Assembly (NCBI RefSeq): GCF_015751765.1
Contig: NZ_JADOTX010000001.1
Coordinates: 6,200,001 to 6,264,000 of the forward strand
Origin: Micromonospora ureilytica
GTDB taxonomy: Bacteria > Actinomycetota > Actinomycetes > Mycobacteriales > Micromonosporaceae
DNA: 64,000 nucleotides
Reading direction: 5' to 3'
The notes beneath the pieces were generated by a model. It worked only from the letters and a program-made list of their open reading frames with translations. It had not been told where the DNA came from and did no database searches. This document shows, piece by piece, positions 1 to 64,000 of this stretch. The translations under genes and the position numbers were made by a program. Each line of letters starts with the position of its first letter. Within the stretch, counting starts at the first letter, position 1.

Positions 1-1641
1 GAGGCGGCGATGGCCGCCCGCAACCGCACCCAGATCGACGCCGTCCTGAACGAGACCGGCCCGTTGCGGGTGCAGTCGCAGGAGCTGCTCAACGCGCTGC
101 TCGACCAGGAGACGGCGATCCGGGGGTACGCGGTCAGCGGCGACCCGGACGACCTGAACCCCTATCGGGAGGGGCTGGAGCAGGAGAAGAGCGTCGTCGC
201 CTCGATGCGGACGCTGCTCGACGACTATCCACAGATCAGCCAGGAGCTGCGGACCGTCGAGGAGCATGTCACGCGGTGGCGGCAGTCGGTTGCGCAGCCG
301 GTGATCATCACCACCGAGCAGAGCGGCACCAGCGCCGGCCAGGCGTTGGTCACCGAAGCGGCCCGGCAACAGTTCGACGAGGTGCGCTCGGCGGTGAACG
401 ACCTCCAGGAGGAGGTCCTGGCCGCCCGGGAGCAGACCGCCGACAACGTGCGTACCAGCAGCAACGTGCTGGTCGTCCTGCTGATCGTCGCCGCCCTGGT
501 GGTGGTCGTGGCCGGTGCCGTGCTGCTGCTCTCGCTGGACCGGATGGTGGTCCGGCCACTGACCGGCCTGGCCACCCAGGTCCGTGAGGTCGCCGAGGGC
601 GACTACCAGCACCGCATCGCCACCGTCGGCCCCCCGGAGTTCATCCGGCTCGGGGAGGACGTGGACGCGATGCGGCAGAAGATCGCCGCCGACCTGGCCG
701 AGGTCCGGGCCGCCCGCGAGCGGATCGAGTGGGTCAACAGTCAGCTCCAGAAGCAGGCCGAGGAGTTGACCCGGTCCAACCGTGACCTGGAGCAGTTCGC
801 GTACGTCGCCTCGCACGATCTGCAGGAGCCGCTGCGTAAGGTCGCCAGCTTCTGCCAGCTGCTCCAGCGCCGTTACGCCGGGCAGCTCGACGAGCGGGCC
901 GACCAGTACATCGCCTTCGCGGTGGACGGCGCGCAACGGATGCAGCGGCTGATCAACGATCTGCTCGCGTTCTCCCGGATCGGGCGGCTCACCACCGGCT
1001 TCGTCGAGGTCGACCTCAACAAGGTGATGGGCGACGTGGCCGGCCAGACCGAGGCCGCCCGGCAGTACGCGGACGCCGAGCTGACCTGGACCGAGCTGCC
1101 GGTGATCTCGGGTGAGGAACCGCTGCTCACCAACCTGCTGGCCAACCTGGTCAGCAACTCGATCAAGTTCCGCCGTCCGGACGTACCGTCGAAGGTGCAC
1201 GTCTCGGCCCGGTTGGTGGGCGCCGAGTGGGAGATCACCTGTCAGGACAACGGCATCGGGATCGAGCCGGAGTTCGCCGACAAGATCTTTGTGATCTTCC
1301 AACGGCTGCACTCGAAGGACGCGTACCCGGGCACCGGCATCGGGTTGGCGATCGTCAAGAAGATCGTCGAGTACCACGGCGGTCGCGTCTGGGTGGACAC
1401 CGACGTGCCGGAGGGCACGGCGATCCGGTTCACCCTGCCGGCGCTCCCCGGGGACGTCGCGGCGGCTGCCGCTGCCGATTCCGCGCAGGAGGCGAACGCC
1501 GTGACCGTGGGCGATCCGACGCCCTCGACGGAGGCTCCGGCAGCGCCGACGGAGCAGGCCGACGGGTCGGACCAGCCGGACCGGGCCGACGAGCCGCCGG
1601 AAAGCGGTAGAACGGGTGACATGAGGGAGACGGTGGGATGA
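1..1641 (+). CDS. Sensor histidine kinase, CHASE3-HAMP-HisKA-HATPase (5' end cut by window)
   Basis: Membrane histidine kinase that should autophosphorylate and pass phosphate to the response regulator encoded next. The frame is open to base 1, and the first ATG (base 10) lies inside the CHASE3 region, so the N-terminal membrane helix is outside the window. Counting from that ATG, a CHASE3-like helical sensor covers about residues 10-145, a transmembrane helix about 151-175 and a HAMP linker about 176-235. The dimerisation helix carries the phospho-acceptor His269 in SHDLQEP. The ATPase domain shows the N box (NLVSNSIKF), DNGIGI and GTGIGLAI. The DLQEP H-box places it with phytochrome-like kinases that use small stand-alone regulators. 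A Pro/Ala/Asp-rich tail of about 60 residues follows. Its stop overlaps the next start by 4 bases (ATGA), so the two are probably co-translated. The signal sensed is unknown. Confidence 0.93.
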
Positions 1642-2090
1642 CCGCGCCGGCGGATGGCAAGAGCCCGATCGAGGTCCTGCTCGTGGAGGACGACCCGGGT
1701 GACGTGCTGATGACCCAGGAAGCTTTCGAGGAACACAAGCTGCGTAACCGGCTGACCGTCGTCTCCGACGGGGCCGAGGCGCTGGCCTACCTGCGACAGG
1801 AGGGCCAGTACGCCGACGCGGTGGCGCCCGACCTGATCCTGCTCGATCTCAACCTCCCCCGGCGCGACGGCCGGGAGGTGCTGGAAGAGATCAAGAAGGA
1901 CGAGAACCTGCGCCGGATCCCGGTGGTGGTGCTCACCACCTCACAGGCCGACGAGGACATCCTGCGCAGCTACCAGCTGCACGCCAACGCCTACGTGACG
2001 AAGCCGGTGGACTTCGAACGCTTCATCTCGGTGGTCCGTCAGATCGACGAGTTCTTCGTCAGCGTGGTCAAGCTGCCGCCGCGTGGCTGA
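1638..2090 (+). CDS. Single-domain response regulator (CheY/Rcp1-like)
   Basis: Receiver-only protein of 150 residues and the likely phosphate acceptor from the upstream kinase. Visible receiver residues are the acidic pair in VEDDP, phospho-acceptor Asp70 in LLDLN, Thr100 in VVLTTSQ and Lys122 in TKP. There is no DNA-binding output domain, as in Rcp1-type regulators paired with phytochrome-like kinases, so output is probably through protein-protein contact. It starts inside the kinase stop codon and its end overlaps the following phosphatase gene by 8 bases. This suggests a three-gene transcript. Confidence 0.93.
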
Positions 2091-2892
2091 CACCCTGCTG
2101 GACGACGTTGGCGACCTCCTGTGGGAGGCCGCCGACCAGGTCGTGCTGCCACTGTTCCGCAAGCTCGACGACGACGACGTGTCGGAGAAGGCGCCCGGTG
2201 AGGTGGTCACCGTCGCCGACCGCCGGGCCGAGGAGCTGCTCGCGGCGGGGCTGCGGCGACTGCGGCCGGGCTCGATGGTGGTCGGGGAGGAGGGTGTCGC
2301 CGACGATCCGGGGTTGCTGCGGCACCTGCGCGACGGCGGGGACGTCTGGCTTGTCGACCCGGTCGACGGCACCGCCAACTTCGCCGCCGGTCGCCGGCCG
2401 TTCGCCCTGATGGTGTCGCTGCTGAGCGACGGACGGCCGACCGCCGGCTGGATCCTCGACCCGCTCGCCGGCACCCTCGCCGTCGGCTCGGCGGACGAGG
2501 GCACCCTGCTCAACGGCCGGCCGGTGGACAGCGCCGGCTCGGTGCCGCCGCTCGGCGAGCTGCGCGGCGCGGCGATGACCCGGTTCCTGCCGCCGGAGAC
2601 CCGCGACCGGGTCCGCGCCGGCGGTCAGCGGCTCGGTGAGCTGCTGCCCGGCCAGCACTGCGCCGGCAGGGAGTACCTGGACATCCTCACCGGCGAGCAG
2701 CAGTTCGTCCTCTTCTGGCGCACCCTGCCGTGGGACCACGCCCCGGGCAGCCTGCTGGTCCGTGCCGCCGGGGGTGTCGCCCGCCGGTTCGACGGCGTCG
2801 ACTACCACCCCGCCGACGACGGCCACGGTCTGCTCGTCGCGGCCAACGAGAGGGTCTGGGGCGAGGTACACGAGGCTCTCCTCAGCACCTGA
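2083..2892 (+). CDS. Inositol monophosphatase family protein
   Basis: Metal-dependent sugar-phosphate phosphatase family, 269 residues, the usual length. The family signature is present: an acidic pair at 69-70 (VVGEEG), DPVDGT at 92-97 followed by NF, and the C-terminal WDHAPG motif with Asp218 in a glycine-rich context. These residues bind two or three Mg ions in the family. The substrate could be inositol-1-phosphate (mycothiol or phosphatidylinositol routes), histidinol phosphate or 3'-phosphoadenosine phosphate, and the sequence does not decide. The GTG start at 2083 overlaps the response regulator by 8 bases, so expression is probably coupled to the signalling pair. Confidence 0.9.
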
Positions 2893-2980
2893 TCCGCGCG
2901 CTGCGCGACCGCGTCGGGACGCTCCGTCGACATCGAGGCGGCCCGGGGGTCAGGGGGCTGGTCACCGGCCCACAGTCCGG

Positions 2981-2986
2981 TATCGT
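2981..2986 (+). promoter_or_regulatory. Candidate -10 hexamer upstream of the secreted coiled-coil gene
   Basis: TATCGT lies about 87 bases before the GTG at 3073, in the 180-base gap after the phosphatase gene. No clear -35 is visible, so this is only a candidate. Confidence 0.25.
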
Positions 2987-3072
2987 GACCGGCGGTCTCC
3001 GCCAGCAGGCCGCCGACCGGCGTCGCCGTGCAGTGTTCATCGGGGGCCGGCGGTCGACGGAAGGACGCTTTC

Positions 3073-4089
3073 GTGCCCAGGACCAGGCTCAGCCCGCGGC
3101 TCGGTCGCCGCGCTCTGTTCGCCGTGCTCGCCGCCGTCGCGTTGGTGCTCGGCGGTGCTGCCGTGCCCGCGTACGCGGAGCCTGGCGAGGGCGGCAGCAA
3201 GAAGCTGCAGGACGCGTTGGAGCTGACCGCCAAGGGGCACATCGAGGCCAAGGCCAAGCTGGACAACTCCAAGCGTCGCCAAACGGCGCTGACCGGCGAG
3301 CTGGTGGCGATGGAGGGTCGGCTGGTCGGGCTCACCAGCCAGGTGGGCGAGGTGGCCGCCCAGTCGTACCGGGTGGGTCGGCTGAGCGCGGTCTCGATGC
3401 TGCTCAACACCGCCACGCCGGAGGCGTTCCTGGAACGCGCGGGCGACCTCGACCTGATGGCCCAGCGCGACAGCAAGCGGCTGCGTGACCTCACCGCAGC
3501 CCGGCAGCAGGCGCAGCAGGCCAAGGTCGCCATCGACGCCGAGGTCCGCGAGCAGCAGAAGCAACTCGCCGTGATGGCGAAGAAGAAGAAGGAAGCCGAG
3601 GAGGCGCTCGCCGAGGTCAGCTCCGGCGGCAGCAACGGTTTCAGCGGCGGCAGCTCCACCTCGGCGAAGCCGGCGCCGCGTAACTCCGACGGGTCCTGGC
3701 CGTCGGAATCCTGCTCGGTGAAGGACCCGACCACCTCCGGATGCATCACCCCGCGCACCCTCAACGCGCTCAAGCAGACCCAGGCGGCCGGCTACAAGCG
3801 GCACGTCTCCTGCAAGCGCAGCGGCGGCGGCGGCGAGCACCCGAAGGGGCGGGCCTGCGACTTCTCGGCCGCCACCAACGGCTTCGAGGACAAGAACGCG
3901 ACGGGCGGCGACAAGTCGTACGGGGACAGCCTGGCCGCCTGGCACGTGCGCAACGCCGACCGGCTGGGCGTGCTCTACGTGATCTGGTACCGGCAGATCT
4001 GGCATCCCGGCACCGGGTGGCGCTCGTACAGTGGTAGCGGCAGCCCGGCGGCCTCCCACACGAACCATGTTCATCTCTCGATGTACTGA
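3073..4089 (+). CDS. Secreted coiled-coil protein with C-terminal M15-like (D-Ala-D-Ala peptidase fold) domain
   Basis: Probable cell-wall protein of 338 residues. The GTG at 3073 was chosen because GGAAGGA lies about 8 bases upstream and the product then begins with a basic stretch, a hydrophobic core and an AYA signal cleavage site. A longer frame back to 3028 is possible. Residues about 40-190 are charged coiled coil, followed by a Gly/Ser linker. The C-terminal 130 residues carry EHPKGRACDF and later NHVHLS, resembling the H-x(6)-D and HxH zinc ligands of the M15/VanY fold. This arrangement recalls actinobacterial wall hydrolases in which an N-terminal coiled coil controls a C-terminal peptidase. 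Activity is not proven, because the domain could be a non-catalytic relative. Confidence 0.82.
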   Translation: MPRTRLSPRLGRRALFAVLAAVALVLGGAAVPAYAEPGEGGSKKLQDALELTAKGHIEAKAKLDNSKRRQTALTGELVAMEGRLVGLTSQVGEVAAQSYRVGRLSAVSMLLNTATPEAFLERAGDLDLMAQRDSKRLRDLTAARQQAQQAKVAIDAEVREQQKQLAVMAKKKKEAEEALAEVSSGGSNGFSGGSSTSAKPAPRNSDGSWPSESCSVKDPTTSGCITPRTLNALKQTQAAGYKRHVSCKRSGGGGEHPKGRACDFSAATNGFEDKNATGGDKSYGDSLAAWHVRNADRLGVLYVIWYRQIWHPGTGWRSYSGSGSPAASHTNHVHLSMY

Positions 4090-4112
4090 CCCGAAGCACC
4101 AGCTTCGCTGCG

Positions 4113-4128
4113 TACCATCGCGACGATG
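4113..4128 (+). promoter_or_regulatory. Leaderless-type promoter: TACCAT, 7 bases, then ATG
   Basis: The -10 hexamer TACCAT (4113-4118) lies 7 bases before the ATG at 4126, placing the predicted transcription start at or next to the start codon. No ribosome binding site is present. Confidence 0.5.
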
Positions 4129-5688
4129 AGCTCCCCACCGTCCGACGTAGCGGCCCCGCCGGCTTCCCCGGCCCTGCCCGTGCCGGTCACCGGCCGGGCG
4201 CTGCCCAATGGCCTGGCCGCCTTCCTGGTCTTCTTCTCCAGCGGTGCCGTGCTGGTGCTGGAGACCGTCGCGCTGCGCCTGGTCGGCCCGTACGTCGGGG
4301 TGACCCTTCAGGTGACCAGCTCGGTGATCGGCATCGCGCTGGCCGCTATCGCGTACGGGGCGTGGTCCGGCGGTTGGCTGGCCGACCGGCGCAACCCGCG
4401 GGGCCTGCTGGCGCCGGCGTTGGTGCTGGCCGGCATCGCCACCGCCATCACCCTGCCCGTCGTCAGGTACGCCGGCGAGGTGCTGCGGGGTGGTGCCGCC
4501 AGCGGCATCCTGCTGCTGGTCGCGCTGGCGGTGTTCGTGCCAGCCGCACTGTTGGCCGCGGTCACCCCGTTGGTCGTGAAACTCCAGCTCGCCGACCTGC
4601 GCCGCACCGGCCAGGTCGTCGGTCGACTCTCCGGGATCGGCACCCTCGGCGGCATCACCGCGACCCTGCTGACCGGGTTCGTGCTGGTCGCCGCCCTACG
4701 CAGCACCGTCATCCTGCTGGCCCTGGCGCTCGCGCTCGGGCTGGTCGGCATCGGCCTCGGCTGGTACCTGCGCCGGCAGGAGCCCACCGAGCTGCCCGGT
4801 CCAGCCCGGGTTCGGGCCGCGCTGGCCGTGCTCGGCCTGGCCGGGGCGGGGCTGACCACCGTGGCACCCAACCCGTGCGACATCGAGACGGCGTACCACT
4901 GCGCCCGGGTCACCTCGGATCCCTCCCGGCCCAGCGGGCGGACGCTGCTGCTCAACTCCGCCCAGCACTCGTACGTGGACCTCACCGACCCGAAACACCT
5001 GGAGTACGCGTACACGAAGTGGATCGGCGCGGTCGCCGACGTCGCCGCGCCGGCCGGTCAGCGCCTGGACGCGCTGCACCTGGGCGGCGGCGGGTTCACC
5101 GTGCCGCGTTACCTGACCGCCACCCGACCGGGCACCGACAACCTGGTGTTCGAGATCGACGGCGGGCTGGTCGAGTTGGGCGAGCAGGAGCTGGGCGTAC
5201 GGCCGGGGCCGGAGCTGCGGGCTGTGGTGGGTGACGCTCGGATGCTTGTCGCCGGCGAGCCGACCGACAGCCGCGACCTGGTGGTCGGTGATGCGTTCGG
5301 GCACCTGGTGGTGCCCTGGCACCTGGCCACCCGGGAGATGGCCGCCGACGTCCGGCGGGTGACCCGCCCCGGCGGCGTGTACGTGCAGAACGTCATCGAC
5401 TACCCGCCGCTGCGGTTCATCCGCGCCGAGCTGGCCACTGTGGCCGCCGAGTTCGGGCACGTCGCGTTGATCGCGCCGCCGGAGGCGCTCGCCGAGGAGC
5501 AGGGCGCCAACTTCCTCATCGTCGGCTCCGACGCTCCGCTGCCACTGGAGGCCGTCCGCGCCCGGCTGGCCGAGGTGGACCCGAGGGTCAGCCTGCTCTC
5601 CGGCGCGGCGCTGACGGACTTCGTGGGCGGGGCGATGGTGTTGACCGACGACTACGCCCCGGTGGACCAACTGCTGGCCACCGCCTAG
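4126..5688 (+). CDS. Fused membrane / spermidine synthase-like protein
   Basis: 520-residue protein with several hydrophobic helices in the first 230 residues and a soluble Rossmann half after about residue 240. The soluble part resembles polyamine aminopropyltransferases, with a glycine-rich nucleotide motif (HLGGGGF), an acidic residue ending the next strand (FEID) and a VVGDA segment. This is the fused carrier/spermidine-synthase architecture common in actinobacteria. The family is known by homology, but polyamine synthesis is not demonstrated here and the substrate is unknown. It is probably transcribed leaderless from the TACCAT immediately upstream. Confidence 0.85.
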   Translation: MSSPPSDVAAPPASPALPVPVTGRALPNGLAAFLVFFSSGAVLVLETVALRLVGPYVGVTLQVTSSVIGIALAAIAYGAWSGGWLADRRNPRGLLAPALVLAGIATAITLPVVRYAGEVLRGGAASGILLLVALAVFVPAALLAAVTPLVVKLQLADLRRTGQVVGRLSGIGTLGGITATLLTGFVLVAALRSTVILLALALALGLVGIGLGWYLRRQEPTELPGPARVRAALAVLGLAGAGLTTVAPNPCDIETAYHCARVTSDPSRPSGRTLLLNSAQHSYVDLTDPKHLEYAYTKWIGAVADVAAPAGQRLDALHLGGGGFTVPRYLTATRPGTDNLVFEIDGGLVELGEQELGVRPGPELRAVVGDARMLVAGEPTDSRDLVVGDAFGHLVVPWHLATREMAADVRRVTRPGGVYVQNVIDYPPLRFIRAELATVAAEFGHVALIAPPEALAEEQGANFLIVGSDAPLPLEAVRARLAEVDPRVSLLSGAALTDFVGGAMVLTDDYAPVDQLLATA

Positions 5689-5770
5689 GCACGCCCTGAA
5701 CGGGTGACAATCCTGACCGATTCCGATACTCCAGGTGTAGGCGGGCTGTTCCTGGGCAACAACGCTCACC

Positions 5771-7423
5771 ATGGGTGGTGGGGACCGAAACGGCGCGCAG
5801 TTGCTCGATGAGCGGTACCGGCTGATCGAGCAACTCGGCGCGGGCGGGATGTCGGTGGTCTGGCGTGGCTACGACGAGGTGCTCGGCCGCCAGGTCGCGG
5901 TGAAGGTGCTGGCCTCCCGCCTGGCCAGCGACCGGGCCTTCCGCCACCGCATCCGGATCGAGGCGCAGGCCGCCGCGCGGCTCTGCCACCCCAACATCAC
6001 GAACGTGTACGACTACGGCGAGTCCGAGCAGGTCGGTCTGACCGTGCCGTACGTGGTGATGGAGCTGGTCGACGGTGCTTCGCTGGCCAGCCGGTTGGGC
6101 CGGGAGAGCCGACTGCCGTGGCGGGAGGCGGTGACCATCGGCGCCGAGGTCAGCTCGGCGCTGGCCACCGCGCACGCCCGTGGGGTTGTGCACCGCGACG
6201 TCACCCCGGGCAACGTCATGCTCACCTCGACCGGCGTCAAGGTGGTCGACTTCGGTATCTCCGCGCTCGTCGGGGAGAGCGAGAAGGGGCCGGACGGCGC
6301 GCTGTTGGGCACTCCCGCCTACCTCGCCCCGGAGCGGCTGGACAACGGCCAGGTCTCCCCGGCCACCGACGTGTACGCGGTGGGGCTGCTGCTCTACCGG
6401 ATGCTCACCGGCCGACTGCCGTGGCTGGCCAGCACGACCACCCAGATGCTGCGCGCCCACATGTACAACGACCCGGAGCCGATGCCCACCGTCCCGGGTC
6501 TGCCCGACGGGGTGGCCGAGCTGGTCGGACGCTGCCTGGCCAAGCGGCCCGCGGACCGGCCGGCCACCGCCGAGCTGACCCGGACGCTCGCCGAGGCGGC
6601 CGGCATGCTCGCGGCGGTGCCGGTCTCCCCGGCCGCCGGACCCCTGGACGCGGCCATGCTCGGCAGTGCGCGCACCACGATCCTGCCCTGGTCGGCGGCG
6701 ACCGACGCGTTGCCGTTGTCGCGGACCCGCAGCCGGGATCGTCGGACGAGGCAGCGGGTGACCCGGCGTCGGCGGGTGGAGGCCGGCGTGGCCGCCGTCG
6801 GGCTGATCGCGGTCACCGGGGCGATGTGGGGGTTCACCTCACGCAGCCCGGCCAGCGGCGGGGACCGGCCGACGACCGAGGCTCGGATGGGCCTGCCGGC
6901 GGCGGCGCCCTGCGAGGTGGCGTACGCGCTGCGCACCGACTCCGGCACCGAGTTCGCCGCCGAGCTGACCCTGACCAACACCGGTGGCCGTGAGCTGCGG
7001 GACTGGACGATGAGCTTCACCTTCCCCGGCCAGCAGAAGGTGACGAAGTCGGAGCCTGCGCCGGTGCACCAGCAGGGGAGCACGGTGCTGATCCGGCCGG
7101 CGGCCCAGCGCACCACGCTGGCCCCCGGTGGGGCCGAGAAGGTGACCCTCACGGGTAAGTACACCGGGGCGAACCCGTTGCCTGTCGAGTTCCGGCTCGG
7201 CGAGGCGACCTGCGGGGTTCGGGTGTCCGGGGTCGCCGGCAGTGCGCCGTCCACGGCCCCGCCGGGCAAGGCCGCCACGACGAAGGCACCGCCCAAGGCC
7301 GCGAAGGTGCCGAGCGGCTCCGGTTCGGGTGGCGGCGCGGCGAAGGCCAAGCCGCCGAAGCCTCCCAAGGCTCCCGCGCAGCCGAAGGCCGCGGGTGGTG
7401 GTCCGGGAAAAGCGGGAAGGTGA
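5771..7423 (+). CDS. Transmembrane Ser/Thr protein kinase with extracellular CBM2-like domain
   Basis: PknB-type kinase of 550 residues. Kinase elements are the glycine loop GAGGMS (23-28), ATP lysine Lys45, HRD at 141-143, Asn148, DFG at 160-162 and GTPAYLAPE in the activation/P+1 region. The catalytic loop reads HRDVTPGN, so the lysine usual in Ser/Thr kinases (HRDxKxxN) is Thr145. A basic linker leads to one membrane helix (about 337-355). Outside lies a domain of about 105 residues bounded by Cys381 and Cys481, with aromatic and beta-strand spacing like cellulose-binding module family 2, then a Lys/Pro/Ala-rich tail. The layout suggests sensing of a polysaccharide or wall glycan. Ligand and targets are unknown, and reduced or altered catalysis is possible. 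Confidence 0.9.
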   Translation: MGGGDRNGAQLLDERYRLIEQLGAGGMSVVWRGYDEVLGRQVAVKVLASRLASDRAFRHRIRIEAQAAARLCHPNITNVYDYGESEQVGLTVPYVVMELVDGASLASRLGRESRLPWREAVTIGAEVSSALATAHARGVVHRDVTPGNVMLTSTGVKVVDFGISALVGESEKGPDGALLGTPAYLAPERLDNGQVSPATDVYAVGLLLYRMLTGRLPWLASTTTQMLRAHMYNDPEPMPTVPGLPDGVAELVGRCLAKRPADRPATAELTRTLAEAAGMLAAVPVSPAAGPLDAAMLGSARTTILPWSAATDALPLSRTRSRDRRTRQRVTRRRRVEAGVAAVGLIAVTGAMWGFTSRSPASGGDRPTTEARMGLPAAAPCEVAYALRTDSGTEFAAELTLTNTGGRELRDWTMSFTFPGQQKVTKSEPAPVHQQGSTVLIRPAAQRTTLAPGGAEKVTLTGKYTGANPLPVEFRLGEATCGVRVSGVAGSAPSTAPPGKAATTKAPPKAAKVPSGSGSGGGAAKAKPPKPPKAPAQPKAAGGGPGKAGR

Positions 7424-7461
7424 CCAAGGGACCGGGTGGTCACCGTAAGAAGTAAGAGGCT

Positions 7462-7479
7462 GTCTCGTTGCAATGAGAC
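7462..7479. other. 18-base near-palindrome between convergent genes
   Basis: A GTCTC...GAGAC palindrome with the centre nearly self-complementary, allowing two G-T pairs. It lies between the convergent kinase and TrkA-like genes and may help end transcription. It has no T-tract. Confidence 0.3.
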
Positions 7480-7517
7480 GCGCTGAACGTTCCGCTGCTC
7501 GGCTGGCGGGTCGTGGA

Positions 7518-8186
7518 TCAGCGCATCCCCGCGAACCGCTGCACCTGGTCGATCCCACCCTCGACGATGAGCACCCCGCCCTGGGGGAGCGCCGTGTCGT
7601 CGGAGGTGTACCGGAAGCGTTCGCCCGGCAGCTTGGCGCCGACCACGCGTACCCCGTAACGCTCCTCCGGTCTCAGGTCGAGCAGCGTGCGCCCGACCAG
7701 GGACTCCGGCACCCGGACGGTGGCGATGGCGAAGTCATCGTCGAACTCGATGAAGTCGAGCAACCGGCTCACGATCAGGTGCGCGACCCGGTCCCCGGTC
7801 TCCGCCTCCGGGAAGATCACGTGGTGCGCGCCCACCGACGCCAGGATCTTGGCGTGCTTCTGCGAGGTGGCCCGAGCCCAGATCTGGGGCACACCCAGCT
7901 CGACCAGCGCCAACACGGTCAGCACACTCGCCTCCACCGAGGCCCCGATGGCCACCACCGCCCGTCCGAAACTGGTGATGCCCAGCTGCCGCAGCGCCCC
8001 CTCCTCGGTCGCGTCCGCCTGAACCACCCGGTCCAGCACGGCCGACCAGCGCTGCACCTTCGTCGGGCTGCGCTCGATGGCCAACACCTCGCGGTTCATC
8101 CGGGTCAGCGACCCGGCCAGGTGACAACCGAACCGACCCAACCCGATCACCACGATGCCGCCGCTGTCCGCCCGTCTAGCCGACAC
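7518..8186 (-). CDS. TrkA/KtrA-like potassium channel regulatory subunit (RCK)
   Basis: Cytoplasmic gating subunit of a Trk/Ktr K+ uptake system, 222 residues. The N-terminal Rossmann (RCK-N) part has VIGLGRFG for dinucleotide binding, with the acidic residue of AIERSP at the end of the second strand. A C-terminal TrkA-C-like region follows from about residue 135. A single RCK-N plus TrkA-C is the KtrA arrangement rather than the duplicated enterobacterial TrkA. It starts with GTG 17 bases after the stop of the membrane-subunit gene on the same strand, so the two form an operon. Confidence 0.92.
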   Translation of the reverse strand: MSARRADSGGIVVIGLGRFGCHLAGSLTRMNREVLAIERSPTKVQRWSAVLDRVVQADATEEGALRQLGITSFGRAVVAIGASVEASVLTVLALVELGVPQIWARATSQKHAKILASVGAHHVIFPEAETGDRVAHLIVSRLLDFIEFDDDFAIATVRVPESLVGRTLLDLRPEERYGVRVVGAKLPGERFRYTSDDTALPQGGVLIVEGGIDQVQRFAGMR

Positions 8187-8203
8187 CTCGGCCCTCCCTG
8201 CTA

Positions 8204-9613
8204 CTAGCCGACAATGGGTTGCTCCTGGGGGTAGCGGTAGAGCCGGCGCCGGGTGTTCAGGGCGATCGCCGACCCCAGGGTGAGCGTCCCGACCCGGCCG
8301 ATGAACATGAGCACGGTCAGCGCGAGTTGGCCGCCGGCCGGCAGTTCGGCGGCCAGACCAATGGTCAGACCGGTGGTGCTGAACGCCGAGGTGATCTCGA
8401 ACAGGGCCGCGACGAAGCGGACGCCCTCGGTGAGCAGCAGCAACAGCATGGTTCCGGCCGCCACCAACGCGACGCTGAGCAGCGCGACGGTGACCGCCTG
8501 CCGCTGGCTGGCGGTGGCCACCCGCCGGTGCCCGATCGTCACGTCGGGCTCACCCCGCAACTCGGCCCAGATGGTGAACGCCAGCAGGAAGAACGTGGAG
8601 ACCTTGATGCCACCCGCCGTGCTGGCGCTGCCGCCGCCGATGAACATCAGCACGATCAGCAGGGGATAGCTCTCCTCCTGGAGGTCGGCGATGTTCAGGA
8701 CGCTGAAGCCACCGGTGCGGCTCAGCGCGATCTGAGTGAACGACGCGAGGAGCTTTCCCGGTACGTCGTACTGGCCGATCGTGCCCGCGTTTGTCCACTC
8801 GGCGGCGAGCAGCCCGGCGAAGCCGACCAGCAGCAGCGCCGCGCTGCCCCAGATGGTCAACTTCGTCGCCACCGCCCAGTGCGCCGGCTGGCGCCACTCG
8901 CGGACCGCCTCGAACAACGCGGGAAACCCGAGACCGCCGATGATCGCGCCGATCGCCAGGGGCAGCGACACCCACGGGTCACGGCTGAAGGCGAGCAGAC
9001 CGTCGGTGTAGAGCGCGAAGCCACCGTTGTTGAAGCCCTGCACGGCGTGGAAGGCACCCGACCAGAGGGCCCGCCCGAACGGATAGTCGTAGGCCAGCCA
9101 GAGCCGCCCGGCGATCAGCGCGGTCATCACCGCCTCGCAGGCGAAGACGGTCAGCGCGATCCGGCGGAGCAACCGGCCCACCTCGCCGATGCCGAACTCC
9201 GCCGTCTCGGCCTGCACCAGCAACCGGTTGCGGAGCCCGAGCTGACTGGAGACCACCAGGATGACCAACGCCGCGACGGTGAGGATGCCGAGGCCGCCGA
9301 GCTGGGTGAGCAGGGTGATCACCAGCAGTCCCCAGCCGGACCAGTAGTTCGGCGTGTCGGTGATCGCCATGCCGGTGACCGACACGGCCGAGGTGGCGGT
9401 GAAGAGGGCGGTGACCACGGGTGGCCGTTCGTGTTCGGCGGTCGCCCAGCGCGCCATGAGCAACCCGGTACCGAGCAGGATCGGCACCAGGAACGCGAAC
9501 GGCACCAGCCGCACGGGATTGCGGAAAAACCGGCGCACCAGACAATCTTCCTGTCCGCCCGCGACCCTGGAGTGGGAACGGGCATTCCGGAGGTTCATCT
9601 GCCGGCCAGCCAT
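8204..9613 (-). CDS. TrkH/KtrB family potassium uptake membrane subunit
   Basis: Ion-translocating subunit of 469 residues with four repeated membrane-pore-membrane units. Their pore-loop glycines are seen in VSVTGMA, FNNGGFA, LSRTGGFS and FSTTGLT. It precedes the RCK subunit gene and should form the pore it gates. The ATG at 9613 has AGGAG 7 bases upstream. A second possible start is the GTG at 9538, preceded by AGGAAG, which would remove 25 mostly polar residues. The first is taken because its signal is stronger. It diverges from the glycerophosphodiesterase gene at 9678 across about 65 bases. Confidence 0.92.
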   Translation of the reverse strand: MAGRQMNLRNARSHSRVAGGQEDCLVRRFFRNPVRLVPFAFLVPILLGTGLLMARWATAEHERPPVVTALFTATSAVSVTGMAITDTPNYWSGWGLLVITLLTQLGGLGILTVAALVILVVSSQLGLRNRLLVQAETAEFGIGEVGRLLRRIALTVFACEAVMTALIAGRLWLAYDYPFGRALWSGAFHAVQGFNNGGFALYTDGLLAFSRDPWVSLPLAIGAIIGGLGFPALFEAVREWRQPAHWAVATKLTIWGSAALLLVGFAGLLAAEWTNAGTIGQYDVPGKLLASFTQIALSRTGGFSVLNIADLQEESYPLLIVLMFIGGGSASTAGGIKVSTFFLLAFTIWAELRGEPDVTIGHRRVATASQRQAVTVALLSVALVAAGTMLLLLLTEGVRFVAALFEITSAFSTTGLTIGLAAELPAGGQLALTVLMFIGRVGTLTLGSAIALNTRRRLYRYPQEQPIVG

Positions 9614-9677
9614 CGACCAACTCCTGGCAAATCGCGGACGGTCTGCTTATCCGGACCATCGATGACAGGAGACGGCG

Positions 9678-10790
9678 TTGCGACGTACCCTCTCGACCCT
9701 CGGCGTGGCCAGCGCTCTGCTCGCTGCCGCCGTGGCCCTGCCGACCATGGCCACGGCCGAGCCGGCCGCGACCGCCGACCGCACCCGTGCGAACGACCGG
9801 CCAATCGTGATCGGCCACCGTGGCGCCAGCGGCTACCGCCCGGAGCACACGCTGGAGGCGTACCGGTTGGCGATCCGGATGGGTGCCGACTACATCGAGC
9901 CGGACCTGGTCTCCACCTCCGACGGCGTGCTGGTCGCCCGGCACGAGAACGAGATCTCCGGCACCACCGACGTGTCGACCCGCCCGGAGTTCGCGGCCCG
10001 GAAGACGACGAAGACCATCGACGGCGTCGCGGTGACCGGTTGGTTCACCGAGGACTTCACGCTCGCGGAGCTGAAGACACTGCGTGCCAAGGAGCGGCTG
10101 CCACAGGTACGCGTCGCGAACACCGCCTTCGACGGCCGCTTCGAGGTGCCCACCCTCCAGGAGGTCATCGACCTGGCCCGGACCGAGGGGCGGGCACGGG
10201 GCCGCACCATCGGCATCTACCCGGAGACCAAGCACCCGAGCTACTTCGCCTCGATCAAACTGCCGTTGGAGGAGCCGCTGCTCCGCGTGCTGCGGCAGAA
10301 CAAGCTGGACCGGAAGAACTCGCCGGTCTTCATCCAGTCGTTCGAGACGGCCAACCTGCGCCGCCTGAGTCGGTTGACCGAGGTGAAGCTGGTCCAACTG
10401 CTCGACGCGGCCGGCCGCCCCTACGACTTCACAGTCGCCGGTGACGCCCGCACCTACCTGGATCTGGCCACGCCGGCCGGGCTGAAGTGGATCGCCGGGT
10501 ACGCCGACGGCATCGGCGCGAACAAGAACCTGATCGTTCCTCGGAACGCCGTCGGCGCCCTGCTCGCCCCCACCAACGTGGTACGCGACGCGCACCGGGA
10601 GCACCTGCTCGTGCACTCCTGGACGTTCCGCGCCGAGAACCAGTTCCTCCCGGTGGACTTCCGGATCGGCACCGACCCGAACGCGCGCGGCGACATCACC
10701 GCCGAGTACGAGCTCTTCCTTGGCCTGGGCCTCGACGGTGTCTTCAGCGACCACCCGGACACTGCCGTCGCCGCCCGCGCCGGCCTTTGA
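9678..10790 (+). CDS. Secreted glycerophosphodiester phosphodiesterase
   Basis: GlpQ-type enzyme releasing glycerol-3-phosphate from glycerophosphodiesters outside the membrane, 370 residues. The start is an unusual TTG, supported by AGGAG 6 bases upstream. It gives a classical signal peptide (RR, hydrophobic core, ATA cleavage region near residue 27). Catalytic and metal residues of the family are visible: His47-Arg48, Glu56, Glu74, Asp76 and His89. The product ends with the usual FSDHPD segment. A strong hairpin terminator follows about 70 bases downstream. Confidence 0.93.
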   Translation: MRRTLSTLGVASALLAAAVALPTMATAEPAATADRTRANDRPIVIGHRGASGYRPEHTLEAYRLAIRMGADYIEPDLVSTSDGVLVARHENEISGTTDVSTRPEFAARKTTKTIDGVAVTGWFTEDFTLAELKTLRAKERLPQVRVANTAFDGRFEVPTLQEVIDLARTEGRARGRTIGIYPETKHPSYFASIKLPLEEPLLRVLRQNKLDRKNSPVFIQSFETANLRRLSRLTEVKLVQLLDAAGRPYDFTVAGDARTYLDLATPAGLKWIAGYADGIGANKNLIVPRNAVGALLAPTNVVRDAHREHLLVHSWTFRAENQFLPVDFRIGTDPNARGDITAEYELFLGLGLDGVFSDHPDTAVAARAGL

Positions 10791-10858
10791 CCCAGACCCC
10801 GGCCCGGAGCTGATCCGCTTCGAGCCGACCGCCGGGCCGACACGCGCCCGGCCCACAC

Positions 10859-10895
10859 GCTGGCCCGCCTTCCGCCACCCGGAAGGCGGGCCAGC
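10859..10895 (+). terminator. 16-bp stem, 5-base loop terminator
   Basis: The perfect inverted repeat 10859-10874 / 10880-10895 (GCTGGCCCGCCTTCCG arms) with a 5-base loop lies 68 bases after the phosphodiesterase stop. There is no T-tract, as is common in high-GC actinobacteria. Confidence 0.75.
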
Positions 10896-11282
10896 GGCAC
10901 GTCCGGGCGGGTCCGTCGCACGATCGCGCTCGATCCAGGTTGTAGTGGTGTCACTAAGCGACCGAGGCCACTACATCCATGATTGAGCACGATCTTGCAG
11001 AGGCGGCGGGAGAGTGGCAGCAATTTCACTGATGCTGCTGCCTCGGGGCGGGTTGAGGCAGCAGCATCAGGGATACCGCAGCGGTCTTCGCCAGTTGGTC
11101 GTCGAAGAGGCGGCCCAACGGACCAGTGCCGCTGGCTGCCCAATTGGCCGCCACCGACCTGTAGACCGACGCGGGGTGCTATCCCTGTGCCCGGCGAACT
11201 CAACCGGCCGACACGCCGCGCAACCCTTCCCATGCGTACGGTTGTTCGACAGTATTGGCGCGACGAGCGGAAGGAGGGGCGC
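10896..11282. other. Gene-free stretch of lower GC at the left edge of the accessory island
   Basis: No convincing gene is seen here. The stretch holds an 8-bp inverted repeat (TGTAGTGG at 10941 and CCACTACA at 10968) and a longer hairpin at 11029-11070. Base use becomes visibly less GC-rich than in the phosphodiesterase gene to the left, which fits an insertion boundary. Confidence 0.4.
11029..11070. repeat. Perfect 16-bp inverted repeat, 10-base loop
   Basis: Arms 11029-11044 and 11055-11070 (CTGATGCTGCTGCCTC and its complement) around a 10-base G-rich loop. It lies about 210 bases before the DUF5131 gene. It may be a terminator closing the left neighbourhood or a structured leader. Confidence 0.6.
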
Positions 11283-12038
11283 ATGGCGGACAAAAGCGCC
11301 ATCGAGTGGACGGAAGCAACCTGGAACCCCACCACAGGTTGTGACCGCATCTCGTCGGGCTGCGACAACTGCTATGCGTTGACTCTCGCCAAGCGTCTGA
11401 AGGCCATGGGCTCAGCCAAGTATCAGACTGACGGTGACCCTCGCACGTCTGGGCCGGGTTTCGGGATCGCGCTCCACCCTGACGCGCTTGACATACCGCG
11501 GCGCTGGCGTGATCCCCGGACAGTCTTTGTTAACTCGATGTCGGACTTGTTCCACGCGAGGGTTCCCCTCGAGTACGTGCAGCAAGTTTTTGAGGTGATG
11601 CGCGAGACGCCCCGCCACACCTTCCAGGTGCTGACGAAGCGCGCGTCTCGGCTTGCCAAACTGGCGCATCACCTTGACTGGCCCACCAACGTTTGGATGG
11701 GTGTGAGCGTCGAAGACGAGAGCCATCGGAGTCGGATCGACTGCCTCCGGCAGGTGCCAGCAGCGGTTCGCTTCATCTCGGCGGAACCCTTGCTTGGTCC
11801 ATTGCCGCGTCTCAACCTCGCTGGGATGGACTGGTTGATCGCGGGTGGCGAGTCGGGCCAAGGCTGTCGCACGGTGGACCGATCCTGGGTCACTGATCTG
11901 CGTGACCAGTGCGACCAGGCAGGGACCGCCTTCTTTTTCAAGCAGTGGGGCGGTCGCACACCCAAGGCCGGAGGGCGCCTGCTCGACGGTCGCACCTGGG
12001 ATGAGATGCCAACGCCTCGCCTGCCCGCTGCCGCCTAA
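11283..12038 (+). CDS. DUF5131 family (phage Gp37/Gp68-like) three-cysteine-motif protein
   Basis: 251-residue protein of the DUF5131/Gp37-Gp68 family. Cys20, Cys27 and Cys30 form a C-x6-C-x2-C cluster reminiscent of, but not identical to, the radical SAM CxxxCxxC motif. Other conserved-looking stretches are VNSMSDLFH, TKRASRL, WMGVSVE, SAEPLLGPL, AGGESG and FFFKQWGG. Members are found in phages and bacteria, commonly beside a three-Cys-motif partner (TcmP). Here that partner lies convergently 36 bases downstream but is broken. The ATG at 11283 has AAGGAGGGG just upstream. Biochemical function is not known to me. An iron-sulfur, SAM-dependent modification role is only an inference from the cysteines. 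Confidence 0.87.
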   Translation: MADKSAIEWTEATWNPTTGCDRISSGCDNCYALTLAKRLKAMGSAKYQTDGDPRTSGPGFGIALHPDALDIPRRWRDPRTVFVNSMSDLFHARVPLEYVQQVFEVMRETPRHTFQVLTKRASRLAKLAHHLDWPTNVWMGVSVEDESHRSRIDCLRQVPAAVRFISAEPLLGPLPRLNLAGMDWLIAGGESGQGCRTVDRSWVTDLRDQCDQAGTAFFFKQWGGRTPKAGGRLLDGRTWDEMPTPRLPAAA

Positions 12039-12074
12039 TGGCAGCCGGTCGGCGCTCTGTCGAGGTTCAGCCTC

Positions 12075-12888
12075 TCAACGTCGCCGGATGGGCTCCTTCC
12101 AGAAATCGCCGACGCCGTTGTGGTCGATGAGCCCTTGCCGGTGCAACGACTTGACTGCGTGTCGCGCATGCCGCGTCCACGCTTGGCCGAGCACCCCCCG
12201 GTAAACCTCAGACACCCGCTCCGCGAGCTGGACGCTGTTTGATTCCCGCAACAGCCGAACAATGTTCTGCTCAACAACCCGTGCCACGCGCGGTAGTGCG
12301 CTGCTCACGAATGCATGGCGATCGAACGCAAGTGATCCGAATAATGTGTCCTGACTCATCTGGTTGTTGTAGCGGGCTTCCTCGAGGTCCACGCCTGCTT
12401 GCCCGAGGGCGTCGGCGAAGTGCCATGCGCCTTCTGTGTGCCTCGTGAACAGCATCAGCACATACTTTGGCGAGAGTTCCGGTCGTGGTCGGACCGGCAT
12501 CGTGATCGCGCTGTAGGTCGTTCCCGTAGTCAGCCGTTTCTCGTACTCCTCGCCGACTTTGAGAGCTACCTCGGTTGCAGTCTCCTCATCTCCCTCGCGG
12601 TTGATCCGAGCGAAGTGGTCCTGCCACCAGTCATCGCCGAGAAACCTCGTGAGGTGATCGGCCGTTTTCTGCTCCGCAGGAGGCAGCCGGTCACCTCGGG
12701 AGCGCGCCACTTGAACCGCTCGCCCCATCCTGGCAATGGCGGAGACGCTGAAGTGAAGGAGAACCTCCGTCGGCGGAGAGGGCGGTCGGCCGAGGAGCCC
12801 TGAGCGCACCAGTCCGAAATCGAGCGCAAGGCCGAAGGGGTCGAGGAAGGCAAAGAGTGACGCTTGACGAGCGACCGAGAGGACCTCA
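12075..12888 (-). pseudogene. tcmP: tcmP, C-terminal fragment (interrupted by IS21-family element)
   Basis: This is the 3' part of a three-Cys-motif partner gene. An open frame runs from the IS edge to the stop at 12075. The earliest in-frame GTG (12809) lies downstream of conserved sequence that is still in frame, including SLFAFLDPFGL just inside the IS junction. DPFG sits where DPPY-like motif IV falls in adenine methyltransferases. The rest is charged and helical, ending in a winged-helix-like segment (SLHRQGLIDHNGVGDFWKEP). Joining 12888 to 15052 on this strand restores one frame with the N-terminal fragment. Any protein made from this part alone would lack the nucleotide-binding motifs. 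Confidence 0.85.
12884..12888. repeat. Target-site duplication, left copy (CCTCA)
   Basis: CCTCA directly abuts the IS terminus TGTC at 12889 and is repeated at 15047-15051 beyond the other end. Short duplications of this size are usual for IS21-family insertions. Confidence 0.85.
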
Positions 12889-12915
12889 TGTCAACGCCGG
12901 CTGAAAGTTGACCCC
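12889..12915. repeat. IS terminal inverted repeat (istB side)
   Basis: 27-base end matching 22/27 to the complement of 15020-15046. A second related copy follows at about 12922-12938. Confidence 0.85.
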
Positions 12916-12958
12916 TCCGTTCCGGCCGAATTTTGACCCCCTCGCTTCTTGTTGATGT

Positions 12959-13750
12959 TCAGTCGTTGGTCTTGATGGCTGCGGGGACGCGGCCGAGGTC
13001 GCGGTCTTTGAGCCGGTAGCTGTCGCCCTTCATGGAGACGACTTCTGCGTGGTGGACGAGGCGGTCGATCATGGCTGCGGCGACGACGTCATCGCCGAAG
13101 ACTTCGCCCCATCTGCCGAAGGGCTTGTTCGAGGTGACGATGAGGCTGGCGCGCTCGTAGCGGTTGGAGACCAGCTGAAAGAACAGGTTCGCGGCTTCGG
13201 CTTCGAAGGGGATGTAGCCGACCTCGTCGACGATCAGCAGCGGGATCCGGCCGAGTTTGACCAGTTCGTCTTGCAGGCGCCCGGCGTGGTGGGCGTCGGC
13301 GAGGCGGGACACCCATTGGGCGGCGGTGGCGAACGCGACCCGGTGCCCGGCCTGGCAGGCCCGGATCCCGAGGCCGATGGACAGGTGGGTCTTGCCGGTG
13401 CCGGGCGGGCCCAAGAAGACGACGTTCTCTTTCGACGCCACGAAGTCCAGGGTTCCGAGGTGTCCGATGGTCTCCCGTTTGAGGGAGCGTTGGTGCTCGA
13501 AGTCGAACTCTTCCAGGCTCTTGCGGGCCGGGAAGCGGGCTGCGCGGATGCGTCCCTCACCGCCGTGGGCCTCGCGGGCGGCGACCTCGCGTTGCAGGCA
13601 GGCGGCGAGGAACTCCTCATGCGTCCACGACTCCGCCCGAGCCCGCTCGCCCAGACGATCGACCGACGCAGCCAAGGAGGGCGCTTTCAGTGCGCGGGTG
13701 AGGAACGCGATCTCGGAGGACACGTTGCGGTTGCTGGTTTTGGTGGCCAT
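12959..13750 (-). CDS. istB: IS21-family helper ATPase IstB
   Basis: 263-residue DnaA/DnaC-like AAA+ ATPase that assists IstA in target selection and transposition. Walker A GPPGTGKT is at 114-121, Walker B LLIVDEVG follows, and the SNKPF/sensor-1 region and arginine region are present, so it looks functional. The ATG (13748-13750) overlaps the istA stop, the translational coupling usual for these elements. Confidence 0.95.
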   Translation of the reverse strand: MATKTSNRNVSSEIAFLTRALKAPSLAASVDRLGERARAESWTHEEFLAACLQREVAAREAHGGEGRIRAARFPARKSLEEFDFEHQRSLKRETIGHLGTLDFVASKENVVFLGPPGTGKTHLSIGLGIRACQAGHRVAFATAAQWVSRLADAHHAGRLQDELVKLGRIPLLIVDEVGYIPFEAEAANLFFQLVSNRYERASLIVTSNKPFGRWGEVFGDDVVAAAMIDRLVHHAEVVSMKGDSYRLKDRDLGRVPAAIKTND

Positions 13751-15009
13751 CAGGCGGCCACCTCGTCCAGGCCGAACATCCGGTCGTAGTCACTCAACGC
13801 TCGACGCTCGACCTGAGCATCGACGGCCGGCACCGGGGTGTGCTGGGCGGCGGCACGCAAGTCAGCCGCCGCTTGGCGGTGGACCGGGTCGGTGATCGTC
13901 TGATGTCCGGCCCAACAACGCTCATGCTGGGCGACCAACCGGCCGTCGCAGGACACCTGGACCTGGTCGCCGTCGGCGGTGACCTCGACGCGTCGGCCAA
14001 CGACCGACGGGTGCACGGAATAGTCGTTGGCGTCCAACCGGACGTAATGATCACGTGGCAAGCGGGTGGCCTGTCGCCAGCCGACCACCGGCGCGACCGG
14101 CGGCAGTGACAGCATCGCGGCCCGGTCGGCGTCCCACCGGTCCACCGGGCGGCAGCCCAACACCCGGTGCTGGCGGTTATTCGCCCGCGCCAACCAGTTG
14201 GTCAGCTGGGCGTTGAAGTCATGTGCTGAGCCGAACCGGCGCCCCGGCAGAAACGACGTCTCCAGATAGCCGTTGGCTCTCTCGACCAGACCCTTGGCCT
14301 CCGGATCCGCCGGCCGGCACTGGATCACCTTGATGCCCAGGGTCCCGCGGAAAGCGTTCATAGTCTCGGTCAACTGCGGCCGGCCCGCCCGCCACTGCCC
14401 GACCGCGGACTCGTTGTCCCACACCAACGCCTTGGGCACCCGTCCCCAGCCTGAGATCAACGTCCAGTGCCCGGCCAGCAGATCCGGCGACTGCCTGCTC
14501 GGGATCATCACCGCTGACAACCACCGCGAGTAGCCGCACACCATCACCAACACCGGCGGCCTGCCGACCTGCCCAAAGCCCAACGGCACGTCCGCCGGCG
14601 GGAACCACAGATCACACTGCGCCAACTCCCCCGGCAAATAATCCGTCCGCTGACTGGGGTCGGGACGGCGGAACAACGGCCGCAGCTGCTGCACCCGATC
14701 GGCGAACACCGTCTTGCCCCGAGTCCACCCGACCCGCTCCATGATCACCGTCGTCGGCATGTCCGGGAACTCCGCCAACAACACCCGGATCTGCGGCTCC
14801 ACCGCATCCACGATCGAGCCCTTCACCGCCCGCTGATAACGAGGCGGCTCATGACTGGCCAAGGCCTTCCGCACCGTGTTCCGCGAGACCTCAAGCCGAC
14901 GAGCGATGGCCTTGATCGCCATCCCCTCCGCCCGGTGCAACCGACGGATCTCTGCCCAGTCCTCCACGCTCAGCACCTCCCGATGCTTCCGGAGGTGGTC
15001 AAGATTCAA
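13750..15009 (-). CDS. istA: IS21-family transposase IstA
   Basis: 419-residue transposase. An N-terminal helix-turn-helix (about residues 30-55, KAIARRLEVSRNTVRKAL) binds the terminal repeats. An rve/DDE catalytic core follows, with Asp133 (QCDLW), Asp198 (VWDNES) and Glu243 (KGLVER). A C-terminal beta-barrel-like part with basic patches completes the protein. Translation appears to start at a TTG (15009), and a GTG about 30 bases downstream is an alternative. No frameshift is seen. Confidence 0.95.
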   Translation of the reverse strand: MNLDHLRKHREVLSVEDWAEIRRLHRAEGMAIKAIARRLEVSRNTVRKALASHEPPRYQRAVKGSIVDAVEPQIRVLLAEFPDMPTTVIMERVGWTRGKTVFADRVQQLRPLFRRPDPSQRTDYLPGELAQCDLWFPPADVPLGFGQVGRPPVLVMVCGYSRWLSAVMIPSRQSPDLLAGHWTLISGWGRVPKALVWDNESAVGQWRAGRPQLTETMNAFRGTLGIKVIQCRPADPEAKGLVERANGYLETSFLPGRRFGSAHDFNAQLTNWLARANNRQHRVLGCRPVDRWDADRAAMLSLPPVAPVVGWRQATRLPRDHYVRLDANDYSVHPSVVGRRVEVTADGDQVQVSCDGRLVAQHERCWAGHQTITDPVHRQAAADLRAAAQHTPVPAVDAQVERRALSDYDRMFGLDEVAA

Positions 15010-15019
15010 CCGGAACCAC

Positions 15020-15046
15020 GGGGTCAGTTTTCACGCGGCGTCGACA
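15020..15046. repeat. IS terminal inverted repeat (istA side)
   Basis: 27-base end with outer terminus CGTCGACA. It introduces the premature stop (TGA, complement of 15024-15026) that ends the tcmP N-terminal fragment. Confidence 0.85.
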
Positions 15047-15051
15047 CCTCA
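15047..15051. repeat. Target-site duplication, right copy (CCTCA)
   Basis: Identical to 12884-12888 and immediately outside the IS end. Confidence 0.85.
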
Positions 15052-15398
15052 GGCAGATGATCTGCCACGTCGCCCTGCCGGAGGATGCGCCTCGTTGAGC
15101 CCCCACGCTGCTGCAGAACCCGCTGAAGATTCGCGTAGTGGGAAGGATCTTTCTCGACGAAGAAGAGCAATACGTTGCGAAAGCTCCCGACCGTGTCGGC
15201 GCACCGCGACAGCAGCAGCGGTGACCCTTCCTCCCCTTCCTCCTCGTACTCGCCTCGTCCCGCGTAGCCGTCGAGGAAGACGACCGGTTTACCTTGGCCG
15301 GTCTTGGATGCGAAGACGACCGGGTAGCGCTTCAAGATCCCGTGCTTGAGTACTGCTGCGGCTTTACGGGACCGGAAGAAGTCGTCGTTGGCCGACAC
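15052..15398 (-). pseudogene. tcmP: tcmP, N-terminal fragment (interrupted by IS21-family element)
   Basis: The 5' part of the three-Cys-motif partner gene. The GTG at 15398 is chosen because AAGGAGG lies 4 bases upstream. The fragment has FLDGYAGRGEY followed by GSPLL, and then FFVEKDPSHYANL. These look like motif I (nucleotide loop) and the acidic motif II of a class I methyltransferase-like fold, which is my inference. In the present sequence the frame runs into the IS and stops at 15024, giving a 124-residue truncated product. Together with 12075-12888 it makes a 386-residue protein with no frameshift. Confidence 0.85.
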
Positions 15399-15413
15399 CG
15401 CGCCTCCTTGCAA

Positions 15414-15432
15414 GCATCACCAATGGTGATGC
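15414..15432. promoter_or_regulatory. Perfect operator-like palindrome upstream of tcmP
   Basis: GCATCACCA-A-TGGTGATGC has 9-base perfect arms around one base. On the minus strand it falls just downstream of a TACCTT hexamer (complement of 15434-15439) and just upstream of the tcmP ribosome binding site. It therefore covers the expected transcription start, a position suited to a dimeric repressor. Confidence 0.5.
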
Positions 15433-15578
15433 GAAGGTAGCGGACGGTGTGCCTAGCTTCTGTCCTGTCAATCAGGCGGAGCGGTGCACGGGAGAGCGCC
15501 ATGCCGCTCACCAGTCCTAACGGTTGGCAGGTGGCGGCGGGGGCGAGCGGCGTGTCCTTGATCTGACAGTGGAATGAG

Positions 15579-15809
15579 TCAGTCGCGTGAGTGTTCAGCG
15601 ACGTACGTGCCGCGGCCGGGCTGGCCGGTGATCAGCTCGCGGTCGTGCAGCAGGGAGAGCGCCCGCGAGGCCGTGTTCATGTGCACAGCGTGGGCCTCGG
15701 CGAGTTCCCGGGTGGAGGGCAGCTTGTCGCCCGGCTTCAGCTCGCCGCTCTTGATCTTCGCGGCGATCTCGTTGGCGATGCGGCGATATGGGGCTTCTGC
15801 TGTGGGCAT
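15579..15809 (-). CDS. GntR-type winged-helix regulator, DNA-binding domain only
   Basis: 76-residue GntR-class winged helix: YRRIANEIAAKI, LPSTRELAEAHAVHMNTASRAL and the wing GRGTYV. There is no effector domain, so it resembles the very short GntR proteins carried by actinobacterial accessory elements. The ATG at 15809 is preferred because GGAG lies 7 bases upstream; an upstream ATG at 15845 lacks a good site. It may control the small gene to its right or tcmP to its left, but no specific operator match was established. Confidence 0.85.
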   Translation of the reverse strand: MPTAEAPYRRIANEIAAKIKSGELKPGDKLPSTRELAEAHAVHMNTASRALSLLHDRELITGQPGRGTYVAEHSRD

Positions 15810-16100
15810 GGTGAGGACTCCGGTCGGTTCGGCGTCTTCGATCATGCCGGCCTACACCAGTTACTGCAACAGGCTGTGGTGTCGCTGCTTCGCAGGGTCG
15901 ACCTACACAAGCATTTGGGGTAGGTTGCTGATGTCCGGCTCCGGTTGGTTCGGCAAACCCTCGGGGCGTGGGCGTGAGGTGGGCTCCGCGTTCGTACCGC
16001 CACCGATGAGGGCTGCGGGCGTGGGGCCGGGCGGTCCGGTGGGCGTCCCCTACCGGCACACCGGACCGCCCACCAGGTTGACGAGTCGAGGGTGATGGCT

Positions 16101-16346
16101 GTGCGCATGGAGAGAGAGCGTTTCGTGGTGCACCTGCCGGTGGTTGCGGCAGACCTGCCGGGGGCGCTGCGGTTCGCTCGGGTGATCACTCGGGCGCTGG
16201 GTTTCCTCGCCGACGTCGATCGGGCCGAGACGACGGTGTCCGAGGAGGACGCTCAGTGCGTACGTCATCGGGTCTTCTGTGACAGCTTGCTCGACGGTCG
16301 CCGGCGCTGCCCGCGTGCGGCTGCCCACGACGGGCCCTGCGGTTGA
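16101..16346 (+). CDS. Small hypothetical protein with Cys-rich tail
   Basis: 81-residue product divergent from the GntR-like gene. The GTG at 16101 is chosen for GAGGG 8 bases upstream; an in-frame ATG at 16095 is also possible. The C-terminus reads CDSLLDGRRRCPRAAAHDGPC, a Cys-x-x-Cys-His style ending seen in many small actinobacterial accessory proteins. Role unknown. Its pairing with a short GntR regulator suggests one small accessory module. Confidence 0.55.
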   Translation: MRMERERFVVHLPVVAADLPGALRFARVITRALGFLADVDRAETTVSEEDAQCVRHRVFCDSLLDGRRRCPRAAAHDGPCG

Positions 16347-16503
16347 CCGAACCGGGCGAATGGTGCGGGGCGACACACGGCTCGGGTGGTCCGTGGGGGT
16401 TCGGGCCATCGAAAGCGTGGGCTCCCGGCTGGTGGTGCGGCCCGCTGTAACCTCCGGCCACCTCAATCCTGTTACTTGTGTGTTTCCGCCACATAGCTCG
16501 TGG

Positions 16504-16522
16504 GTGACGTCACTTCTAGCGT
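16504..16522 (+). promoter_or_regulatory. Palindrome GTGACGTCAC next to TAGCGT, upstream of livK
   Basis: A perfect 10-base palindrome (16504-16513) lies directly 5' of a TAGCGT hexamer (16517-16522) about 50 bases before the livK start, an operator-like position. The regulator is unknown. Confidence 0.35.
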
Positions 16523-16572
16523 GAGCCGTCACGAAGAAGTTCTCTCCCTCCGAGTCCTCATGTGGAGTCGCA

Positions 16573-17772
16573 ATGACGGTCCGGACGACGCGGCGGGTGT
16601 TCCTCTCCGCCGCCACGATGATGGCCGCGGCGCTGGCCGCCACGGCCTGTGGTAGCCCGCAGGACACCGCCACCGGCGGCGGCGACAGCGCCGCACCGGT
16701 CAAGGTCGGCCTGGTGTACTCCCAGTCGGGAGCTCTGGCCAGCTACGGAAAGCAGTACATCGAGGGGTTCAAGGCGGGGCTGGACTTCGCCACCCAGGGC
16801 ACCGGCAAGGTCGGTGACCGGAAGATCGAGGTGACCGAGGTCGACGACGCGGGCGACCCGGCCAAGGCGGTCTCCGCGGCGAAGGACCTGATCGGCAAGG
16901 GCACGAAGATCATCGCCGGCTCCACCGCCTCCGGTGTGGCGCTCCAGGTGGCGCCGATCGCGGCGCAGAACAAGGTCCTGTTCATCTCCGGCCCGGCCGC
17001 CACGGACGCGGTGACCGGCGCGAACAAGTACACGTTCCGCTCCGGTCGGCAGTCCTACCAGGACGTGGTGACCGCCAAGTCGTTCATCGGCGACCCGACC
17101 GGCAAGAAGGTAGTGGTCTTCGCCCAGGACGGCGCGTTCGGCGACGCCAACGAGGCGGCCGTCAAGGCCGTCATCGGCACCGCGGGCGCGACAGTGAGCA
17201 GTGTCCGGGCCCCGGCCAGTGCCACCGAGTTCACCCCGTTCGCCAGCCAGATCAAGGCCGCCAAGCCGGACCTGCTCTTCGTGGCGTGGGCGGGCACGAC
17301 CGCCCCGGCCATGTGGCAGACCCTCGACCAGCAGGGCGTGCTCTCGTCCACCACCGTCGTCACCGGCCTGGACATCCGTGCCTCGTGGCCGACCTTCGGT
17401 GCCGCCGGCGCGAAGATCTCCTTCCTGTCGCACTACTTCGACGGTGCCAGCGACACCGAGGCCAGTAAGGCACTGAAGGCTAAGGTCAACACCATCGACC
17501 TGTTCCACCCGGACGGTTTCGCCGCCGCGCAGATGGTGGTCCGCGCCGCGCAGGACGGTGGGGACGACGTCGACAAGATGGTCACCGCCCTGGAGGGCTG
17601 GAGCTTCGACGGGGTCAAGGGCAAGATGACCATCCGGGCCGCCGACCACGCGCTGCTCCAGCCGATGTTCCAGGCGAAGCTGACCGGCAGCGGCACCACC
17701 TTCACCGCGACCGCGCAGAAGAGCCTCACCGGTGACGAGACCGCGCCGCCGGCCGTGGCCATGAAGGGCTGA
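16573..17772 (+). CDS. livK: Branched-chain amino acid-type ABC transporter, substrate-binding lipoprotein
   Basis: 399-residue periplasmic-binding-protein type 1 (Peripla_BP_6) protein. The N-terminus has a twin-arginine-like TTRRVFLS segment, a hydrophobic core and Cys26 in an Ala-Thr-Ala-Cys lipobox, so it is probably lipid-anchored and possibly Tat-exported. The mature part begins VKVGLVYSQSGALASYG, as usual for LivK/amide-binding proteins. The ATG has GGAG 5 bases upstream. It is the first of five co-directional genes encoding a complete importer. The substrate may be branched-chain amino acids, amides or urea. Confidence 0.92.
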   Translation: MTVRTTRRVFLSAATMMAAALAATACGSPQDTATGGGDSAAPVKVGLVYSQSGALASYGKQYIEGFKAGLDFATQGTGKVGDRKIEVTEVDDAGDPAKAVSAAKDLIGKGTKIIAGSTASGVALQVAPIAAQNKVLFISGPAATDAVTGANKYTFRSGRQSYQDVVTAKSFIGDPTGKKVVVFAQDGAFGDANEAAVKAVIGTAGATVSSVRAPASATEFTPFASQIKAAKPDLLFVAWAGTTAPAMWQTLDQQGVLSSTTVVTGLDIRASWPTFGAAGAKISFLSHYFDGASDTEASKALKAKVNTIDLFHPDGFAAAQMVVRAAQDGGDDVDKMVTALEGWSFDGVKGKMTIRAADHALLQPMFQAKLTGSGTTFTATAQKSLTGDETAPPAVAMKG

Positions 17773-17774
17773 GC

Positions 17775-18518
17775 ATGCTCGCCACCCGCGGTCTGACCTG
17801 GCGGATCGGTGAGGTCGCCATCGTCGACAGCGTCTACCTCGATCTGGCGCCCGGGGAGTTCCTGGGTGTCATCGGGCCGAACGGCGCCGGCAAGACCTCA
17901 CTGTTCAACCTGATCACCGGCCTGCGCCGGGCCACCGAGGGCCGGATCGTCCTGGACGGGCAGGACATCGGGGCGCTCCCGCCGCACCGGCGGGCCCGCC
18001 TCGGTCTGGGCCGTACCTTCCAGGCGTCCTCGGTCTTCGGCTCGCTCAGCGTGCGGGAGAACGTCCGGCTCGCCGTGCAGGCGCACCGCGGGGGCTCGAT
18101 GGCGCTGTGGCGGCGGGCGGCGGCCGACCGGGAGGTCGCCGCCGCCGCCGACGCGGCGCTCGACCGGGTCGGCCTCGCCCACCGGGGTACGGCCCTCGCG
18201 GGCACCCTGGCCCACGGCGAGAAGCGCAAGCTGGAGATCGCCCTGCTGCTCGCCGGTGAACCGCGGGTGATGCTGCTGGACGAGCCGATGGCCGGGGTCA
18301 GCGCCGAGGACGTACCGGAACTGGTCGCCGTCATCAAGTCGTTGACCGGCGACAGCGGCCGGGCGGTGCTGATGGTCGAACACCACATGGACGTCATCCT
18401 GGAGTTGGCCGACCGCATCGCCGTCATGCACCACGGCGCGCTGCTGGCCTGCGACACCCCGGAGACGGTGATGGCCAACCCCACAGTGCAAGAGGCCTAC
18501 CTGGGGGAGCAGCTCTAA
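17775..18518 (+). CDS. livG: ABC transporter ATP-binding protein LivG
   Basis: 247-residue ATPase of the HAAT family. Walker A GPNGAGKT, an LGRTFQ Q-loop, the signature-like LAHGEKRKLEIA and Walker B VMLLDEPMAGVS are visible. The LAHGEKR signature and the C-terminal LGE end are typical of LivG rather than LivF. It begins 2 bases after the livK stop and overlaps livF by one base, so it is translated within one operon. Confidence 0.93.
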   Translation: MLATRGLTWRIGEVAIVDSVYLDLAPGEFLGVIGPNGAGKTSLFNLITGLRRATEGRIVLDGQDIGALPPHRRARLGLGRTFQASSVFGSLSVRENVRLAVQAHRGGSMALWRRAAADREVAAAADAALDRVGLAHRGTALAGTLAHGEKRKLEIALLLAGEPRVMLLDEPMAGVSAEDVPELVAVIKSLTGDSGRAVLMVEHHMDVILELADRIAVMHHGALLACDTPETVMANPTVQEAYLGEQL

Positions 18519-19297
18519 TGGAACCGATCCTCAGTGTGGAGGACCTGTCGGTCCGGATCTCCGGGCTGCACATCCTCCAGGGGGTGTCCTTCACTGTCGC
18601 CCCGACCGGCGTGACAGTCCTGCTCGGTCGCAACGGCGTCGGCAAGACCACCACGCTGCGCGCGATCGTCGGCCTCACCCCGCCCGCCGGGGAGGTCCGC
18701 GGCACCATCCGGATGGGCGCGCAGAGCCTGCTGGCCCGGCCGACGCACCGGCTGGTCCGGGGTGGGCTCGGCTACGTGCCCGAGGACCGCTGCGTGTTCG
18801 CCGGGCTCACCGTCGCGGAGAACCTGCGGCTCGCCGAGCGGCGCGGCACCAGCCCGGCGTACGACAAGGTCTTCGCGCTCTTTCCGGAGCTGGACCGGCG
18901 CGGACGGCAACGAGCCGGTTCGCTGTCCGGCGGGCAGCAGCAGATGCTCGCCATCGGGCGGGTGCTGCTCAACGACAACCGGCTGCTGCTGGTCGACGAG
19001 CCGACCAAGGGGTTGGCGCCGAAGGTGGTGACCGAGGTGGCCGAGGTGTTGGAACGGGTCGCGGAGTCGGTGCCGGTGCTGCTGGTCGAGCAGAACCTGG
19101 CCGTCGTACGCCGGCTGGCCCGCGACGCGGTCGTGTTGGCCGCCGGCAAGGTGGCCTGGACCGGCGACGCCCACGAGTTGCTGTTGGAGACCGCGTTGAC
19201 GAAGTCGCTGCTCGGGGTCGGCTCGGCGGAGGGGGCCTCGCCGAGCGCGAGGAGTGAGCTTGCGAGCCCCGCCGTCGCGAGGAAGGACCAGCTCTGA
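18518..19297 (+). CDS. livF: ABC transporter ATP-binding protein LivF
   Basis: 259-residue second ATPase. Walker A GRNGVGKT, signature LSGGQQQM and Walker B LLLVDEPTKGL are present, and the YVPEDR region is LivF-like. The C-terminal residues (about 240-254, SARSELASPAVARK) are encoded by a 38-base dispersed repeat (19243-19280) that has extended the reading frame. A near copy lies before nuoM. The stop overlaps the livH start. Confidence 0.92.
   Translation: MEPILSVEDLSVRISGLHILQGVSFTVAPTGVTVLLGRNGVGKTTTLRAIVGLTPPAGEVRGTIRMGAQSLLARPTHRLVRGGLGYVPEDRCVFAGLTVAENLRLAERRGTSPAYDKVFALFPELDRRGRQRAGSLSGGQQQMLAIGRVLLNDNRLLLVDEPTKGLAPKVVTEVAEVLERVAESVPVLLVEQNLAVVRRLARDAVVLAAGKVAWTGDAHELLLETALTKSLLGVGSAEGASPSARSELASPAVARKDQL
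19243..19280 (+). repeat. Short dispersed repeat, copy A (inside the livF 3' end)
   Basis: 38 bases, GAGCGCGAGGAGTGAGC then TTGCGAGCCCCGC and GTCGCGA. It matches 58328-58370 except for one substitution and a 5-base indel. It lies 16 bases before the livH start and is read in frame as the tail of LivF. Confidence 0.75.
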
Positions 19298-20187
19298 TGG
19301 GGACCGTGATTCTGTTGGCGTTGACCGGGCTGGGCCTGGCGGCGCTGTACTTCCTGGTCGCCTCCGGCCTGTCCCTGGTCTTCGGCCTGGCCGACGTGCT
19401 CAACTTCGCGCACGGGCTGTTCCTCGGCGTGGGCGCGTACGGCACCTGGTGGGCGGCGGGCAACCTGCCGGGCGCCGGCCCGGACGGGTTCGGCTTCGTG
19501 TTCGCTGTCGCTTTCGGGGTGGCCGCCGGCACGCTTGTCGCGATCCTGGTCGAGCTGGTGCTGATCCGCCCGCTGTACTCCCGCACCATCGAGCAGGTTT
19601 TGGTCACCGTCGGGCTGTCGCTGGCCGGGGTGGCGTTGCTCCAGGCCACCTGGGGTGCGGACGCCCGACCGTTTCCGCGTCCGGACTGGACCCGGCAGGT
19701 GACCGGGATCCTCGGTGCGCAGGTGCCCAACGGTGGCCTGCTGCTGATCATCGCGGCGGTGCTGGTGCTCGGTGCGATCCTGGCGTTCCTGCGCTGGACC
19801 CGGTACGGCCTGGTGATCCGGGCCGGGGTGGAGAACCGGGAGATGGTCACCGCGTTGGGCATCGACGTCCGCAAGGCGTTCACCCTCGTCTTCGCGATCG
19901 GTGGGGCGGCCGCCGCGCTCGCCGGCGCGCTCGGCGGCGTCTACTTCGGCACCGTCTCGCCCGGGCAGGGCGGCTCACTGCTGATCTTCGCGTTCATCGT
20001 GGTGGTGATCGGCGGGATGGGCTCGGTGGTCGGCTCCGCGTACGCGGCGGTCGTGGTCGGGCTGGTGCAGCAGTTCGTCAACTACTACGGCACGTCCGGG
20101 CTCGGCGACATCTGCGTGGTCGGGCTGCTGGCCGTGGTGCTGCTGCTGCGCCCGCAGGGCATCGCCGGAAAGGTGGCAACGGCATGA
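19297..20187 (+). CDS. livH: ABC transporter permease LivH
   Basis: 296-residue membrane permease of the branched-chain amino acid type, with about eight hydrophobic helices. GLADVLNFAHG near residue 30 and the VVGSAYAAVVVGL segment are characteristic. It pairs with LivM to form the channel. Its start overlaps the livF stop (TGATG), and GGAAGGA lies upstream within livF. Confidence 0.92.
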   Translation: MGTVILLALTGLGLAALYFLVASGLSLVFGLADVLNFAHGLFLGVGAYGTWWAAGNLPGAGPDGFGFVFAVAFGVAAGTLVAILVELVLIRPLYSRTIEQVLVTVGLSLAGVALLQATWGADARPFPRPDWTRQVTGILGAQVPNGGLLLIIAAVLVLGAILAFLRWTRYGLVIRAGVENREMVTALGIDVRKAFTLVFAIGGAAAALAGALGGVYFGTVSPGQGGSLLIFAFIVVVIGGMGSVVGSAYAAVVVGLVQQFVNYYGTSGLGDICVVGLLAVVLLLRPQGIAGKVATA

Positions 20188-21287
20188 CGGTGATCGACGC
20201 GCCTCCCGCGCAGGTGCCCGACGAGTTGACCCCGCAGCGGGGGCGGTGGCACCGGGTGCGCCCGTTCCTGCCGCTCGTCGCGCTGGCCGTGCTGGCGATC
20301 CTGCCGTACTCGACGATCTCCCTGCCGGGGATCTTCGAGGGGCCGGTCAACTCGCCCGGCACCCTGCAACTGCTCGCCATCTGCCTGATCTTCGGCGGGC
20401 TCGCGGCCGGGTACGACCTGCTCTTCGGCCGGACCGGCATGCTCTCCTTCGGGCACGCGCTGTACTTCGCCGCGGGTGTCTACGGCACCGACATCCTGGT
20501 CACCCGGGCCGGTCTGCCGTTGTGGCAGGCGGCGCTGCTGACCATCACCGGCGGCACCATCCTCGCGGCGCTGCTCGGCGCGGTGGCGCTGCGGACCGTG
20601 GGCATCGCGTTCGCCATGGTCACGTTGGCGTTCGCCCAGGTGGGCGCGATCCTGGTGGCCCGGGACTTCGGCGGGCTCACCGGTGGCGAGGAGGGCCTGC
20701 CGCTGGACGTGTCCGGGCTGCCCGCCGGGCTGGTCGGGGTGACCAACACGGTCAACCTGTACTGGTTGGCACTGGCGTACCTGACCCTTGTGGTGTTCGT
20801 GGTGCACCGGGTGAGCGGGTCGCCGACCGGGCGGGTGCTCGCCGGGCTGCGCGACGACGAGCGGCGGATCGGCGTGCTCGGGCTGGACCCGTACCGCTAC
20901 AAGCTGGTGGCGTTCACCCTGGCCGGCGGGTTGGCGTCGGCGGGCGGGGTGGTCTACGTCCTGATCGTCGGCGGCGCGTCGCCGCACATCACGTCCTCCG
21001 AGCTGACCCTGTCGCTGCTGGTCATGGTGGTGCTCGGTGGGCCGGGCACCCGCTGGGGTCCGGTGCTCGGCGGTGTCCTCTACATGTACCTGGACCACCG
21101 GCTCACCGCCTTCGGCACGAGCGACGCGGTGGACAACCTGCCGGCCATCCTGAGCCGTCCGCTGAGCCAGCCGCTGTTCGTCCTGGGCACGGTCTTCATC
21201 CTGGCCGTCTACTTCTTCCCAGGAGGCCTAACCAGCCTGGCCCCCCGCCTGTCCCACCTAACCCGCTCCCTACGCCCCCCACGCTGA
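20184..21287 (+). CDS. livM: ABC transporter permease LivM
   Basis: 367-residue second permease with eight to ten hydrophobic segments. It shows the LivM pattern GYDLLFGRTGMLSFGHALYFA and later GGLASAGG and GGPGTRWGP. The ATG at 20184 overlaps the livH stop. The longer open frame upstream overlaps livH in another phase and is not coding. Last gene of the liv operon; a perfect 19-bp inverted repeat follows. Confidence 0.92.
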   Translation: MTVIDAPPAQVPDELTPQRGRWHRVRPFLPLVALAVLAILPYSTISLPGIFEGPVNSPGTLQLLAICLIFGGLAAGYDLLFGRTGMLSFGHALYFAAGVYGTDILVTRAGLPLWQAALLTITGGTILAALLGAVALRTVGIAFAMVTLAFAQVGAILVARDFGGLTGGEEGLPLDVSGLPAGLVGVTNTVNLYWLALAYLTLVVFVVHRVSGSPTGRVLAGLRDDERRIGVLGLDPYRYKLVAFTLAGGLASAGGVVYVLIVGGASPHITSSELTLSLLVMVVLGGPGTRWGPVLGGVLYMYLDHRLTAFGTSDAVDNLPAILSRPLSQPLFVLGTVFILAVYFFPGGLTSLAPRLSHLTRSLRPPR

Positions 21288-21304
21288 CCCCCGCCCCGCC
21301 TTCA

Positions 21305-21373
21305 CCCCGTCGATCATGAAGTTATTGCCACGACACGCCGCACCGGATGTCGCCAACTTCATGATCGACGGGG
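21305..21373. repeat. GATC-rooted hairpin element, 19-bp perfect arms
   Basis: Arms 21305-21323 and 21355-21373 (CCCCGTCGATCATGAAGTT and complement) enclose 31 bases. It lies between livM and recQ and could terminate liv transcription. The arm core GTCGATCATG is shared with the elements at 29267 and 43800. Confidence 0.75.
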
Positions 21374-21416
21374 TTCTGTGCAGGGGGATGACGGACGGCG
21401 CTGGTAGACATGTCGG

Positions 21417-23546
21417 GTGGATGACGATCGAGCTGGGGTACGGGAGCGGGCCGAGGCGGTGCTGCGCCGGCTGGCCGGTGACCATGCCCGGCTGCGCGAG
21501 GATCAGTGGCGCGCCATCGAGGCGCTGGTCGTCGACCGGCGGCGGGTGCTCTGCGTCCAGCGGACCGGTTGGGGCAAGTCGGCCGTCTACTTCGTGGCCA
21601 CCGCCCTGCTCCGGGACCGTGAGCAGGGCCAACAGGCCGGGCCGACAGTCATCGTCTCGCCGCTGCTCGCGTTGATGCGCAACCAGGTCGAGGCGGCCGC
21701 GCGGGCCGGCATCCGGGCCCGCACGATCAACTCGGCGAACCTCGACGAGTGGGACGAGATCACCGCCGAGATCCAGACCGGCGCGGTGGACGTGCTGCTG
21801 ATCAGCCCGGAACGGCTCAACAACCCGGACTTCCGCGACGGCGTCCTACCGAAGTTGGCCGCCACCACCGGCCTGCTGGTGGTCGACGAGGCGCACTGCG
21901 TCTCCGACTGGGGGCACGACTTCCGGCCCGACTACCGGCGGCTGCGGACGTTCCTCGCCGAGCTGCCCGAGCGCACCCCCGTGCTGGCGACCACCGCCAC
22001 CGCCAACGCCCGGGTCACCCAGGACGTGGCCGAGCAGTTGGGCGACGCCCTCATCCTGCGCGGCACCCTGGACCGCGAGTCGCTGCGCCTCGGGGTGCTC
22101 GACCTGCCCAGCCCGGCGCACCGGCTGGCCTGGCTCGCCGACCACCTGGACCAGCTGCCCGGCTCGGGCATCGTCTACACGCTGACCGTGGCGGCAGCGG
22201 GGGAGACCGCCGAGTTCCTGCGCTCCCGGGGCTACCCGGTCGCCTCGTACAGCGGGCAGTCCGACGACGCCGACCGGCGGGCCGCCGAACAGGACCTGCT
22301 CGACAACAAGATCAAGGCGTTGGTCGCCACCAGCGCCCTCGGCATGGGCTTCGACAAGCCCGACCTGGGCTTCGTCGTCCACCTCGGCGCGCCGCCCTCG
22401 CCGATCGCGTACTACCAGCAGGTCGGCCGCGCCGGCCGCGCCGTCGAGCACGCCGAGGTGCTGCTGCTGCCCGGCGTCGAGGACGCCGCGATCTGGCGCT
22501 ACTTCGCCTCGCTGGCGTTCCCACCGGAGCAGCAGGTCCGGGCCGTGCTGGCCGCCCTGCACACCGACCGTCCGCTCTCCACCCAGGCCCTCGAACCCCT
22601 CGTCGACCTGCGGCGGGCCCGGTTGGAGCTGATGCTCAAGGTGCTCGACGTGGACGGCGCGGTCCGCCGGGTGCGCGGTGGTTGGCTCGCCACCGGCGAG
22701 CCGTGGGTCTACGACGAGGCCCGGTTGCGCCGCGTCGCCGAGGCGCGCACCGTCGAGCAACAGGCCATGCGGGAGTACGCGACCACGTCCGACTGCCGGA
22801 TGCGGTATCTACGGGAACGCCTGGACGACACCGGCGCGACCGACTGCGGCCGGTGCGACACGTGCGCCGAGCCCCTCTTCGCCGCCGACGTGTCGACGGC
22901 CGCGCACGCCGCCGCGCAGACCTTCCTGGGCCGACCCGGCGTGGAGATCGCGCCGAAGAAGCTCTGGCCGACCGGGCTCGACGCTGTCGGCGTACCCCTC
23001 AAGGGCCGGATCGCCCCCGCGGACCAGGCGCTGCCCGGCCGGGCCGTCGGGCGCCTCTCCGACCTGGGTTGGGGTGGCCGGCTGCGTGCTCTCGTCGGCC
23101 CGGAAGCGCCGGACGCGCCGCTGCCCGACGACGTCGCCGGTGCGGTCGTGGAGGTGCTGAAGGCGTGGGCGCACGGCGACGACCCGTGGCCCCGCCGGCC
23201 GGTGGCGGTGGTCGCTGTCGGTTCCCGGCGGCGGCCCCGGCTGCTCGGGTCGCTCGCCGAGCGGATCGCCACCGTGGGCCGGCTGCCGCTGCTCGGCGAG
23301 GTCACCGTTGCCGGCCCCGGCGGCCCAGGCGGGCCGCGCGGCAACAGCGCCCAACGGGTACGCGCGCTGCACGACGCCTTCACCGTGCCGACCGACCTGG
23401 CCGACGCGTTGGCCGGGCTGGACGGGCCGGTGCTGCTCGTCGACGACCTCATCGACTCGGGCTGGACGATGACGTTGGTGACCCGGGCGCTGCGCCGGGC
23501 CGGGGCGACCGGCGTGCTCCCGCTCGCCCTCGCCGTGGCCGGCTGA
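21417..23546 (+). CDS. RecQ-family DNA helicase with C-terminal phosphoribosyltransferase-like domain
   Basis: 709-residue ATP-dependent DNA helicase. Helicase motifs are motif I RTGWGKS (Lys54), DEAH at 157-160 with the RecQ-specific CVSDWGHDFR, TTATA (motif III), YSGQ, ALGMGFDKPD and QVGRAGR. A Zn-binding cluster follows (SDCRM...DCGRCDTC). The last 100 or so residues carry LLVDDLIDSGWT, a PRPP-loop-like motif of type I phosphoribosyltransferases. Fusion of RecQ with a PRTase domain is a known actinobacterial arrangement of unclear function. It starts at a GTG with no clear Shine-Dalgarno sequence. Confidence 0.9.
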   Translation: MDDDRAGVRERAEAVLRRLAGDHARLREDQWRAIEALVVDRRRVLCVQRTGWGKSAVYFVATALLRDREQGQQAGPTVIVSPLLALMRNQVEAAARAGIRARTINSANLDEWDEITAEIQTGAVDVLLISPERLNNPDFRDGVLPKLAATTGLLVVDEAHCVSDWGHDFRPDYRRLRTFLAELPERTPVLATTATANARVTQDVAEQLGDALILRGTLDRESLRLGVLDLPSPAHRLAWLADHLDQLPGSGIVYTLTVAAAGETAEFLRSRGYPVASYSGQSDDADRRAAEQDLLDNKIKALVATSALGMGFDKPDLGFVVHLGAPPSPIAYYQQVGRAGRAVEHAEVLLLPGVEDAAIWRYFASLAFPPEQQVRAVLAALHTDRPLSTQALEPLVDLRRARLELMLKVLDVDGAVRRVRGGWLATGEPWVYDEARLRRVAEARTVEQQAMREYATTSDCRMRYLRERLDDTGATDCGRCDTCAEPLFAADVSTAAHAAAQTFLGRPGVEIAPKKLWPTGLDAVGVPLKGRIAPADQALPGRAVGRLSDLGWGGRLRALVGPEAPDAPLPDDVAGAVVEVLKAWAHGDDPWPRRPVAVVAVGSRRRPRLLGSLAERIATVGRLPLLGEVTVAGPGGPGGPRGNSAQRVRALHDAFTVPTDLADALAGLDGPVLLVDDLIDSGWTMTLVTRALRRAGATGVLPLALAVAG

Positions 23547-23848
23547 CGCGCAGCGTTCGCGCCGGTCCTCGGCGCTGCTCGGGTCCGCGGCCGTCGTCGT
23601 TGCTCGGGTCCGTGCCGTCGTCGGTGCTCGGGCGGGGTGTTGCTCGGTCCGCGGCCGTCGTCGGTGCTCGGGCGGGGCGTTGCTCGGTCCGCGTCGGTGT
23701 CCGTGGCCGGGTCGGGGTGCTGCCTGGCGCTGCGGCACGGTCTGCGGCGGTCGGGTGGGAAAGTTCCCGGGCGGCGTCCAGTGCGACCGTCGCCACGCTG
23801 TCCGGGCGTCGGCCGGACGCGGCCGGACGCGGCGGTACCGTGGGCGGC
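23547..23848. other. Gene-free stretch with degenerate tandem repeats
   Basis: No convincing coding region. The left part is low-complexity GC-rich sequence with imperfect 40-base tandem units (listed separately). The right part holds the TACCGT promoter of the small open frame at 23849. Confidence 0.5.
23591..23693. repeat. Imperfect tandem repeat, 40-base unit
   Basis: Units at 23615-23654 and 23655-23693 differ at one position over 39 bases. A partial 24-base relative precedes them at 23591. The unit begins CCGTCGTCGGTGCTCGGG. Confidence 0.7.
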
Positions 23849-23851
23849 ATG
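23836..23851 (+). promoter_or_regulatory. Leaderless-type promoter: TACCGT, 7 bases, then ATG
   Basis: TACCGT (23836-23841) is spaced 7 bases from the ATG at 23849, the same geometry as other leaderless starts in this window. Confidence 0.45.
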
Positions 23852-23935
23852 ACCGACCAGCAGCCCGTCCGCCGCGCACACGCAGGCACGGACCTGAACG
23901 CCGCAGCCCAGGCGTTGGGCGTCGGCAGTGTCTGA
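23849..23935 (+). CDS. Small leaderless open frame, 28 residues
   Basis: Begins MTDQQPVRRAHAGTDLN and ends ALGVGSV. It is supported only by position: a leaderless -10 exactly upstream, and an 8-base overlap with the start of the next gene. Its translation could deliver ribosomes to the GTG at 23928. It may be a leader peptide rather than a functional protein. No family is recognised. Confidence 0.4.
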   Translation: MTDQQPVRRAHAGTDLNAAAQALGVGSV

Positions 23936-24854
23936 TGACGTCTCCGCCGGGCCGGACCGCAGCACTCTCCGGCTGGCGCTGGTGGTCGGTGGGCTGGTGC
24001 TGGCGGTGCTGCTCGGCTTCGGTCTCGGCCGGATGAACGTCAACGGTGCCGCCACCGGCAGCCCCTCGCTGGCCGCCGAGCACACCGATCCGCCCGGCGT
24101 CGCCCCGCACAACCACGGCTCCGCCACGGGCGTCGATCAGGGCGCGGCCACCGAGCCGGGCGGTCTGGCGGTCAGCTCGGCCGGGTTGACCCTGGCCCCC
24201 CTGGCCACCGAGTTCGCGGCGGGTCGCCCCGGTCAGTTCCGCTTCCAGGTGCGCGACGCGCAGCGCCGGCCGGTCACCCGGTTCGCCATCGTGCACGACA
24301 AGCCGATGCACCTCATCGTCGTCCGACGGGACCTGACCGGTTACCAGCACCTGCACCCGACCATGGCGGCGGACGGCACCTGGTCGGTGCCGTTGACCCT
24401 CGCGCAACCCGGCCTCTGGCGCGCGTACGCCGACTTCACAGTCGTCGCCGACACCGGCGCGCAGACCGCGGTGACCCTCGGCACGGACCTGGTGGCGCCC
24501 GGCGACTACCAGCCCCGTCCACTGCCGGGGCCGGCCACCTCGACGACCGTGGACGGCTTCACCGTCGGCTACCAGGGCACACCGCAGACCGGGGCGGCAG
24601 TGCCCCTGACCTTCCGGGTCGACGGCGCTGGCGGCGCGGCCCCGCTGGAGCGGTACCTCGGGGCGTACGGGCACCTGGTGGCGTTGCGCGAGGGCGACCT
24701 CGGCTATTTGCACGTGCACCCGGAGACCGAGCTGGTGGACGGTCAGATCAAGTTCTGGTTGACCACCCCCGGCCCAGGCCGCTACCGCCTCTACCTCGAC
24801 TTCCAGGTGAACGCCGAAGTCCGAACCGCCGAGTTCACCCTCACCGTCCCCTAG
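23928..24854 (+). CDS. Membrane-anchored protein with paired histidine motifs (possible metal binding)
   Basis: 308-residue protein with one N-terminal membrane helix (about 14-34) and an extracellular remainder that looks beta-rich. Two related stretches, HDKPMHLIVVRRDLTGYQHLHP and YGHLVALREGDLGYLHVHP, repeat an HL(I/V)...(Y/F)xHxHP pattern, suggesting two copies of one domain with clustered histidines. A His-rich spacer (HNHG) lies between the membrane and the first domain. Similar proteins in actinobacteria are often near copper genes, but no copper gene is seen here, so copper binding is an inference. The GTG start overlaps the 28-codon open frame by 8 bases. Confidence 0.72.
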   Translation: MSDDVSAGPDRSTLRLALVVGGLVLAVLLGFGLGRMNVNGAATGSPSLAAEHTDPPGVAPHNHGSATGVDQGAATEPGGLAVSSAGLTLAPLATEFAAGRPGQFRFQVRDAQRRPVTRFAIVHDKPMHLIVVRRDLTGYQHLHPTMAADGTWSVPLTLAQPGLWRAYADFTVVADTGAQTAVTLGTDLVAPGDYQPRPLPGPATSTTVDGFTVGYQGTPQTGAAVPLTFRVDGAGGAAPLERYLGAYGHLVALREGDLGYLHVHPETELVDGQIKFWLTTPGPGRYRLYLDFQVNAEVRTAEFTLTVP

Positions 24855-24868
24855 CCCCCCTGCGCCGC

Positions 24869-24903
24869 GGGGGTGGGAGGGGTGGTGGGTGGGGTGGGGT
24901 GGG
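24869..24903 (+). other. G-quadruplex-forming tract between convergent genes
   Basis: Six G-runs of three to five, mostly separated by single bases, occupy nearly the entire 50-base gap between the stop codons of two convergent genes. It may act as a transcription or replication block, or a terminator. Confidence 0.6.
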
Positions 24904-24904
24904 T

Positions 24905-25321
24905 TTAGCCGGCTCGGCGGATGGGGCGGCGGGCCAGGTAGCGGAGGAGGTCGCGGATGTGGTGCTTCTCCTCGGCGGGGACCGCAGGGTCGGCCAGCCG
25001 GTCCAGGATGGCCCGGACGTCGGCCTCGACGGGGCCGTCGTCGTGGCGTCGACGGGGTGTGGGGCCGGCGTCGGGCAACCCGAGCGCGCGGAACGCGGCG
25101 GCTACCGGCAGATCCAGTGCGGCGCAAAAGCCGCGCACCTTGGCCAACTCGGGATAATCCTGCCAGTCACCGGCCAGCCAGCGGAAAACGGTGGAGCGAC
25201 CAACGCCCGTGTGTGAGGCAAGATCAGTCACGGTCCAGCCACGTTCGTCGCGAGCGTCATCGATGGCGCGCCGGACGAAGCGGGCGAAGGCCATCTGCGG
25301 TGATACGTCGGCTGATCCCAT
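24905..25321 (-). CDS. XRE-type helix-turn-helix regulator
   Basis: 138-residue protein with a Cro/C1-type helix-turn-helix at about residues 28-60 (WTVTDLASHTGVGRSTVFRWLAG) and an alpha-helical C-terminal part with LLRYLARRP. The ATG at 25321 is chosen because the helix-turn-helix protein is then complete; the open frame extends far upstream, but that part has no coding signature. It diverges from the small membrane protein gene at 25568 across a less GC-rich 246-base region that probably contains both promoters. Target genes unknown. Confidence 0.82.
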   Translation of the reverse strand: MGSADVSPQMAFARFVRRAIDDARDERGWTVTDLASHTGVGRSTVFRWLAGDWQDYPELAKVRGFCAALDLPVAAAFRALGLPDAGPTPRRRHDDGPVEADVRAILDRLADPAVPAEEKHHIRDLLRYLARRPIRRAG

Positions 25322-25567
25322 CCCTGTGTGTCTTCCCCTCCTGCCGGAGCACCGGGACGATGCGCCTTCCGAGGGTAGTACTCCCGGAGCCGGAAACAAT
25401 TGACTGACCGCACAAACTGTCCCGTGGACGAGACTTTTCTCTGGAAGCGTGTGTGCAGAACGAAAATTGCATCGGGCGATCATCGTCGTTCTTCGATTAG
25501 GCTCGGTGCCCGTCCCGACATGGCGTCTCGCCTGCCGCGCCCGACCGGACCACCGCCGAGGAGCACC

Positions 25568-26008
25568 ATGGCCGAATCGAGCCGCCCCCAGCCGTACCAG
25601 CCCGGTGCGGTGAGCCTCTTCTTCGTCGCCAAGGCCGGCGTCTTCGCCGCCGCGTTCTGGATCTGGTTGCTGGTCCTGGTGCTCCGCACCGACTCCGCGA
25701 GCGGTCTCCACGTGCTGGCCGCCACCGGCACCATCACCACCACGGTGGTCGCGGTCCTGCTCGGTGCCCGGATGGCGTTGCAACACAACGCCGCCATCCG
25801 GCACGCCGAGGTGAAGAAGCTGCTGGTGGACATCTCCTGGAACGCCTTCGCGGCAGCCGGCAACGCCGAGAACGGTGGCAAGGTCGTACCGTTCCCGATC
25901 GCCCCCGGCGACGGTGAGTGGCCCGCCCAGCGTCCCGGTGCCGATCGGGTGTCCGTCCTCGACTTCGGCGCCAGCGAGCGCAACGGTGGTCGAGACCGCC
26001 GGCGCTAG
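25568..26008 (+). CDS. Hypothetical two-helix membrane protein
   Basis: 146-residue protein. The ATG at 25568 has GAGGAG 5 bases upstream. Two hydrophobic helices (about residues 15-40 and 48-75) are followed by a mostly polar cytoplasmic tail. No family recognised. It is divergent from the XRE-type regulator, which may control it. Confidence 0.68.
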   Translation: MAESSRPQPYQPGAVSLFFVAKAGVFAAAFWIWLLVLVLRTDSASGLHVLAATGTITTTVVAVLLGARMALQHNAAIRHAEVKKLLVDISWNAFAAAGNAENGGKVVPFPIAPGDGEWPAQRPGADRVSVLDFGASERNGGRDRRR

Positions 26009-26019
26009 GGCACCCAGGG

Positions 26020-27180
26020 CTAGGCGCCGGGCGTCTCTCCGGCGGCCAGCAGGGCCTCCAGCCGGGGGGTGACCTGCCACTGGTCCACGAGTTCGCGGTA
26101 CTCCGCGCGCTGCGGCTCGGTCGCCTCAGCGCCGGTACGACGTGCGCGGATCAGCAGGTTACGTGGCGTGTGCTGTGAGTCCACGAACTCCACCACCTCG
26201 GTCCGGTACCCGTGCACCCGCAGCAGCCCGGCGCGCAGTGCGTCGGTGAGCACGTCGGCGAAGCGCTCGCGCAGGATGCCCTGTCGGGTCAGCAGCTCGT
26301 AGGGGCCCGGGGCGGGGTGGGCGCGGAGCTGCTTCGCCAGATCGTGGTGGCAACACGGCGCCGCCAGCACCCAGCGGGCCTCCCAGCGCACCGCGCGGGC
26401 CAGCGCCTCGTCGGTGGCGGTGTCGCAGGCGTGCAGCGCCAACACCAGGTCGGGGGCGGGGTCGACGACTGCGTCGGCGATCGTCCCGGCCACGAAGCTG
26501 ATCTGGTCGGCCCAACCCAGCCGCTGCGCCAGCTCGGTGTTGCGCCGCCGCTGGTCCTCCCGGACGTCCACGCCGATCAACTGGACGTCGAGCCCTCGGC
26601 TCGTCAGATAGCGGTACGCGGCGAACGTCAGGTAGGCGTTGCCACAGCCCAGGTCGACCACCCGTAGCGAACCGGTCAGGTCGTCGGGCAGGGTCGCGGC
26701 CAGGGCACGCAGGAACGCGTCCACCTGGCGACGCTTGGCGGCCGAGCCGCCGATCTCGGCGAAGATCGGGTCACCGGGATCGAGCAGGTATTCCTTCGTC
26801 CGGTCATTTCCGGCAGGCGTCGCCGCCGGTCGGGACGCCGCGGCCCGGTGCACCTGCGCTTCGCCGGACTTGGTCACCCGCAGCTGGAGCGTCGCGGCGG
26901 CCGTCTCGACGTGCCAGTTGCCGAACGGCTCGGCCAACAATTCGTCGACCGCCGCGGCGGCCTCCGGACCAGGGACGATGTTGCGGGTGTACGGGCGGGC
27001 GCCGTCGGACGTGGTGATCTGCATCCGGGGCCCGGCCTTGAGCGTCACCGGCCGCAGTTCGGCCCGCTCGACTGTGGGGCGGCGCCCGCGGCGGCGTCCG
27101 GCGGCGACCGCCCGGGTCAGCGCGGGGTCGAGCAGCAGCGCCCGAACCTCGGTCAGGGCGGCATCCAGTGGTTGCGGCAT
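26020..27180 (-). CDS. Class I SAM-dependent methyltransferase-like protein
   Basis: 386-residue protein with a C-terminal Rossmann methyltransferase domain. Motif I is VVDLGCGNAYLTF, followed by IGVDVRED and then APCCHHDL, the signature of the methyltransf_32-like group found across bacteria and eukaryotes. The N-terminal half (about 170 residues) is variable and basic. The ATG at 27180 is chosen; an in-frame ATG 39 bases upstream is possible but would read from the terminator region. Substrate unknown, with RNA or protein both possible. Confidence 0.8.
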   Translation of the reverse strand: MPQPLDAALTEVRALLLDPALTRAVAAGRRRGRRPTVERAELRPVTLKAGPRMQITTSDGARPYTRNIVPGPEAAAAVDELLAEPFGNWHVETAAATLQLRVTKSGEAQVHRAAASRPAATPAGNDRTKEYLLDPGDPIFAEIGGSAAKRRQVDAFLRALAATLPDDLTGSLRVVDLGCGNAYLTFAAYRYLTSRGLDVQLIGVDVREDQRRRNTELAQRLGWADQISFVAGTIADAVVDPAPDLVLALHACDTATDEALARAVRWEARWVLAAPCCHHDLAKQLRAHPAPGPYELLTRQGILRERFADVLTDALRAGLLRVHGYRTEVVEFVDSQHTPRNLLIRARRTGAEATEPQRAEYRELVDQWQVTPRLEALLAAGETPGA

Positions 27181-27215
27181 CGTTCCATCTTCGGCAGGTG
27201 GGTGGGAGGACGGGA

Positions 27216-27252
27216 ACATCCCCCGCACCGCGCGAGGCGGTGCGGGGGATGT
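27216..27252 (-). terminator. 16-bp stem terminator after the DEAD-box helicase gene
   Basis: Perfect arms 27216-27231 and 27237-27252 (ACATCCCCCGCACCGC and complement) with a 5-base loop, 17 bases beyond the helicase stop and before the methyltransferase gene. Confidence 0.8.
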
Positions 27253-27268
27253 CAGGTGTGGCTGGTGG

Positions 27269-28990
27269 TCAGTCGGCGGTCGCCTCGGCCGGCGTACCCG
27301 CGCCGGAACCGCCACCACGACGGCGCCGGCGGCGGCGCGGCTTGGACGCCTCGCCGTCGGACGCGGTGGCCGGCTCGGCGGGGCCGGCGTCGGCGGAGAT
27401 CACTGCGGTCGCCTCGGCCGCGACCACCTCGCCGGCCCGGCGGCGACGCCGGCGGCGGGGGGTACGGCTGCTGTCGTCGGCGGTGTCGGCGGCGTCGGTC
27501 ACGGGTGCCTCGGCGACGGCCGGCGTGCCGGCGTCGGAGCGGTCACGGCGGCCATCGCCCCGACCACGGCGCTCGCCGCGACCCTCGCCACGGCTCTCAC
27601 CGCGACCCTCGCCACGGCTCTCACCGCGTCGGGGACCCCGACCACCGCTGTCGCCCCGACGGGAGCGGGTCGTCCCACCCAGATCCTCTTCGATCTCGGC
27701 GGACAGCCCGGCCCGGGTGCGCTCGGCCGTCGGCAGGGTGCCGCTGACGTCGGTCGGGATGTGCAGGTCGGTGTAGAGGTGCGGCGACGTGTGGTACGTC
27801 TCCGGCGGCTCCGGCATGTCCAGACCGAGGGTCTTGTCGATGATCCGCCAGCGCGGCATGTCGTCCCAGTCGACGAAGGTCACCGCGACACCCGTCGCGC
27901 CGGCCCGGCCGGTACGACCGATCCGGTGGGTGTAGGTGTCCTGGTCTTCCGGGCAGTCGTAGTTGATGACGTGGGTGACGCCCGTGACGTCCAGCCCACG
28001 AGCCGCCACGTCGGTGGCGACCAGGATGTCGATCTTGCCGGCCCGGAAGGCTCGCAGGGCCCGCTCGCGGGCACCCTGGCCAAGGTCACCGTGCACCGCG
28101 GCGACCGCGAACCCGCGGAAGTCGAGATCCTCGGCGACCCGGTCGGCGGCCCGCTTGGTACGCGTGAAGATCATGGTCAGCCCACGTCCCTCCGCCTGGA
28201 GGATGCGCGCCACCACCTCGACCTTGTTCATCGAGTGGGTGCGGTAGACCAGCTGCTGGGTCTGCGGCGACGGGCCGGTCTCGGCGGTGTGCCCGGCGTG
28301 GATCGTCATCGGCTGACGCAGGAAGCGCCGCGACAGGGTGACGATCGGGTCCGGCATGGTGGCCGAGAAGAGCATCGTCTGCCGGTCTTCCGGAAGCATC
28401 GCCAGGATCTTCTCGACGTCGTCGAGGAAGCCCAGGTCGAGCATCCGGTCGGCCTCGTCGAGGACGAGTGCGTGCACCCGGTCCAGACGGAGGTGCTTCT
28501 GCTTCTGCAGGTCCATCAGTCGACCAGGGGTGCCGACCAGGATCTCGACGCCCTTGCGCAGCGCGTCGATCTGCGGCTCGTACGCCACGCCACCGTAGAT
28601 CGGCAGCACCCGGACACCACGCGTCCGGCCGGCGGCGGCCAGATCCTTGGCGACCTGGATGCCCAGCTCACGGGTGGGAACGACGACCAGCGCCTGGGGG
28701 ACGCCGTCGCTGCCCTCGCCCGGGGCGAAGACCCGGTCGAGCAGCGGAACGCCGAAGCCGAGGGTCTTGCCGGTGCCGGTGGGCGCCTGACCGATCAGGT
28801 CGACGCCGCGCAGCGCGATCGGGATCGCGTATTCCTGGATGGCGAACGCGCGGGTGATGCCGGCCGAGGCCAGGGCCTCGACGGTCTCGGCGCGGGCGCC
28901 GAGTTCGGCGAACGTGGGGGCCTCCGGTCGAACCGGGGCGGTGGGGGCCAGTTCCTGGCCGTCCAGCAAATCTTGAGTCAGGTCGCTCAT
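27269..28990 (-). CDS. DEAD-box ATP-dependent RNA helicase (RhlE-like)
   Basis: 573-residue RNA helicase. It has the Q-motif region, APTGTGKT (motif I), PTRELG (Ia), DEAD (II), SAT (III), the ATDVAARGLD region and HRIGRTGRAG (VI). The C-terminal 150 residues are low complexity: an SRGEGRGE-type Arg-Gly repeat cluster, then Ala-rich stretches with RRRRRRR blocks, as in RNA-binding tails. The ATG at 28990 is chosen and has no strong ribosome site. In Mycobacterium the rhlE gene has the same MiaE-like and moeZ neighbours, which supports the family assignment. Confidence 0.92.
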   Translation of the reverse strand: MSDLTQDLLDGQELAPTAPVRPEAPTFAELGARAETVEALASAGITRAFAIQEYAIPIALRGVDLIGQAPTGTGKTLGFGVPLLDRVFAPGEGSDGVPQALVVVPTRELGIQVAKDLAAAGRTRGVRVLPIYGGVAYEPQIDALRKGVEILVGTPGRLMDLQKQKHLRLDRVHALVLDEADRMLDLGFLDDVEKILAMLPEDRQTMLFSATMPDPIVTLSRRFLRQPMTIHAGHTAETGPSPQTQQLVYRTHSMNKVEVVARILQAEGRGLTMIFTRTKRAADRVAEDLDFRGFAVAAVHGDLGQGARERALRAFRAGKIDILVATDVAARGLDVTGVTHVINYDCPEDQDTYTHRIGRTGRAGATGVAVTFVDWDDMPRWRIIDKTLGLDMPEPPETYHTSPHLYTDLHIPTDVSGTLPTAERTRAGLSAEIEEDLGGTTRSRRGDSGGRGPRRGESRGEGRGESRGEGRGERRGRGDGRRDRSDAGTPAVAEAPVTDAADTADDSSRTPRRRRRRRAGEVVAAEATAVISADAGPAEPATASDGEASKPRRRRRRRGGGSGAGTPAEATAD

Positions 28991-29266
28991 GTGGATGTGG
29001 GGGTGCCCTCTCGTGGGTGCGCCCGTCATGTCCTCAGGGCGCGTTCGGTATGACGCGGGCCACACGGTCGGCGGCAGATTGCCGAGCCGGACCGGGCCGC
29101 ACGCGCGCCGCGGGCTGAGCTTCGATCAGATCGGCGCCCACGGCAACTGCTCCATGTTACCTGAACAGGCACACCCCCGTCCCGATTCCCAATCGGCCAC
29201 CAGCCACGCGGGGCAAGTAAATGTGACCTACGCCACACTCGCCGCGCCCGCCCTGCACCCGTCCGC
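28991..29266 (-). promoter_or_regulatory. Long helicase leader/promoter region
   Basis: No gene is seen in the divergent gap. On the minus strand TAACAT (complement of 29154-29159) is the best -10, which would give a leader of about 155 bases. Long structured leaders are common for autoregulated DEAD-box RNA helicases. No -35 is clear. TGTGACCTACGCCACA at 29222-29237 resembles a CRP-type site with one mismatch in the right half. Confidence 0.35.
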
Positions 29267-29341
29267 GTCGACCATGGGGTTGTGCTGGGGCACGAAGTTC
29301 GCAGAGCGCGACAAGGCAGGCACCATCACTCCTTGATCGAC
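29267..29341. repeat. GATC-rooted hairpin element, degenerate copy (75 bases)
   Basis: GTCGACCATGGGGTTGTGCT at the left and CACTCCTTGATCGAC at the right, with imperfect arms. It has the same length and much the same sequence as 43800-43874, including the GTTGTGCTGGGG..ACGAA and GGCACCAT blocks. Confidence 0.7.
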
Positions 29342-29391
29342 CAGAGGCGGCGCGGCACCGCGCGGGACCGCAGGCGCAGCCCGGCACGCGG

Positions 29392-29407
29392 TAGCCTGCC
29401 GCTCGTG
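29392..29407 (+). promoter_or_regulatory. Leaderless-type promoter: TAGCCT, 7 bases, then GTG
   Basis: TAGCCT at 29392-29397, seven bases before the GTG at 29405. No ribosome binding site. Confidence 0.5.
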
Positions 29408-30040
29408 TCTGCTTTCGCCGTCGCTGACCTCTTGGGTCTCGTCGCCTTCGGTGAGCTGCTCGCCTTCGAGCGGATGGCCGGCGACGCCCGACTCGCTCCC
29501 GACCTGCGCCGGCGTGCCGCGCTGAGCGAGATGGCCGCAGCCGAGATCGCCAACTATCGGCGCCTCGCCGACCGGCTCGCCGCGCTGGGCGTATCACCGG
29601 AGGATGCGATGGCGCCCTATGTCGAACCGGTGCAGGCGTACCACGACTCGACCGAGCCACGGGACTGGGCGGAAGTGGTCACCAAGGCGTACGTCGGCGA
29701 CGCGATCACCGACGACTTCGTTCGCGAGATCGCCGACGCGCTGGAGGAACCGGACCGGGCGCTGGTGCTGGACGTCCTGCACGACTCCCGGTACGCGGAC
29801 TTCGCCGCGGCGGAGATCCGGGTGGCCGTCGCCGACGACCCCCGGGTGGCTTCCCGACTCTCGATGTGGGCCCGGCGGCTGGTCGGAGAGGCGTTGTCGC
29901 AGGCCGGGCGCGTCGCCGCCGAGCGGGCCACACTCACCGCGCTGATCGCGCGGGACGGCCGGATCGACGTGCCTGGGTTGTTCGGCAGGCTCACCACCGC
30001 GCACACCGCGCGGATGGCCGCCGCTGGGCTGAACAACTGA
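29405..30040 (+). CDS. Ferritin-like MiaE-type protein
   Basis: 211-residue all-helical protein of the MiaE-like (tRNA 2-methylthio-cis-ribozeamine hydroxylase-like) ferritin family of actinobacteria. Glu residues in FGELLAFERM and AAAEIANY are candidates for di-iron ligands. The GTG at 29405 was chosen for the leaderless promoter; a longer frame begins upstream. It is conserved beside rhlE, DUF3107 and the TetR gene in actinobacteria. Whether it acts on tRNA is unproven. Confidence 0.83.
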   Translation: MSAFAVADLLGLVAFGELLAFERMAGDARLAPDLRRRAALSEMAAAEIANYRRLADRLAALGVSPEDAMAPYVEPVQAYHDSTEPRDWAEVVTKAYVGDAITDDFVREIADALEEPDRALVLDVLHDSRYADFAAAEIRVAVADDPRVASRLSMWARRLVGEALSQAGRVAAERATLTALIARDGRIDVPGLFGRLTTAHTARMAAAGLNN

Positions 30041-30116
30041 CCGCCCGGCTGGTCGGGGCCGGTGCCGGCCTGCGGCAGGTGGGCCGAGTGCCGACCTGCC
30101 GCGATGGCCGGACCGG

Positions 30117-30344
30117 TCAGCGGACGGTGAACCCGACCGCCCGGGACGACGCCTCGGCGATCTCGACGTAGGCGACCTTCTCGATCGGAACGATGACCCG
30201 CCGGCCCTTCTCGTCGGTCAGGGAGAGCGTGCCGCCGTTGCCGGCGAAGGCGTCGGTCACGATCTGCTCGATCTCGGCCGGCGACTGCGCGCTGTCCACT
30301 ACCAGCTCGCGCGGCGCGTACTGCACGCCGATCTTGACCTCCAC
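30117..30344 (-). CDS. DUF3107 family protein
   Basis: 75-residue small protein matching the actinobacterial DUF3107 family (MEVKIGV..PREL start, VAYVEI..R.VGF end). The GTG start has GAGGAGG 4-5 bases upstream. It lies on the same strand as, and just downstream of, the TetR gene, as in mycobacteria (TB9.4). Function unknown. Confidence 0.9.
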   Translation of the reverse strand: MEVKIGVQYAPRELVVDSAQSPAEIEQIVTDAFAGNGGTLSLTDEKGRRVIVPIEKVAYVEIAEASSRAVGFTVR

Positions 30345-30408
30345 TGTGCCTCCTCAACTGGGGCGAAAGAACCGCCAGGCGAAGGCTATCCGATCACGGG
30401 GTCGGCGG

Positions 30409-31047
30409 TCAGGCTGACTCACCTTGCAGCGGGAAGCTCGCGATGCCCCGCCAGGACAGCGCGGCCACCAACGCCTCGGCCTCGGCCTTCGGCACCTGCC
30501 GGCCACCGGCCAGCCAGAACTGTGCGGCCGTCTCCGCCGCGCCGACCAGCCCGGAGGCGAGCAATTCGGCGTGTGCCCGGCTCACACCGGTGTCGGAGAT
30601 GATGGTGTCGGTGATCGCCGCGATGCAGCCCTGCTCGACCCGCTCCACCCGCTGCCGTACCGCCGGGTCGTTGCGCAGATCCGACTCGAAGACGAGACGG
30701 AACGCCTCGCTCTCGTGGTCGACGAAGTCGAAGTACGCCCGTACCGACGCGCCGACCCGCTCCTTGTTGTCGCTGGTGCCGCGCATCGCATCTTGCACCT
30801 GAGCGACGATGGCGTCACAGTGCGTGTCGAGAAGCGCCAGGTAGAGATCCATCTTTCCGGGAAAGTGTTGGTAGAGCACCGGCTTCGACACCCCGGCCCG
30901 CTCGGCGATGTCGTCCATCGCGGCGGCGTGGTAGCCCTGCGCGACGAACACCTCCTGCGCCGCAGCGAGAAGCTGCTTACGACGCGCGGAGCGGGGCAGG
31001 CGGGTTGGCCGGCCAGCGGTCTGTGCACCGTTCCCCGCAGCGGTCAT
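30409..31047 (-). CDS. TetR family transcriptional regulator
   Basis: 212-residue regulator. The N-terminal helix-turn-helix runs over about residues 25-65 (AAQEVFVAQGYHAAAMDDIAERAGVSKPVLYQHFPGKMDLY), followed by a helical ligand domain with LASGLVGAAETAAQFWL. The ATG at 31047 has GGAGGA 4-5 bases upstream; an ATG 33 bases earlier lacks this. It probably shares a transcript with the DUF3107 gene 64 bases downstream. Effector unknown. Confidence 0.92.
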   Translation of the reverse strand: MTAAGNGAQTAGRPTRLPRSARRKQLLAAAQEVFVAQGYHAAAMDDIAERAGVSKPVLYQHFPGKMDLYLALLDTHCDAIVAQVQDAMRGTSDNKERVGASVRAYFDFVDHESEAFRLVFESDLRNDPAVRQRVERVEQGCIAAITDTIISDTGVSRAHAELLASGLVGAAETAAQFWLAGGRQVPKAEAEALVAALSWRGIASFPLQGESA

Positions 31048-31164
31048 GGGATCCTCCGAGTTCTCAGTACGAGCCGGCATTTTCCCCCCAGACCGGGCGA
31101 GGCCCGTGACCTCGGTCGTGGAAATGGCCCGCCGCTGTAACTTATCGCCACTCTCGGCACACGG

Positions 31165-31190
31165 TAGCCTCAGCGGGGGCGACCAAGGAG
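31165..31190 (+). promoter_or_regulatory. TAGCCT promoter element and AAGGAG site of the Pro-rich gene
   Basis: TAGCCT at 31165-31170 predicts a start near 31177, giving a short leader with AAGGAG at 31185-31190, 6 bases before the GTG at 31197. Confidence 0.5.
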
Positions 31191-31196
31191 CGCGCG

Positions 31197-34100
31197 GTGA
31201 GTGAAACAGGGCAACCCGGAGCCGCCACCCCGGGAGATCACGGTGACGGAGCGGGTCAGCACGACGACCCGAGCCGTTCCGTCAGCGGGTGGGCGCCTCC
31301 GGCGGGGGGGTGGCCCCGAGCCACCGACCGCGAGGACGCCCGGGACGAGGCGCCTCGCTGGCAGCCCGACCCCGCGTCGGGCTGGCGGACCTCCTCGACA
31401 CGACACGGCGACCTGCCATCGCCGCTGGTCGGGCGGTCGGGCGATCCGGAGCCGCCGGCCCGCACCAACGGCCACCGCGTCAACGGCGCGCACCCCTCGG
31501 ACGACGTCAACGGCGTCCAGCACCCCGGTCTCGAACCGCAGGCGGGACGCCCCACACCGGTGAGCGCCCCACCCGGGCTGCCCGCCGAGGGTCGCCCCGG
31601 GGCGGCCAGCGACCGGCTCGTGGTGCCCGCCCAACGTCCCGCACCGCCAACGGAACAGGGTGCCGCCAAGCCCGACACGGGCCCCGCCCCACACTCCACC
31701 GTCGATCCGGCTGCCGCGCACCGTGCCCGCTGGGCCGAGCCAGGGTTGCCCACCTCGGCCCCACCGGCCGTCCAGGTGCCGCCCGTCGGCACCGCCGCCT
31801 CGGGTTTCGAGGTGCCGCCCGGCTTCCACGCGCCGACCGGCGAGCGGTTGGCCGCCGACGAGCATCCGACAGCGCCACGCGACTGGCGAGAGCCGCTCGC
31901 ACCGGAACACGCGGCGACCTCTGGACGCACCCCGGGCCCGGCCGGGCACTCCGACGAGGGCGAGCCCGGTCGCGCAGCCGAGAGTCCCCGGCCCGCTGAG
32001 ACACACCGCGCCGGGGAGTCGTCGGCCATCGAGCCCGACTGGTCGGGCCCGAGCTGGAACCGTCCGAGTTGGGGCGGCGGGTGGGCCCCGCCCTGGTCCC
32101 GCCAGGACGACGAGCCGGTCAGCCCGGCAGCACCTGACGAGTCGGCGCCGGGCTGGGTCGCCGAGCCCAACCAGCCGTACGAGCCGGTGCGCGCCGAGGT
32201 GCCTCGCCCGTACGAGCCGGTGCGCGCCGATCAGCCCCGTGCGTACGAACCCGGCCGGGGCGAATCCGAGACCGCGCCGGAGCGCCCAGCGGAACCGACC
32301 AGCGCGCCACCCGCCGACCGTCCGTCCTGGGCGGGGTCTGGGGCGACCGGCGGACCCCGGGCCGACCGTCCGTCCTGGGCTGGCGGGGCCGAACCCGACC
32401 CCACGAGCGCGTCACCGGCGCTGCCGTCCTGGGCCGGGGGGTCCGATCCGGCGCCGACAAGCGTGCCGCCGGTGCGGCCGTCCTGGGCTGGCGGGGCCGA
32501 CCCCGACCCCATGAGCGCGCCACCGGCGCTGCCGTCCTGGGCCGGGGGGTCCGATCCGACGCCGACAAGCGTGCCGCCGGCACGGCCGTCCTGGGCCGGC
32601 GGGTCCGAGGCAGCGACAAGCGTGCCCCCGGTACGACCGTCCTGGGCCGGCGGGTCCGAACCGCCCGCGACCAGCGCGCCATCCGCGCGGCCGTCCTGGG
32701 CCGGCGGGGCCGATCCGATACCGGCCAGCGCCTCGCCGACGCGGCCCTCCTGGGCCTCCAGTCCGTCACCTGCCGACCCGCCCGCGGTGGCCGAGCCGTC
32801 ACCTCCGGCACCCGCCGGACCGCCTCCGGCGCCAGCCGGGCCACCTCCCACGCTGACCGACGCGCCGCCGGCTCCGGCGGGCCCGCCGCTGGTGGCGGAG
32901 CGTTCGTCCTGGACCAGCGGTTCGCCGACGGCGAGCAGTTCCCGGGCCGAGCGGCCGGACTGGTCCGAGGGCAGGCTCCCCGCGACCCCGGTCGAGCGAC
33001 CGTCCTGGCCGACCAGTCGATCGGCCAGCACCGGTGGGGGCGACGGTGGCGAGACGCCCGGCCAGTCCCGGCCCGAGATCCGGCCGACCGCACCGTTCCG
33101 GCTCCGGCCGGCGACACCCGAGCCCGGTCCGTCGCCCGTCAAGTCGCAGCAACCGGCCGTGCCGGCCAACGACCCGCCGTCGACTGACGCCACCCCGCCC
33201 TCCATCGCAGCGGTCCCGCCCGCCGCCGTGAAGGGTCCCGGCCGCCGCGATCAGCCCGCACCGGCGTCCGCCTCTCCCTACGCGGCGCGCCGATCCGCAC
33301 CCGACCTGACGTCGCCGCCCGGCGACGGGCAGCAGTCGTCCCCGAGCGCGGTGGTGCTGCCGCAGCGCGTCCCCGCGGAACCGGACGTGCCCGTCGTGCC
33401 GGAGCCGCCAGCCGTGGAGCCACCCGCCGAAACCCCGGAATTCGCCCGCATCGCCACCCACCTGCGTCGGGACGACGAACCAGCTCCACTGCGGGAACGC
33501 CCCGAGGGGTTCGACGTCAACGCCATCCTGGACGCCGTCCGGGAGGTGGCAGGTGTCCGCGACGCGGCCCTGCGACGTACGCCGGCCGGGGCGCACAGCC
33601 TGCGACTGGACCTGGCCGACGGCGCCGACCCGGCCGAGGTGAGCCGGCAGGTCGCCCGGCTTCTGCAGGAGCGGATGGGGCTGGCCGCGGCCCCGCAGAA
33701 CGTGCCCGGCCTGCCCACCACGCCACCTCCGCCGGTTCGCCGTCGCGCGGCCGAGCCCGCCGAGCGGCGTACCCCGGAGACTCGAAACGCGGCTTCGCGC
33801 GATCCCGGCGAGGTTCGGGCGGCCGAATCGCCGACGGTCGTCCGTCCGCCCGCCGGTCGGGTCGAGGCCGCGCCGGCGGGCCCGGAGCAGCGGACCGGCA
33901 CGGACCCGACGCGCCGCCGCCGGTCGAACGCTCCGCACCGGGGTCGCGCCACCGTGGAGGAACCCGGGTCGGTCTCGGCCGCGCCGGCCGCGCCGGCCGG
34001 CGCCGCGACAGGTAGCCCGGCGACGCTGGGCACGTCGTACTCGGGTGGTCAGGTGACCACGACGGAGTCGGCGCCGTCCCGGCCGCTGGAGACCGGCGGC

Positions 34101-34508
34101 GAGCCGGGGCCCCGGGTGGTGATCGACCACGTGCAGGTCAGCACCTTCGGCCTGGACGCGAACGTGGAGGTCCGGCTGCTGGCCGGGGAGGACAGCGCCT
34201 CCGGGTACGCCACCGGGCCGGCGGTGGACGGTTACGTGCTGCGGCTCTGCGCGGTGGCGGCGGCCGCCGCGGTGGACGAGTTGCTGCGCGGCGCCGAGAA
34301 CGCCGAGCGGGGGCGCTGCTTCGTCGAACATGCGGCGGTGGTGCCGTTCGGCAACTGCGAAGTGGCCACAGTGGTGGCGCTGCTGGTCTGTGAGGGCTGG
34401 GTCGAGCAGCTCGCCGGGTCGGCCCTGGTCGCGGGTGATCCGCGTCAGGCGGTGGTCCGGGCGACGCTGGCGGCGGTCAACCGCCGGCTGGAGGCGCTGC
34501 TGTCCTGA
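31197..34508 (+). CDS. Large Pro/Ser/Ala-rich repeat protein, 1103 residues
   Basis: No family recognised. Residues 1 to about 760 are predicted disordered and very rich in Pro, Ala, Ser, Arg and Glu. They include (P)YEPVRA-type repeats near 325-350 and nine PSWA(G)G units of about 18 residues at about 376-525. A small folded domain (about 765-830, starting FDVNAILDAV) and a C-terminal folded domain (about 970-1103, VIDHVQVSTFGLDANVEVRLL and onward) are separated by another disordered linker. There is no signal peptide or membrane helix, so it is cytoplasmic. The two folded parts look conserved and the rest look like flexible spacers. It is the first of a co-directional run that includes the hydrolase gene. 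Confidence 0.85.
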   Translation: MSETGQPGAATPGDHGDGAGQHDDPSRSVSGWAPPAGGWPRATDREDARDEAPRWQPDPASGWRTSSTRHGDLPSPLVGRSGDPEPPARTNGHRVNGAHPSDDVNGVQHPGLEPQAGRPTPVSAPPGLPAEGRPGAASDRLVVPAQRPAPPTEQGAAKPDTGPAPHSTVDPAAAHRARWAEPGLPTSAPPAVQVPPVGTAASGFEVPPGFHAPTGERLAADEHPTAPRDWREPLAPEHAATSGRTPGPAGHSDEGEPGRAAESPRPAETHRAGESSAIEPDWSGPSWNRPSWGGGWAPPWSRQDDEPVSPAAPDESAPGWVAEPNQPYEPVRAEVPRPYEPVRADQPRAYEPGRGESETAPERPAEPTSAPPADRPSWAGSGATGGPRADRPSWAGGAEPDPTSASPALPSWAGGSDPAPTSVPPVRPSWAGGADPDPMSAPPALPSWAGGSDPTPTSVPPARPSWAGGSEAATSVPPVRPSWAGGSEPPATSAPSARPSWAGGADPIPASASPTRPSWASSPSPADPPAVAEPSPPAPAGPPPAPAGPPPTLTDAPPAPAGPPLVAERSSWTSGSPTASSSRAERPDWSEGRLPATPVERPSWPTSRSASTGGGDGGETPGQSRPEIRPTAPFRLRPATPEPGPSPVKSQQPAVPANDPPSTDATPPSIAAVPPAAVKGPGRRDQPAPASASPYAARRSAPDLTSPPGDGQQSSPSAVVLPQRVPAEPDVPVVPEPPAVEPPAETPEFARIATHLRRDDEPAPLRERPEGFDVNAILDAVREVAGVRDAALRRTPAGAHSLRLDLADGADPAEVSRQVARLLQERMGLAAAPQNVPGLPTTPPPPVRRRAAEPAERRTPETRNAASRDPGEVRAAESPTVVRPPAGRVEAAPAGPEQRTGTDPTRRRRSNAPHRGRATVEEPGSVSAAPAAPAGAATGSPATLGTSYSGGQVTTTESAPSRPLETGGEPGPRVVIDHVQVSTFGLDANVEVRLLAGEDSASGYATGPAVDGYVLRLCAVAAAAAVDELLRGAENAERGRCFVEHAAVVPFGNCEVATVVALLVCEGWVEQLAGSALVAGDPRQAVVRATLAAVNRRLEALLS
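32320..32762 (+). repeat. Coding tandem repeat, nine PSWAGG units
   Basis: Nine copies of CCGTCCTGGGC... (Pro-Ser-Trp-Ala) at about 51-54-base spacing. Two sub-types alternate (SDPxPTSVPP and ADPxPxSAPP), suggesting expansion by duplication of a two-unit block. Confidence 0.8.
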
Positions 34509-34531
34509 GTGGTCCAAGGCAGACTGGAGCA

Positions 34532-35506
34532 ATGAGACGCGCCACCCTCTGGCCGGACCACCTGCTCCCCGACCACCGCGTCCCGCCACCGTGGCCCGGT
34601 CGGGAGGTCCGCCTCGACGGCCGGGTCACGTACGTGCGGGACACCCCGGCGACCGCCGCCGGCGCGGAGCCGGCGCTGTACGTGCACGGGCTGGGCGGGT
34701 CGTCGCAGAACTGGACGGACCTGGCCGGGCTGCTCGCCGACCGCTTGGACGGTCAGGCCATCGACCTGCCCGGCTTCGGCCGGAGCGAGCCGGGCTCGCG
34801 CTACACGATTCCGGCCTTCGCGGATCTGGTCGTCCGCTGGATCGAGCATTCCGGTCGGGGTCCGGTGCACCTGTTCGGCAACTCGCTGGGCGGCGCGGTC
34901 GCGGTGCAGGTCGCCGGGCTCCGGCCGGACCTGGTCCGAACCCTCACGCTGATCTCCCCGGCGCTGCCGTTCCTGGATTTCCGGCGCTCGTTGCAGGGGC
35001 GGATGCTGCCGGTGCTCGCCATTCCCGGCGGTGAACGGCTGGTCGCCCGGCACCTCACGCAGCTCGCTCCGGAGGTGATGGCCCAGCAGGTGTTGGAGGC
35101 GTGCGTCGCCGACCTCAGCCGGATCTGCGATCAGCGCCGGGCCGAGGCGCTGGAGGAGATCCGGGTGCGGTACGAGGCCGAGCACTACGCCGCCGCGTAC
35201 GTCCGGACGTTCCGGGGGCTGGTGTCCAGCTTCCTGCGGGCGTACCTGCCGGGTCCGGGGTCACTGTGGCGCCTCGCCGGGGCGGTACGCGCTCCGACCC
35301 TGGTGGTGGGCGGTCTTCAGGACCGCCTGGTCGACGTGCGGGTCGCGCCGCAGACCGCCCGGGTCATTCCGGACAGCCGATTGATGATGCTCGACGGTGT
35401 CGGCCATGTGGCGCAGTTGGAGGTTCCCCGGCTGGTTGCCCGCGCGGTGGTCGGCCTACTCGCCGAAACGGAGGACGCCGCGGGGCGGTCTGATCTGGCA
35501 GGCTGA
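34532..35506 (+). CDS. Alpha/beta hydrolase
   Basis: 324-residue hydrolase. It has the oxyanion region HGLGGSSQNW, nucleophile Ser118 in GNSLGG, Asp in GGLQDRLVD and His in DGVGHVAQ, so a complete catalytic triad. Substrate unknown. It starts 24 bases after the Pro-rich gene. A CAGACT hexamer lies about 6 bases before the ATG, a weak leaderless signal. Confidence 0.9.
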   Translation: MRRATLWPDHLLPDHRVPPPWPGREVRLDGRVTYVRDTPATAAGAEPALYVHGLGGSSQNWTDLAGLLADRLDGQAIDLPGFGRSEPGSRYTIPAFADLVVRWIEHSGRGPVHLFGNSLGGAVAVQVAGLRPDLVRTLTLISPALPFLDFRRSLQGRMLPVLAIPGGERLVARHLTQLAPEVMAQQVLEACVADLSRICDQRRAEALEEIRVRYEAEHYAAAYVRTFRGLVSSFLRAYLPGPGSLWRLAGAVRAPTLVVGGLQDRLVDVRVAPQTARVIPDSRLMMLDGVGHVAQLEVPRLVARAVVGLLAETEDAAGRSDLAG

Positions 35507-35511
35507 CCTGG

Positions 35512-36366
35512 ATGCCCAGCTCAGCACGCCATCCTGTTCGCCGTCGGCGCCGTCTCGCGCTGCTCGCCCAACTGGTGGCGGTGGTGGTGGCCGTCGGCGC
35601 GGCGGTGACCGTGATCGCCGAGGGGCAGGGTGGGCACCCCGCCGCCGACCGGTTGGCTGTGGAGCAGATCGGCGCGCCGCCGCCGCTGGTCGCCGGGCCG
35701 CTGCCGCCGTCGGCCGACCCCTCGCCCTCCGACGTGGTCCCGTCCAGTCCGCCCCCGCTGTTGCGGGTGCCCGGCGCGGTTCCGAGCGCCGGCACGGGCA
35801 GGTTCGGCTATGACGCTCGCTCCGGCCCGGTGCTGGGTCGGGCGGGTGAGCTGCGGCGTTACCGGGTCGCTGTGGAGTCGGGCAGTGACGAGGACGCCGC
35901 CGAGTTCGCCCAGGCGGTTCAGACGGCGCTCGCCGGGCCGGGCAGTTGGGTCGACAGCGGCCGGCTGCGGCTGCAGCAGGTGCCCGGGGCCGCGCCTCGC
36001 GATTTCACCGTCTACCTGGCCACCGCCCGCACGGCGGGTCGGATGTGCGCCGAGGGTGGGGTGGACATTCGGGTGGGTGGCCGGCCGTACACGTCCTGTC
36101 GGGCGCCCGGCAAGGTGATCATCAACCTGGATCGGTGGCGGTTGTCGGTGCCGCACTTCGTCTCGGCCGGTGTGCCGTTGTCGGTCTACCGGACGTACGT
36201 GGTCAATCACGAGGTGGGTCACCAGCTCGGGCATCGGCATGAGCGCTGCCCCGGTGCGGGCCGGCCGGCGCCGGTGATGATGCAGCAGACGCTCTTCCTC
36301 GACGGGTGCCGGGTCAACCCGTGGCCGTACGTCGGCGGGCGTCGTTACGCCGGCCCCGCCCTCTGA
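35512..36366 (+). CDS. DUF3152 metalloprotease-like membrane protein (copy 1)
   Basis: 284-residue protein with a basic N-terminus, one membrane helix (about 14-36) and a Pro-rich spacer. The extracellular DUF3152 domain contains HEVGHQLGHRH (His233, Glu234, His237 and His243), which fits the metzincin HExxHxxGxxH zinc motif, and is followed by VMMQQT as a possible Met-turn. Protease activity is not shown. The gene lies 5 bases after the hydrolase and is paired with a related downstream copy. Mycobacteria have a DUF3152 gene next to moeZ as well. Confidence 0.88.
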   Translation: MPSSARHPVRRRRRLALLAQLVAVVVAVGAAVTVIAEGQGGHPAADRLAVEQIGAPPPLVAGPLPPSADPSPSDVVPSSPPPLLRVPGAVPSAGTGRFGYDARSGPVLGRAGELRRYRVAVESGSDEDAAEFAQAVQTALAGPGSWVDSGRLRLQQVPGAAPRDFTVYLATARTAGRMCAEGGVDIRVGGRPYTSCRAPGKVIINLDRWRLSVPHFVSAGVPLSVYRTYVVNHEVGHQLGHRHERCPGAGRPAPVMMQQTLFLDGCRVNPWPYVGGRRYAGPAL

Positions 36367-36369
36367 GCC

Positions 36370-36390
36370 GATCGGCTCGACACGCCGATC
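36370..36390 (+). terminator. Weak 7-bp hairpin between DUF3152 genes
   Basis: GATCGGC and GCCGATC around 7 bases, immediately after the first DUF3152 stop. It could attenuate rather than end transcription. Confidence 0.35.
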
Positions 36391-36470
36391 ATTGACCCCT
36401 CCATCAGGCGTCTTGCGGCAATAGCGATAAAAATGGAGAAATGCCCGAATAATCTGGCACGCTTGATGTC

Positions 36471-37292
36471 ATGACGCCGTCGTCCCCTTACGGCCCGCCC
36501 CGGCCGCCCGGCCCCCGGTCGGCCTTCCGGGGTGTGCGTCCCGCGCTCGTTCGGATGCACAGGCGTCGTCGCCGCAGCATGCTGCTCGGCCTACTCGTGC
36601 TCGCCGCCGCCATCGGCGTGACGGTGAGCCGGGGCGGCGAGCCGCCGGACGAGCCGCCGGCCGCCACCCAGGGCGGAATGGGCCACGGCGGTGGGGTGGC
36701 CGCGCACCCGGCGCCCAGCACCTACCCGTCGGTCGGCGCGGGACGCTTCACCGCGGCCGACGGCGAGACACCCGTGCACGGCACGGACGGGCCACTGCGC
36801 CGTTACCGGGTCGTCGTCGAACGCGGCGCCGGCCAGGACCCCGACGTGTTCGCCGCCAGGGTGGACGAGGTGTTGGCCGACCCGCGCAGTTGGATCGCGT
36901 CAGATGAGCTGCGGGTGCAACGGGTGGCCGACGCCGGTGCCGCCGACTTCACCATCTACCTGGCCACCCCGGTCACGTCCGAGCGGATGTGCGCCGAGGG
37001 CGGGTTGACCACCGAGCGCTACACCTCCTGTCGCCTGCCCGGTCAGGTCATCATCAACCTGGCCCGCTGGATGGAGGCGGTCCCCGACTACGGCGCTCCG
37101 CTGGACACCTACCGGACCTACGTCATCAACCACGAGGTGGGCCACGAGTTCGGCGAGGAACACGAGGCGTGCCCCGACCCGGGGGAGCCCGCCCCGGTGA
37201 TGCAGCAGCAGACGTACGGCCTGCATGGCTGCGTCGCCAACGCCTGGCCCTACCTCGACGGCCGTCGCTACGCGGGGGACATCGTCCCCTGA
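36471..37292 (+). CDS. DUF3152 metalloprotease-like membrane protein (copy 2)
   Basis: 273-residue paralogue of the preceding gene with the same plan: basic N-terminus, membrane helix (about 40-58), Gly/His/Pro spacer and DUF3152 domain. The HEVGHEFGEEH motif begins at His221, again HExxHxxGxxH, and VMQQQT follows. The 104-base gap before it is unusually AT-rich for this genome and contains TAATCT (36450-36455), so it may have its own promoter. This is a tandem duplication with divergence. Confidence 0.88.
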   Translation: MTPSSPYGPPRPPGPRSAFRGVRPALVRMHRRRRRSMLLGLLVLAAAIGVTVSRGGEPPDEPPAATQGGMGHGGGVAAHPAPSTYPSVGAGRFTAADGETPVHGTDGPLRRYRVVVERGAGQDPDVFAARVDEVLADPRSWIASDELRVQRVADAGAADFTIYLATPVTSERMCAEGGLTTERYTSCRLPGQVIINLARWMEAVPDYGAPLDTYRTYVINHEVGHEFGEEHEACPDPGEPAPVMQQQTYGLHGCVANAWPYLDGRRYAGDIVP

Positions 37293-37415
37293 TCGGCCGG
37301 GTCGTCGGTTATTCCCGCTCCCGCATACCGGACCACGTGTCATCCCTCATGGCCGAGCGGGGCTCCCGCGAGCAACAATGGCGCGGTTCACACCGCCGAT
37401 CCCGGGGAGTCCACC

Positions 37416-38597
37416 GTGTCGTTGCCCCCGCTCGTCGAGCCCGCCGCCGAGCTGACCGTAGACGAGATCCGCCGCTACTCACGTCACCTGATCATTCCGG
37501 ACGTCGGGGTGACCGGCCAGAAGCGGCTGAAGAACGCCCGGGTGCTCTGTGTCGGCGCCGGTGGCCTCGGGTCGCCAGCCCTGATGTACCTCGCCGCGGC
37601 CGGGGTCGGCACGCTCGGCATCATCGACTTCGACACCGTCGACGAGTCCAACCTCCAGCGCCAGATCATCCACGGCGTGTCCGACATCGGCCGGTCCAAG
37701 GCCGAGTCCGCCGCCGCGTCGATCCGCGAGATCAACCCCCTGGTCAACGTGGAGATCCACAACACCGCGCTGGACCGGGAGAACGTCCGCGAGATCTTCG
37801 CCCAGTACGACCTGATCGTCGACGGCACCGACAACTTCGCCACCCGCTACATGGTCAACGACGCGGCGGTGCTGCTAGGCAAGCCGTACGTCTGGGGCTC
37901 GATCTACCGCTTCGACGGCCAGGCGTCGGTGTTCTGGGCCGAGCACGGCCCCTGCTACCGCTGCCTCTACCCGGAGCCGCCGCCGCCCGGCATGGTCCCC
38001 TCCTGCGCCGAGGGCGGCGTGCTCGGGGTGCTCTGCGCGTCGATCGGCTCGATCCAGGTGAACGAGGCGATCAAGCTGCTCACCGGCATCGGGGAGCCGC
38101 TGGTCGGCCGCCTGATGGTCTACGACGCCCTGGAGATGGAATACCGCAAGATCAAGGTCCGCAAGGACCCGAACTGCGCGCTCTGCGGCGACAACCCGAC
38201 GGTCACCGACCTGCTGGAAGACTACGAGGACTTCTGCGGCGCGGTCTCCGAGGAGGCCCAGGAGGCGACGCTCGACTCGACCATCACCGCCCTTGAGCTC
38301 AAGGAGTGGCAGGACGCCGGCAAGGACATCTTCCTCGTCGACGTGCGCGAGCCGGCCGAGTACGAGATCGTCCAGATCCCCGGCGCCACCCTGATCCCCA
38401 AGGGCGACATCATCTCCGGCGAGGCCCTCGCGAAGCTGCCGCAGGACCGGCAGATCGTGCTGCACTGCAAGTCCGGCGTCCGCTCGGCGGAGGCGCTCGC
38501 CGCGCTCAAGGCGGCCGGATTCAAGGACGCCGTGCACGTGCAGGGCGGCGTGCTCTCCTGGATCAAGCAGATCGACCCGTCGCTGCCCGCGTACTGA
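37416..38597 (+). CDS. moeZ: Adenylyltransferase/sulfurtransferase MoeZ
   Basis: 393-residue fusion of an E1-like adenylyltransferase and a rhodanese domain. It activates the C-terminus of ubiquitin-like sulfur carriers (MoaD, ThiS, CysO type) and loads sulfur for molybdopterin, thiamin or cysteine routes. CVGAGGLGSP binds ATP, and a Zn site is suggested by CYRC and CALC. The rhodanese loop has Cys351 (HCKSGVRSAE). The GTG start has GGGGAG 6 bases upstream. A strong hairpin terminator follows. Confidence 0.95.
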   Translation: MSLPPLVEPAAELTVDEIRRYSRHLIIPDVGVTGQKRLKNARVLCVGAGGLGSPALMYLAAAGVGTLGIIDFDTVDESNLQRQIIHGVSDIGRSKAESAAASIREINPLVNVEIHNTALDRENVREIFAQYDLIVDGTDNFATRYMVNDAAVLLGKPYVWGSIYRFDGQASVFWAEHGPCYRCLYPEPPPPGMVPSCAEGGVLGVLCASIGSIQVNEAIKLLTGIGEPLVGRLMVYDALEMEYRKIKVRKDPNCALCGDNPTVTDLLEDYEDFCGAVSEEAQEATLDSTITALELKEWQDAGKDIFLVDVREPAEYEIVQIPGATLIPKGDIISGEALAKLPQDRQIVLHCKSGVRSAEALAALKAAGFKDAVHVQGGVLSWIKQIDPSLPAY

Positions 38598-38604
38598 GCG
38601 ATCG

Positions 38605-38636
38605 CGCCGGGGTGGCCCACGCGGGCCGCCCCGGCG
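38605..38636 (+). terminator. 14-bp stem terminator after moeZ
   Basis: Arms 38605-38618 and 38623-38636 with one G-T pair and a 4-base loop, 8 bases after the moeZ stop. Confidence 0.75.
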
Positions 38637-38731
38637 AATCGACGCAGATCACGCCGAGCGGCCCTCCGGCCGGAGCGACGCAGCCATTGCGGGCTGGCCG
38701 ATTCTCCGAGGCGGCATCGCGTCTGCGCAGG

Positions 38732-38747
38732 TAGCGTCTCCGCCGTG
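38732..38747 (+). promoter_or_regulatory. Leaderless-type promoter: TAGCGT, 7 bases, then GTG
   Basis: TAGCGT (38732-38737) lies 7 bases before the GTG at 38745, with no ribosome site. Confidence 0.5.
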
Positions 38748-39581
38748 GTCGACTTGGAAGCCGCGATCGGGTTCGTCGTGGCGCATGGGGATGCGGTGGA
38801 ACGCGCCCGCCTCTCCTGGCTCCGCAACGGCACCCCCGTGCCCGCGGAGTTGCTGGAGACGGCCGAGGTCGGCCAGTCACCCGACGGCGGTTGGCCGGCC
38901 ACCTGGGGCGGCGAGGTCGCCTCGATCGACGCCACCTGCTTCCGGCTCGTCGAGCTGGACGACCTGGGCGCGCTCGGCCGTCCCGCCGCACGCCGCGCAC
39001 TGGACTGGCTGGCGTCCCGGCAGCAGGCCGACGGCGGTTGGGAAGAGGACGCGTCGCTCGCCGAGTCGGCACCGGAGTGGGCCCGGCCCGGCGACCCGGA
39101 GGCGGCGTTCCTCGTGTCGGCCAACGCCGCTTTCTGGCTAACCGTCGCCGGCCTGGACGCTCGGGCCTCGGGTCCGCTCGACCATCGCGTCGGTGGGGCG
39201 TACGCCGGGGTGGTGCAGGCGGCGGCCCACTCGCTCGCCGGGCGGCTGCGCCCGGACGGTAGCTGGCCGTCGTTCCTCGCCGCTGGCTGGCTGAGCGCGG
39301 CCGTGCTGCACCGGCAGGAGATGTTCCAGGAGTCGGCGCGGATCCAGGTGGTGCTCGCCGAGCGGATGCCGAAGATGTCCCCGGGGGACGTGGCGTGGCT
39401 GGCGGCCACGCTGCGCCGCGCCGGTGTCGACCCGCAGGACTGGATCATGGTGCGGGCTCTGCGCCGGTTGACCGAGACCCAGCGCAGCGACGGCGGTTGG
39501 GAGAGCGACGACGGTCACCAGTTCGATGTGCACGCCACGCTGGCCGCGATCCGGGCGGCGCGCCCCACCCCGCCCGCTTAG
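38745..39581 (+). CDS. Squalene cyclase/prenyltransferase-repeat protein
   Basis: 278-residue alpha-toroid-like protein with three QW-like repeats: [18 protein letters not shown] and QRSDGGWES. It is less than half the length of squalene-hopene cyclases and lacks a DxDD catalytic motif, so it is probably not an active cyclase. It resembles the short prenyltransferase-repeat proteins common in actinobacteria. Its stop overlaps that of the convergent proA gene by 3-4 bases. Role unknown. Confidence 0.8.
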
Positions 39582-40819
39582 CGCAGGTGGCCGTTGCCGG
39601 TTACCACGTACTTGGTGCTGGTCAGCTCGGGTAGGCCCATCGGACCGCGGGCGTGCAGCTTCTGGGTGGAGATGCCGATCTCCGCGCCGAAGCCGAACTC
39701 GCCCCCGTCGGTGAACCGGGTCGAAGCGTTCACCATCACCGCAGCCGCGTCCACCCGCGCCACGAACTCGCGGGCCGCGCTCTGCGAGTCGGTGAGGATC
39801 GCCTCGGTGTGCCCGGTGCCGAAGCGGCGGATGTGCGCGACCGCCGCGTCCAGCGAGTCGACCACCGCCACCGAGATGTCGGCCGACAGGTATTCGGTGG
39901 CGTAGTCCTCCTCGGTGGCCGGAACCACGGCGGCGGAGTGGGCGGTCACCTCGGGTGAGCCGTGCACTGTCACCCCCGCCTCGGCGAACGCGGCCAGCAC
40001 CGGCGGCAGGAACGCGTCGGCGATGCCCGCGTGCACCAGCAGCGACTCGGCCGTGTTGCAGGTGGACAGGCGTTGCGTCTTGGCGTTCAGCGTCACCGCG
40101 ACGGCCTGCGCCAGATCGGCGGCGGCGTCGACGTACACGTGGCAGTTGCCCACCCCGGTCTCGATCACCGGCACTGTCGACTCCTCGACCACAGTGCGGA
40201 TCAGCGACGCGCCGCCGCGCGGAATCAGCACGTCGACGAGCCCGCGGGCGCGCATCAGCTCCTTGACCGAGTCACGGGAGCTGGCGTCGAGCAACTGCAC
40301 CGCATCGGCGGGCAGACCGGCGCCGGCGACCGCGTCGCGCAGTACCGCGACCAGCGCGGCGTTCGAGTGCGCGGCCGACGACGAACCGCGCAGCAGCGCC
40401 GCGTTGCCGGACTTGAGGCAGATCCCGGCGGCGTCCACTGTCACGTTGGGCCGCGCCTCGTAGATGATGCCGACCACCCCGAACGGCACCCGGATCTGGC
40501 GCAGCTCCAGGCCGTTGGGCAGGGTGGACCCGCGGACCACCTCGCCCACCGGGTCGGGCAACGCGGCCATCTCGCGCAGCGCGTCGGCGATGCCGGCCAC
40601 CCGGCCCGCGTCGAGCGCGAGCCGGTCCAGCACGGCCGCGCTCAGCCCGGCCTCTCGGCCGGCCGCCAGGTCCGTCTCGTTCGCGGCCAGGATCTCCGGG
40701 GTACGCGTCACCAGCGCGTCGGCCATCGCCACCAGCGCGGCGTCCTTGACCGTACGCGTGGCCACTGCCAACTCCGCGGCGGCGTCCCGCGCCCGTCGCG
40801 CCTGCTCAACGACACTCAT
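39578..40819 (-). CDS. proA: Gamma-glutamyl phosphate reductase
   Basis: 413-residue aldehyde-dehydrogenase-fold enzyme, the second step of proline synthesis from glutamate (NADPH reduction of gamma-glutamyl phosphate). Family stretches are [19 protein letters not shown], the active-site cysteine in CNTAESLL, and [16 protein letters not shown] ([18 protein letters not shown]) at the end. The length is normal. It lies downstream of proB on the same strand with a 115-base gap containing small imperfect hairpins. The ATG has GGAGTG upstream. Confidence 0.96.
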
Positions 40820-40934
40820 GCCAGCACTCCGCTGCGCTCCGTGCCGCCATGAGGCACCAGCGCCCTGAATTGATGATTCGCACGCTGACGCTCACTCATT
40901 CCAGCACTCCTCAGGTGGTGGGAATGGCGCTTGC

Positions 40935-42065
40935 TCACAGCAGCACCAGGTCGTCGCGGTGGACGACCTCTCGTTCGTACGCCGGGCCGAGCGCCGCGGC
41001 GAGTTCGGACGTGGAGCGACCGAGCAGCCCGGGCAGCTCCACCGCGTCGTAGTTGACCAGCCCCCGGGCGACCGATGCGCCGGCGGTGTCCACCAGGTCC
41101 ACCGGGTCGCCGGCGGTGAACGAGCCGTCCACGGCGGTGATGCCGGCCGGGAGCAGTGACTTGCGGCGCCCGACGACTGCGGCGACCGCGCCCGGGTCGA
41201 GGTGCAGCCGCCCCCGGGGCGAGGTGGCGTGGGCCAGCCAGAACAGCCGGGCCGTCGGGCGTCGCCGTTGCGGGTGGAAGAGCGTGCCGACCGGTTCGCC
41301 GGCCAGCGCCGGCGCGGCCAGGTCGGCGGCGGTGAGCACCACCGGGATGCCGAAGCCGGTGGCGATCCGGGCGGCCTCGACCTTGGTGACCATGCCGCCG
41401 GTGCCGACGCCGGACCGGCCGGCCCTGCCGATGGTGATGCCGGCGAGGTCGGCGTCGTCGCGAACCTCGGCGATCCGGGTCGAGTGCGGATTGGTGGGGT
41501 CGCCGGTCCAGAGCGCGTCCACGTCGGAGAGGAGCACCAGCAGGTCGGCGTGCACCAGCGCGGCTACCAGCGCGGCCAGTCGATCGTTGTCGCCGAAGCG
41601 GATCTCCTGGGTGGCCACCGTGTCGTTCTCGTTGACGATCGGCACCGCCCGCAGGTCGAGCAGCTTGCGCAGCGTCCGGTAGGCGTTGCGGTAGTGCACT
41701 CGCCGGGTCACGTCGTCGACGGTGAGCAGCACCTGCCCGACGGTGCGGCCGTGCCGGGCGAAGCTGGACGCGTACCTGCCGATCAGCAGCCCCTGCCCGA
41801 CACTGGCGGCGGCCTGCTGGGTGGCCAGGTCGCGCGGGCGTCGGGGCAGCCCGAGCGGGGCGAGCCCGGCGGCGATGGCGCCGGAGGACACCAGCACCAC
41901 CTCGCGCCCTTCGGCGGTGAGCCGACCGAGGGTGTCGACAAGCGTGTCGACGCGCTCGTCGGCCAGCCCGCCGGTGGCGGTGGTCAACGAGGAGGACCCG
42001 ATCTTGACGACGACCCGTCGGGCCGTCGTGACTGCGTCGCGCACCCGACCATTCTGCGTGGTCAC
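40935..42065 (-). CDS. proB: Glutamate 5-kinase
   Basis: 376-residue amino-acid kinase with C-terminal PUA domain, the first step of proline synthesis and the usual point of feedback inhibition. VVKIGSSSLT, VSSGAIAAG, FGDNDRLAALVA and GTGGMVTKVEAA are visible. The GTG at 42065 is chosen for GGGAGG about 7 bases upstream; the open frame extends further but overlaps the divergent alkyltransferase-like gene. The PUA domain occupies about residues 285-365. Confidence 0.95.
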   Translation of the reverse strand: MTTQNGRVRDAVTTARRVVVKIGSSSLTTATGGLADERVDTLVDTLGRLTAEGREVVLVSSGAIAAGLAPLGLPRRPRDLATQQAAASVGQGLLIGRYASSFARHGRTVGQVLLTVDDVTRRVHYRNAYRTLRKLLDLRAVPIVNENDTVATQEIRFGDNDRLAALVAALVHADLLVLLSDVDALWTGDPTNPHSTRIAEVRDDADLAGITIGRAGRSGVGTGGMVTKVEAARIATGFGIPVVLTAADLAAPALAGEPVGTLFHPQRRRPTARLFWLAHATSPRGRLHLDPGAVAAVVGRRKSLLPAGITAVDGSFTAGDPVDLVDTAGASVARGLVNYDAVELPGLLGRSTSELAAALGPAYEREVVHRDDLVLL

Positions 42066-42091
42066 GGCCGCACCTCCCGGCGGCGTTCCCA

Positions 42092-42108
42092 TATGGTGGC
42101 GGATCGTG
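42092..42108 (+). promoter_or_regulatory. Leaderless-type promoter: TATGGT, 8 bases, then GTG
   Basis: TATGGT (42092-42097) precedes the GTG at 42106, inside the 40-base divergent gap with proB. Confidence 0.45.
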
Positions 42109-42420
42109 ACTCCTGACGAGTACGTCGAGGCGGTGCTCGACCTGGTCGAGCGGATCCCGGAGGGCCGGGTCATGTCGTACGGCGGGGTGGCCGACGCGTT
42201 GTCCGAGCGCTCGGGGCGTGCCTCGGCTCGGTTGGTCGGCAACATCATGGCCCGGCACGGAGGCTCGGTGCCGTGGCATCGGGTGGTGACGGCGAGTGGT
42301 CGACTGCCGCCGGGGCACGAGCGGGAGGCGCGGGCTCGACTGCGGGCCGAGGGAGTGCCGCTGCGCGGTGAGGGTGTGGACATCACGACGGCGGGCTGGT
42401 CGCCTGATGAGGGGATGTGA
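42106..42420 (+). CDS. Alkyltransferase-like (ATL) DNA damage protein, MGMT family
   Basis: 104-residue protein with the MGMT C-terminal fold: GRVMSYGGVA, SARLVGNIMARH, then PWHRVV where active O6-alkylguanine transferases have PCHRV. Trp57 replaces the catalytic cysteine, so it cannot transfer alkyl groups. ATL proteins instead bind and flip O6-alkylguanine and pass it to nucleotide excision repair. The RVVTASGRLP and LRAEGV elements support this family. Leaderless start. Confidence 0.9.
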   Translation: MTPDEYVEAVLDLVERIPEGRVMSYGGVADALSERSGRASARLVGNIMARHGGSVPWHRVVTASGRLPPGHEREARARLRAEGVPLRGEGVDITTAGWSPDEGM

Positions 42421-42438
42421 CCGCCGTCCTAACGTGAG

Positions 42439-42455
42439 TAACATTCGGCCCCATG
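42439..42455 (+). promoter_or_regulatory. Leaderless-type promoter: TAACAT, 8 bases, then ATG
   Basis: TAACAT (42439-42444) lies 8 bases before the ATG at 42453. Confidence 0.45.
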
Positions 42456-43838
42456 AAAACGCCGCCGGGCGCCGGCTCGTCAGCCACCGGCTCGCTGCCC
42501 CGATCGGTGCACGCCGGCTACGCGCTCGGTTCACTGGCGACCGGAGCGTTCGGCACCGTGCCCGGTCTGCTGCTGTTGCCGTACCTGACCGACACCCTGG
42601 GCGTGGCCGCCGGGCTGGCCGCACTGCTGGTGCTGCTGCCCAAGGCATGGGACGTGTTGGTCAACCCGGTCGCGGGGCGGATCTCCGACCGCACCCGGTC
42701 GCAGTGGGGCGCCCGCCGGCCGTACCTGCTCGTCGCCGGCCTCGCGCTCGCCGTCCTGTTCGCGTCGATCTTCGCGGCGCCCTTCGGTAACGGTCCGGCC
42801 GCCGTGGCGTACGTGGCGTTCGCCTTCCTCGCCACCGCCACCGCGTTCGCCTTCTTCCAGGTGCCGTACGTGGCGATGCCGGCGGAGCTGACCGGCGACT
42901 ACGCCGAGCGCACCCGGTTGATGACCTGGCGGATCGCGGTGCTGGCGCTGGCCATCCTGGTCTCCGGCGCGGTCGCGCCGCTGGTGGTGAGCGCCGGTGG
43001 TGACGGCGTGGCCGGGCACCGCTGGATGGGCCTGTTCGTGGCGGTGCTGATCGCCCTCGGCGCCCTCGGCGCGTTCCTCGGCACCCGTTCCGCGCCGACC
43101 GGCACGGTGGGCGAGAGCGAGCCGACCCTGCGCGCCCAGCTCGCCGTGGCCGGCGCCAACCGCCCGTTCCGGGCGCTGCTGATCTGCTTCGTGGTGCAGT
43201 CCGCCGGGGTGGCGACGATCCTGGCCGGGGTCAACTACTTCGCGGGACAGATCCTGCGCGACGAGGAGAGCGGGCCGACGCTGCTCTTCGTCTGCTTCGT
43301 CGGACCGGCGCTGCTGGTGATGCCGATCTGGAGCCGGATCGGTGCCCGGCTGGGCAAGCGGACCGCGCTGGTCGTCGCCTCACTGATCCTCGCCGTCGGT
43401 GCGTTCGCACTGGTCGCCGCGCCGGTGCTGCCGCCGGTCGCCGTCTACCTCGTGGTCGCGCTGCTCGGTGTGGGGTACGCCGGGCAGCAGGTCTTCGCGC
43501 TGGCGATGTTGCCGGACTGCATCGCGCACGAGACGGCGCGCACCGGTCGACGGCAGGCGGGCGTCTTCACCGGGCTGTGGACCGCCGGGGAGACCTTCGG
43601 CCTGGCGCTCGGCCCGGGCATCTACGGACTTGTGCTCCAGCTGTCCGGCTACGTGTCCTCCGACACCGGCTCGGCGGCGGCCCAGTCCGACACAGCAAGG
43701 CTGGGCGTCCTCCTCGGTTTCACGCTGATCCCAGCCCTCCTGATCGCTCCCCCCATCCTCCTGCTCCGCCAGTACACCCTCACCGCCCACAGCGACCGGG
43801 TCGATCATGGAGTTGTGCTGGGGGACGAAAGCCGTTGA
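42453..43838 (+). CDS. MFS transporter, GPH-like (sugar/cation symporter family)
   Basis: 461-residue 12-helix carrier. YALGSLATGAFGTVPGLLLLPYL and KAWDVLVNPVAGRISDRTRSQWGARRPYLL are typical of the glycoside-pentoside-hexuronide symporter group. Substrate unknown. Its last 12 codons (VDHGVVLGDESR) and stop lie inside the 75-base GATC-rooted hairpin element at 43800-43874, so the natural C-terminus has probably been replaced or extended by the repeat. Confidence 0.88.
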   Translation: MKTPPGAGSSATGSLPRSVHAGYALGSLATGAFGTVPGLLLLPYLTDTLGVAAGLAALLVLLPKAWDVLVNPVAGRISDRTRSQWGARRPYLLVAGLALAVLFASIFAAPFGNGPAAVAYVAFAFLATATAFAFFQVPYVAMPAELTGDYAERTRLMTWRIAVLALAILVSGAVAPLVVSAGGDGVAGHRWMGLFVAVLIALGALGAFLGTRSAPTGTVGESEPTLRAQLAVAGANRPFRALLICFVVQSAGVATILAGVNYFAGQILRDEESGPTLLFVCFVGPALLVMPIWSRIGARLGKRTALVVASLILAVGAFALVAAPVLPPVAVYLVVALLGVGYAGQQVFALAMLPDCIAHETARTGRRQAGVFTGLWTAGETFGLALGPGIYGLVLQLSGYVSSDTGSAAAQSDTARLGVLLGFTLIPALLIAPPILLLRQYTLTAHSDRVDHGVVLGDESR

Positions 43839-43874
43839 CCGTCACGAGAAGGGCACCATGACTCCATGATCGAC
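43800..43874. repeat. GATC-rooted hairpin element (75 bases) bridging two genes
   Basis: The outer arms GTCGATCATGGAGT and ACTCCATGATCGAC are perfect over 14 bases. The left half encodes the end and stop of the MFS gene, and the right arm contains the ATG of the next gene. It is similar over its whole length to 29267-29341. Confidence 0.8.
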
Positions 43875-45374
43875 GAGAACAGGGTTGAGGCAGGGGCGCT
43901 TTCCGCCGCCGGGGTTCCCGCCGAACGAGTTCTTGAGGAGGTTCGGCAGTTGCGGGGCGCGGACCGGCCCACCCACGGGGGACGGCTGTTCGCGTACGTC
44001 TACGACCCGGCGGTGCCCGGGCTGGACGAGCTGGCCGCCAGCGCCCACCGGGAGAGCGCGCACGTCAACGGGTTGGACCCGACCGCGTTCCCGTCCCTGC
44101 TGGCCATGGAGAACGCGCTCGTCGGCGCCGCCGGCCGGGTGCTGGGCGCCGGCCCGGGCACCACCGCCCCGGACGTCGTCGGCAGCGTCACCAGCGGCGG
44201 CACCGAGTCGCTGATCCTCGCCGTCAAGGCGGCCCGGGACGCCCACCCGGAGATCACCGAACCCCGGATCCTGGTGCCGTCGAGCGCGCACGCGGCATTC
44301 GCCAAGGCGGCGCACTACCTGCGGGTGGCGCTGGACGTCGTGCCGGTCTCCCCGGACACGCTGCGTCCCGACCCGGCCGCGATGGCCGCCGCGATCCGCC
44401 CGGAGACGGTGCTGGTCGCCTGCTCCGCGCCGTCGTACGCGCACGGCGTGGTGGACCCGGTCACGCAGATCGCGGCCGCCGCGGCCGAGGCCGGGGTGCG
44501 CTGCCACGTGGACGCCTGCTTCGGCGGCTGGACGCTGCCGTACCTGCGCCGCCTCGGGGAGCCGGTGCCGGCGTTCGACTTCGCGGTGCCCGGGGTCACC
44601 TCCATCTCGGTCGACCTGCACAAGTACGCGTACGCGCCGAAGGGGGTGTCGGTGCTGCTGCACCGCGACGCCACCCTGCGCGCCCCGCAGTACTTCGCGT
44701 ACGCCGACTGGCCCGGCTACACGATGATCAACCCGGTGATCGCATCCACCCGCTCGGGCGGGCCGATCGCCGCCGCGTACGCCACAGTGCGGCACCTCGG
44801 CGACGACGGTTACCTGCGGCTGGCCGCCGTCACCCGCGACGCGGTCGCCGGCCTGGCCGACGCGGTCCGTGCCGTCGACGGGTTGCGGCTGATGGCCGAA
44901 CCCGAGTCGACGGTGGTCTGCTTCACCGCCACCGAGGGTGGCCCCGACCTGTTCGTCCTGGTCGACGAGCTGACCGCCCGGGGCTGGCACACCCAACCCC
45001 AGCTCTCGTACGCCGGTCTGCCCGCCAGCGTGCACCTCACGGTGACCGCCGCTGTCGCGCCCCGGGTCGCCGAGTTCGGGCCGGACCTCACCGACGCGGT
45101 GGCCGCGGCCAGGTCCGCCGGCCCGGTGCGGCTGCCCGCCGAGCTGACAGCCCTGGTCGGTGCCCTGACTCCCGAGGCGCTCACCCCGGACCTGGTCGTC
45201 GGCCTGGCCGCCGGCCTCGGTCTGGGCGGCGAGCCGGGGTCGGACGCGGGGCCACTCCCGGAGCGGATGGCGCTTGTGAACACGCTGCTCGACGCCGCGC
45301 CATCGGCGTTGCGCGAGCGGTTGCTCGTGGAATTCGTCAGCCTGCTCCAGCGCCCCACCTGGGCGCCCAGCTGA
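43866..45374 (+). CDS. PLP-dependent decarboxylase/lyase (group II, sphingosine-phosphate-lyase-like)
   Basis: 502-residue PLP enzyme. The PLP lysine is Lys253 in SVDLHKYAYAPKG, His and Asp ligands lie in HVDACFGGW, and SGGTESLILAVKAAR forms the phosphate-binding loop. This resembles the L-tyrosine/glutamate decarboxylase and sphingosine-1-phosphate lyase group. The only reasonable start, ATG 43866, lies in the right arm of the hairpin element. GAAGGG upstream at about 12 bases is a weak ribosome site. The C-terminal 80 residues form an extra helical segment. Substrate unknown. Confidence 0.88.
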   Translation: MIDENRVEAGALSAAGVPAERVLEEVRQLRGADRPTHGGRLFAYVYDPAVPGLDELAASAHRESAHVNGLDPTAFPSLLAMENALVGAAGRVLGAGPGTTAPDVVGSVTSGGTESLILAVKAARDAHPEITEPRILVPSSAHAAFAKAAHYLRVALDVVPVSPDTLRPDPAAMAAAIRPETVLVACSAPSYAHGVVDPVTQIAAAAAEAGVRCHVDACFGGWTLPYLRRLGEPVPAFDFAVPGVTSISVDLHKYAYAPKGVSVLLHRDATLRAPQYFAYADWPGYTMINPVIASTRSGGPIAAAYATVRHLGDDGYLRLAAVTRDAVAGLADAVRAVDGLRLMAEPESTVVCFTATEGGPDLFVLVDELTARGWHTQPQLSYAGLPASVHLTVTAAVAPRVAEFGPDLTDAVAAARSAGPVRLPAELTALVGALTPEALTPDLVVGLAAGLGLGGEPGSDAGPLPERMALVNTLLDAAPSALRERLLVEFVSLLQRPTWAPS

Positions 45375-45386
45375 GCCTGTGCCAAG

Positions 45387-45415
45387 GGGCCCGGCCGTCA
45401 GTACCGGCCGGGCCC
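45387..45415 (+). terminator. 11-bp stem terminator after the decarboxylase gene
   Basis: GGGCCCGGCCG paired with CGGCCGGGCCC around 7 bases, 13 bases after the stop. Confidence 0.7.
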
Positions 45416-45507
45416 GATCGGCCGGGTCAGGAAATCGACTGTCGTGTGGGGGACTGAATGGCGAGGCGGGGTCGGACGCGGGGCCAGCGCCCGCGTGGTG
45501 AGCGGAG

Positions 45508-45552
45508 CGCCGGCCGCGTCGTACGCCCCCGTGGCGTACGACGCGGCCGGCG
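45508..45552 (-). terminator. 20-bp perfect stem terminator between convergent genes
   Basis: Arms 45508-45527 and 45533-45552 (CGCCGGCCGCGTCGTACGCC and complement), 5-base loop. It ends 4 bases before the stop of the minus-strand membrane protein gene and so serves that gene; it may also back up the terminator at 45387. Confidence 0.8.
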
Positions 45553-45556
45553 ACCG

Positions 45557-46762
45557 TCAGCCGTAGGTAATCGTCATCTGAACCAGGTTGTTGGCCCTGT
45601 TGACGTCCGGCAGGACATCACGTTCGCTGTCCATCGGCTGGACGTCCACGTCCGCCTTGTCCGTGCTCAGCGTGATCCCTTCGAGCACCCGGAAGTCCAG
45701 GTCCAGCCGCATCTCCGCCCCGGCGGCCAGCCGACCCAGGCGGCAGGTGATCGGTTCAACGGTGTCGTGGACGCCCACGCACGGGTCCCACCCGTCGACG
45801 TCCGCGCGCACCGCTGCGGGCACGCCCAACCGCAGCACCACGTGGGTGACCGGGCCCGTGCCCCGGTTACGAATCCGCACCGTGGCCGTACCCGTCCGGG
45901 AGCCGTCGTCCGCAGTTCTCAGCACGAGGTCGCCGGTGGTGACGGCGACGTCCGCCAGGTTCGGGTTCGGACCGAAGCTCGTCGGCCCGGAGACCTGGCT
46001 GAAGGCGTCACCCTCCCAGCGGTAGCTCCGCCACTGCCGTTGTGACCACCTGGCGTTCCAGCCACCCCCGGGAGCGATGTCACCGACCTGAACGCGAACC
46101 GTGCCGTCGCCCACGACATCCAGAGCGAACAGCCACTCCGGCTTGTCGATGGTGGTCGCGACCACCCGGCCGACAGTCGTCGCCTTTCCTTCCTTGTCCC
46201 TGTCGAAGGCGACCACCTGCATCGGCCCGCGGGTGCCGAGCACGCACTGCACGAGCGCCACGGTCTCCACCGCGCCGTCCCCGTCGATGTCGCCGTGGTC
46301 GAGCGCCAGGAGCCAGTTCGCGCCCTCCCGGGCGTCGGCGGTGAGCCGCGTCTGCGACGTCGGGCAGCCTGGTCCGGCCCGCCATGCCGGCAGCGCCACC
46401 GGGACCCCCAGGAGTTGGGCCCGGCTGAACCGGCCGTCCGGCACGGGGGTGGTCGGGCTGGCACTGGTTCCGGTAGGGCTGGGGGTTGGACTCGTCGGCA
46501 TCGGCGTCGGCGACGCCGACACGCTCGGCGTCGGCTCGACCGGACCGGGCCGGTGGTCCGGGCCGCTCATCGCCGCGTATCCGACGGCCGATCCGCCGAC
46601 CAGGGCGAGCGCCGTCGTGGCACTGGCGGCCAGCCGGCGTCGGCCGCGGCCTCGTACCGTCCGTCGGACGGCGGCAGGTCCCGGCGCCTCGACCTCCGCC
46701 AGCGCGGTACGGCGGTATCGGGCAAACTCCTCGGAGAGGTCAAGAATCTCCTGCTCAGACAT
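45557..46762 (-). CDS. Membrane partner of the ECF sigma factor (candidate anti-sigma/sensor protein)
   Basis: 401-residue protein. A cytoplasmic helical N-terminus (LSEEFARYRRTALAEVEAPG) and a basic stretch precede one membrane helix (about 45-62). A Pro/Ser/Thr-rich spacer leads to an extracellular part with an Asp-rich HGDIDGDGAVE segment resembling FG-GAP/calcium-loop repeats, and then a beta-rich domain resembling CARDB/DUF11-type modules. It starts 8 bases inside the end of the sigma gene, so the pair is translationally coupled. The topology fits an anti-sigma or sensor protein, but no ZAS zinc motif is present. Confidence 0.78.
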   Translation of the reverse strand: MSEQEILDLSEEFARYRRTALAEVEAPGPAAVRRTVRGRGRRRLAASATTALALVGGSAVGYAAMSGPDHRPGPVEPTPSVSASPTPMPTSPTPSPTGTSASPTTPVPDGRFSRAQLLGVPVALPAWRAGPGCPTSQTRLTADAREGANWLLALDHGDIDGDGAVETVALVQCVLGTRGPMQVVAFDRDKEGKATTVGRVVATTIDKPEWLFALDVVGDGTVRVQVGDIAPGGGWNARWSQRQWRSYRWEGDAFSQVSGPTSFGPNPNLADVAVTTGDLVLRTADDGSRTGTATVRIRNRGTGPVTHVVLRLGVPAAVRADVDGWDPCVGVHDTVEPITCRLGRLAAGAEMRLDLDFRVLEGITLSTDKADVDVQPMDSERDVLPDVNRANNLVQMTITYG

Positions 46763-47309
46763 CCCGCACCTCCTCTCTGGTGTCGCGCAGGTGTGTGGCG
46801 AGCGCAGTCCGGCCCCGATGCAGCCAGGACTTGACAGTCCCTTCCGCTACCTGTTCCTGGGCGGCGATCTCGGCGACCGTCAGGTCAGCGAGGTAGTGCA
46901 GTACTACGGCCCGCCGCTGCTTCGGCGGCAACTTCGCCAACGCGGCGTCGACGACGATCCGGTCGGGGCTCGGCTCCGCGACGTGTGTCTCCCGTTGCCG
47001 CAGCAGCCACTGCTGGGCGGTCCGCAGCCGCCGCCAGCGGTTGTGGCCGAGGTTCCAGGCGACCCGACGGACCCAGGCCAGGGGGTCCTCGTATCCGGCG
47101 AGCCGGTCCCAGCGGGCGTACGCCCGACAGAACGCCTCCTGAACCAGTTCCTGCGCCTGCCCGCGGTCACCCGTGTACGCGGTCAGCTGCACCACCAGGC
47201 CACGGAAGTGGGCGTGGTAGAAATCGTCGAAGACCAGCTCTGCCGGCGCGGAGGTTGCGGTTCCCGGTGGGTCCGGCGGGCGTCCACCCACCCGCACGTC
47301 TCTTGTCAC
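46755..47309 (-). CDS. ECF sigma factor (SigE family)
   Basis: 184-residue extracytoplasmic-function sigma factor. Region 2 covers DDFYHAHFRGLVVQLTAYTGD and AQELVQEAFCRAYARWDRL. Region 4 covers LPPKQRRAVVLHYLADLTVAEIAAQ and GTVKSWLHRGR. The GTG at 47309 is chosen for GGGGAGGA about 10 bases upstream, and a longer frame is possible. A membrane partner gene overlaps its end. AACC-rich sequence upstream (complement of about 47370-47390) could be its own ECF -35, a weak observation. Confidence 0.93.
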   Translation of the reverse strand: MTRDVRVGGRPPDPPGTATSAPAELVFDDFYHAHFRGLVVQLTAYTGDRGQAQELVQEAFCRAYARWDRLAGYEDPLAWVRRVAWNLGHNRWRRLRTAQQWLLRQRETHVAEPSPDRIVVDAALAKLPPKQRRAVVLHYLADLTVAEIAAQEQVAEGTVKSWLHRGRTALATHLRDTREEVRDV

Positions 47310-47510
47310 AAGCACTCGTCCTCCCCGTGGCGGCCGCGGGCGGTGTGTTCGCCAGCACCGGTCACACAACCGAGCGTGCCGGTAGGTTGCGCGTCAATCG
47401 CCGCCGAACGCTGTCGGCTCGGGGACAACTGGCGGGGCGCTCAGACCGCTCACCGCCGGACCGTACGGACGTCAGCTGTGATTCACTGTCGCTGAGGAGA
47501 GGGGGCGGTC

Positions 47511-48092
47511 GTGCAGCTACCGGCAGTGCTCGGTGAGCCGATCCGGTTCGTGCTGAACTGGGGCCGCCGCTACTCGCTCTGGGTGTTCAACTTCGGCCTG
47601 GCCTGCTGTGCCATCGAGTTCATCGCCACCAGCATGGGTCGGCACGACTTCATCCGACTCGGCGTGATCCCGTTCGCCCACGGCCCCCGCCAGGCCGACC
47701 TGATGGTGGTCTCCGGCACGGTGACCGACAAGATGGCCCCGGCGATCAAGCGGCTCTACGACCAGATGCCCGAGCCGAAGTACGTCATCTCGTTCGGTGC
47801 CTGCTCCAACTGCGGCGGCCCCTACTGGGACTCGTACTCGGTGACCAAGGGCGTCGACCAGCTCATCCCGGTCGACGTGTACGTGCCCGGCTGCCCGCCC
47901 CGGCCGGAGGCGCTGCTGCACGGCATCCTGCGCCTTCAGGAGAAGATCGCCGCCGAGCAGTCCGGCATCGGCGGTGTGCCACAACGGGACGTGCTGGCCG
48001 CGCCGCTGGACGCCCCGCCCCGCGAGGCCGCCGCCCCACGCTCGGTGGACTCGCTCACCGCCCCACCGGTACGCCCACCCGCCGCGAACTGA
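47511..48092 (+). CDS. nuoB: NADH-quinone oxidoreductase subunit B (NuoB)
   Basis: 193-residue peripheral-arm subunit that carries the terminal N2 [4Fe-4S] cluster. Ligands Cys32-Cys33 (ACCAIEF), Cys98 (FGACSNCGG) and Cys128 (PGCPPRPE) are all present. About 40 residues of Pro/Ala-rich tail are extra. The GTG start is preceded by a GAGGAGAGGG stretch. It is the first of the scattered complex I genes in the window and is separated from nuoC by DUF2252 and alcohol dehydrogenase genes. Confidence 0.95.
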
Positions 48093-48130
48093 CGGCGGTG
48101 GGCCGCCGCCCCGTTGTGGACCGGCCGCAC

Positions 48131-48146
48131 TAGCCTGCGGACTATG
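48131..48146 (+). promoter_or_regulatory. Leaderless-type promoter: TAGCCT, 7 bases, then ATG
   Basis: TAGCCT (48131-48136) lies 7 bases before the ATG at 48144. Confidence 0.5.
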
Positions 48147-49460
48147 AGCAGCTCAGCGGACCAGCGGTCCGCCCACATCGTCGACGTGCTCACCGAGGAG
48201 TTCGGCGCGTCGATGGCGATCGACCCGGCCGCCTTCCGCCGCAAGTTCCGCAAGATGGCGGCTTCCCCGTTCGCCTTCTACCGGGGCAGTGCCGCGCTGT
48301 TCTACGCCGACCAGCTCGGCGACTTCGCCGACGACCGGTTCCTGGACGAGCAGACCAGCCGGGTGTGGATCCACGGTGACCTGCACGCGGAGAACTTCGG
48401 CACCTACATGAACGCCTCCGGGCAGCTGGTGTTCAACGTCAACGACTTCGACGAGGCGTACGTCGGGCCGTTCACCTGGGACCTGCGCCGGCTCGCGGCC
48501 AGCGTGGCGCTGCTCGGCTACGGCAAGGCGCTCTCCGACACGGCGATCGGGGAACTGGTGGCCGGGTTCGCCCGGTCGTACCTGACCGAACTGCGGGCCA
48601 TCGCCGCCGGCGGTGACGACGCGATCGGCTCGATCACCCTTGACAACGCCGACGGGGTGCTGCGCCGGGTGCTCCAGCGGGCCCGGCTCAACACCCGCGT
48701 CGACCTGCTCGCCGCGCAGACCACCATCGACAACTACGAGCGACGCTTCTCCGTCGGCGACGGGGTCTTCGAGATCGACGACGCCACCCGGGACCTGGTC
48801 AGCGCCGCCTTCCTGGACTACCTGGGCACCCTGCCAACCGCCTCGACGCAGCTCCGCCCGGTGGCGGCGCGGATCAAGGACGTGGTGCTGCGCAAGGGGG
48901 TGGGCATCGGCTCGGCCGGGCTACCGTCGTACAACCTGCTGCTGGAGGGGCACACCCAGGCACTGGAGAACGATGTCGTCATCTACATGAAGCAGGCGCA
49001 GGTGCCGGCCGTGGCGCGGTACGTCACCGACGAGTCGGTCCGTGGCTACTTCCAGCACCAGGGGCACCGGACCGCCGAGTCGCAGCGGGCGTTGCAGGCG
49101 CACGCCGACCCGTGGCTGGGCTTCACCGAGCTGAACGGGACCGGTCAGCTCGTCGCCGAGGTCTCCCCGTACGCCGCCGACCTGGACTGGTCGGACGTGA
49201 ACGAGCCGGAGGAGCTGACCGGGGTTCTCGTCGACCTTGGCCGGGCGGTGGCCCGGATGCATTCGGTGGCCGACGACGAATCCAGTCACGACCTGGTGGA
49301 CTACTCCACCGAGGAGGCGATCGTCGCGGCGGTGGACACCGACGAGCCGGGTTTCGTCGCCCACCTGGTGGACTTCGCGCACGCGTACGGGGTGCGCGCC
49401 CGCCAGGACCATCAGCTCTTCGTCGACCTGTTCCGCAACGGTCGGCTGCCGGGCCTCTGA
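48144..49460 (+). CDS. DUF2252 family protein (kinase-like fold)
   Basis: 438-residue DUF2252 protein. HGDLHAEN (His77-Asn84) and NDFDEA (Asp101, Asp103) resemble the catalytic loop and metal-binding aspartates of aminoglycoside-phosphotransferase-like kinases. Substrate unknown. Interposed between complex I genes with its own leaderless promoter, so it is not part of a nuo transcript. Confidence 0.88.
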   Translation: MSSSADQRSAHIVDVLTEEFGASMAIDPAAFRRKFRKMAASPFAFYRGSAALFYADQLGDFADDRFLDEQTSRVWIHGDLHAENFGTYMNASGQLVFNVNDFDEAYVGPFTWDLRRLAASVALLGYGKALSDTAIGELVAGFARSYLTELRAIAAGGDDAIGSITLDNADGVLRRVLQRARLNTRVDLLAAQTTIDNYERRFSVGDGVFEIDDATRDLVSAAFLDYLGTLPTASTQLRPVAARIKDVVLRKGVGIGSAGLPSYNLLLEGHTQALENDVVIYMKQAQVPAVARYVTDESVRGYFQHQGHRTAESQRALQAHADPWLGFTELNGTGQLVAEVSPYAADLDWSDVNEPEELTGVLVDLGRAVARMHSVADDESSHDLVDYSTEEAIVAAVDTDEPGFVAHLVDFAHAYGVRARQDHQLFVDLFRNGRLPGL

Positions 49461-49476
49461 TCGGGCGCGGCGTCGC

Positions 49477-50523
49477 TCAGGACGCGAACTCCAGCACCAC
49501 CTTGATGTCGTCCGGCCCGGGGGTGTACGCGTCGGCGTACCGGTTCACCGGCACCCGCCGGGTGATCAGCGACTCGAGCCAGACCTGGTCGGCGCGGGCG
49601 AGTGCCTGCGCGGCCATGTTCCAGTGCCGGCGGTTGGCGTTCACCGAGCCGAACACCACGTTGTTCTCCAGCACCAACGCCCGGTTGAGAGCCCCGGCGT
49701 CGAAGTCGATGCTCCGGCCACCGCTGGACACCCCGGCCAGGCAGACGATCCCGGTCGGGGCCGCCTTGCACATGACGTCGAGGACCACAGTGGGTGCACC
49801 CGTGCACTCGATCACCACGTCCGGCTCGAAGGGCAGGTCGTTGACCGGCACCGTGTGGTAGGTGGCGCCGAGCCCGGCGACCAGCTCCGGCTTGGGCCCC
49901 TCGGTGTTCCGGTCCAGCACGTGGACGGTGAGGCCACGCTGGGTGCCGAGCAACGCGGCCAGCAGCCCGATCGGCCCGGCCCCGGTCACCAGGACGGTCT
50001 GCGGCTGCCACTCGGCCCGGTGCCCGATCCGTTCGATGTGGTCCCACGCCTTCGCCACCACACTTGTCGGCTCCAGCAGCACACCGACCTGGGCCAGCGC
50101 CGGGTCGAGCCCGACCGCGAACCGCGGTTCGACCCGCCAGCGGTCCCGGGCGAACCCGGCAAGTCCCTTGATGCCGTGTTCGGTGTACTGACCGTTGCGG
50201 CACATGTCCCACTCGCCTACCGCGCAGTTCGAGCAGGGCACCGGATCGGGATACCTGACGATCCCGGCCACCAGGTCACCGGGTCGCAGGGTGCCGCTGG
50301 AATCCTCGATCACCCGACCCAGTGACTCGTGCCCAATGACCAGGCGGTCCGCACCCGGCGGCGCCTCGCCGTACTCCCCGGCGATGATCTCGTGGTCGGT
50401 GCCGCAGATCCCCACCGCCAGCGCCTCGACCAGGACAGAACCCTCCTCGGCAGCCGGCTCCGGCTGATCCTCGACGAGGCTCAGCGAGTTGGCGACCCCT
50501 GGTCTCACTGTCACAGCGCGCAC
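49477..50523 (-). CDS. Zinc-dependent medium-chain dehydrogenase (glucose dehydrogenase-like)
   Basis: 348-residue MDR-family oxidoreductase. The catalytic zinc region is CGTDHEII and IGHESLG, the structural zinc lobe is partial (CSNCAVGEWDMCRNG), and VTGAGPIGLLAA is the NAD(P) loop. The sequence resembles glucose 1-dehydrogenases more than ethanol dehydrogenases. The GTG at 50523 is supported by a G-rich stretch upstream. It is divergent from nuoC. The cofactor and sugar are not determined. Confidence 0.88.
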   Translation of the reverse strand: MRAVTVRPGVANSLSLVEDQPEPAAEEGSVLVEALAVGICGTDHEIIAGEYGEAPPGADRLVIGHESLGRVIEDSSGTLRPGDLVAGIVRYPDPVPCSNCAVGEWDMCRNGQYTEHGIKGLAGFARDRWRVEPRFAVGLDPALAQVGVLLEPTSVVAKAWDHIERIGHRAEWQPQTVLVTGAGPIGLLAALLGTQRGLTVHVLDRNTEGPKPELVAGLGATYHTVPVNDLPFEPDVVIECTGAPTVVLDVMCKAAPTGIVCLAGVSSGGRSIDFDAGALNRALVLENNVVFGSVNANRRHWNMAAQALARADQVWLESLITRRVPVNRYADAYTPGPDDIKVVLEFAS

Positions 50524-50615
50524 GCCCTCATCTTTCCCCGCCGAGACGTGCGCCGCGCGCAAAGCCGGCAGATCGCCGGGGATCGGCGGCGGCCAGGCGC
50601 GGGGCCGGCCGGCAC

Positions 50616-50631
50616 TAGGATCAGCGGCATG
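50616..50631 (+). promoter_or_regulatory. Leaderless-type promoter: TAGGAT, 7 bases, then ATG
   Basis: TAGGAT (50616-50621) is 7 bases before the nuoC ATG at 50629, indicating an independent start for nuoC-nuoH. Confidence 0.5.
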
Positions 50632-51582
50632 ACTCCCGAAGAGGTCGGCGCTCGACTGGTCGCGCTGCTCGCGCCGGTCGAGGCGACCCCGTCGGTCTCC
50701 GGCGGGCAACGGTTCGCCCGGGCCACCGTCGACGTCCCGCCCGCGAGTTGGCTGACAGCGGTTTCCGTCGCCCGTGACGATGCCGAGCTGGCCTGCGACT
50801 TCTTCGACTGGCTCTCCGCCGTCGACGAGTTGGCCGAGGGCTTCGACGTGGTGGCGCACCTCTGGTCGACGCGACTGCGCCACGGCCTGCTGCTGCGTAC
50901 CCGGTTGCCGCGCGGCGCGCCCACTGTCGCCTCGGTCGTCGACATCTACCCCGGCGCCGCCTGGCACGAGCGGGAGACGCACGAGATGTTCGGCATCGAC
51001 TTCGCCGGCCACGGGGAACTGCTGCCGCTGCTGCTGCCCCCGGAGTTCGAGGGCCACCCGCTGCGTAAGGAGTTCGTGCTCGCGTCCCGCGTGGCCAAAC
51101 CCTGGCCGGGTGCGAAGGAACCGGGCGAGTCCGAGGCCGGCGGCGGGCGTCGACCGATCCGCCCGCCCGGTGTCCCCGCTCCGGGCGAGTGGGGGCCCAC
51201 GCCCACCCCGGCCGGCGCAGGTGGCGTGGGGGAGGGCCCGCGTGGCGGCACCCCGGCCAGACCGGCCCGTGAGCGTCCGGCGCGGCCCGCCCCGGGGGCC
51301 CGTCCGGCGCGTACTCCCGGGCCTGCCGGCACCGCCGACGCCCCGGCCCCCGCCGACCAGCCCGCGCCCGACGTTGGCTCGGCCGGTGAGCCTGCGCCCG
51401 GCGTTGGCCCGGCCGACCAGCCTGCGCCCGGCGCAGGCCGGGCCGATCAGCCCGCGCCCGGCGCGACCGCAACTGACAAGCCTGGTGCAGGCTCGGCCGG
51501 CCCGGCCGCATCGGGTGGCGAGCCGATCGCGGACCCGCCGGGCCGCGATGGCCGGGGCGACCACGACGGGGGTACGGCCTGA
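50629..51582 (+). CDS. nuoC: NADH-quinone oxidoreductase subunit C (NuoC) with Pro-rich tail
   Basis: 317-residue protein. The first 165 residues form the 30-kDa subunit domain, ending HERETHEMFGIDF and HPLRKEF. The rest, about 150 residues, is a disordered Pro/Ala/Gly tail with (A/G)DQPAPG-type repeats of about 10 residues, far longer than normal NuoC. No NuoD part is fused. Its stop overlaps the nuoH start (TGATG). Confidence 0.92.
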   Translation: MTPEEVGARLVALLAPVEATPSVSGGQRFARATVDVPPASWLTAVSVARDDAELACDFFDWLSAVDELAEGFDVVAHLWSTRLRHGLLLRTRLPRGAPTVASVVDIYPGAAWHERETHEMFGIDFAGHGELLPLLLPPEFEGHPLRKEFVLASRVAKPWPGAKEPGESEAGGGRRPIRPPGVPAPGEWGPTPTPAGAGGVGEGPRGGTPARPARERPARPAPGARPARTPGPAGTADAPAPADQPAPDVGSAGEPAPGVGPADQPAPGAGRADQPAPGATATDKPGAGSAGPAASGGEPIADPPGRDGRGDHDGGTA

Positions 51583-52544
51583 TGCCGCTCTGGGTGGAAC
51601 TGGTGCTCCGGGTCGGCGGCGTGGTTGTCGCGTTCCTCACCCTGCCGTTGCTTGTCGGCCAGGCCGAGCACAAGGTGATGGCGCACATGCAGGGCCGGCT
51701 CGGCCCGATGTACGCGGGTGGCTTCCACGGTTGGGCGCAGCTCGTCGCCGACGGGGTCAAGTTCGTGCAGAAGGAGGACATCACGCCGCGCGAGGCGGAC
51801 CGGGCGGTGTTCCGGCTGGCGCCGGCGGTGGCCCTGGTGCCCTACCTGCTGGTGTTGCTGGTCATCCCGCTCGGTCCGAACGACCTGGTCGGGCAACCAT
51901 TGGACATCGGCCTCTTCTTCGTGCTGGCCGTGGTCGGCGTCGGCGTGGTGGCGGTGCTGATGTCGGCGTGGGCGTCGGCCAACAAGTACAGCCTGCTGGG
52001 CGGGCTGCGCGGGGCCGCCCAGTTGCTCGGTTACGAGCTGCCGCTGGTGCTGGCCGCCGCGTCGGTGGCGATGGCGGCCGGCACGCTCAGCCTGTCGGGC
52101 ATCGTCGAGGCGTGGCAGCCGTGGTGGCTGCTCTGGCAGGCACCTGCGATGATCATTTTCTTCGTCGCCGGGCTGGCCGAGATCCGCCGGCCACCGTTCG
52201 ACATGCCGGTGGCCGACTCGGAGCTGGTCTTCGGCTACATGACCGAGTACACCGGTCTGCGGTTCGCGTTCTTCCTGCTCGCCGAGTACGTCGGCATCGT
52301 GGTGATCGCCGCGTTGACCACTGTGTTGTTCCTGGGCGGTTGGCAGGGCCCGTTCGCCGACGACCAGCTGGGCTGGCTCTGGACGCTGCTCAAGATCTTC
52401 GCGGTCTCCTTCGTGATCATCTGGCTCCGGGTCTCCTACCCCCGGCTACGCGAGGACCAGCTGCAACGCCTCTGCTGGCTGGTCCTGGTGCCAGCATCCC
52501 TGGCGCAGTTGGTCCTAACCGCAGCTGTCCGCCTAGCCCTGTAG
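51582..52544 (+). CDS. nuoH: NADH-quinone oxidoreductase subunit H (NuoH)
   Basis: 320-residue membrane subunit at the junction of the peripheral and membrane arms, near the quinone site. AEHKVMAHMQGRLGP, SYGLLG-like SKYSLLGGLR, and GLAEIRRPPFDMPVADSELVFGYMTEY are diagnostic. About eight hydrophobic helices. A hairpin repeat follows (52560-52640). Confidence 0.95.
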   Translation: MPLWVELVLRVGGVVVAFLTLPLLVGQAEHKVMAHMQGRLGPMYAGGFHGWAQLVADGVKFVQKEDITPREADRAVFRLAPAVALVPYLLVLLVIPLGPNDLVGQPLDIGLFFVLAVVGVGVVAVLMSAWASANKYSLLGGLRGAAQLLGYELPLVLAAASVAMAAGTLSLSGIVEAWQPWWLLWQAPAMIIFFVAGLAEIRRPPFDMPVADSELVFGYMTEYTGLRFAFFLLAEYVGIVVIAALTTVLFLGGWQGPFADDQLGWLWTLLKIFAVSFVIIWLRVSYPRLREDQLQRLCWLVLVPASLAQLVLTAAVRLAL

Positions 52545-52559
52545 ACCCCCCCGCCCTCC

Positions 52560-52640
52560 CGCGCCGATCTTGCACTTTCTGTCCCGACGAACATGGCCCA
52601 AGTGGGGCATCTCGACATCGGAAAGTGCAAGATCGGCGCG
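52560..52640. repeat. 20-bp perfect inverted repeat, 41-base loop (GATC hairpin element)
   Basis: Arms CGCGCCGATCTTGCACTTTC (52560-52579) and complement (52621-52640). It lies between convergent nuoH and the hydroquinone reductase gene and may terminate both. GATC is conserved near its base, as in the other elements. Confidence 0.75.
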
Positions 52641-52672
52641 AGCGTGAGGGGCGCGCTACGCGGCGGGGGCGG

Positions 52673-53692
52673 TTAGCGCAGCGGGGTGTGTGCCGGGTCT
52701 ACCGGCTCTTTCGGGGGTGGGGGTGGGGTGCCGTCGCCGAAGGGGCGGCCACCCAGCGCCTCCCGGCCGTGCGGGGTGAGCCAGTTGGACAGGTCGGGGC
52801 CGAGCGGAACGATCCCGGTCGGGTTGATGTCGCGGTGCACCTCGTAGTAGTGCCGCTTGATGTGGTCGAAGTCGATGGTGTCGCCGAAACCGGGAGTCTG
52901 GAACAGGTCCCGGGTGTACGCCCACAGCACCGGCATCTCGCTCAGCTTCTGCCGGTTGCACTTGAAGTGGCCGTGGTAGACCGGGTCGAAGCGGACCAGC
53001 GTGGTGAACAGCCGTACGTCAGCCTCGGTGATGGTGTCGCCGACCAGGTAACGCTGGTCGGTCAACCGCTCGGTGAGCCAGTCCAGCCGGTCGAAGAGCT
53101 GGTGGTACGCCTTGTCGTACGCCTCCTGATTGCCAGCGAACCCGCACCGGTAGACGCCGTTGTTCACGTCCCGGAACACCACGGCGTTGACTTCGTCGAT
53201 CTGCTCCCGCAGGTGGTCGGGGTAGAGCTTCGGGGCGCCCTCGCGGTGGTACGCCCTCCACTGGGTGGACAGGTCCAGGCTCATCTGCGCGTAGTCGTTG
53301 GTCACCACCTGCCCGGTCGGCACGTCCACGATCGCCGGCACTGTGATGCCGCGCTCGTAGCCGGGGAAGCGCTTGAAGTACGCCTCCTGGATGCGCTCGA
53401 TGCCGAGCACCGGGTCCCGGCCGTCCGGGTCGAGGTCGAAGGTCCAGCTCCGGGCGTCGTGGGTCGGGCCGGCCACCGCCATCGAGATGGCGTCCTCCAG
53501 ACCGAGCAACCGTCGCACGATGATCAGTCGGTTGGCCCACGGGCAGGCGCGGCTGACCGCCAGCCGGTACCGGCCGGGCTCGACCGGGTACCCGTCGCGC
53601 CCATCCTCGGTGATCCGGGTGGCGATGTACCGCTGGTCGCGGGTGAACTCGCCGCCCGGCTCGACGTACTTGCCGCCTTTTTCCTCGCCCAC
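52673..53692 (-). CDS. Glutathionyl-hydroquinone reductase-like (Xi-class GST) protein
   Basis: 339-residue enzyme of the GS-hydroquinone reductase/ECM4/YqjG family. Catalytic Cys50 is in RACPWANR. The family blocks DPEG/DLDPDG, PGYERGITVPAIVD, NDYAQ and CGFAGNQEAYDKAY are present. Actinobacteria make mycothiol rather than glutathione, so the thiol adduct reduced here may be a mycothiol conjugate. The GTG start has GGGAGGG 4-5 bases upstream. It ends in a Pro-rich tail. It lies within the complex I region but in the opposite direction. Confidence 0.92.
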   Translation of the reverse strand: MGEEKGGKYVEPGGEFTRDQRYIATRITEDGRDGYPVEPGRYRLAVSRACPWANRLIIVRRLLGLEDAISMAVAGPTHDARSWTFDLDPDGRDPVLGIERIQEAYFKRFPGYERGITVPAIVDVPTGQVVTNDYAQMSLDLSTQWRAYHREGAPKLYPDHLREQIDEVNAVVFRDVNNGVYRCGFAGNQEAYDKAYHQLFDRLDWLTERLTDQRYLVGDTITEADVRLFTTLVRFDPVYHGHFKCNRQKLSEMPVLWAYTRDLFQTPGFGDTIDFDHIKRHYYEVHRDINPTGIVPLGPDLSNWLTPHGREALGGRPFGDGTPPPPPKEPVDPAHTPLR

Positions 53693-53761
53693 GTCGCCCT
53701 CCCGGTCTGGTCTGTGTCTCTACCCAATCCTCGCGGATCTACGGCGCACAGTGGTCCCGGA

Positions 53762-53776
53762 TACCCTGCCGGCATG
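53762..53776 (+). promoter_or_regulatory. Leaderless-type promoter: TACCCT, 6 bases, then ATG
   Basis: TACCCT (53762-53767) precedes the ATG at 53774. Confidence 0.45.
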
Positions 53777-54202
53777 ACGGATGTGGAGGCGGCGGCCCGG
53801 CGGTTCATCGCCGATGTGTGGAATGCCCGCCGGGAGGAGTCGGCGTACGAGCTGGTCGCCGAGGAGTGCCCGGGGCTGGGCGGCACCGGGCCGGAGGCGA
53901 CGTTGGCCTGGCATCGTGAGCGCCGGGCGGCCTTCCCGGATCTCCGCTACAAGATCGTCGACGTGGTCGCGGCCGGCGAGCGGGTGGCCGTGCACTGGCG
54001 GGCCGCCGGCACCCACGTCGGGCAGTTCGGGCCGGTGCCGCCGACCGGGCAGGTGGTCAGCTACTCGGGGGCGACGTTCCTGCGCTTCGACGCGGCGGGC
54101 CGGATCGTCGAGGTGTGGAGCTGCAACGAGCTGTTCCAGTTGCTGCAACAACTCGGCGTCGAGATGCTCCCACCGGCCGTCGTCAGCGGACCCGGGGCGT
54201 GA
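53774..54202 (+). CDS. SnoaL/NTF2-like polyketide-cyclase-type protein
   Basis: 142-residue protein with the SnoaL-like alpha+beta barrel pattern: FIADVWNARREESAYEL, PDLRYKIVDVVAAGERVAVHW, GTHVG, SYSGATFLRFDAAGRIVEVW. Function unknown; most members are not polyketide cyclases. Leaderless start. The 3' end overlaps the convergent Uma2 gene by 20 bases. Confidence 0.85.
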   Translation: MTDVEAAARRFIADVWNARREESAYELVAEECPGLGGTGPEATLAWHRERRAAFPDLRYKIVDVVAAGERVAVHWRAAGTHVGQFGPVPPTGQVVSYSGATFLRFDAAGRIVEVWSCNELFQLLQQLGVEMLPPAVVSGPGA

Positions 54203-54755
54203 TCCGGCTGATCGGCAGATTGATCGGAAAGGGCTCGCCGGTGTCGACGAACTTCGTCCACCGCCCGGTCTCGGTGTAGACCTCGTTCACCGCGTCGATC
54301 CGGTAGGTCACCACCTCCAGCGCGCCCTCCGTCTCGATCCGCCAGTAGTAGGGGATGCCGGCCTGGGCGTACAGCGCCGGCTTCAACACCCGGTCCATGG
54401 ATCGGGTGCTCGGTGAGACGATCTCGATGGCGAGCACCACCTCGTGCGGCTCGTACTTCGACGGCTCTCGGGCGGCGGCGACCGACGTGGTGATCAGCAC
54501 GTCGGGGATGAACGAGCGGGTGCGGTTGATCCGCACCTCGACCGCCTGGGTCACGTCGTAGCCGTCGGGGCAGTCTTCGTCGAGCGCGGTGCCAAGACGC
54601 ATCGCGATGGTCTGGTGGGTACGGGTGGGGGAGGGGGACATCAGCAGCACTCCATCGAGCAGTTCCCGGCGACGGCCATCCTCGGGCAGCGCATCCAGGT
54701 CGTCAGTCGTCCACTCGCTCTCGGGCGGGTAGTCGCTCTGCAGCGCGGCGGTCAT
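54183..54755 (-). CDS. Uma2 family endonuclease-like protein
   Basis: 190-residue Uma2 (DUF820) protein of the restriction-endonuclease-like fold. The PD-(D/E)xK core is recognisable as IPDVLI and AIEIVSPST, and YWRIE follows. The ATG at 54755 has GGAAGGA 7 bases upstream. Uma2 proteins are abundant in cyanobacteria and actinobacteria with no clear role. Confidence 0.87.
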
Positions 54756-54859
54756 GGCAGGTCCTTCCAGGTGCGTTCGTTCTCCCCGCGACCACGGTAC
54801 CGCCGTCGACCTGTGGGTGGTGGTCGCGCGCGCCGTGGCCACAGGGCAGGATGGTCGAC

Positions 54860-55456
54860 ATGAGCGACCCCAGCGAGCGCGGCGACACCAGCGACCGCGG
54901 CCTACCCGGCGCGGGCCTGGTGAAAGGGCTGGCGGTCACCCTCAAGACGATGACCAGCCGTTCGACCACCCAGCAGTACCCGGACGTGGCCCCCGACCTG
55001 CCGCCCCGCTCGCGTGGGGTGATCGCCCTGTCGGAGGAGAACTGCACGGTCTGCATGCTCTGCGCCCGTGAATGTCCGGACTGGTGCATCTACATCGACT
55101 CGCACAAGGAGGAGGTGGTGGTGCCCGGCGCCGCCCGCCCCCGCCAGCGCAACGTGCTCGACAAGTTCGACATCGACTTCTCGCTCTGCATGTACTGCGG
55201 CATCTGCATCGAGGTCTGCCCGTTCGACGCGCTCTACTGGTCACCGGAGTTCGAGTACGCCGAGTACGACATCAAGGACCTGCTGCACGACAAGGACCAC
55301 CTCGGTCAGTGGATGGCCACCGTTCCGCCGCCGCCCGCGCACGACCCGAACGGCGAGCCGGCCAAGGAGGAGACGTCCGCAGCGCGCAAGGCGGCCGCCG
55401 CACGTCCCGCTCCGTCGGCGATACCTCCCGACGCCGACCAGGACCCGGCGTCGTGA
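54860..55456 (+). CDS. nuoI: NADH-quinone oxidoreductase subunit I (NuoI)
   Basis: 198-residue ferredoxin-like subunit carrying two [4Fe-4S] clusters: Cys62, 65, 68, 72 and Cys110, 113, 116, 120. The ATG at 54860 has AGGA 8 bases upstream; an in-frame ATG at 54851 is possible. The Ala/Pro-rich tail is extended. It begins the continuous nuoI-J-K-L-M-N run. Confidence 0.94.
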
Positions 55457-55481
55457 GCGCCCGAGCCGGCAGGGCGGCCCG

Positions 55482-56042
55482 GTGACCGGGGCGGATGTGC
55501 TGCTGCTCGCCCTCGGCGCGGTGGCGGTCGGCGCCGGCGTGCTGGTGGTGACCACGAAACACCTGGTCCGGGCCGGTCTCTACCTGGTGGTGTGCCTGGG
55601 CGCGTTGGCAGGTGACTTCCTGGTGCTCAGCGCCGAGTTGGTGGCCTGGGTGCAGGTGCTGATCTACGTGGGCGCGGTGGTGGTCCTGCTGCTGTTCGCG
55701 GTGATGCTGACCCGAGCGCCGATCGGCGCCTCCGACGACCTGGACCGGCCCGGTTGGCCGGCGGCTCTGATCGGTGGCGGCGCCGGGCTGGGGCTGACCG
55801 CCCTGCTTGTCGACGCGTACCGCTGGAGCACCGTCGCGCTGCCCGCCGCGGGCACCGCCGAGCGGCTGGGGGAGCAGATCTTCCAGTCCTGGGTGCTGCC
55901 GTTCGAGGTGCTCTCGGTGCTGCTGCTCTCCGCCCTGGTGGGCGCGATCGTGTTGTCCCGGCCGGACATCGGCCGAGCCGCCCCGCAACGCGACGGCACG
56001 GCAGGCGACCTGGTCGACAGCGAGCCCGGGGGGCTCCGGTGA
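55482..56042 (+). CDS. nuoJ: NADH-quinone oxidoreductase subunit J (NuoJ)
   Basis: 186-residue membrane subunit with about five hydrophobic helices. VQVLIYVGAVVVLLLFAVMLTR is the conserved pi-bulge helix region. The GTG at 55482 is used. The stop overlaps the nuoK start by 4 bases. Confidence 0.93.
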   Translation: MTGADVLLLALGAVAVGAGVLVVTTKHLVRAGLYLVVCLGALAGDFLVLSAELVAWVQVLIYVGAVVVLLLFAVMLTRAPIGASDDLDRPGWPAALIGGGAGLGLTALLVDAYRWSTVALPAAGTAERLGEQIFQSWVLPFEVLSVLLLSALVGAIVLSRPDIGRAAPQRDGTAGDLVDSEPGGLR

Positions 56043-56401
56043 GGCCGGTCATCCCGTACGTCACCGCCGCGCTGCTGTTCGGCCTCGGCGTGTACGGCGT
56101 ACTGCGTCGTCGCAACGCGGTGCTGGTGCTGATGTCGGTCGAGTTGATGCTCAACGCGGTCAACCTGATCCTGGTCACCGCGGACACCACCGCCCGCGCC
56201 GTGCTGCCGCACTCGGGGCAGGTCTTCGCCCTCTTCGTCATCGTTCTGGCCGCCGCCGAGATCGGGGTGGGGCTGGCGATCGTCCTTCAGCTCTACCGGC
56301 TGCGGGCGACAGTCGCCGTGGATGACGTGCCGTTGACCGAGCCGTCGGATCCCGTCGGCGGGCGCGAGCCGGCCGTCCTGGACTCGGAGGTGGGCCGGTG
56401 A
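56039..56401 (+). CDS. nuoK: NADH-quinone oxidoreductase subunit K (NuoK)
   Basis: 120-residue three-helix subunit. MSVELMLNAVNL and AAAEIGVGLAIVL hold the two conserved membrane glutamates of the proton path. GTG start within the nuoJ stop; GTGA overlap with nuoL. Slightly longer than usual because of a polar C-terminal tail. Confidence 0.94.
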   Translation: MRPVIPYVTAALLFGLGVYGVLRRRNAVLVLMSVELMLNAVNLILVTADTTARAVLPHSGQVFALFVIVLAAAEIGVGLAIVLQLYRLRATVAVDDVPLTEPSDPVGGREPAVLDSEVGR

Positions 56402-58329
56402 CCGGACTGCTCGGGGCGCTGCTGCCCGCCGTACCCCTGGTCGCCGGTCTGCTCGGTCTGCTGCTGCCGCCGGCCCCCCGGCGCGACAGCGCGTCCGGCG
56501 GCGACCGGGCCCGGACGGCCGCCGTGACGCTCGGTGTCGCCGGTGCGGCCGGTGCGTTGGCGCTGGCCGTCGCGCTGCTGCTCACTGTCGACGGGCCGAC
56601 GGAGACGTCGAGCACCTGGGTCGACTTCGGCGGGCTGGTGGTGACCCTCGGCGTACGACTGGACGGCGCCGCCGCGCTGGTCGCGGTCGCGGTCACAGCG
56701 GTCGCCCTCGCCGTGCAGGTCTACTCGATCGGCTACCTGCGGCGTGGTCCCCATGACGACGTCGACGTGGACCACCGCTACCCGCCCTACGCCGCCCAGA
56801 TCAGCCTCTTCACGGGCGCCATGCTGCTGGTGGTGGTCGCCGGCGACCTGATCATGCTGTTGGTCGGCTGGGAGGTGATGGGCCTCTGTTCGTACCTCCT
56901 GATCGCCCACGACCGCCGACTGGCCGGCGCCCCCGCCGCCGCCATGAAGGCGTTCCTGGTGACCCGGGTCGGTGACGTCGGGTTCCTGCTCGGCATCGCG
57001 CTGCTGGGCGTGTCGACGGGCAGCTTCCGGATCGCCGACGTGCTCGCCCACGACCACTCCGGCGCGACGTTGACCGCCGCCGGCCTGCTGCTGCTCGCCG
57101 GTGTGGCCGGCAAGAGCGCGCAGTTCCCGCTGCACACCTGGCTGCCGGACGCGATGGCCGGCCCGACCCCGATCTCCGCGTTGATCCACGCCGCGACGAT
57201 GGTCGCCGCCGGGGTGTACGCCGTGGCCCGGCTCTACCCGCTGTTCACGGCCGCGCCTGTGACGTTGACCGTGCTGGGGGTGCTCGGCGCGATCACGCTG
57301 CTGCTCGGCGCGCTCGCCGCCACCGCCCAGGACGACATCAAACGGGTGCTGGCCTGGTCGACGGTGTCCCAACTGGGTTACATGACCGGCGCGCTGGCGG
57401 TCGGCTCACCGTCGGCAGCCCTGTTCCACCTGCTCACCCACGCCGCCTTCAAGGCGCTGCTGTTCCTCGCCGCCGGCGCGGTGATCCACGCCGTCGGCAC
57501 CACACTGATGTCGGAGATGGGCGGGCTGCGGCGCAGCATGCCCGTGACGTTCTGGTGCACTGTGGTGGGCCTGGGCGCGCTGGCCGGGGTGCCGCCGCTG
57601 GCCGGTTTCTGGAGCAAGGACGGCGTACTGACTGTCGCCGAATCGGCCGCGCTGGAGGGCACCGGAGCGGCCCCGTCCTGGGTGGGTTGGATCGTCTGGG
57701 TCGCCGGGCTGGTCGGCGTGGCGGTCACCGCCTGGTACGCCGGTCGGCTGCTGCTGCGCGCCTTCTTCGGCGCTCCGCGCCTGCCCCTGGTTCGGCCACA
57801 CGACCCGCCGGCGGTGCTGCGCTGGCCGGTGTTGCTGCTGGCCGTACCGGCCGCGCTGCTCGGTCTGGTCGGGTTCGTCGGGGCCTTCACCGACCGCCTG
57901 CGGTTCCCCACCGTCCCGGTGGCGGGCTCCGAGGACGGCCTGGTCCATCTGGGGCCGGGGGTGCTGCTGCCGCTCGCGTTCCTGCTGGTCGGCGCCACGC
58001 TGGTGACGCTGGGCTGGCGGCGCGACCCGGCCGCCGACCCGGCGACAGCGCTGGGTCCGCTGCGGCCGGTCTTCGCCCGCGCGTTCCGGCTCGACGACGT
58101 CCAGAACACAGTTGTGGTACGCCCCGTCCGCGCTCTGGCCCGCGCCGCGCGCACCGGTGACGAGGTGGTGGTGGACGGCGCGGTCGAGGGCAGCGGGCGA
58201 GCCGCGTCCGGTCTGGGCGCGGGGCTGGCCGCGCTGCACCGCGCGGCGCTGCCCCGAGCCGCCGCCGGCGTCCTGGCCGGCGCGCTGCTGATCGGCCTGG
58301 CCGCCGCAGTGCTTGGAGTTATCCAGTGA
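56398..58329 (+). CDS. nuoL: NADH-quinone oxidoreductase subunit L (NuoL)
   Basis: 643-residue antiporter-like proton-pumping subunit. Features include GWEVMGLCSYLL, KSAQFPLHTWLPDAMAGPTPISALIHAATM (with the Lys and His of the proton path), FKALLFLAAGAVIH, and the C-terminal amphipathic lateral-helix region. The stop lies in the first bases of the short dispersed repeat at 58328. Confidence 0.95.
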   Translation: MTGLLGALLPAVPLVAGLLGLLLPPAPRRDSASGGDRARTAAVTLGVAGAAGALALAVALLLTVDGPTETSSTWVDFGGLVVTLGVRLDGAAALVAVAVTAVALAVQVYSIGYLRRGPHDDVDVDHRYPPYAAQISLFTGAMLLVVVAGDLIMLLVGWEVMGLCSYLLIAHDRRLAGAPAAAMKAFLVTRVGDVGFLLGIALLGVSTGSFRIADVLAHDHSGATLTAAGLLLLAGVAGKSAQFPLHTWLPDAMAGPTPISALIHAATMVAAGVYAVARLYPLFTAAPVTLTVLGVLGAITLLLGALAATAQDDIKRVLAWSTVSQLGYMTGALAVGSPSAALFHLLTHAAFKALLFLAAGAVIHAVGTTLMSEMGGLRRSMPVTFWCTVVGLGALAGVPPLAGFWSKDGVLTVAESAALEGTGAAPSWVGWIVWVAGLVGVAVTAWYAGRLLLRAFFGAPRLPLVRPHDPPAVLRWPVLLLAVPAALLGLVGFVGAFTDRLRFPTVPVAGSEDGLVHLGPGVLLPLAFLLVGATLVTLGWRRDPAADPATALGPLRPVFARAFRLDDVQNTVVVRPVRALARAARTGDEVVVDGAVEGSGRAASGLGAGLAALHRAALPRAAAGVLAGALLIGLAAAVLGVIQ

Positions 58330-58370
58330 GCGCGAGGAGTGAGCCGGGTTTGCGAGCCCCGCAGTCGCGA
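58328..58370 (+). repeat. Short dispersed repeat, copy B (before nuoM)
   Basis: 43 bases matching the copy at 19243-19280 apart from a 5-base insertion and one substitution. It starts at the nuoL stop and ends 14 bases before the nuoM ATG. Confidence 0.75.
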
Positions 58371-58384
58371 ACAGAGGCGGTCCG

Positions 58385-59893
58385 ATGAGCTTCGGTCAGG
58401 TGTTGCTGGTTGCTGTGCTGGCGTTGCCGGCGCTGGGTGCGGTCGCGGTGGCGGCTACGCCCAGGGACCGGGCGGCCCGGCTGGTCGGCACTGTCGCGGC
58501 GGCGCTGACCCTGCTGGCCGCGGTGCCGCTGGTGTTCGGCGGTCGCGGTTGGGTCGCCTGGTCGGCCGGTGCGCCGGCGGTGCGCCCGTGGCACCAACTG
58601 GATCTGCCCTGGGTGCCCGGCCTGGAGTTGCGCTTCCACCTCGGCGTCGACGGCATCTCCTGGCCGCTTGTGGTGCTGACCGCGCTGCTCACGTTGCTCT
58701 GCTGCGCGTACACGATGTGGCGGGTCCCGGACGGCGGCAGCGGCCGGGCGCTCGTCGCGCTGCTGTTGGTGGTCGAGGTGGGCATCCTGGGCACCTTCCT
58801 CGCCCTGGACCTGGTGCTGTTCTTCCTCTTCTTCGAGGTCGTCCTGCTGCCGATGTACGCGATCATCGCCGGCTGGGGTGGCGCGGACCGGCGTCGGGCG
58901 GCCCGGAAGTTCGCGCTCTACACGCTGTTCGGGTCGGTGCTGCTGCTGGTCGGCGTGTACGTCGTGGTCGCCGCCGCCGGCACCGCCGACCTGGTGACGC
59001 TCACCGGTGGCGCGGGGATGTCCAGGGGCACCCAGTTGGCCGCGTTCACACTGCTCGCGGTGGCGTTCGCGGTGAAGAGCCCGCTGTGGCCGCTGCACTC
59101 CTGGCTGCCCGACGCGCACACCCAGGCCCCCACGGTGGGCAGTGTCGTGTTGGCCGGGGTGCTGCTGAAGATGGGCACCTACGGTCTGATCCGGGTCGCG
59201 GTGGGGGTGGCGCCGGAGGGGGCCCGTTGGGCGGCGCCGGTGCTCGGCGTGCTGGCCGTCGCCGCGATCCTGGTCGGTTCGCTGGTCTGTCTGGCTCAGT
59301 CGGACGTGAAGCGGCTGATCGCGTACTCCAGTGTGGGGCACATGGGCTTCGTGCTGCTGGGCGTCGCCACGCTGACCACCGTCGGCATCCAGGCGGCGTT
59401 GATCGGCAACGTCGCGCACGGGGTGATCACCGGCCTGCTGTTCTTCCTCGCCGGAGCGGTGAAGGACCGTACCGGCACGGGCACCCTCGCCGAGCTGTCC
59501 GGGCTGCGGGAGACCGCGCCCCGGTTGGCGGGTCTGCTCGCGTTCGCGGCGATCGCGTCGCTGGGTCTGCCCGGGTTGGCCGGCTTCTGGGGCGAGGCGT
59601 TCGCGGTGATCGCCGCCGTCCAGGTGGGCGGCCCGCTCTGGACCACCCTCGGGGTGCTGGCGGCGGTAGGCGGGGCGCTCACCGCCGCGTACTTCCTGCG
59701 GTTGCTGCGCCAGGTCACCCACAACCGGCCGAGCCCCGCCGTCGGGCAGGTTGGCCCCGGCCTGGCCGGTGCGGAGTTGACCGCGTGGGTGCCGCTGGTG
59801 CTGCTCGCGTTGGCCATCGGGCTGGCGCCGACGCTGGTCCTCGGCGTAGCCGAGGCCCCCGTCGACGCCCTGATCGGAGTGGTCAAACCATGA
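58385..59893 (+). CDS. nuoM: NADH-quinone oxidoreductase subunit M (NuoM)
   Basis: 502-residue antiporter-like subunit. FFEVVLLPMY with its conserved Glu, KSPLWPLHSWLPDAHTQAPTVGSVVLAGVLLKMGTYG and YSSVGHMGFV are diagnostic. It is separated from nuoL by the dispersed repeat. Stop overlaps the nuoN start (ATGA). Confidence 0.95.
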   Translation: MSFGQVLLVAVLALPALGAVAVAATPRDRAARLVGTVAAALTLLAAVPLVFGGRGWVAWSAGAPAVRPWHQLDLPWVPGLELRFHLGVDGISWPLVVLTALLTLLCCAYTMWRVPDGGSGRALVALLLVVEVGILGTFLALDLVLFFLFFEVVLLPMYAIIAGWGGADRRRAARKFALYTLFGSVLLLVGVYVVVAAAGTADLVTLTGGAGMSRGTQLAAFTLLAVAFAVKSPLWPLHSWLPDAHTQAPTVGSVVLAGVLLKMGTYGLIRVAVGVAPEGARWAAPVLGVLAVAAILVGSLVCLAQSDVKRLIAYSSVGHMGFVLLGVATLTTVGIQAALIGNVAHGVITGLLFFLAGAVKDRTGTGTLAELSGLRETAPRLAGLLAFAAIASLGLPGLAGFWGEAFAVIAAVQVGGPLWTTLGVLAAVGGALTAAYFLRLLRQVTHNRPSPAVGQVGPGLAGAELTAWVPLVLLALAIGLAPTLVLGVAEAPVDALIGVVKP

Positions 59894-61389
59894 ACGTCGT
59901 GCAGAGCGTGGACAGCGTCGCGCTGCTGCCGGCCTACCTGGCCGCCGGCACGGCCGTACTCGTGCTCATCACCGATCTGCTGGTGGCTCGGCCACGGGCC
60001 ACGATCGCGGTGGCCGCGCTCGGCGCGCTCGGCACCGCGGTCGGCTCCGCGCTGGTCGGGGCGGGTGCGGAGCGGCGGACGTTCTGTGTGGGCGCCGACT
60101 GCTCCTGGATCTTCGGTGGTCGCGCCGCCCTGGTCGGCGTGGTGGTCGCGCTGCTCACAGTGGGCGTGCTCGGGCTGTCGGTGCCCGCGCTGCGGGCCGG
60201 GCGGTCACCGGTCGGCGAGTACGCCTTCCTGCTGGCCTGCTCGATGACCGGTGGCGTGGTGCTCGCCGCGGCCGGTGACCTGATCACGCTGATCGTCGCC
60301 CTGGAGACGCTGACCCTGCCGCTGTACGTGCTGGTCGGCCTGCGCCGGGGCAGCCTCGCGAGCGCCGAGGCGGCGTTGACCTTCTTCGTGGTCAGCGTGG
60401 TGGCGACCACGCTGACCCTGCTCGGCGCGGCGTTGCTGTACGCGGTGACCGGTGGCCTGCACCTGGACCGGCTCGGCGCGTTGCTCGCCGAGCAGCCGGA
60501 CGTGCGGGACCTGCCGCTGACCACCGCCGCGGTGGCGGTGCTGCTGGTCGGTCTTGCCTTCAAGGTGGCGGCGGTGCCGTTCCACGCCTGGGCGCCGGCC
60601 ACCTACGACGGCGCGCCGTTGCCGGTGGCCGCCTACCTGTCCACCGCGTCGAAGCTGGGCGGCCTCGTCGCGCTGCTCGCCGTGGTGCAGCGGGCGCTGC
60701 CGGCGGACCAGACCGGTCCGGTGCTCGCTCTGCTCGCCGTGCTCACCATGACCGTCGGCAACCTGGTCGCCCTGCGTCAACGGCGGACCGTCCGGCTGCT
60801 CGCCTGGTCGTCCGTCGCACAGGCCGGGTACATCCTCGCCCCGCTGGGTGCGTTGGCGCTGGCCGCCGGGCGCACGGAGGAGGCGCGGTCCGCCGCGTAC
60901 GCGGCCGCCGTGGCGTACGCCGTCTTCTTCGTGGTGTTGGAGCTGGCGGCGTTCGCCGGGCTGACCGCACTGCGCCCGGCCGGCGCGGACGGTGGCACCC
61001 TGGACGACCTGCGCGGGGCGGCCCGGCGGCACCCCTGGCGGGCTGCGGCGTTCGGTCTCGCGCTCGTGGGTCTGGCTGGTCTGCCGCCGGGGTTGGCCGG
61101 CCTGTTCGCGAAGGTGACAGTGGTCCGGGCGCTGCTGGACGGTGGTGCGGCCTGGTTGGCGCTGGTGGTGGCGCTGAACGCCGTGATCGGCCTCGCCTAC
61201 TACCTGCGGGTGACCGCCGCCCTCTGGGCGCCGACGACGACGCCCGGCCCGGCAGCGGCGCTCGCCGGTGGCGGAGCGCCGGGCGTACCCGTGGTGGCGG
61301 TGGTGGCAGTGGTGCTGGCGGTGGCGACGGTGGCCGCCGTGGTGCTCGGCGTCGCTCCGCAGTTGGTGCTCGACCTGGCCGGCCGCTGA
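59890..61389 (+). CDS. nuoN: NADH-quinone oxidoreductase subunit N (NuoN)
   Basis: 499-residue antiporter-like subunit, with VALETLTLPLYVLVGL, FKVAAVPFHAWAPATYDGAPLPVAAYLSTASKLG and WSSVAQAGYIL. The ATG at 59890 overlaps nuoM; the open frame upstream is non-coding overlap. Last complex I gene. The window has no nuoA, D, E, F or G. Confidence 0.95.
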   Translation: MNVVQSVDSVALLPAYLAAGTAVLVLITDLLVARPRATIAVAALGALGTAVGSALVGAGAERRTFCVGADCSWIFGGRAALVGVVVALLTVGVLGLSVPALRAGRSPVGEYAFLLACSMTGGVVLAAAGDLITLIVALETLTLPLYVLVGLRRGSLASAEAALTFFVVSVVATTLTLLGAALLYAVTGGLHLDRLGALLAEQPDVRDLPLTTAAVAVLLVGLAFKVAAVPFHAWAPATYDGAPLPVAAYLSTASKLGGLVALLAVVQRALPADQTGPVLALLAVLTMTVGNLVALRQRRTVRLLAWSSVAQAGYILAPLGALALAAGRTEEARSAAYAAAVAYAVFFVVLELAAFAGLTALRPAGADGGTLDDLRGAARRHPWRAAAFGLALVGLAGLPPGLAGLFAKVTVVRALLDGGAAWLALVVALNAVIGLAYYLRVTAALWAPTTTPGPAAALAGGGAPGVPVVAVVAVVLAVATVAAVVLGVAPQLVLDLAGR

Positions 61390-61503
61390 CCCCGCCCGAC
61401 CCCGATCTCAGTCAACTCTCAGCGTTGAGACGGATGGTTGACGGGTACCGGGTTGTTACACCGGTCAGCGGATCCCGGCGATCCGTGCACCGAAGGAGAC
61501 ATC

Positions 61504-62379
61504 GTGCACCACAACCGTCTGAAGACCGCAGCGCTGCTCGGCCTGCTCAGCGCCCTGATCCTGGCGGTGGGCTACTGGTTCGGCGGCAGCGGCGGCCTGG
61601 TCATCGCCGTCCTCGTGTCTCTGGTCATGAACGGCGTCACCTACTTCTACTCCGACAAGCTCGCACTGCGCTCGATGGGCGCGCAACCGGTCACCGAGGC
61701 GCAGTTCCCCGAGCTGTACCGAATGGTCCGGGAGTTGGCCACCGACGCCAAGCAGCCGATGCCGCGGCTCTACGTCAGCCCGACCGCGCAGCCCAACGCG
61801 TTCGCCACCGGTCGCAACCCGCAGCACGCCGCCGTCTGCGTGACCCAGGGCATCACCGAGATCCTCGACTACCGCGAGCTGCGCGGCGTGATCGGGCACG
61901 AGCTGTCCCACGTCTACAACCGGGACATCCTGATCTCCAGCGTGGCGGCCGGCCTGGCCAGCATCATCACCCTGCTGGCGAACCTCGCCTTCTTCATCCC
62001 GCTGGGCGGCGGGGACGACGAGGACCGACCCAACCCGGCCGTGCTGTTGCTCACCCTGATCCTGGGCCCGATCGCGGCCACTGTGATCCAGTTGGCGATC
62101 AGCCGGAGCCGCGAGTTCCAGGCGGACGCCTCGGGCGCCGAGTTGAGCCGTGACCCGCTGGCCCTGGCCAGCGCGCTCCGCAAGATCGACGCGGTGGCCC
62201 GACGTCGGCCGTTGCCCGCCCAGGGCCAGCTCACCAGCACCGCCCACCTCATGATCGCCAACCCGTTCCGGGGCGGCGGCATGGCGGCGCTGTTCTCCAC
62301 GCACCCGAAGATGGAGGACCGCGTCGCCCGGCTGGAGCAGATGGCCCGCAACTCGGGGCCCGTGCAGTTCCAGCGCTGA
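61504..62379 (+). CDS. htpX: Membrane zinc metalloprotease HtpX
   Basis: 291-residue M48 peptidase for membrane-protein quality control. HELSH (His132, Glu133, His136) and Glu204 in SREFQAD form the zinc site, with helices at about 8-45 and 150-200. The GTG at 61504 has GAAGGAG about 5 bases upstream; an upstream ATG would add residues read from the promoter. A 16-bp terminator follows. Confidence 0.95.
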
Positions 62380-62404
62380 TCCACCGATCCACTGATCCAC
62401 CGCC

Positions 62405-62439
62405 TCCGCCCGTACCCGGCCGCGCCGGGTACGGGCGGA
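62405..62439 (+). terminator. 16-bp stem, 3-base loop terminator after htpX
   Basis: Arms 62405-62420 and 62424-62439 (TCCGCCCGTACCCGGC and complement), 25 bases after the htpX stop. Confidence 0.8.
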
Positions 62440-62534
62440 TCGCTGCGTCGGAGACCTATTCCGCTGTCTTCCCGTCAGGCGGCGGCGTTAGGGTCATAAC
62501 GGCTCACGCTCATTACATCCTCGGGAGGTTCACG

Positions 62535-63794
62535 GTGACCGCGCTGCGTCAGTACCTGGGTGTCTGGCGGATCCCCGGCGCGCCCATGCTGCTGATCACC
62601 GGCATCATCGGGCGGCTCGGAATCGGCATGACCCCGCTGGCGCTGCTCCTGGTTGTCGAGCAGGTGACCGGGCGCTACTCGCTGGCCGCCATCGCGGGAG
62701 GCATCTACGCCCTCGCCGGCGCCGCGCTCAGCCCGGTCGCCGGACGGATCGCCGACCGGGTCGGCCCCAGCCCCGTCCTGCTGCTCACCGCAGTGGCCCA
62801 CCCGCTGGCACTCATCGGGTTGCTGCTGGCCAGCCGCTCCGGCGACGACGCCCTCCCCGTCATCTACCTCGCCTCAGGCGTGGCCGGCGCCACCTACCCG
62901 CCGCTCACCGCCGCCATCCGCGGCGCCTGGAACGACCTGACCGGCCCCAACTCCGGCCGATCCCCCCTGCGCAACACCGCGCTGGCAGCCGAGACCACCC
63001 TGTTCGAAATCGTCTTCGTCCTCGGCCCGCTGCTCGTCGCCGGCTTCGTCCTCGTCGCCGACGCGGCAGCCGCGCTGATCGGAGCGGCAGTGGTCACCCT
63101 GGTCGGCACGACCGCCGTGGCCCTCGGTCGGGTCATGCGCGGCTGGCGTCCGCACCCACAGGAGCACCACGCCCGTGGGCTCGGCCCGCTGCGGGTCCCC
63201 GGCTTCCCGGCCCTGCTGATCTGCGTGGCCGGCCTGGGCATCGCGTTCGGGGCCGCCGGGGTGATCGTGCCGGCGTTCGCCAGCGACCACACCACCGACG
63301 ACCCGGAGAGCCTCGCCGGCGTCCTGCTCGCCGTCTGGGGAGTCGGCAGCGCCATCGGCGGGCTCTGGTTCGGCGTCCGCAGGCCAGCACCGAACATGAC
63401 CCGGCAGTTCGCCCTGCTGCTCGCCGCGCTGGCCGCCACCTTCGCCGTGTTCGCCGTGATGCCCACCCCACTGGCGTTGGGTGTCGCGCTTGTCGTCGGC
63501 GGGGCCACCATCGCACCCGCCCTGACCCTGGAGAACACCCTGGTCGGCCGGATCGCCCCGACCGGCATGCTGAACGAGGCTTACACCTGGGTGGTCACCG
63601 TCGCGGTGGCGTCCAGCGCCGCCGGCGGCTCGGTAGCCGGCCTGATCGTGGACCACGCCGGCGGCGTCCGCTGGGCGTTCCTGTTCGCCGGGGCGGCCGT
63701 CGCCGTCGGGGCCGCGGTAGCCGCACTGCCCGCCGGGCCCATCGCCCGCGCGGAAAACACGGCCGTACGCGCCGAACAACCCGTCCCCGTCTGA
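62535..63794 (+). CDS. MFS transporter
   Basis: 419-residue 12-helix carrier. [15 protein letters not shown] is the MFS loop 2-3 motif. The second half ([17 protein letters not shown] and later [24 protein letters not shown] segments) shows the duplicate domain. Resembles actinobacterial drug-efflux-like MFS proteins; substrate unknown. The GTG has GGGAGG 6 bases upstream. Tandem repeats follow it. Confidence 0.87.
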
Positions 63795-63802
63795 CCGCCT
63801 GC

Positions 63803-63914
63803 GTCCGGCTCGGCCTTTGTCCGGCTTGGCGTGCGTCCGGCTTGGCGTGCGTCCGGCTTGGCGTGCGTCCGGCTTGGCGTGCGTCCGGCTTGGCGTGCGT
63901 CCGGGTCGGCCCCG
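63803..63914. repeat. Tandem 16-base repeat, seven units
   Basis: Five identical GTCCGGCTTGGCGTGC units (63819-63898) flanked by one degenerate unit on each side (63803-63818 and 63899-63914). Located just after the MFS stop. Confidence 0.9.
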
Positions 63915-63919
63915 CGCTT

Positions 63920-63993
63920 GATCGACTCGGTTTCCTGAAAGTCGCGGTGTCCGGTCGCCCGGACGCCCCGACTTTCAGGAACTCGAGTCGATC
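63920..63993. repeat. GATC-rooted hairpin with 25-base arms and nested hairpin
   Basis: Arms 63920-63944 and 63969-63993 match at 23 of 25 positions. The 24-base loop contains its own GTCCGG-TCGC-CCGGAC hairpin (63949-63964). Probably the terminator for the MFS gene and a member of the same class of hairpin elements as 52560-52640. Confidence 0.75.
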
Positions 63994-64000
63994 TCAGCCG

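Follow-up and report, generated by a model that had tools for sequence, protein, structure and literature searches.

The locus considered here, a 64,000-nucleotide stretch of the Micromonospora ureilytica chromosome at positions 6,200,001-6,264,000 of its single contig (the window), raises the question of what becomes of a two-gene module when a mobile element lands in one of its halves. The gene concerned, tcmP, is read in two pieces on either side of an insertion sequence, and its partner, encoding a DUF5131 protein, lies beside it (Table 1). What happened here is insertional inactivation of an ordinary sort, and the pair that it struck is a candidate for phage defence. The full account, to which we give a probability of about 0.95, is that an IS21-family element inserted into tcmP after the split from Micromonospora arida, that TcmP was lost, and that the DUF5131 gene was left orphaned.

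Table 1. Positions in the window of the disrupted tcmP gene, the inserted element and the neighbouring partner gene.
Feature	Position	Strand	Remarks
DUF5131 (phage Gp37/Gp68), 251 aa, three-Cys motif Cx6Cx2C	11283..12038	+	PF07505 333.1 bits; start taken from relatives
tcmP C-terminal piece	12075..12888	-	first common start codon GTG 12809 = residue 143
Target-site duplication CCTCA, copy 1	12884..12888	.	single copy in M. arida
Left terminal inverted repeat	12889..12915	+	core repeated 25 bp further in
IS21-family insertion sequence, 2158 bp	12889..15046	-	terminal inverted repeats 22/27; istA/istB; identical second copy; empty site in M. arida
istB, helper ATPase, 263 aa	12959..13750	-	NF038214 296.1 bits, cut-off 200; IstB_IS21 domain
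istA, IS21 transposase, 419 aa	13750..15009	-	NF033546 218.4 bits, cut-off 160; rve and Mu-transpos_C_2 domains
Right terminal inverted repeat	15020..15046	-	core repeated 25 bp further in
Target-site duplication CCTCA, copy 2	15047..15051	.	
tcmP N-terminal piece, codons 1-117	15047..15398	-	start GTG 15398 taken from relatives
Region upstream of tcmP, with 19-bp near-palindrome GCATCACCATTGGTGATGC	15399..15450	-	possible operator

The element is a complete member of the IS21 family, with adjacent, co-directed genes for an IstA DDE transposase and an IstB AAA+ helper, tandem end repeats and a short target-site duplication. Both proteins exceed the curated cut-offs. The family and the ends given in the first-pass annotation hold; the 22 matches that it had counted between the 27-bp ends compare with 18 for the best among 20,000 random window pairs. 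The second copies of the terminal core match the left core at 13/16 and 12/16 positions. The istA stop and istB start overlap as TGATG, and this overlap, the related tandem repeats at both ends and the 5-bp target duplications are all features shared with the IS21 family, from which nothing of note sets the element apart. Elsewhere in the genus, every further full-length copy with inspected ends (8/8) is also flanked by duplications of 5 bp. Among the long copies sampled there, the closest, in G048, is 96% identical over positions 61-2158, and the remaining full-length ones reach at most 89%.

The uninterrupted state of the gene is found in close relatives. Micromonospora arida LB32 (G007) is syntenic with the window and 94.8-96.6% identical to it over most of 4-21257. 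The alignment of the window breaks off after 12888 and picks up again from 15046, on bases that are neighbours in M. arida (15046 itself is a one-base chance extension), and the empty site holds one CCTCA only, in agreement with the duplication proposed earlier. The M. arida tcmP gene is a single open frame of 386 residues whose product scores 113.6 bits against the TcmP profile TIGR04474 (cut-off 53), and it adjoins a three-Cys DUF5131 gene; the window's gene differs in being interrupted, with each piece alone under the cut-off. Joining the pieces on paper had given 347 + 814 = 1161 bases, or 386 residues, which is the natural M. arida length, and the predicted junction reading HLPEV-LSVARQASLFAFLDPFGL is present as such in that species. 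At the same syntenic locus G131 has an uninterrupted tcmP of 386 residues (protein 92% identical), and in G001 (M. acroterricola) a frame without breaks matches residues 1-385, again at 92%. An uninterrupted related gene, the search for which had been set beforehand as the refuting test, is therefore present in all three; these nearest relatives come from a set with one genome per species.

The same chromosome carries the element once more, at 3,857,968-3,860,125, between open frames resembling, by eye, a sigma factor and a helicase; this second copy is 100% identical over all 2158 bases and has its own target duplication, ATTGC. No comparable copy was found in G007, G131 or G001 (best matches E ~3e-4 to 6e-4), G007 and G001 being drafts. 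The tcmP flanks differ from M. arida at 4/352 and 16/814 bases, 15 of the differences synonymous and 5 non-synonymous, and the comparison revealed no stops or frameshifts. Polarised by G131, two of the five amino-acid changes fall on the M. arida side and one on the window side, with two undecided. Because the second copy is identical and the flanks are undecayed, these comparisons support a recent insertion, as had been suggested at first reading, and because M. arida, G131 and G001 lack the insertion and no comparable copy was found in them, it post-dates the split from M. arida. Such a recent date accounts for the little decay in the tcmP pieces. Gene conversion between the two element copies could mimic a younger age; the state of the flanks argues against a much older date. 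In the stretch 11280-12038, which holds the DUF5131 gene, 11/759 bases differ from M. arida (5 synonymous, 6 non-synonymous), so that the partner shows no visible advantage in preservation over the interrupted tcmP.

In the proposed sequence of events, a lineage already split from M. arida acquired the complete element by transposition at codon 117/118 of tcmP; the insertion left the 5-bp duplication and parted most cofactor-site residues from the motif IV aspartate, D132. The residues K18, H19, motif I (DGYAG, residues 43-47), S59 and E82 all lie on the N-terminal piece, and the motif IV-like DPFG (residues 132-135) lies on the other side of the insertion, a separation that the first-pass annotation had recognized. 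It had likewise read the two flanks as halves of one tcmP gene, and they match TIGR04474 separately, in early and later parts of the profile (50.3 bits over profile positions 4-114 and 33.8 bits over 155-259, against a whole-protein cut-off of 53). From its GTG, the N-terminal piece gives a 124-residue read that stops inside the element at 15024. The frame of the C-terminal piece is closed by an in-frame TGA at the element tip, and its first ATG, GTG or TTG lies beyond D132. Because the one piece ends in the element and the other, from its first common start, is without D132, tcmP is almost certainly disabled and neither piece is plausibly active, as had been expected from the letters of the DNA; TcmP activity would be gone and the convergent DUF5131 partner orphaned. 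A search of the same genome found no other tcmP. The loss was probably neutral or mildly favoured. Gene fragments likewise flank an insertion sequence in yhiS of E. coli K-12, split by IS5 according to the record annotation, which differs in gene, host and IS family.

Two rival readings were weighed. The first supposes that the split is an assembly artefact, with the IS repeat misplaced in tcmP, since an identical second copy can confuse assemblers. This is very improbable: the genome assembled into a single 7,096,270-bp contig, the two copies carry different perfect 5-bp duplications (CCTCA and ATTGC), something that misassembly would not produce, and at the corresponding site of M. arida CCTCA stands once. 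Misassembly was rejected on these grounds. The other supposes that the pieces still work together, either as a split enzyme or as a switch regulated by precise excision. The flanks are undecayed, the intact relative has the same frame on both sides, and istAB and tcmP are co-oriented, so that transcription may run through; the lack of decay is nevertheless explained by a recent insertion, and the start of the C-terminal piece after D132 makes complementation by a split enzyme unlikely, as does the TGA at the element tip. The insertion had also been called exactly reversible in silico. That holds on paper, the intact frame being natural in M. arida, but not beyond it, as precise excision is not known for IS21 elements. 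Continued function of the pieces, in either form, thus has only a very slight chance of being correct, and insertional inactivation is retained.

Whether such inactivation recurs, and is selected, was addressed by a survey. TcmP matches occur in 34/160 Micromonospora genomes, at 38 loci. At 36 of these the contig also carries a DUF5131 match nearby, and in 36/36 pairs that match spans the whole DUF5131 profile. At least three of the 38 loci have an IS-split tcmP, involving three IS families, with a full-length DUF5131 gene beside each. Besides the present case, both are in G133: at the same chromosomal locus its tcmP is split by an IS701 element flanked by duplicated CTAG, and a second tcmP, at another place in that genome, has its parts on either side of an IS3-type transposase gene. 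These counts are lower bounds; the TIGR04474 profile covers approximately the first 260-280 residues only, and later IS hits are visible only in the 25/160 genomes matched by a second search. Left out of the count were G624 and G373, in which contigs end in or near the gene and pieces overlap or disagree. One G624 contig has an IS3-like frame next to tcmP, frameshift- or stop-like breaks are seen in tcmP of G113, G320, G339, G375, G520 and G467, and the G097 gene is cut by a contig end. In a family sample of 354 genomes, 59 of them with a match, partial matches separated by an IS-sized gap were not seen again outside the genus. A phylum sample gave TcmP matches in 41/396 genomes, among them G524, with an IS30 transposase gene between the tcmP parts and a full-length DUF5131 gene adjoining.

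The recurrence of hits by IS21, IS701 and IS3 beside an unbroken DUF5131 gene, with the IS30 case in G524 as a possible fourth, would fit a recurrent, selected loss: TcmP would be the half that acts, as a methyltransferase, and bears the cost, insertions into it would be favoured, and DUF5131, harmless alone, would be kept. We consider this unlikely, although less so than the two readings above. At this locus tcmP measures 1161 bp and the DUF5131 gene 756 bp, and by length alone the probability that all three hits fall in tcmP is ~0.22, and that all four do ~0.13; three or four hits confined to the longer gene are therefore unremarkable. The G524 break, moreover, coincides with a duplicated stretch of at least 6.9 kb, and the family sample supplied no additional case. 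The pattern is suggestive, but gene length explains it at present numbers, and selection for tcmP loss is for that reason not claimed. Insertional inactivation of tcmP here is ordinary genome wear, of mild interest in that unrelated elements have struck tcmP in a few further bacteria too.

As for the product that was lost, an intact TcmP homologue is modelled with a methyltransferase fold (pLDDT 89.7), Rossmann-like and with AdoMet-site residues present, for which the tied best fold matches include RlmJ and catechol and histamine methyltransferases. For TcmP we infer the activity of an AdoMet-dependent methyltransferase of nucleic acid, and in the predicted model it looks like one of RlmJ type, with the main cofactor-site residues kept. 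By sequence there is little likeness to RlmJ, the 23S rRNA m6A2030 methyltransferase: hhalign gave a probability of 14.9%, and the pairwise E was 0.0018 across 44 columns. The intact homologue gave no Pfam match at E <= 1, RsmJ (PF04378) included, against 423.9 bits for E. coli RlmJ, and a PDB sequence search with the TcmP profile returned two chance-level matches only (E 0.12 and 0.82). The motif DPFG, invariant in 108 homologues, stands in place of the DPPY of RlmJ motif IV, TcmP has no evident counterpart of the RlmJ tail residues Y4/H6, and the C-terminal part of TcmP is longer.

The surviving DUF5131 gene is intact, full-length and convergent with tcmP, 36 bp apart; its product scores 70.3 bits against TIGR04471 (radical SAM mobile pair protein A), below the cut-off of 355. 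The pair sits between gdpD and branched-chain amino-acid transporter genes (names assigned by eye). From 20 genomes listed without tcmP, the transporter locus and ~1.5 kb upstream of it were recovered in 19. None of these 19 loci had a match to window 10998-15588; 8 showed part of gdpD, and 5 the GntR region without the pair. The pair looks like an accessory insert, because the transporter loci of genomes without tcmP carry no match to its region, and the GntR gene is not bound to it, since 5/19 loci keep the GntR region alone. The same convergent pair occurs in Gordonia phage Jablanski, between integrase and repressor, and on a Nocardia plasmid. TcmP relatives (E <= 1e-5) were found in 25/72,556 plasmid records and 5/50,697 phage records. 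The DUF5131 protein and TcmP presumably act together.

A role in defence is suggested by the PADLOC systems PDC-M30 and PDC-M41, which are also two-gene pairs. Their B proteins are matched strongly by DUF5131 (PDC-M41B/M30B models, E 6e-105 or better), but the matches of intact TcmP to the A models are weak (16.7-31 bits), and PDC status itself denotes a candidate. On this evidence the DUF5131-TcmP pair is a candidate anti-phage module. In a 100-strain P. aeruginosa panel, a published study places PDC-M30 in 32 strains, 68.8% of them phage-resistant, and terms systems like it not experimentally validated (PMC10855318). A table of regulated genes in Sinorhizobium meliloti includes a TcmP gene adjoining the defence gene hna (PMC12445080). 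A literature search found no experimental test of TcmP, the name appearing among the matches listed only in unrelated meanings, and no publication on DUF5131; for insertion sequences and defence genes it found no relevant literature, matches on IS21 and defence being judged by title.

The event itself is a routine knockout, but a recent and datable one; it supplies a mutant made by nature, for which a close relative that keeps the gene whole is at hand. The module that was hit is a more interesting object than the insertion. Little studied, it gains a concrete hypothesis, that of an RlmJ-type methyltransferase with DPFG, and its DUF5131 partner survives alone here; M. arida, with tcmP intact, and the window strain, with tcmP broken, form a natural pair for comparing methylation and phage sensitivity. 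The near-palindrome upstream of tcmP (Table 1) is possibly an operator.

In-frame inserts of 345 and 341 residues, each with a LAGLIDADG match, interrupt the DUF5131 proteins of genomes G563 and G023, respectively. Both are placed exactly at the third cysteine of the three-Cys motif, begin with a cysteine, and carry THN at the end, followed by Cys-Tyr-Ala, features that suggest intein-like elements. Inteins favor active-site positions, and their apparent presence at this residue therefore hints that the third cysteine of DUF5131 is catalytic.

Features of tcmP and DUF5131 loci and their surroundings
Feature	Source	Position	Remark
DUF5131 with in-frame insert	G563	L132:487-2457	LAGLIDADG match in insert
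DUF5131 with in-frame insert	G023	L133:1158-3191	LAGLIDADG match in insert
IS-interrupted tcmP	G133	L077:7121-8569	
IS-interrupted tcmP	G133	L078, about 5950-7260	
IS30 copy and DNA beyond, duplicated	G524	L102:4936-11866 and L103	
tcmP matches	G137	C1:2473169 and C1:5656570	
Convergent tcmP and DUF5131 pair	Gordonia phage Jablanski	L134:2495-4364	
19-bp near-palindrome GCATCACCATTGGTGATGC	window	within 15399-15450	directly upstream of tcmP
Small GntR-type regulator, 88 aa	window	15579-15845	adjoins tcmP

A single Micromonospora genome, G133, contains two different tcmP genes, each broken by a different insertion sequence (IS701 and IS3), with the DUF5131 partners of both intact. At least 6.9 kb of genome G524, comprising the IS30 copy and adjoining DNA and beginning at the IS30 end, is repeated identically at a second chromosomal site. 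Genome G137 has two tcmP matches of equal score and frame length, 3.2 Mb apart, each accompanied by a separate DUF5131 gene. The pair carried by phage Jablanski is flanked by the integrase and immunity repressor, its tcmP being annotated as a methyltransferase and its DUF5131 as a hypothetical protein.

Beside tcmP in the window, the near-palindrome is partially conserved in M. arida, a close relative with uninterrupted tcmP, and is a possible operator. The GntR regulator region is present at the same locus in 5 of 19 genomes lacking the tcmP/DUF5131 pair.
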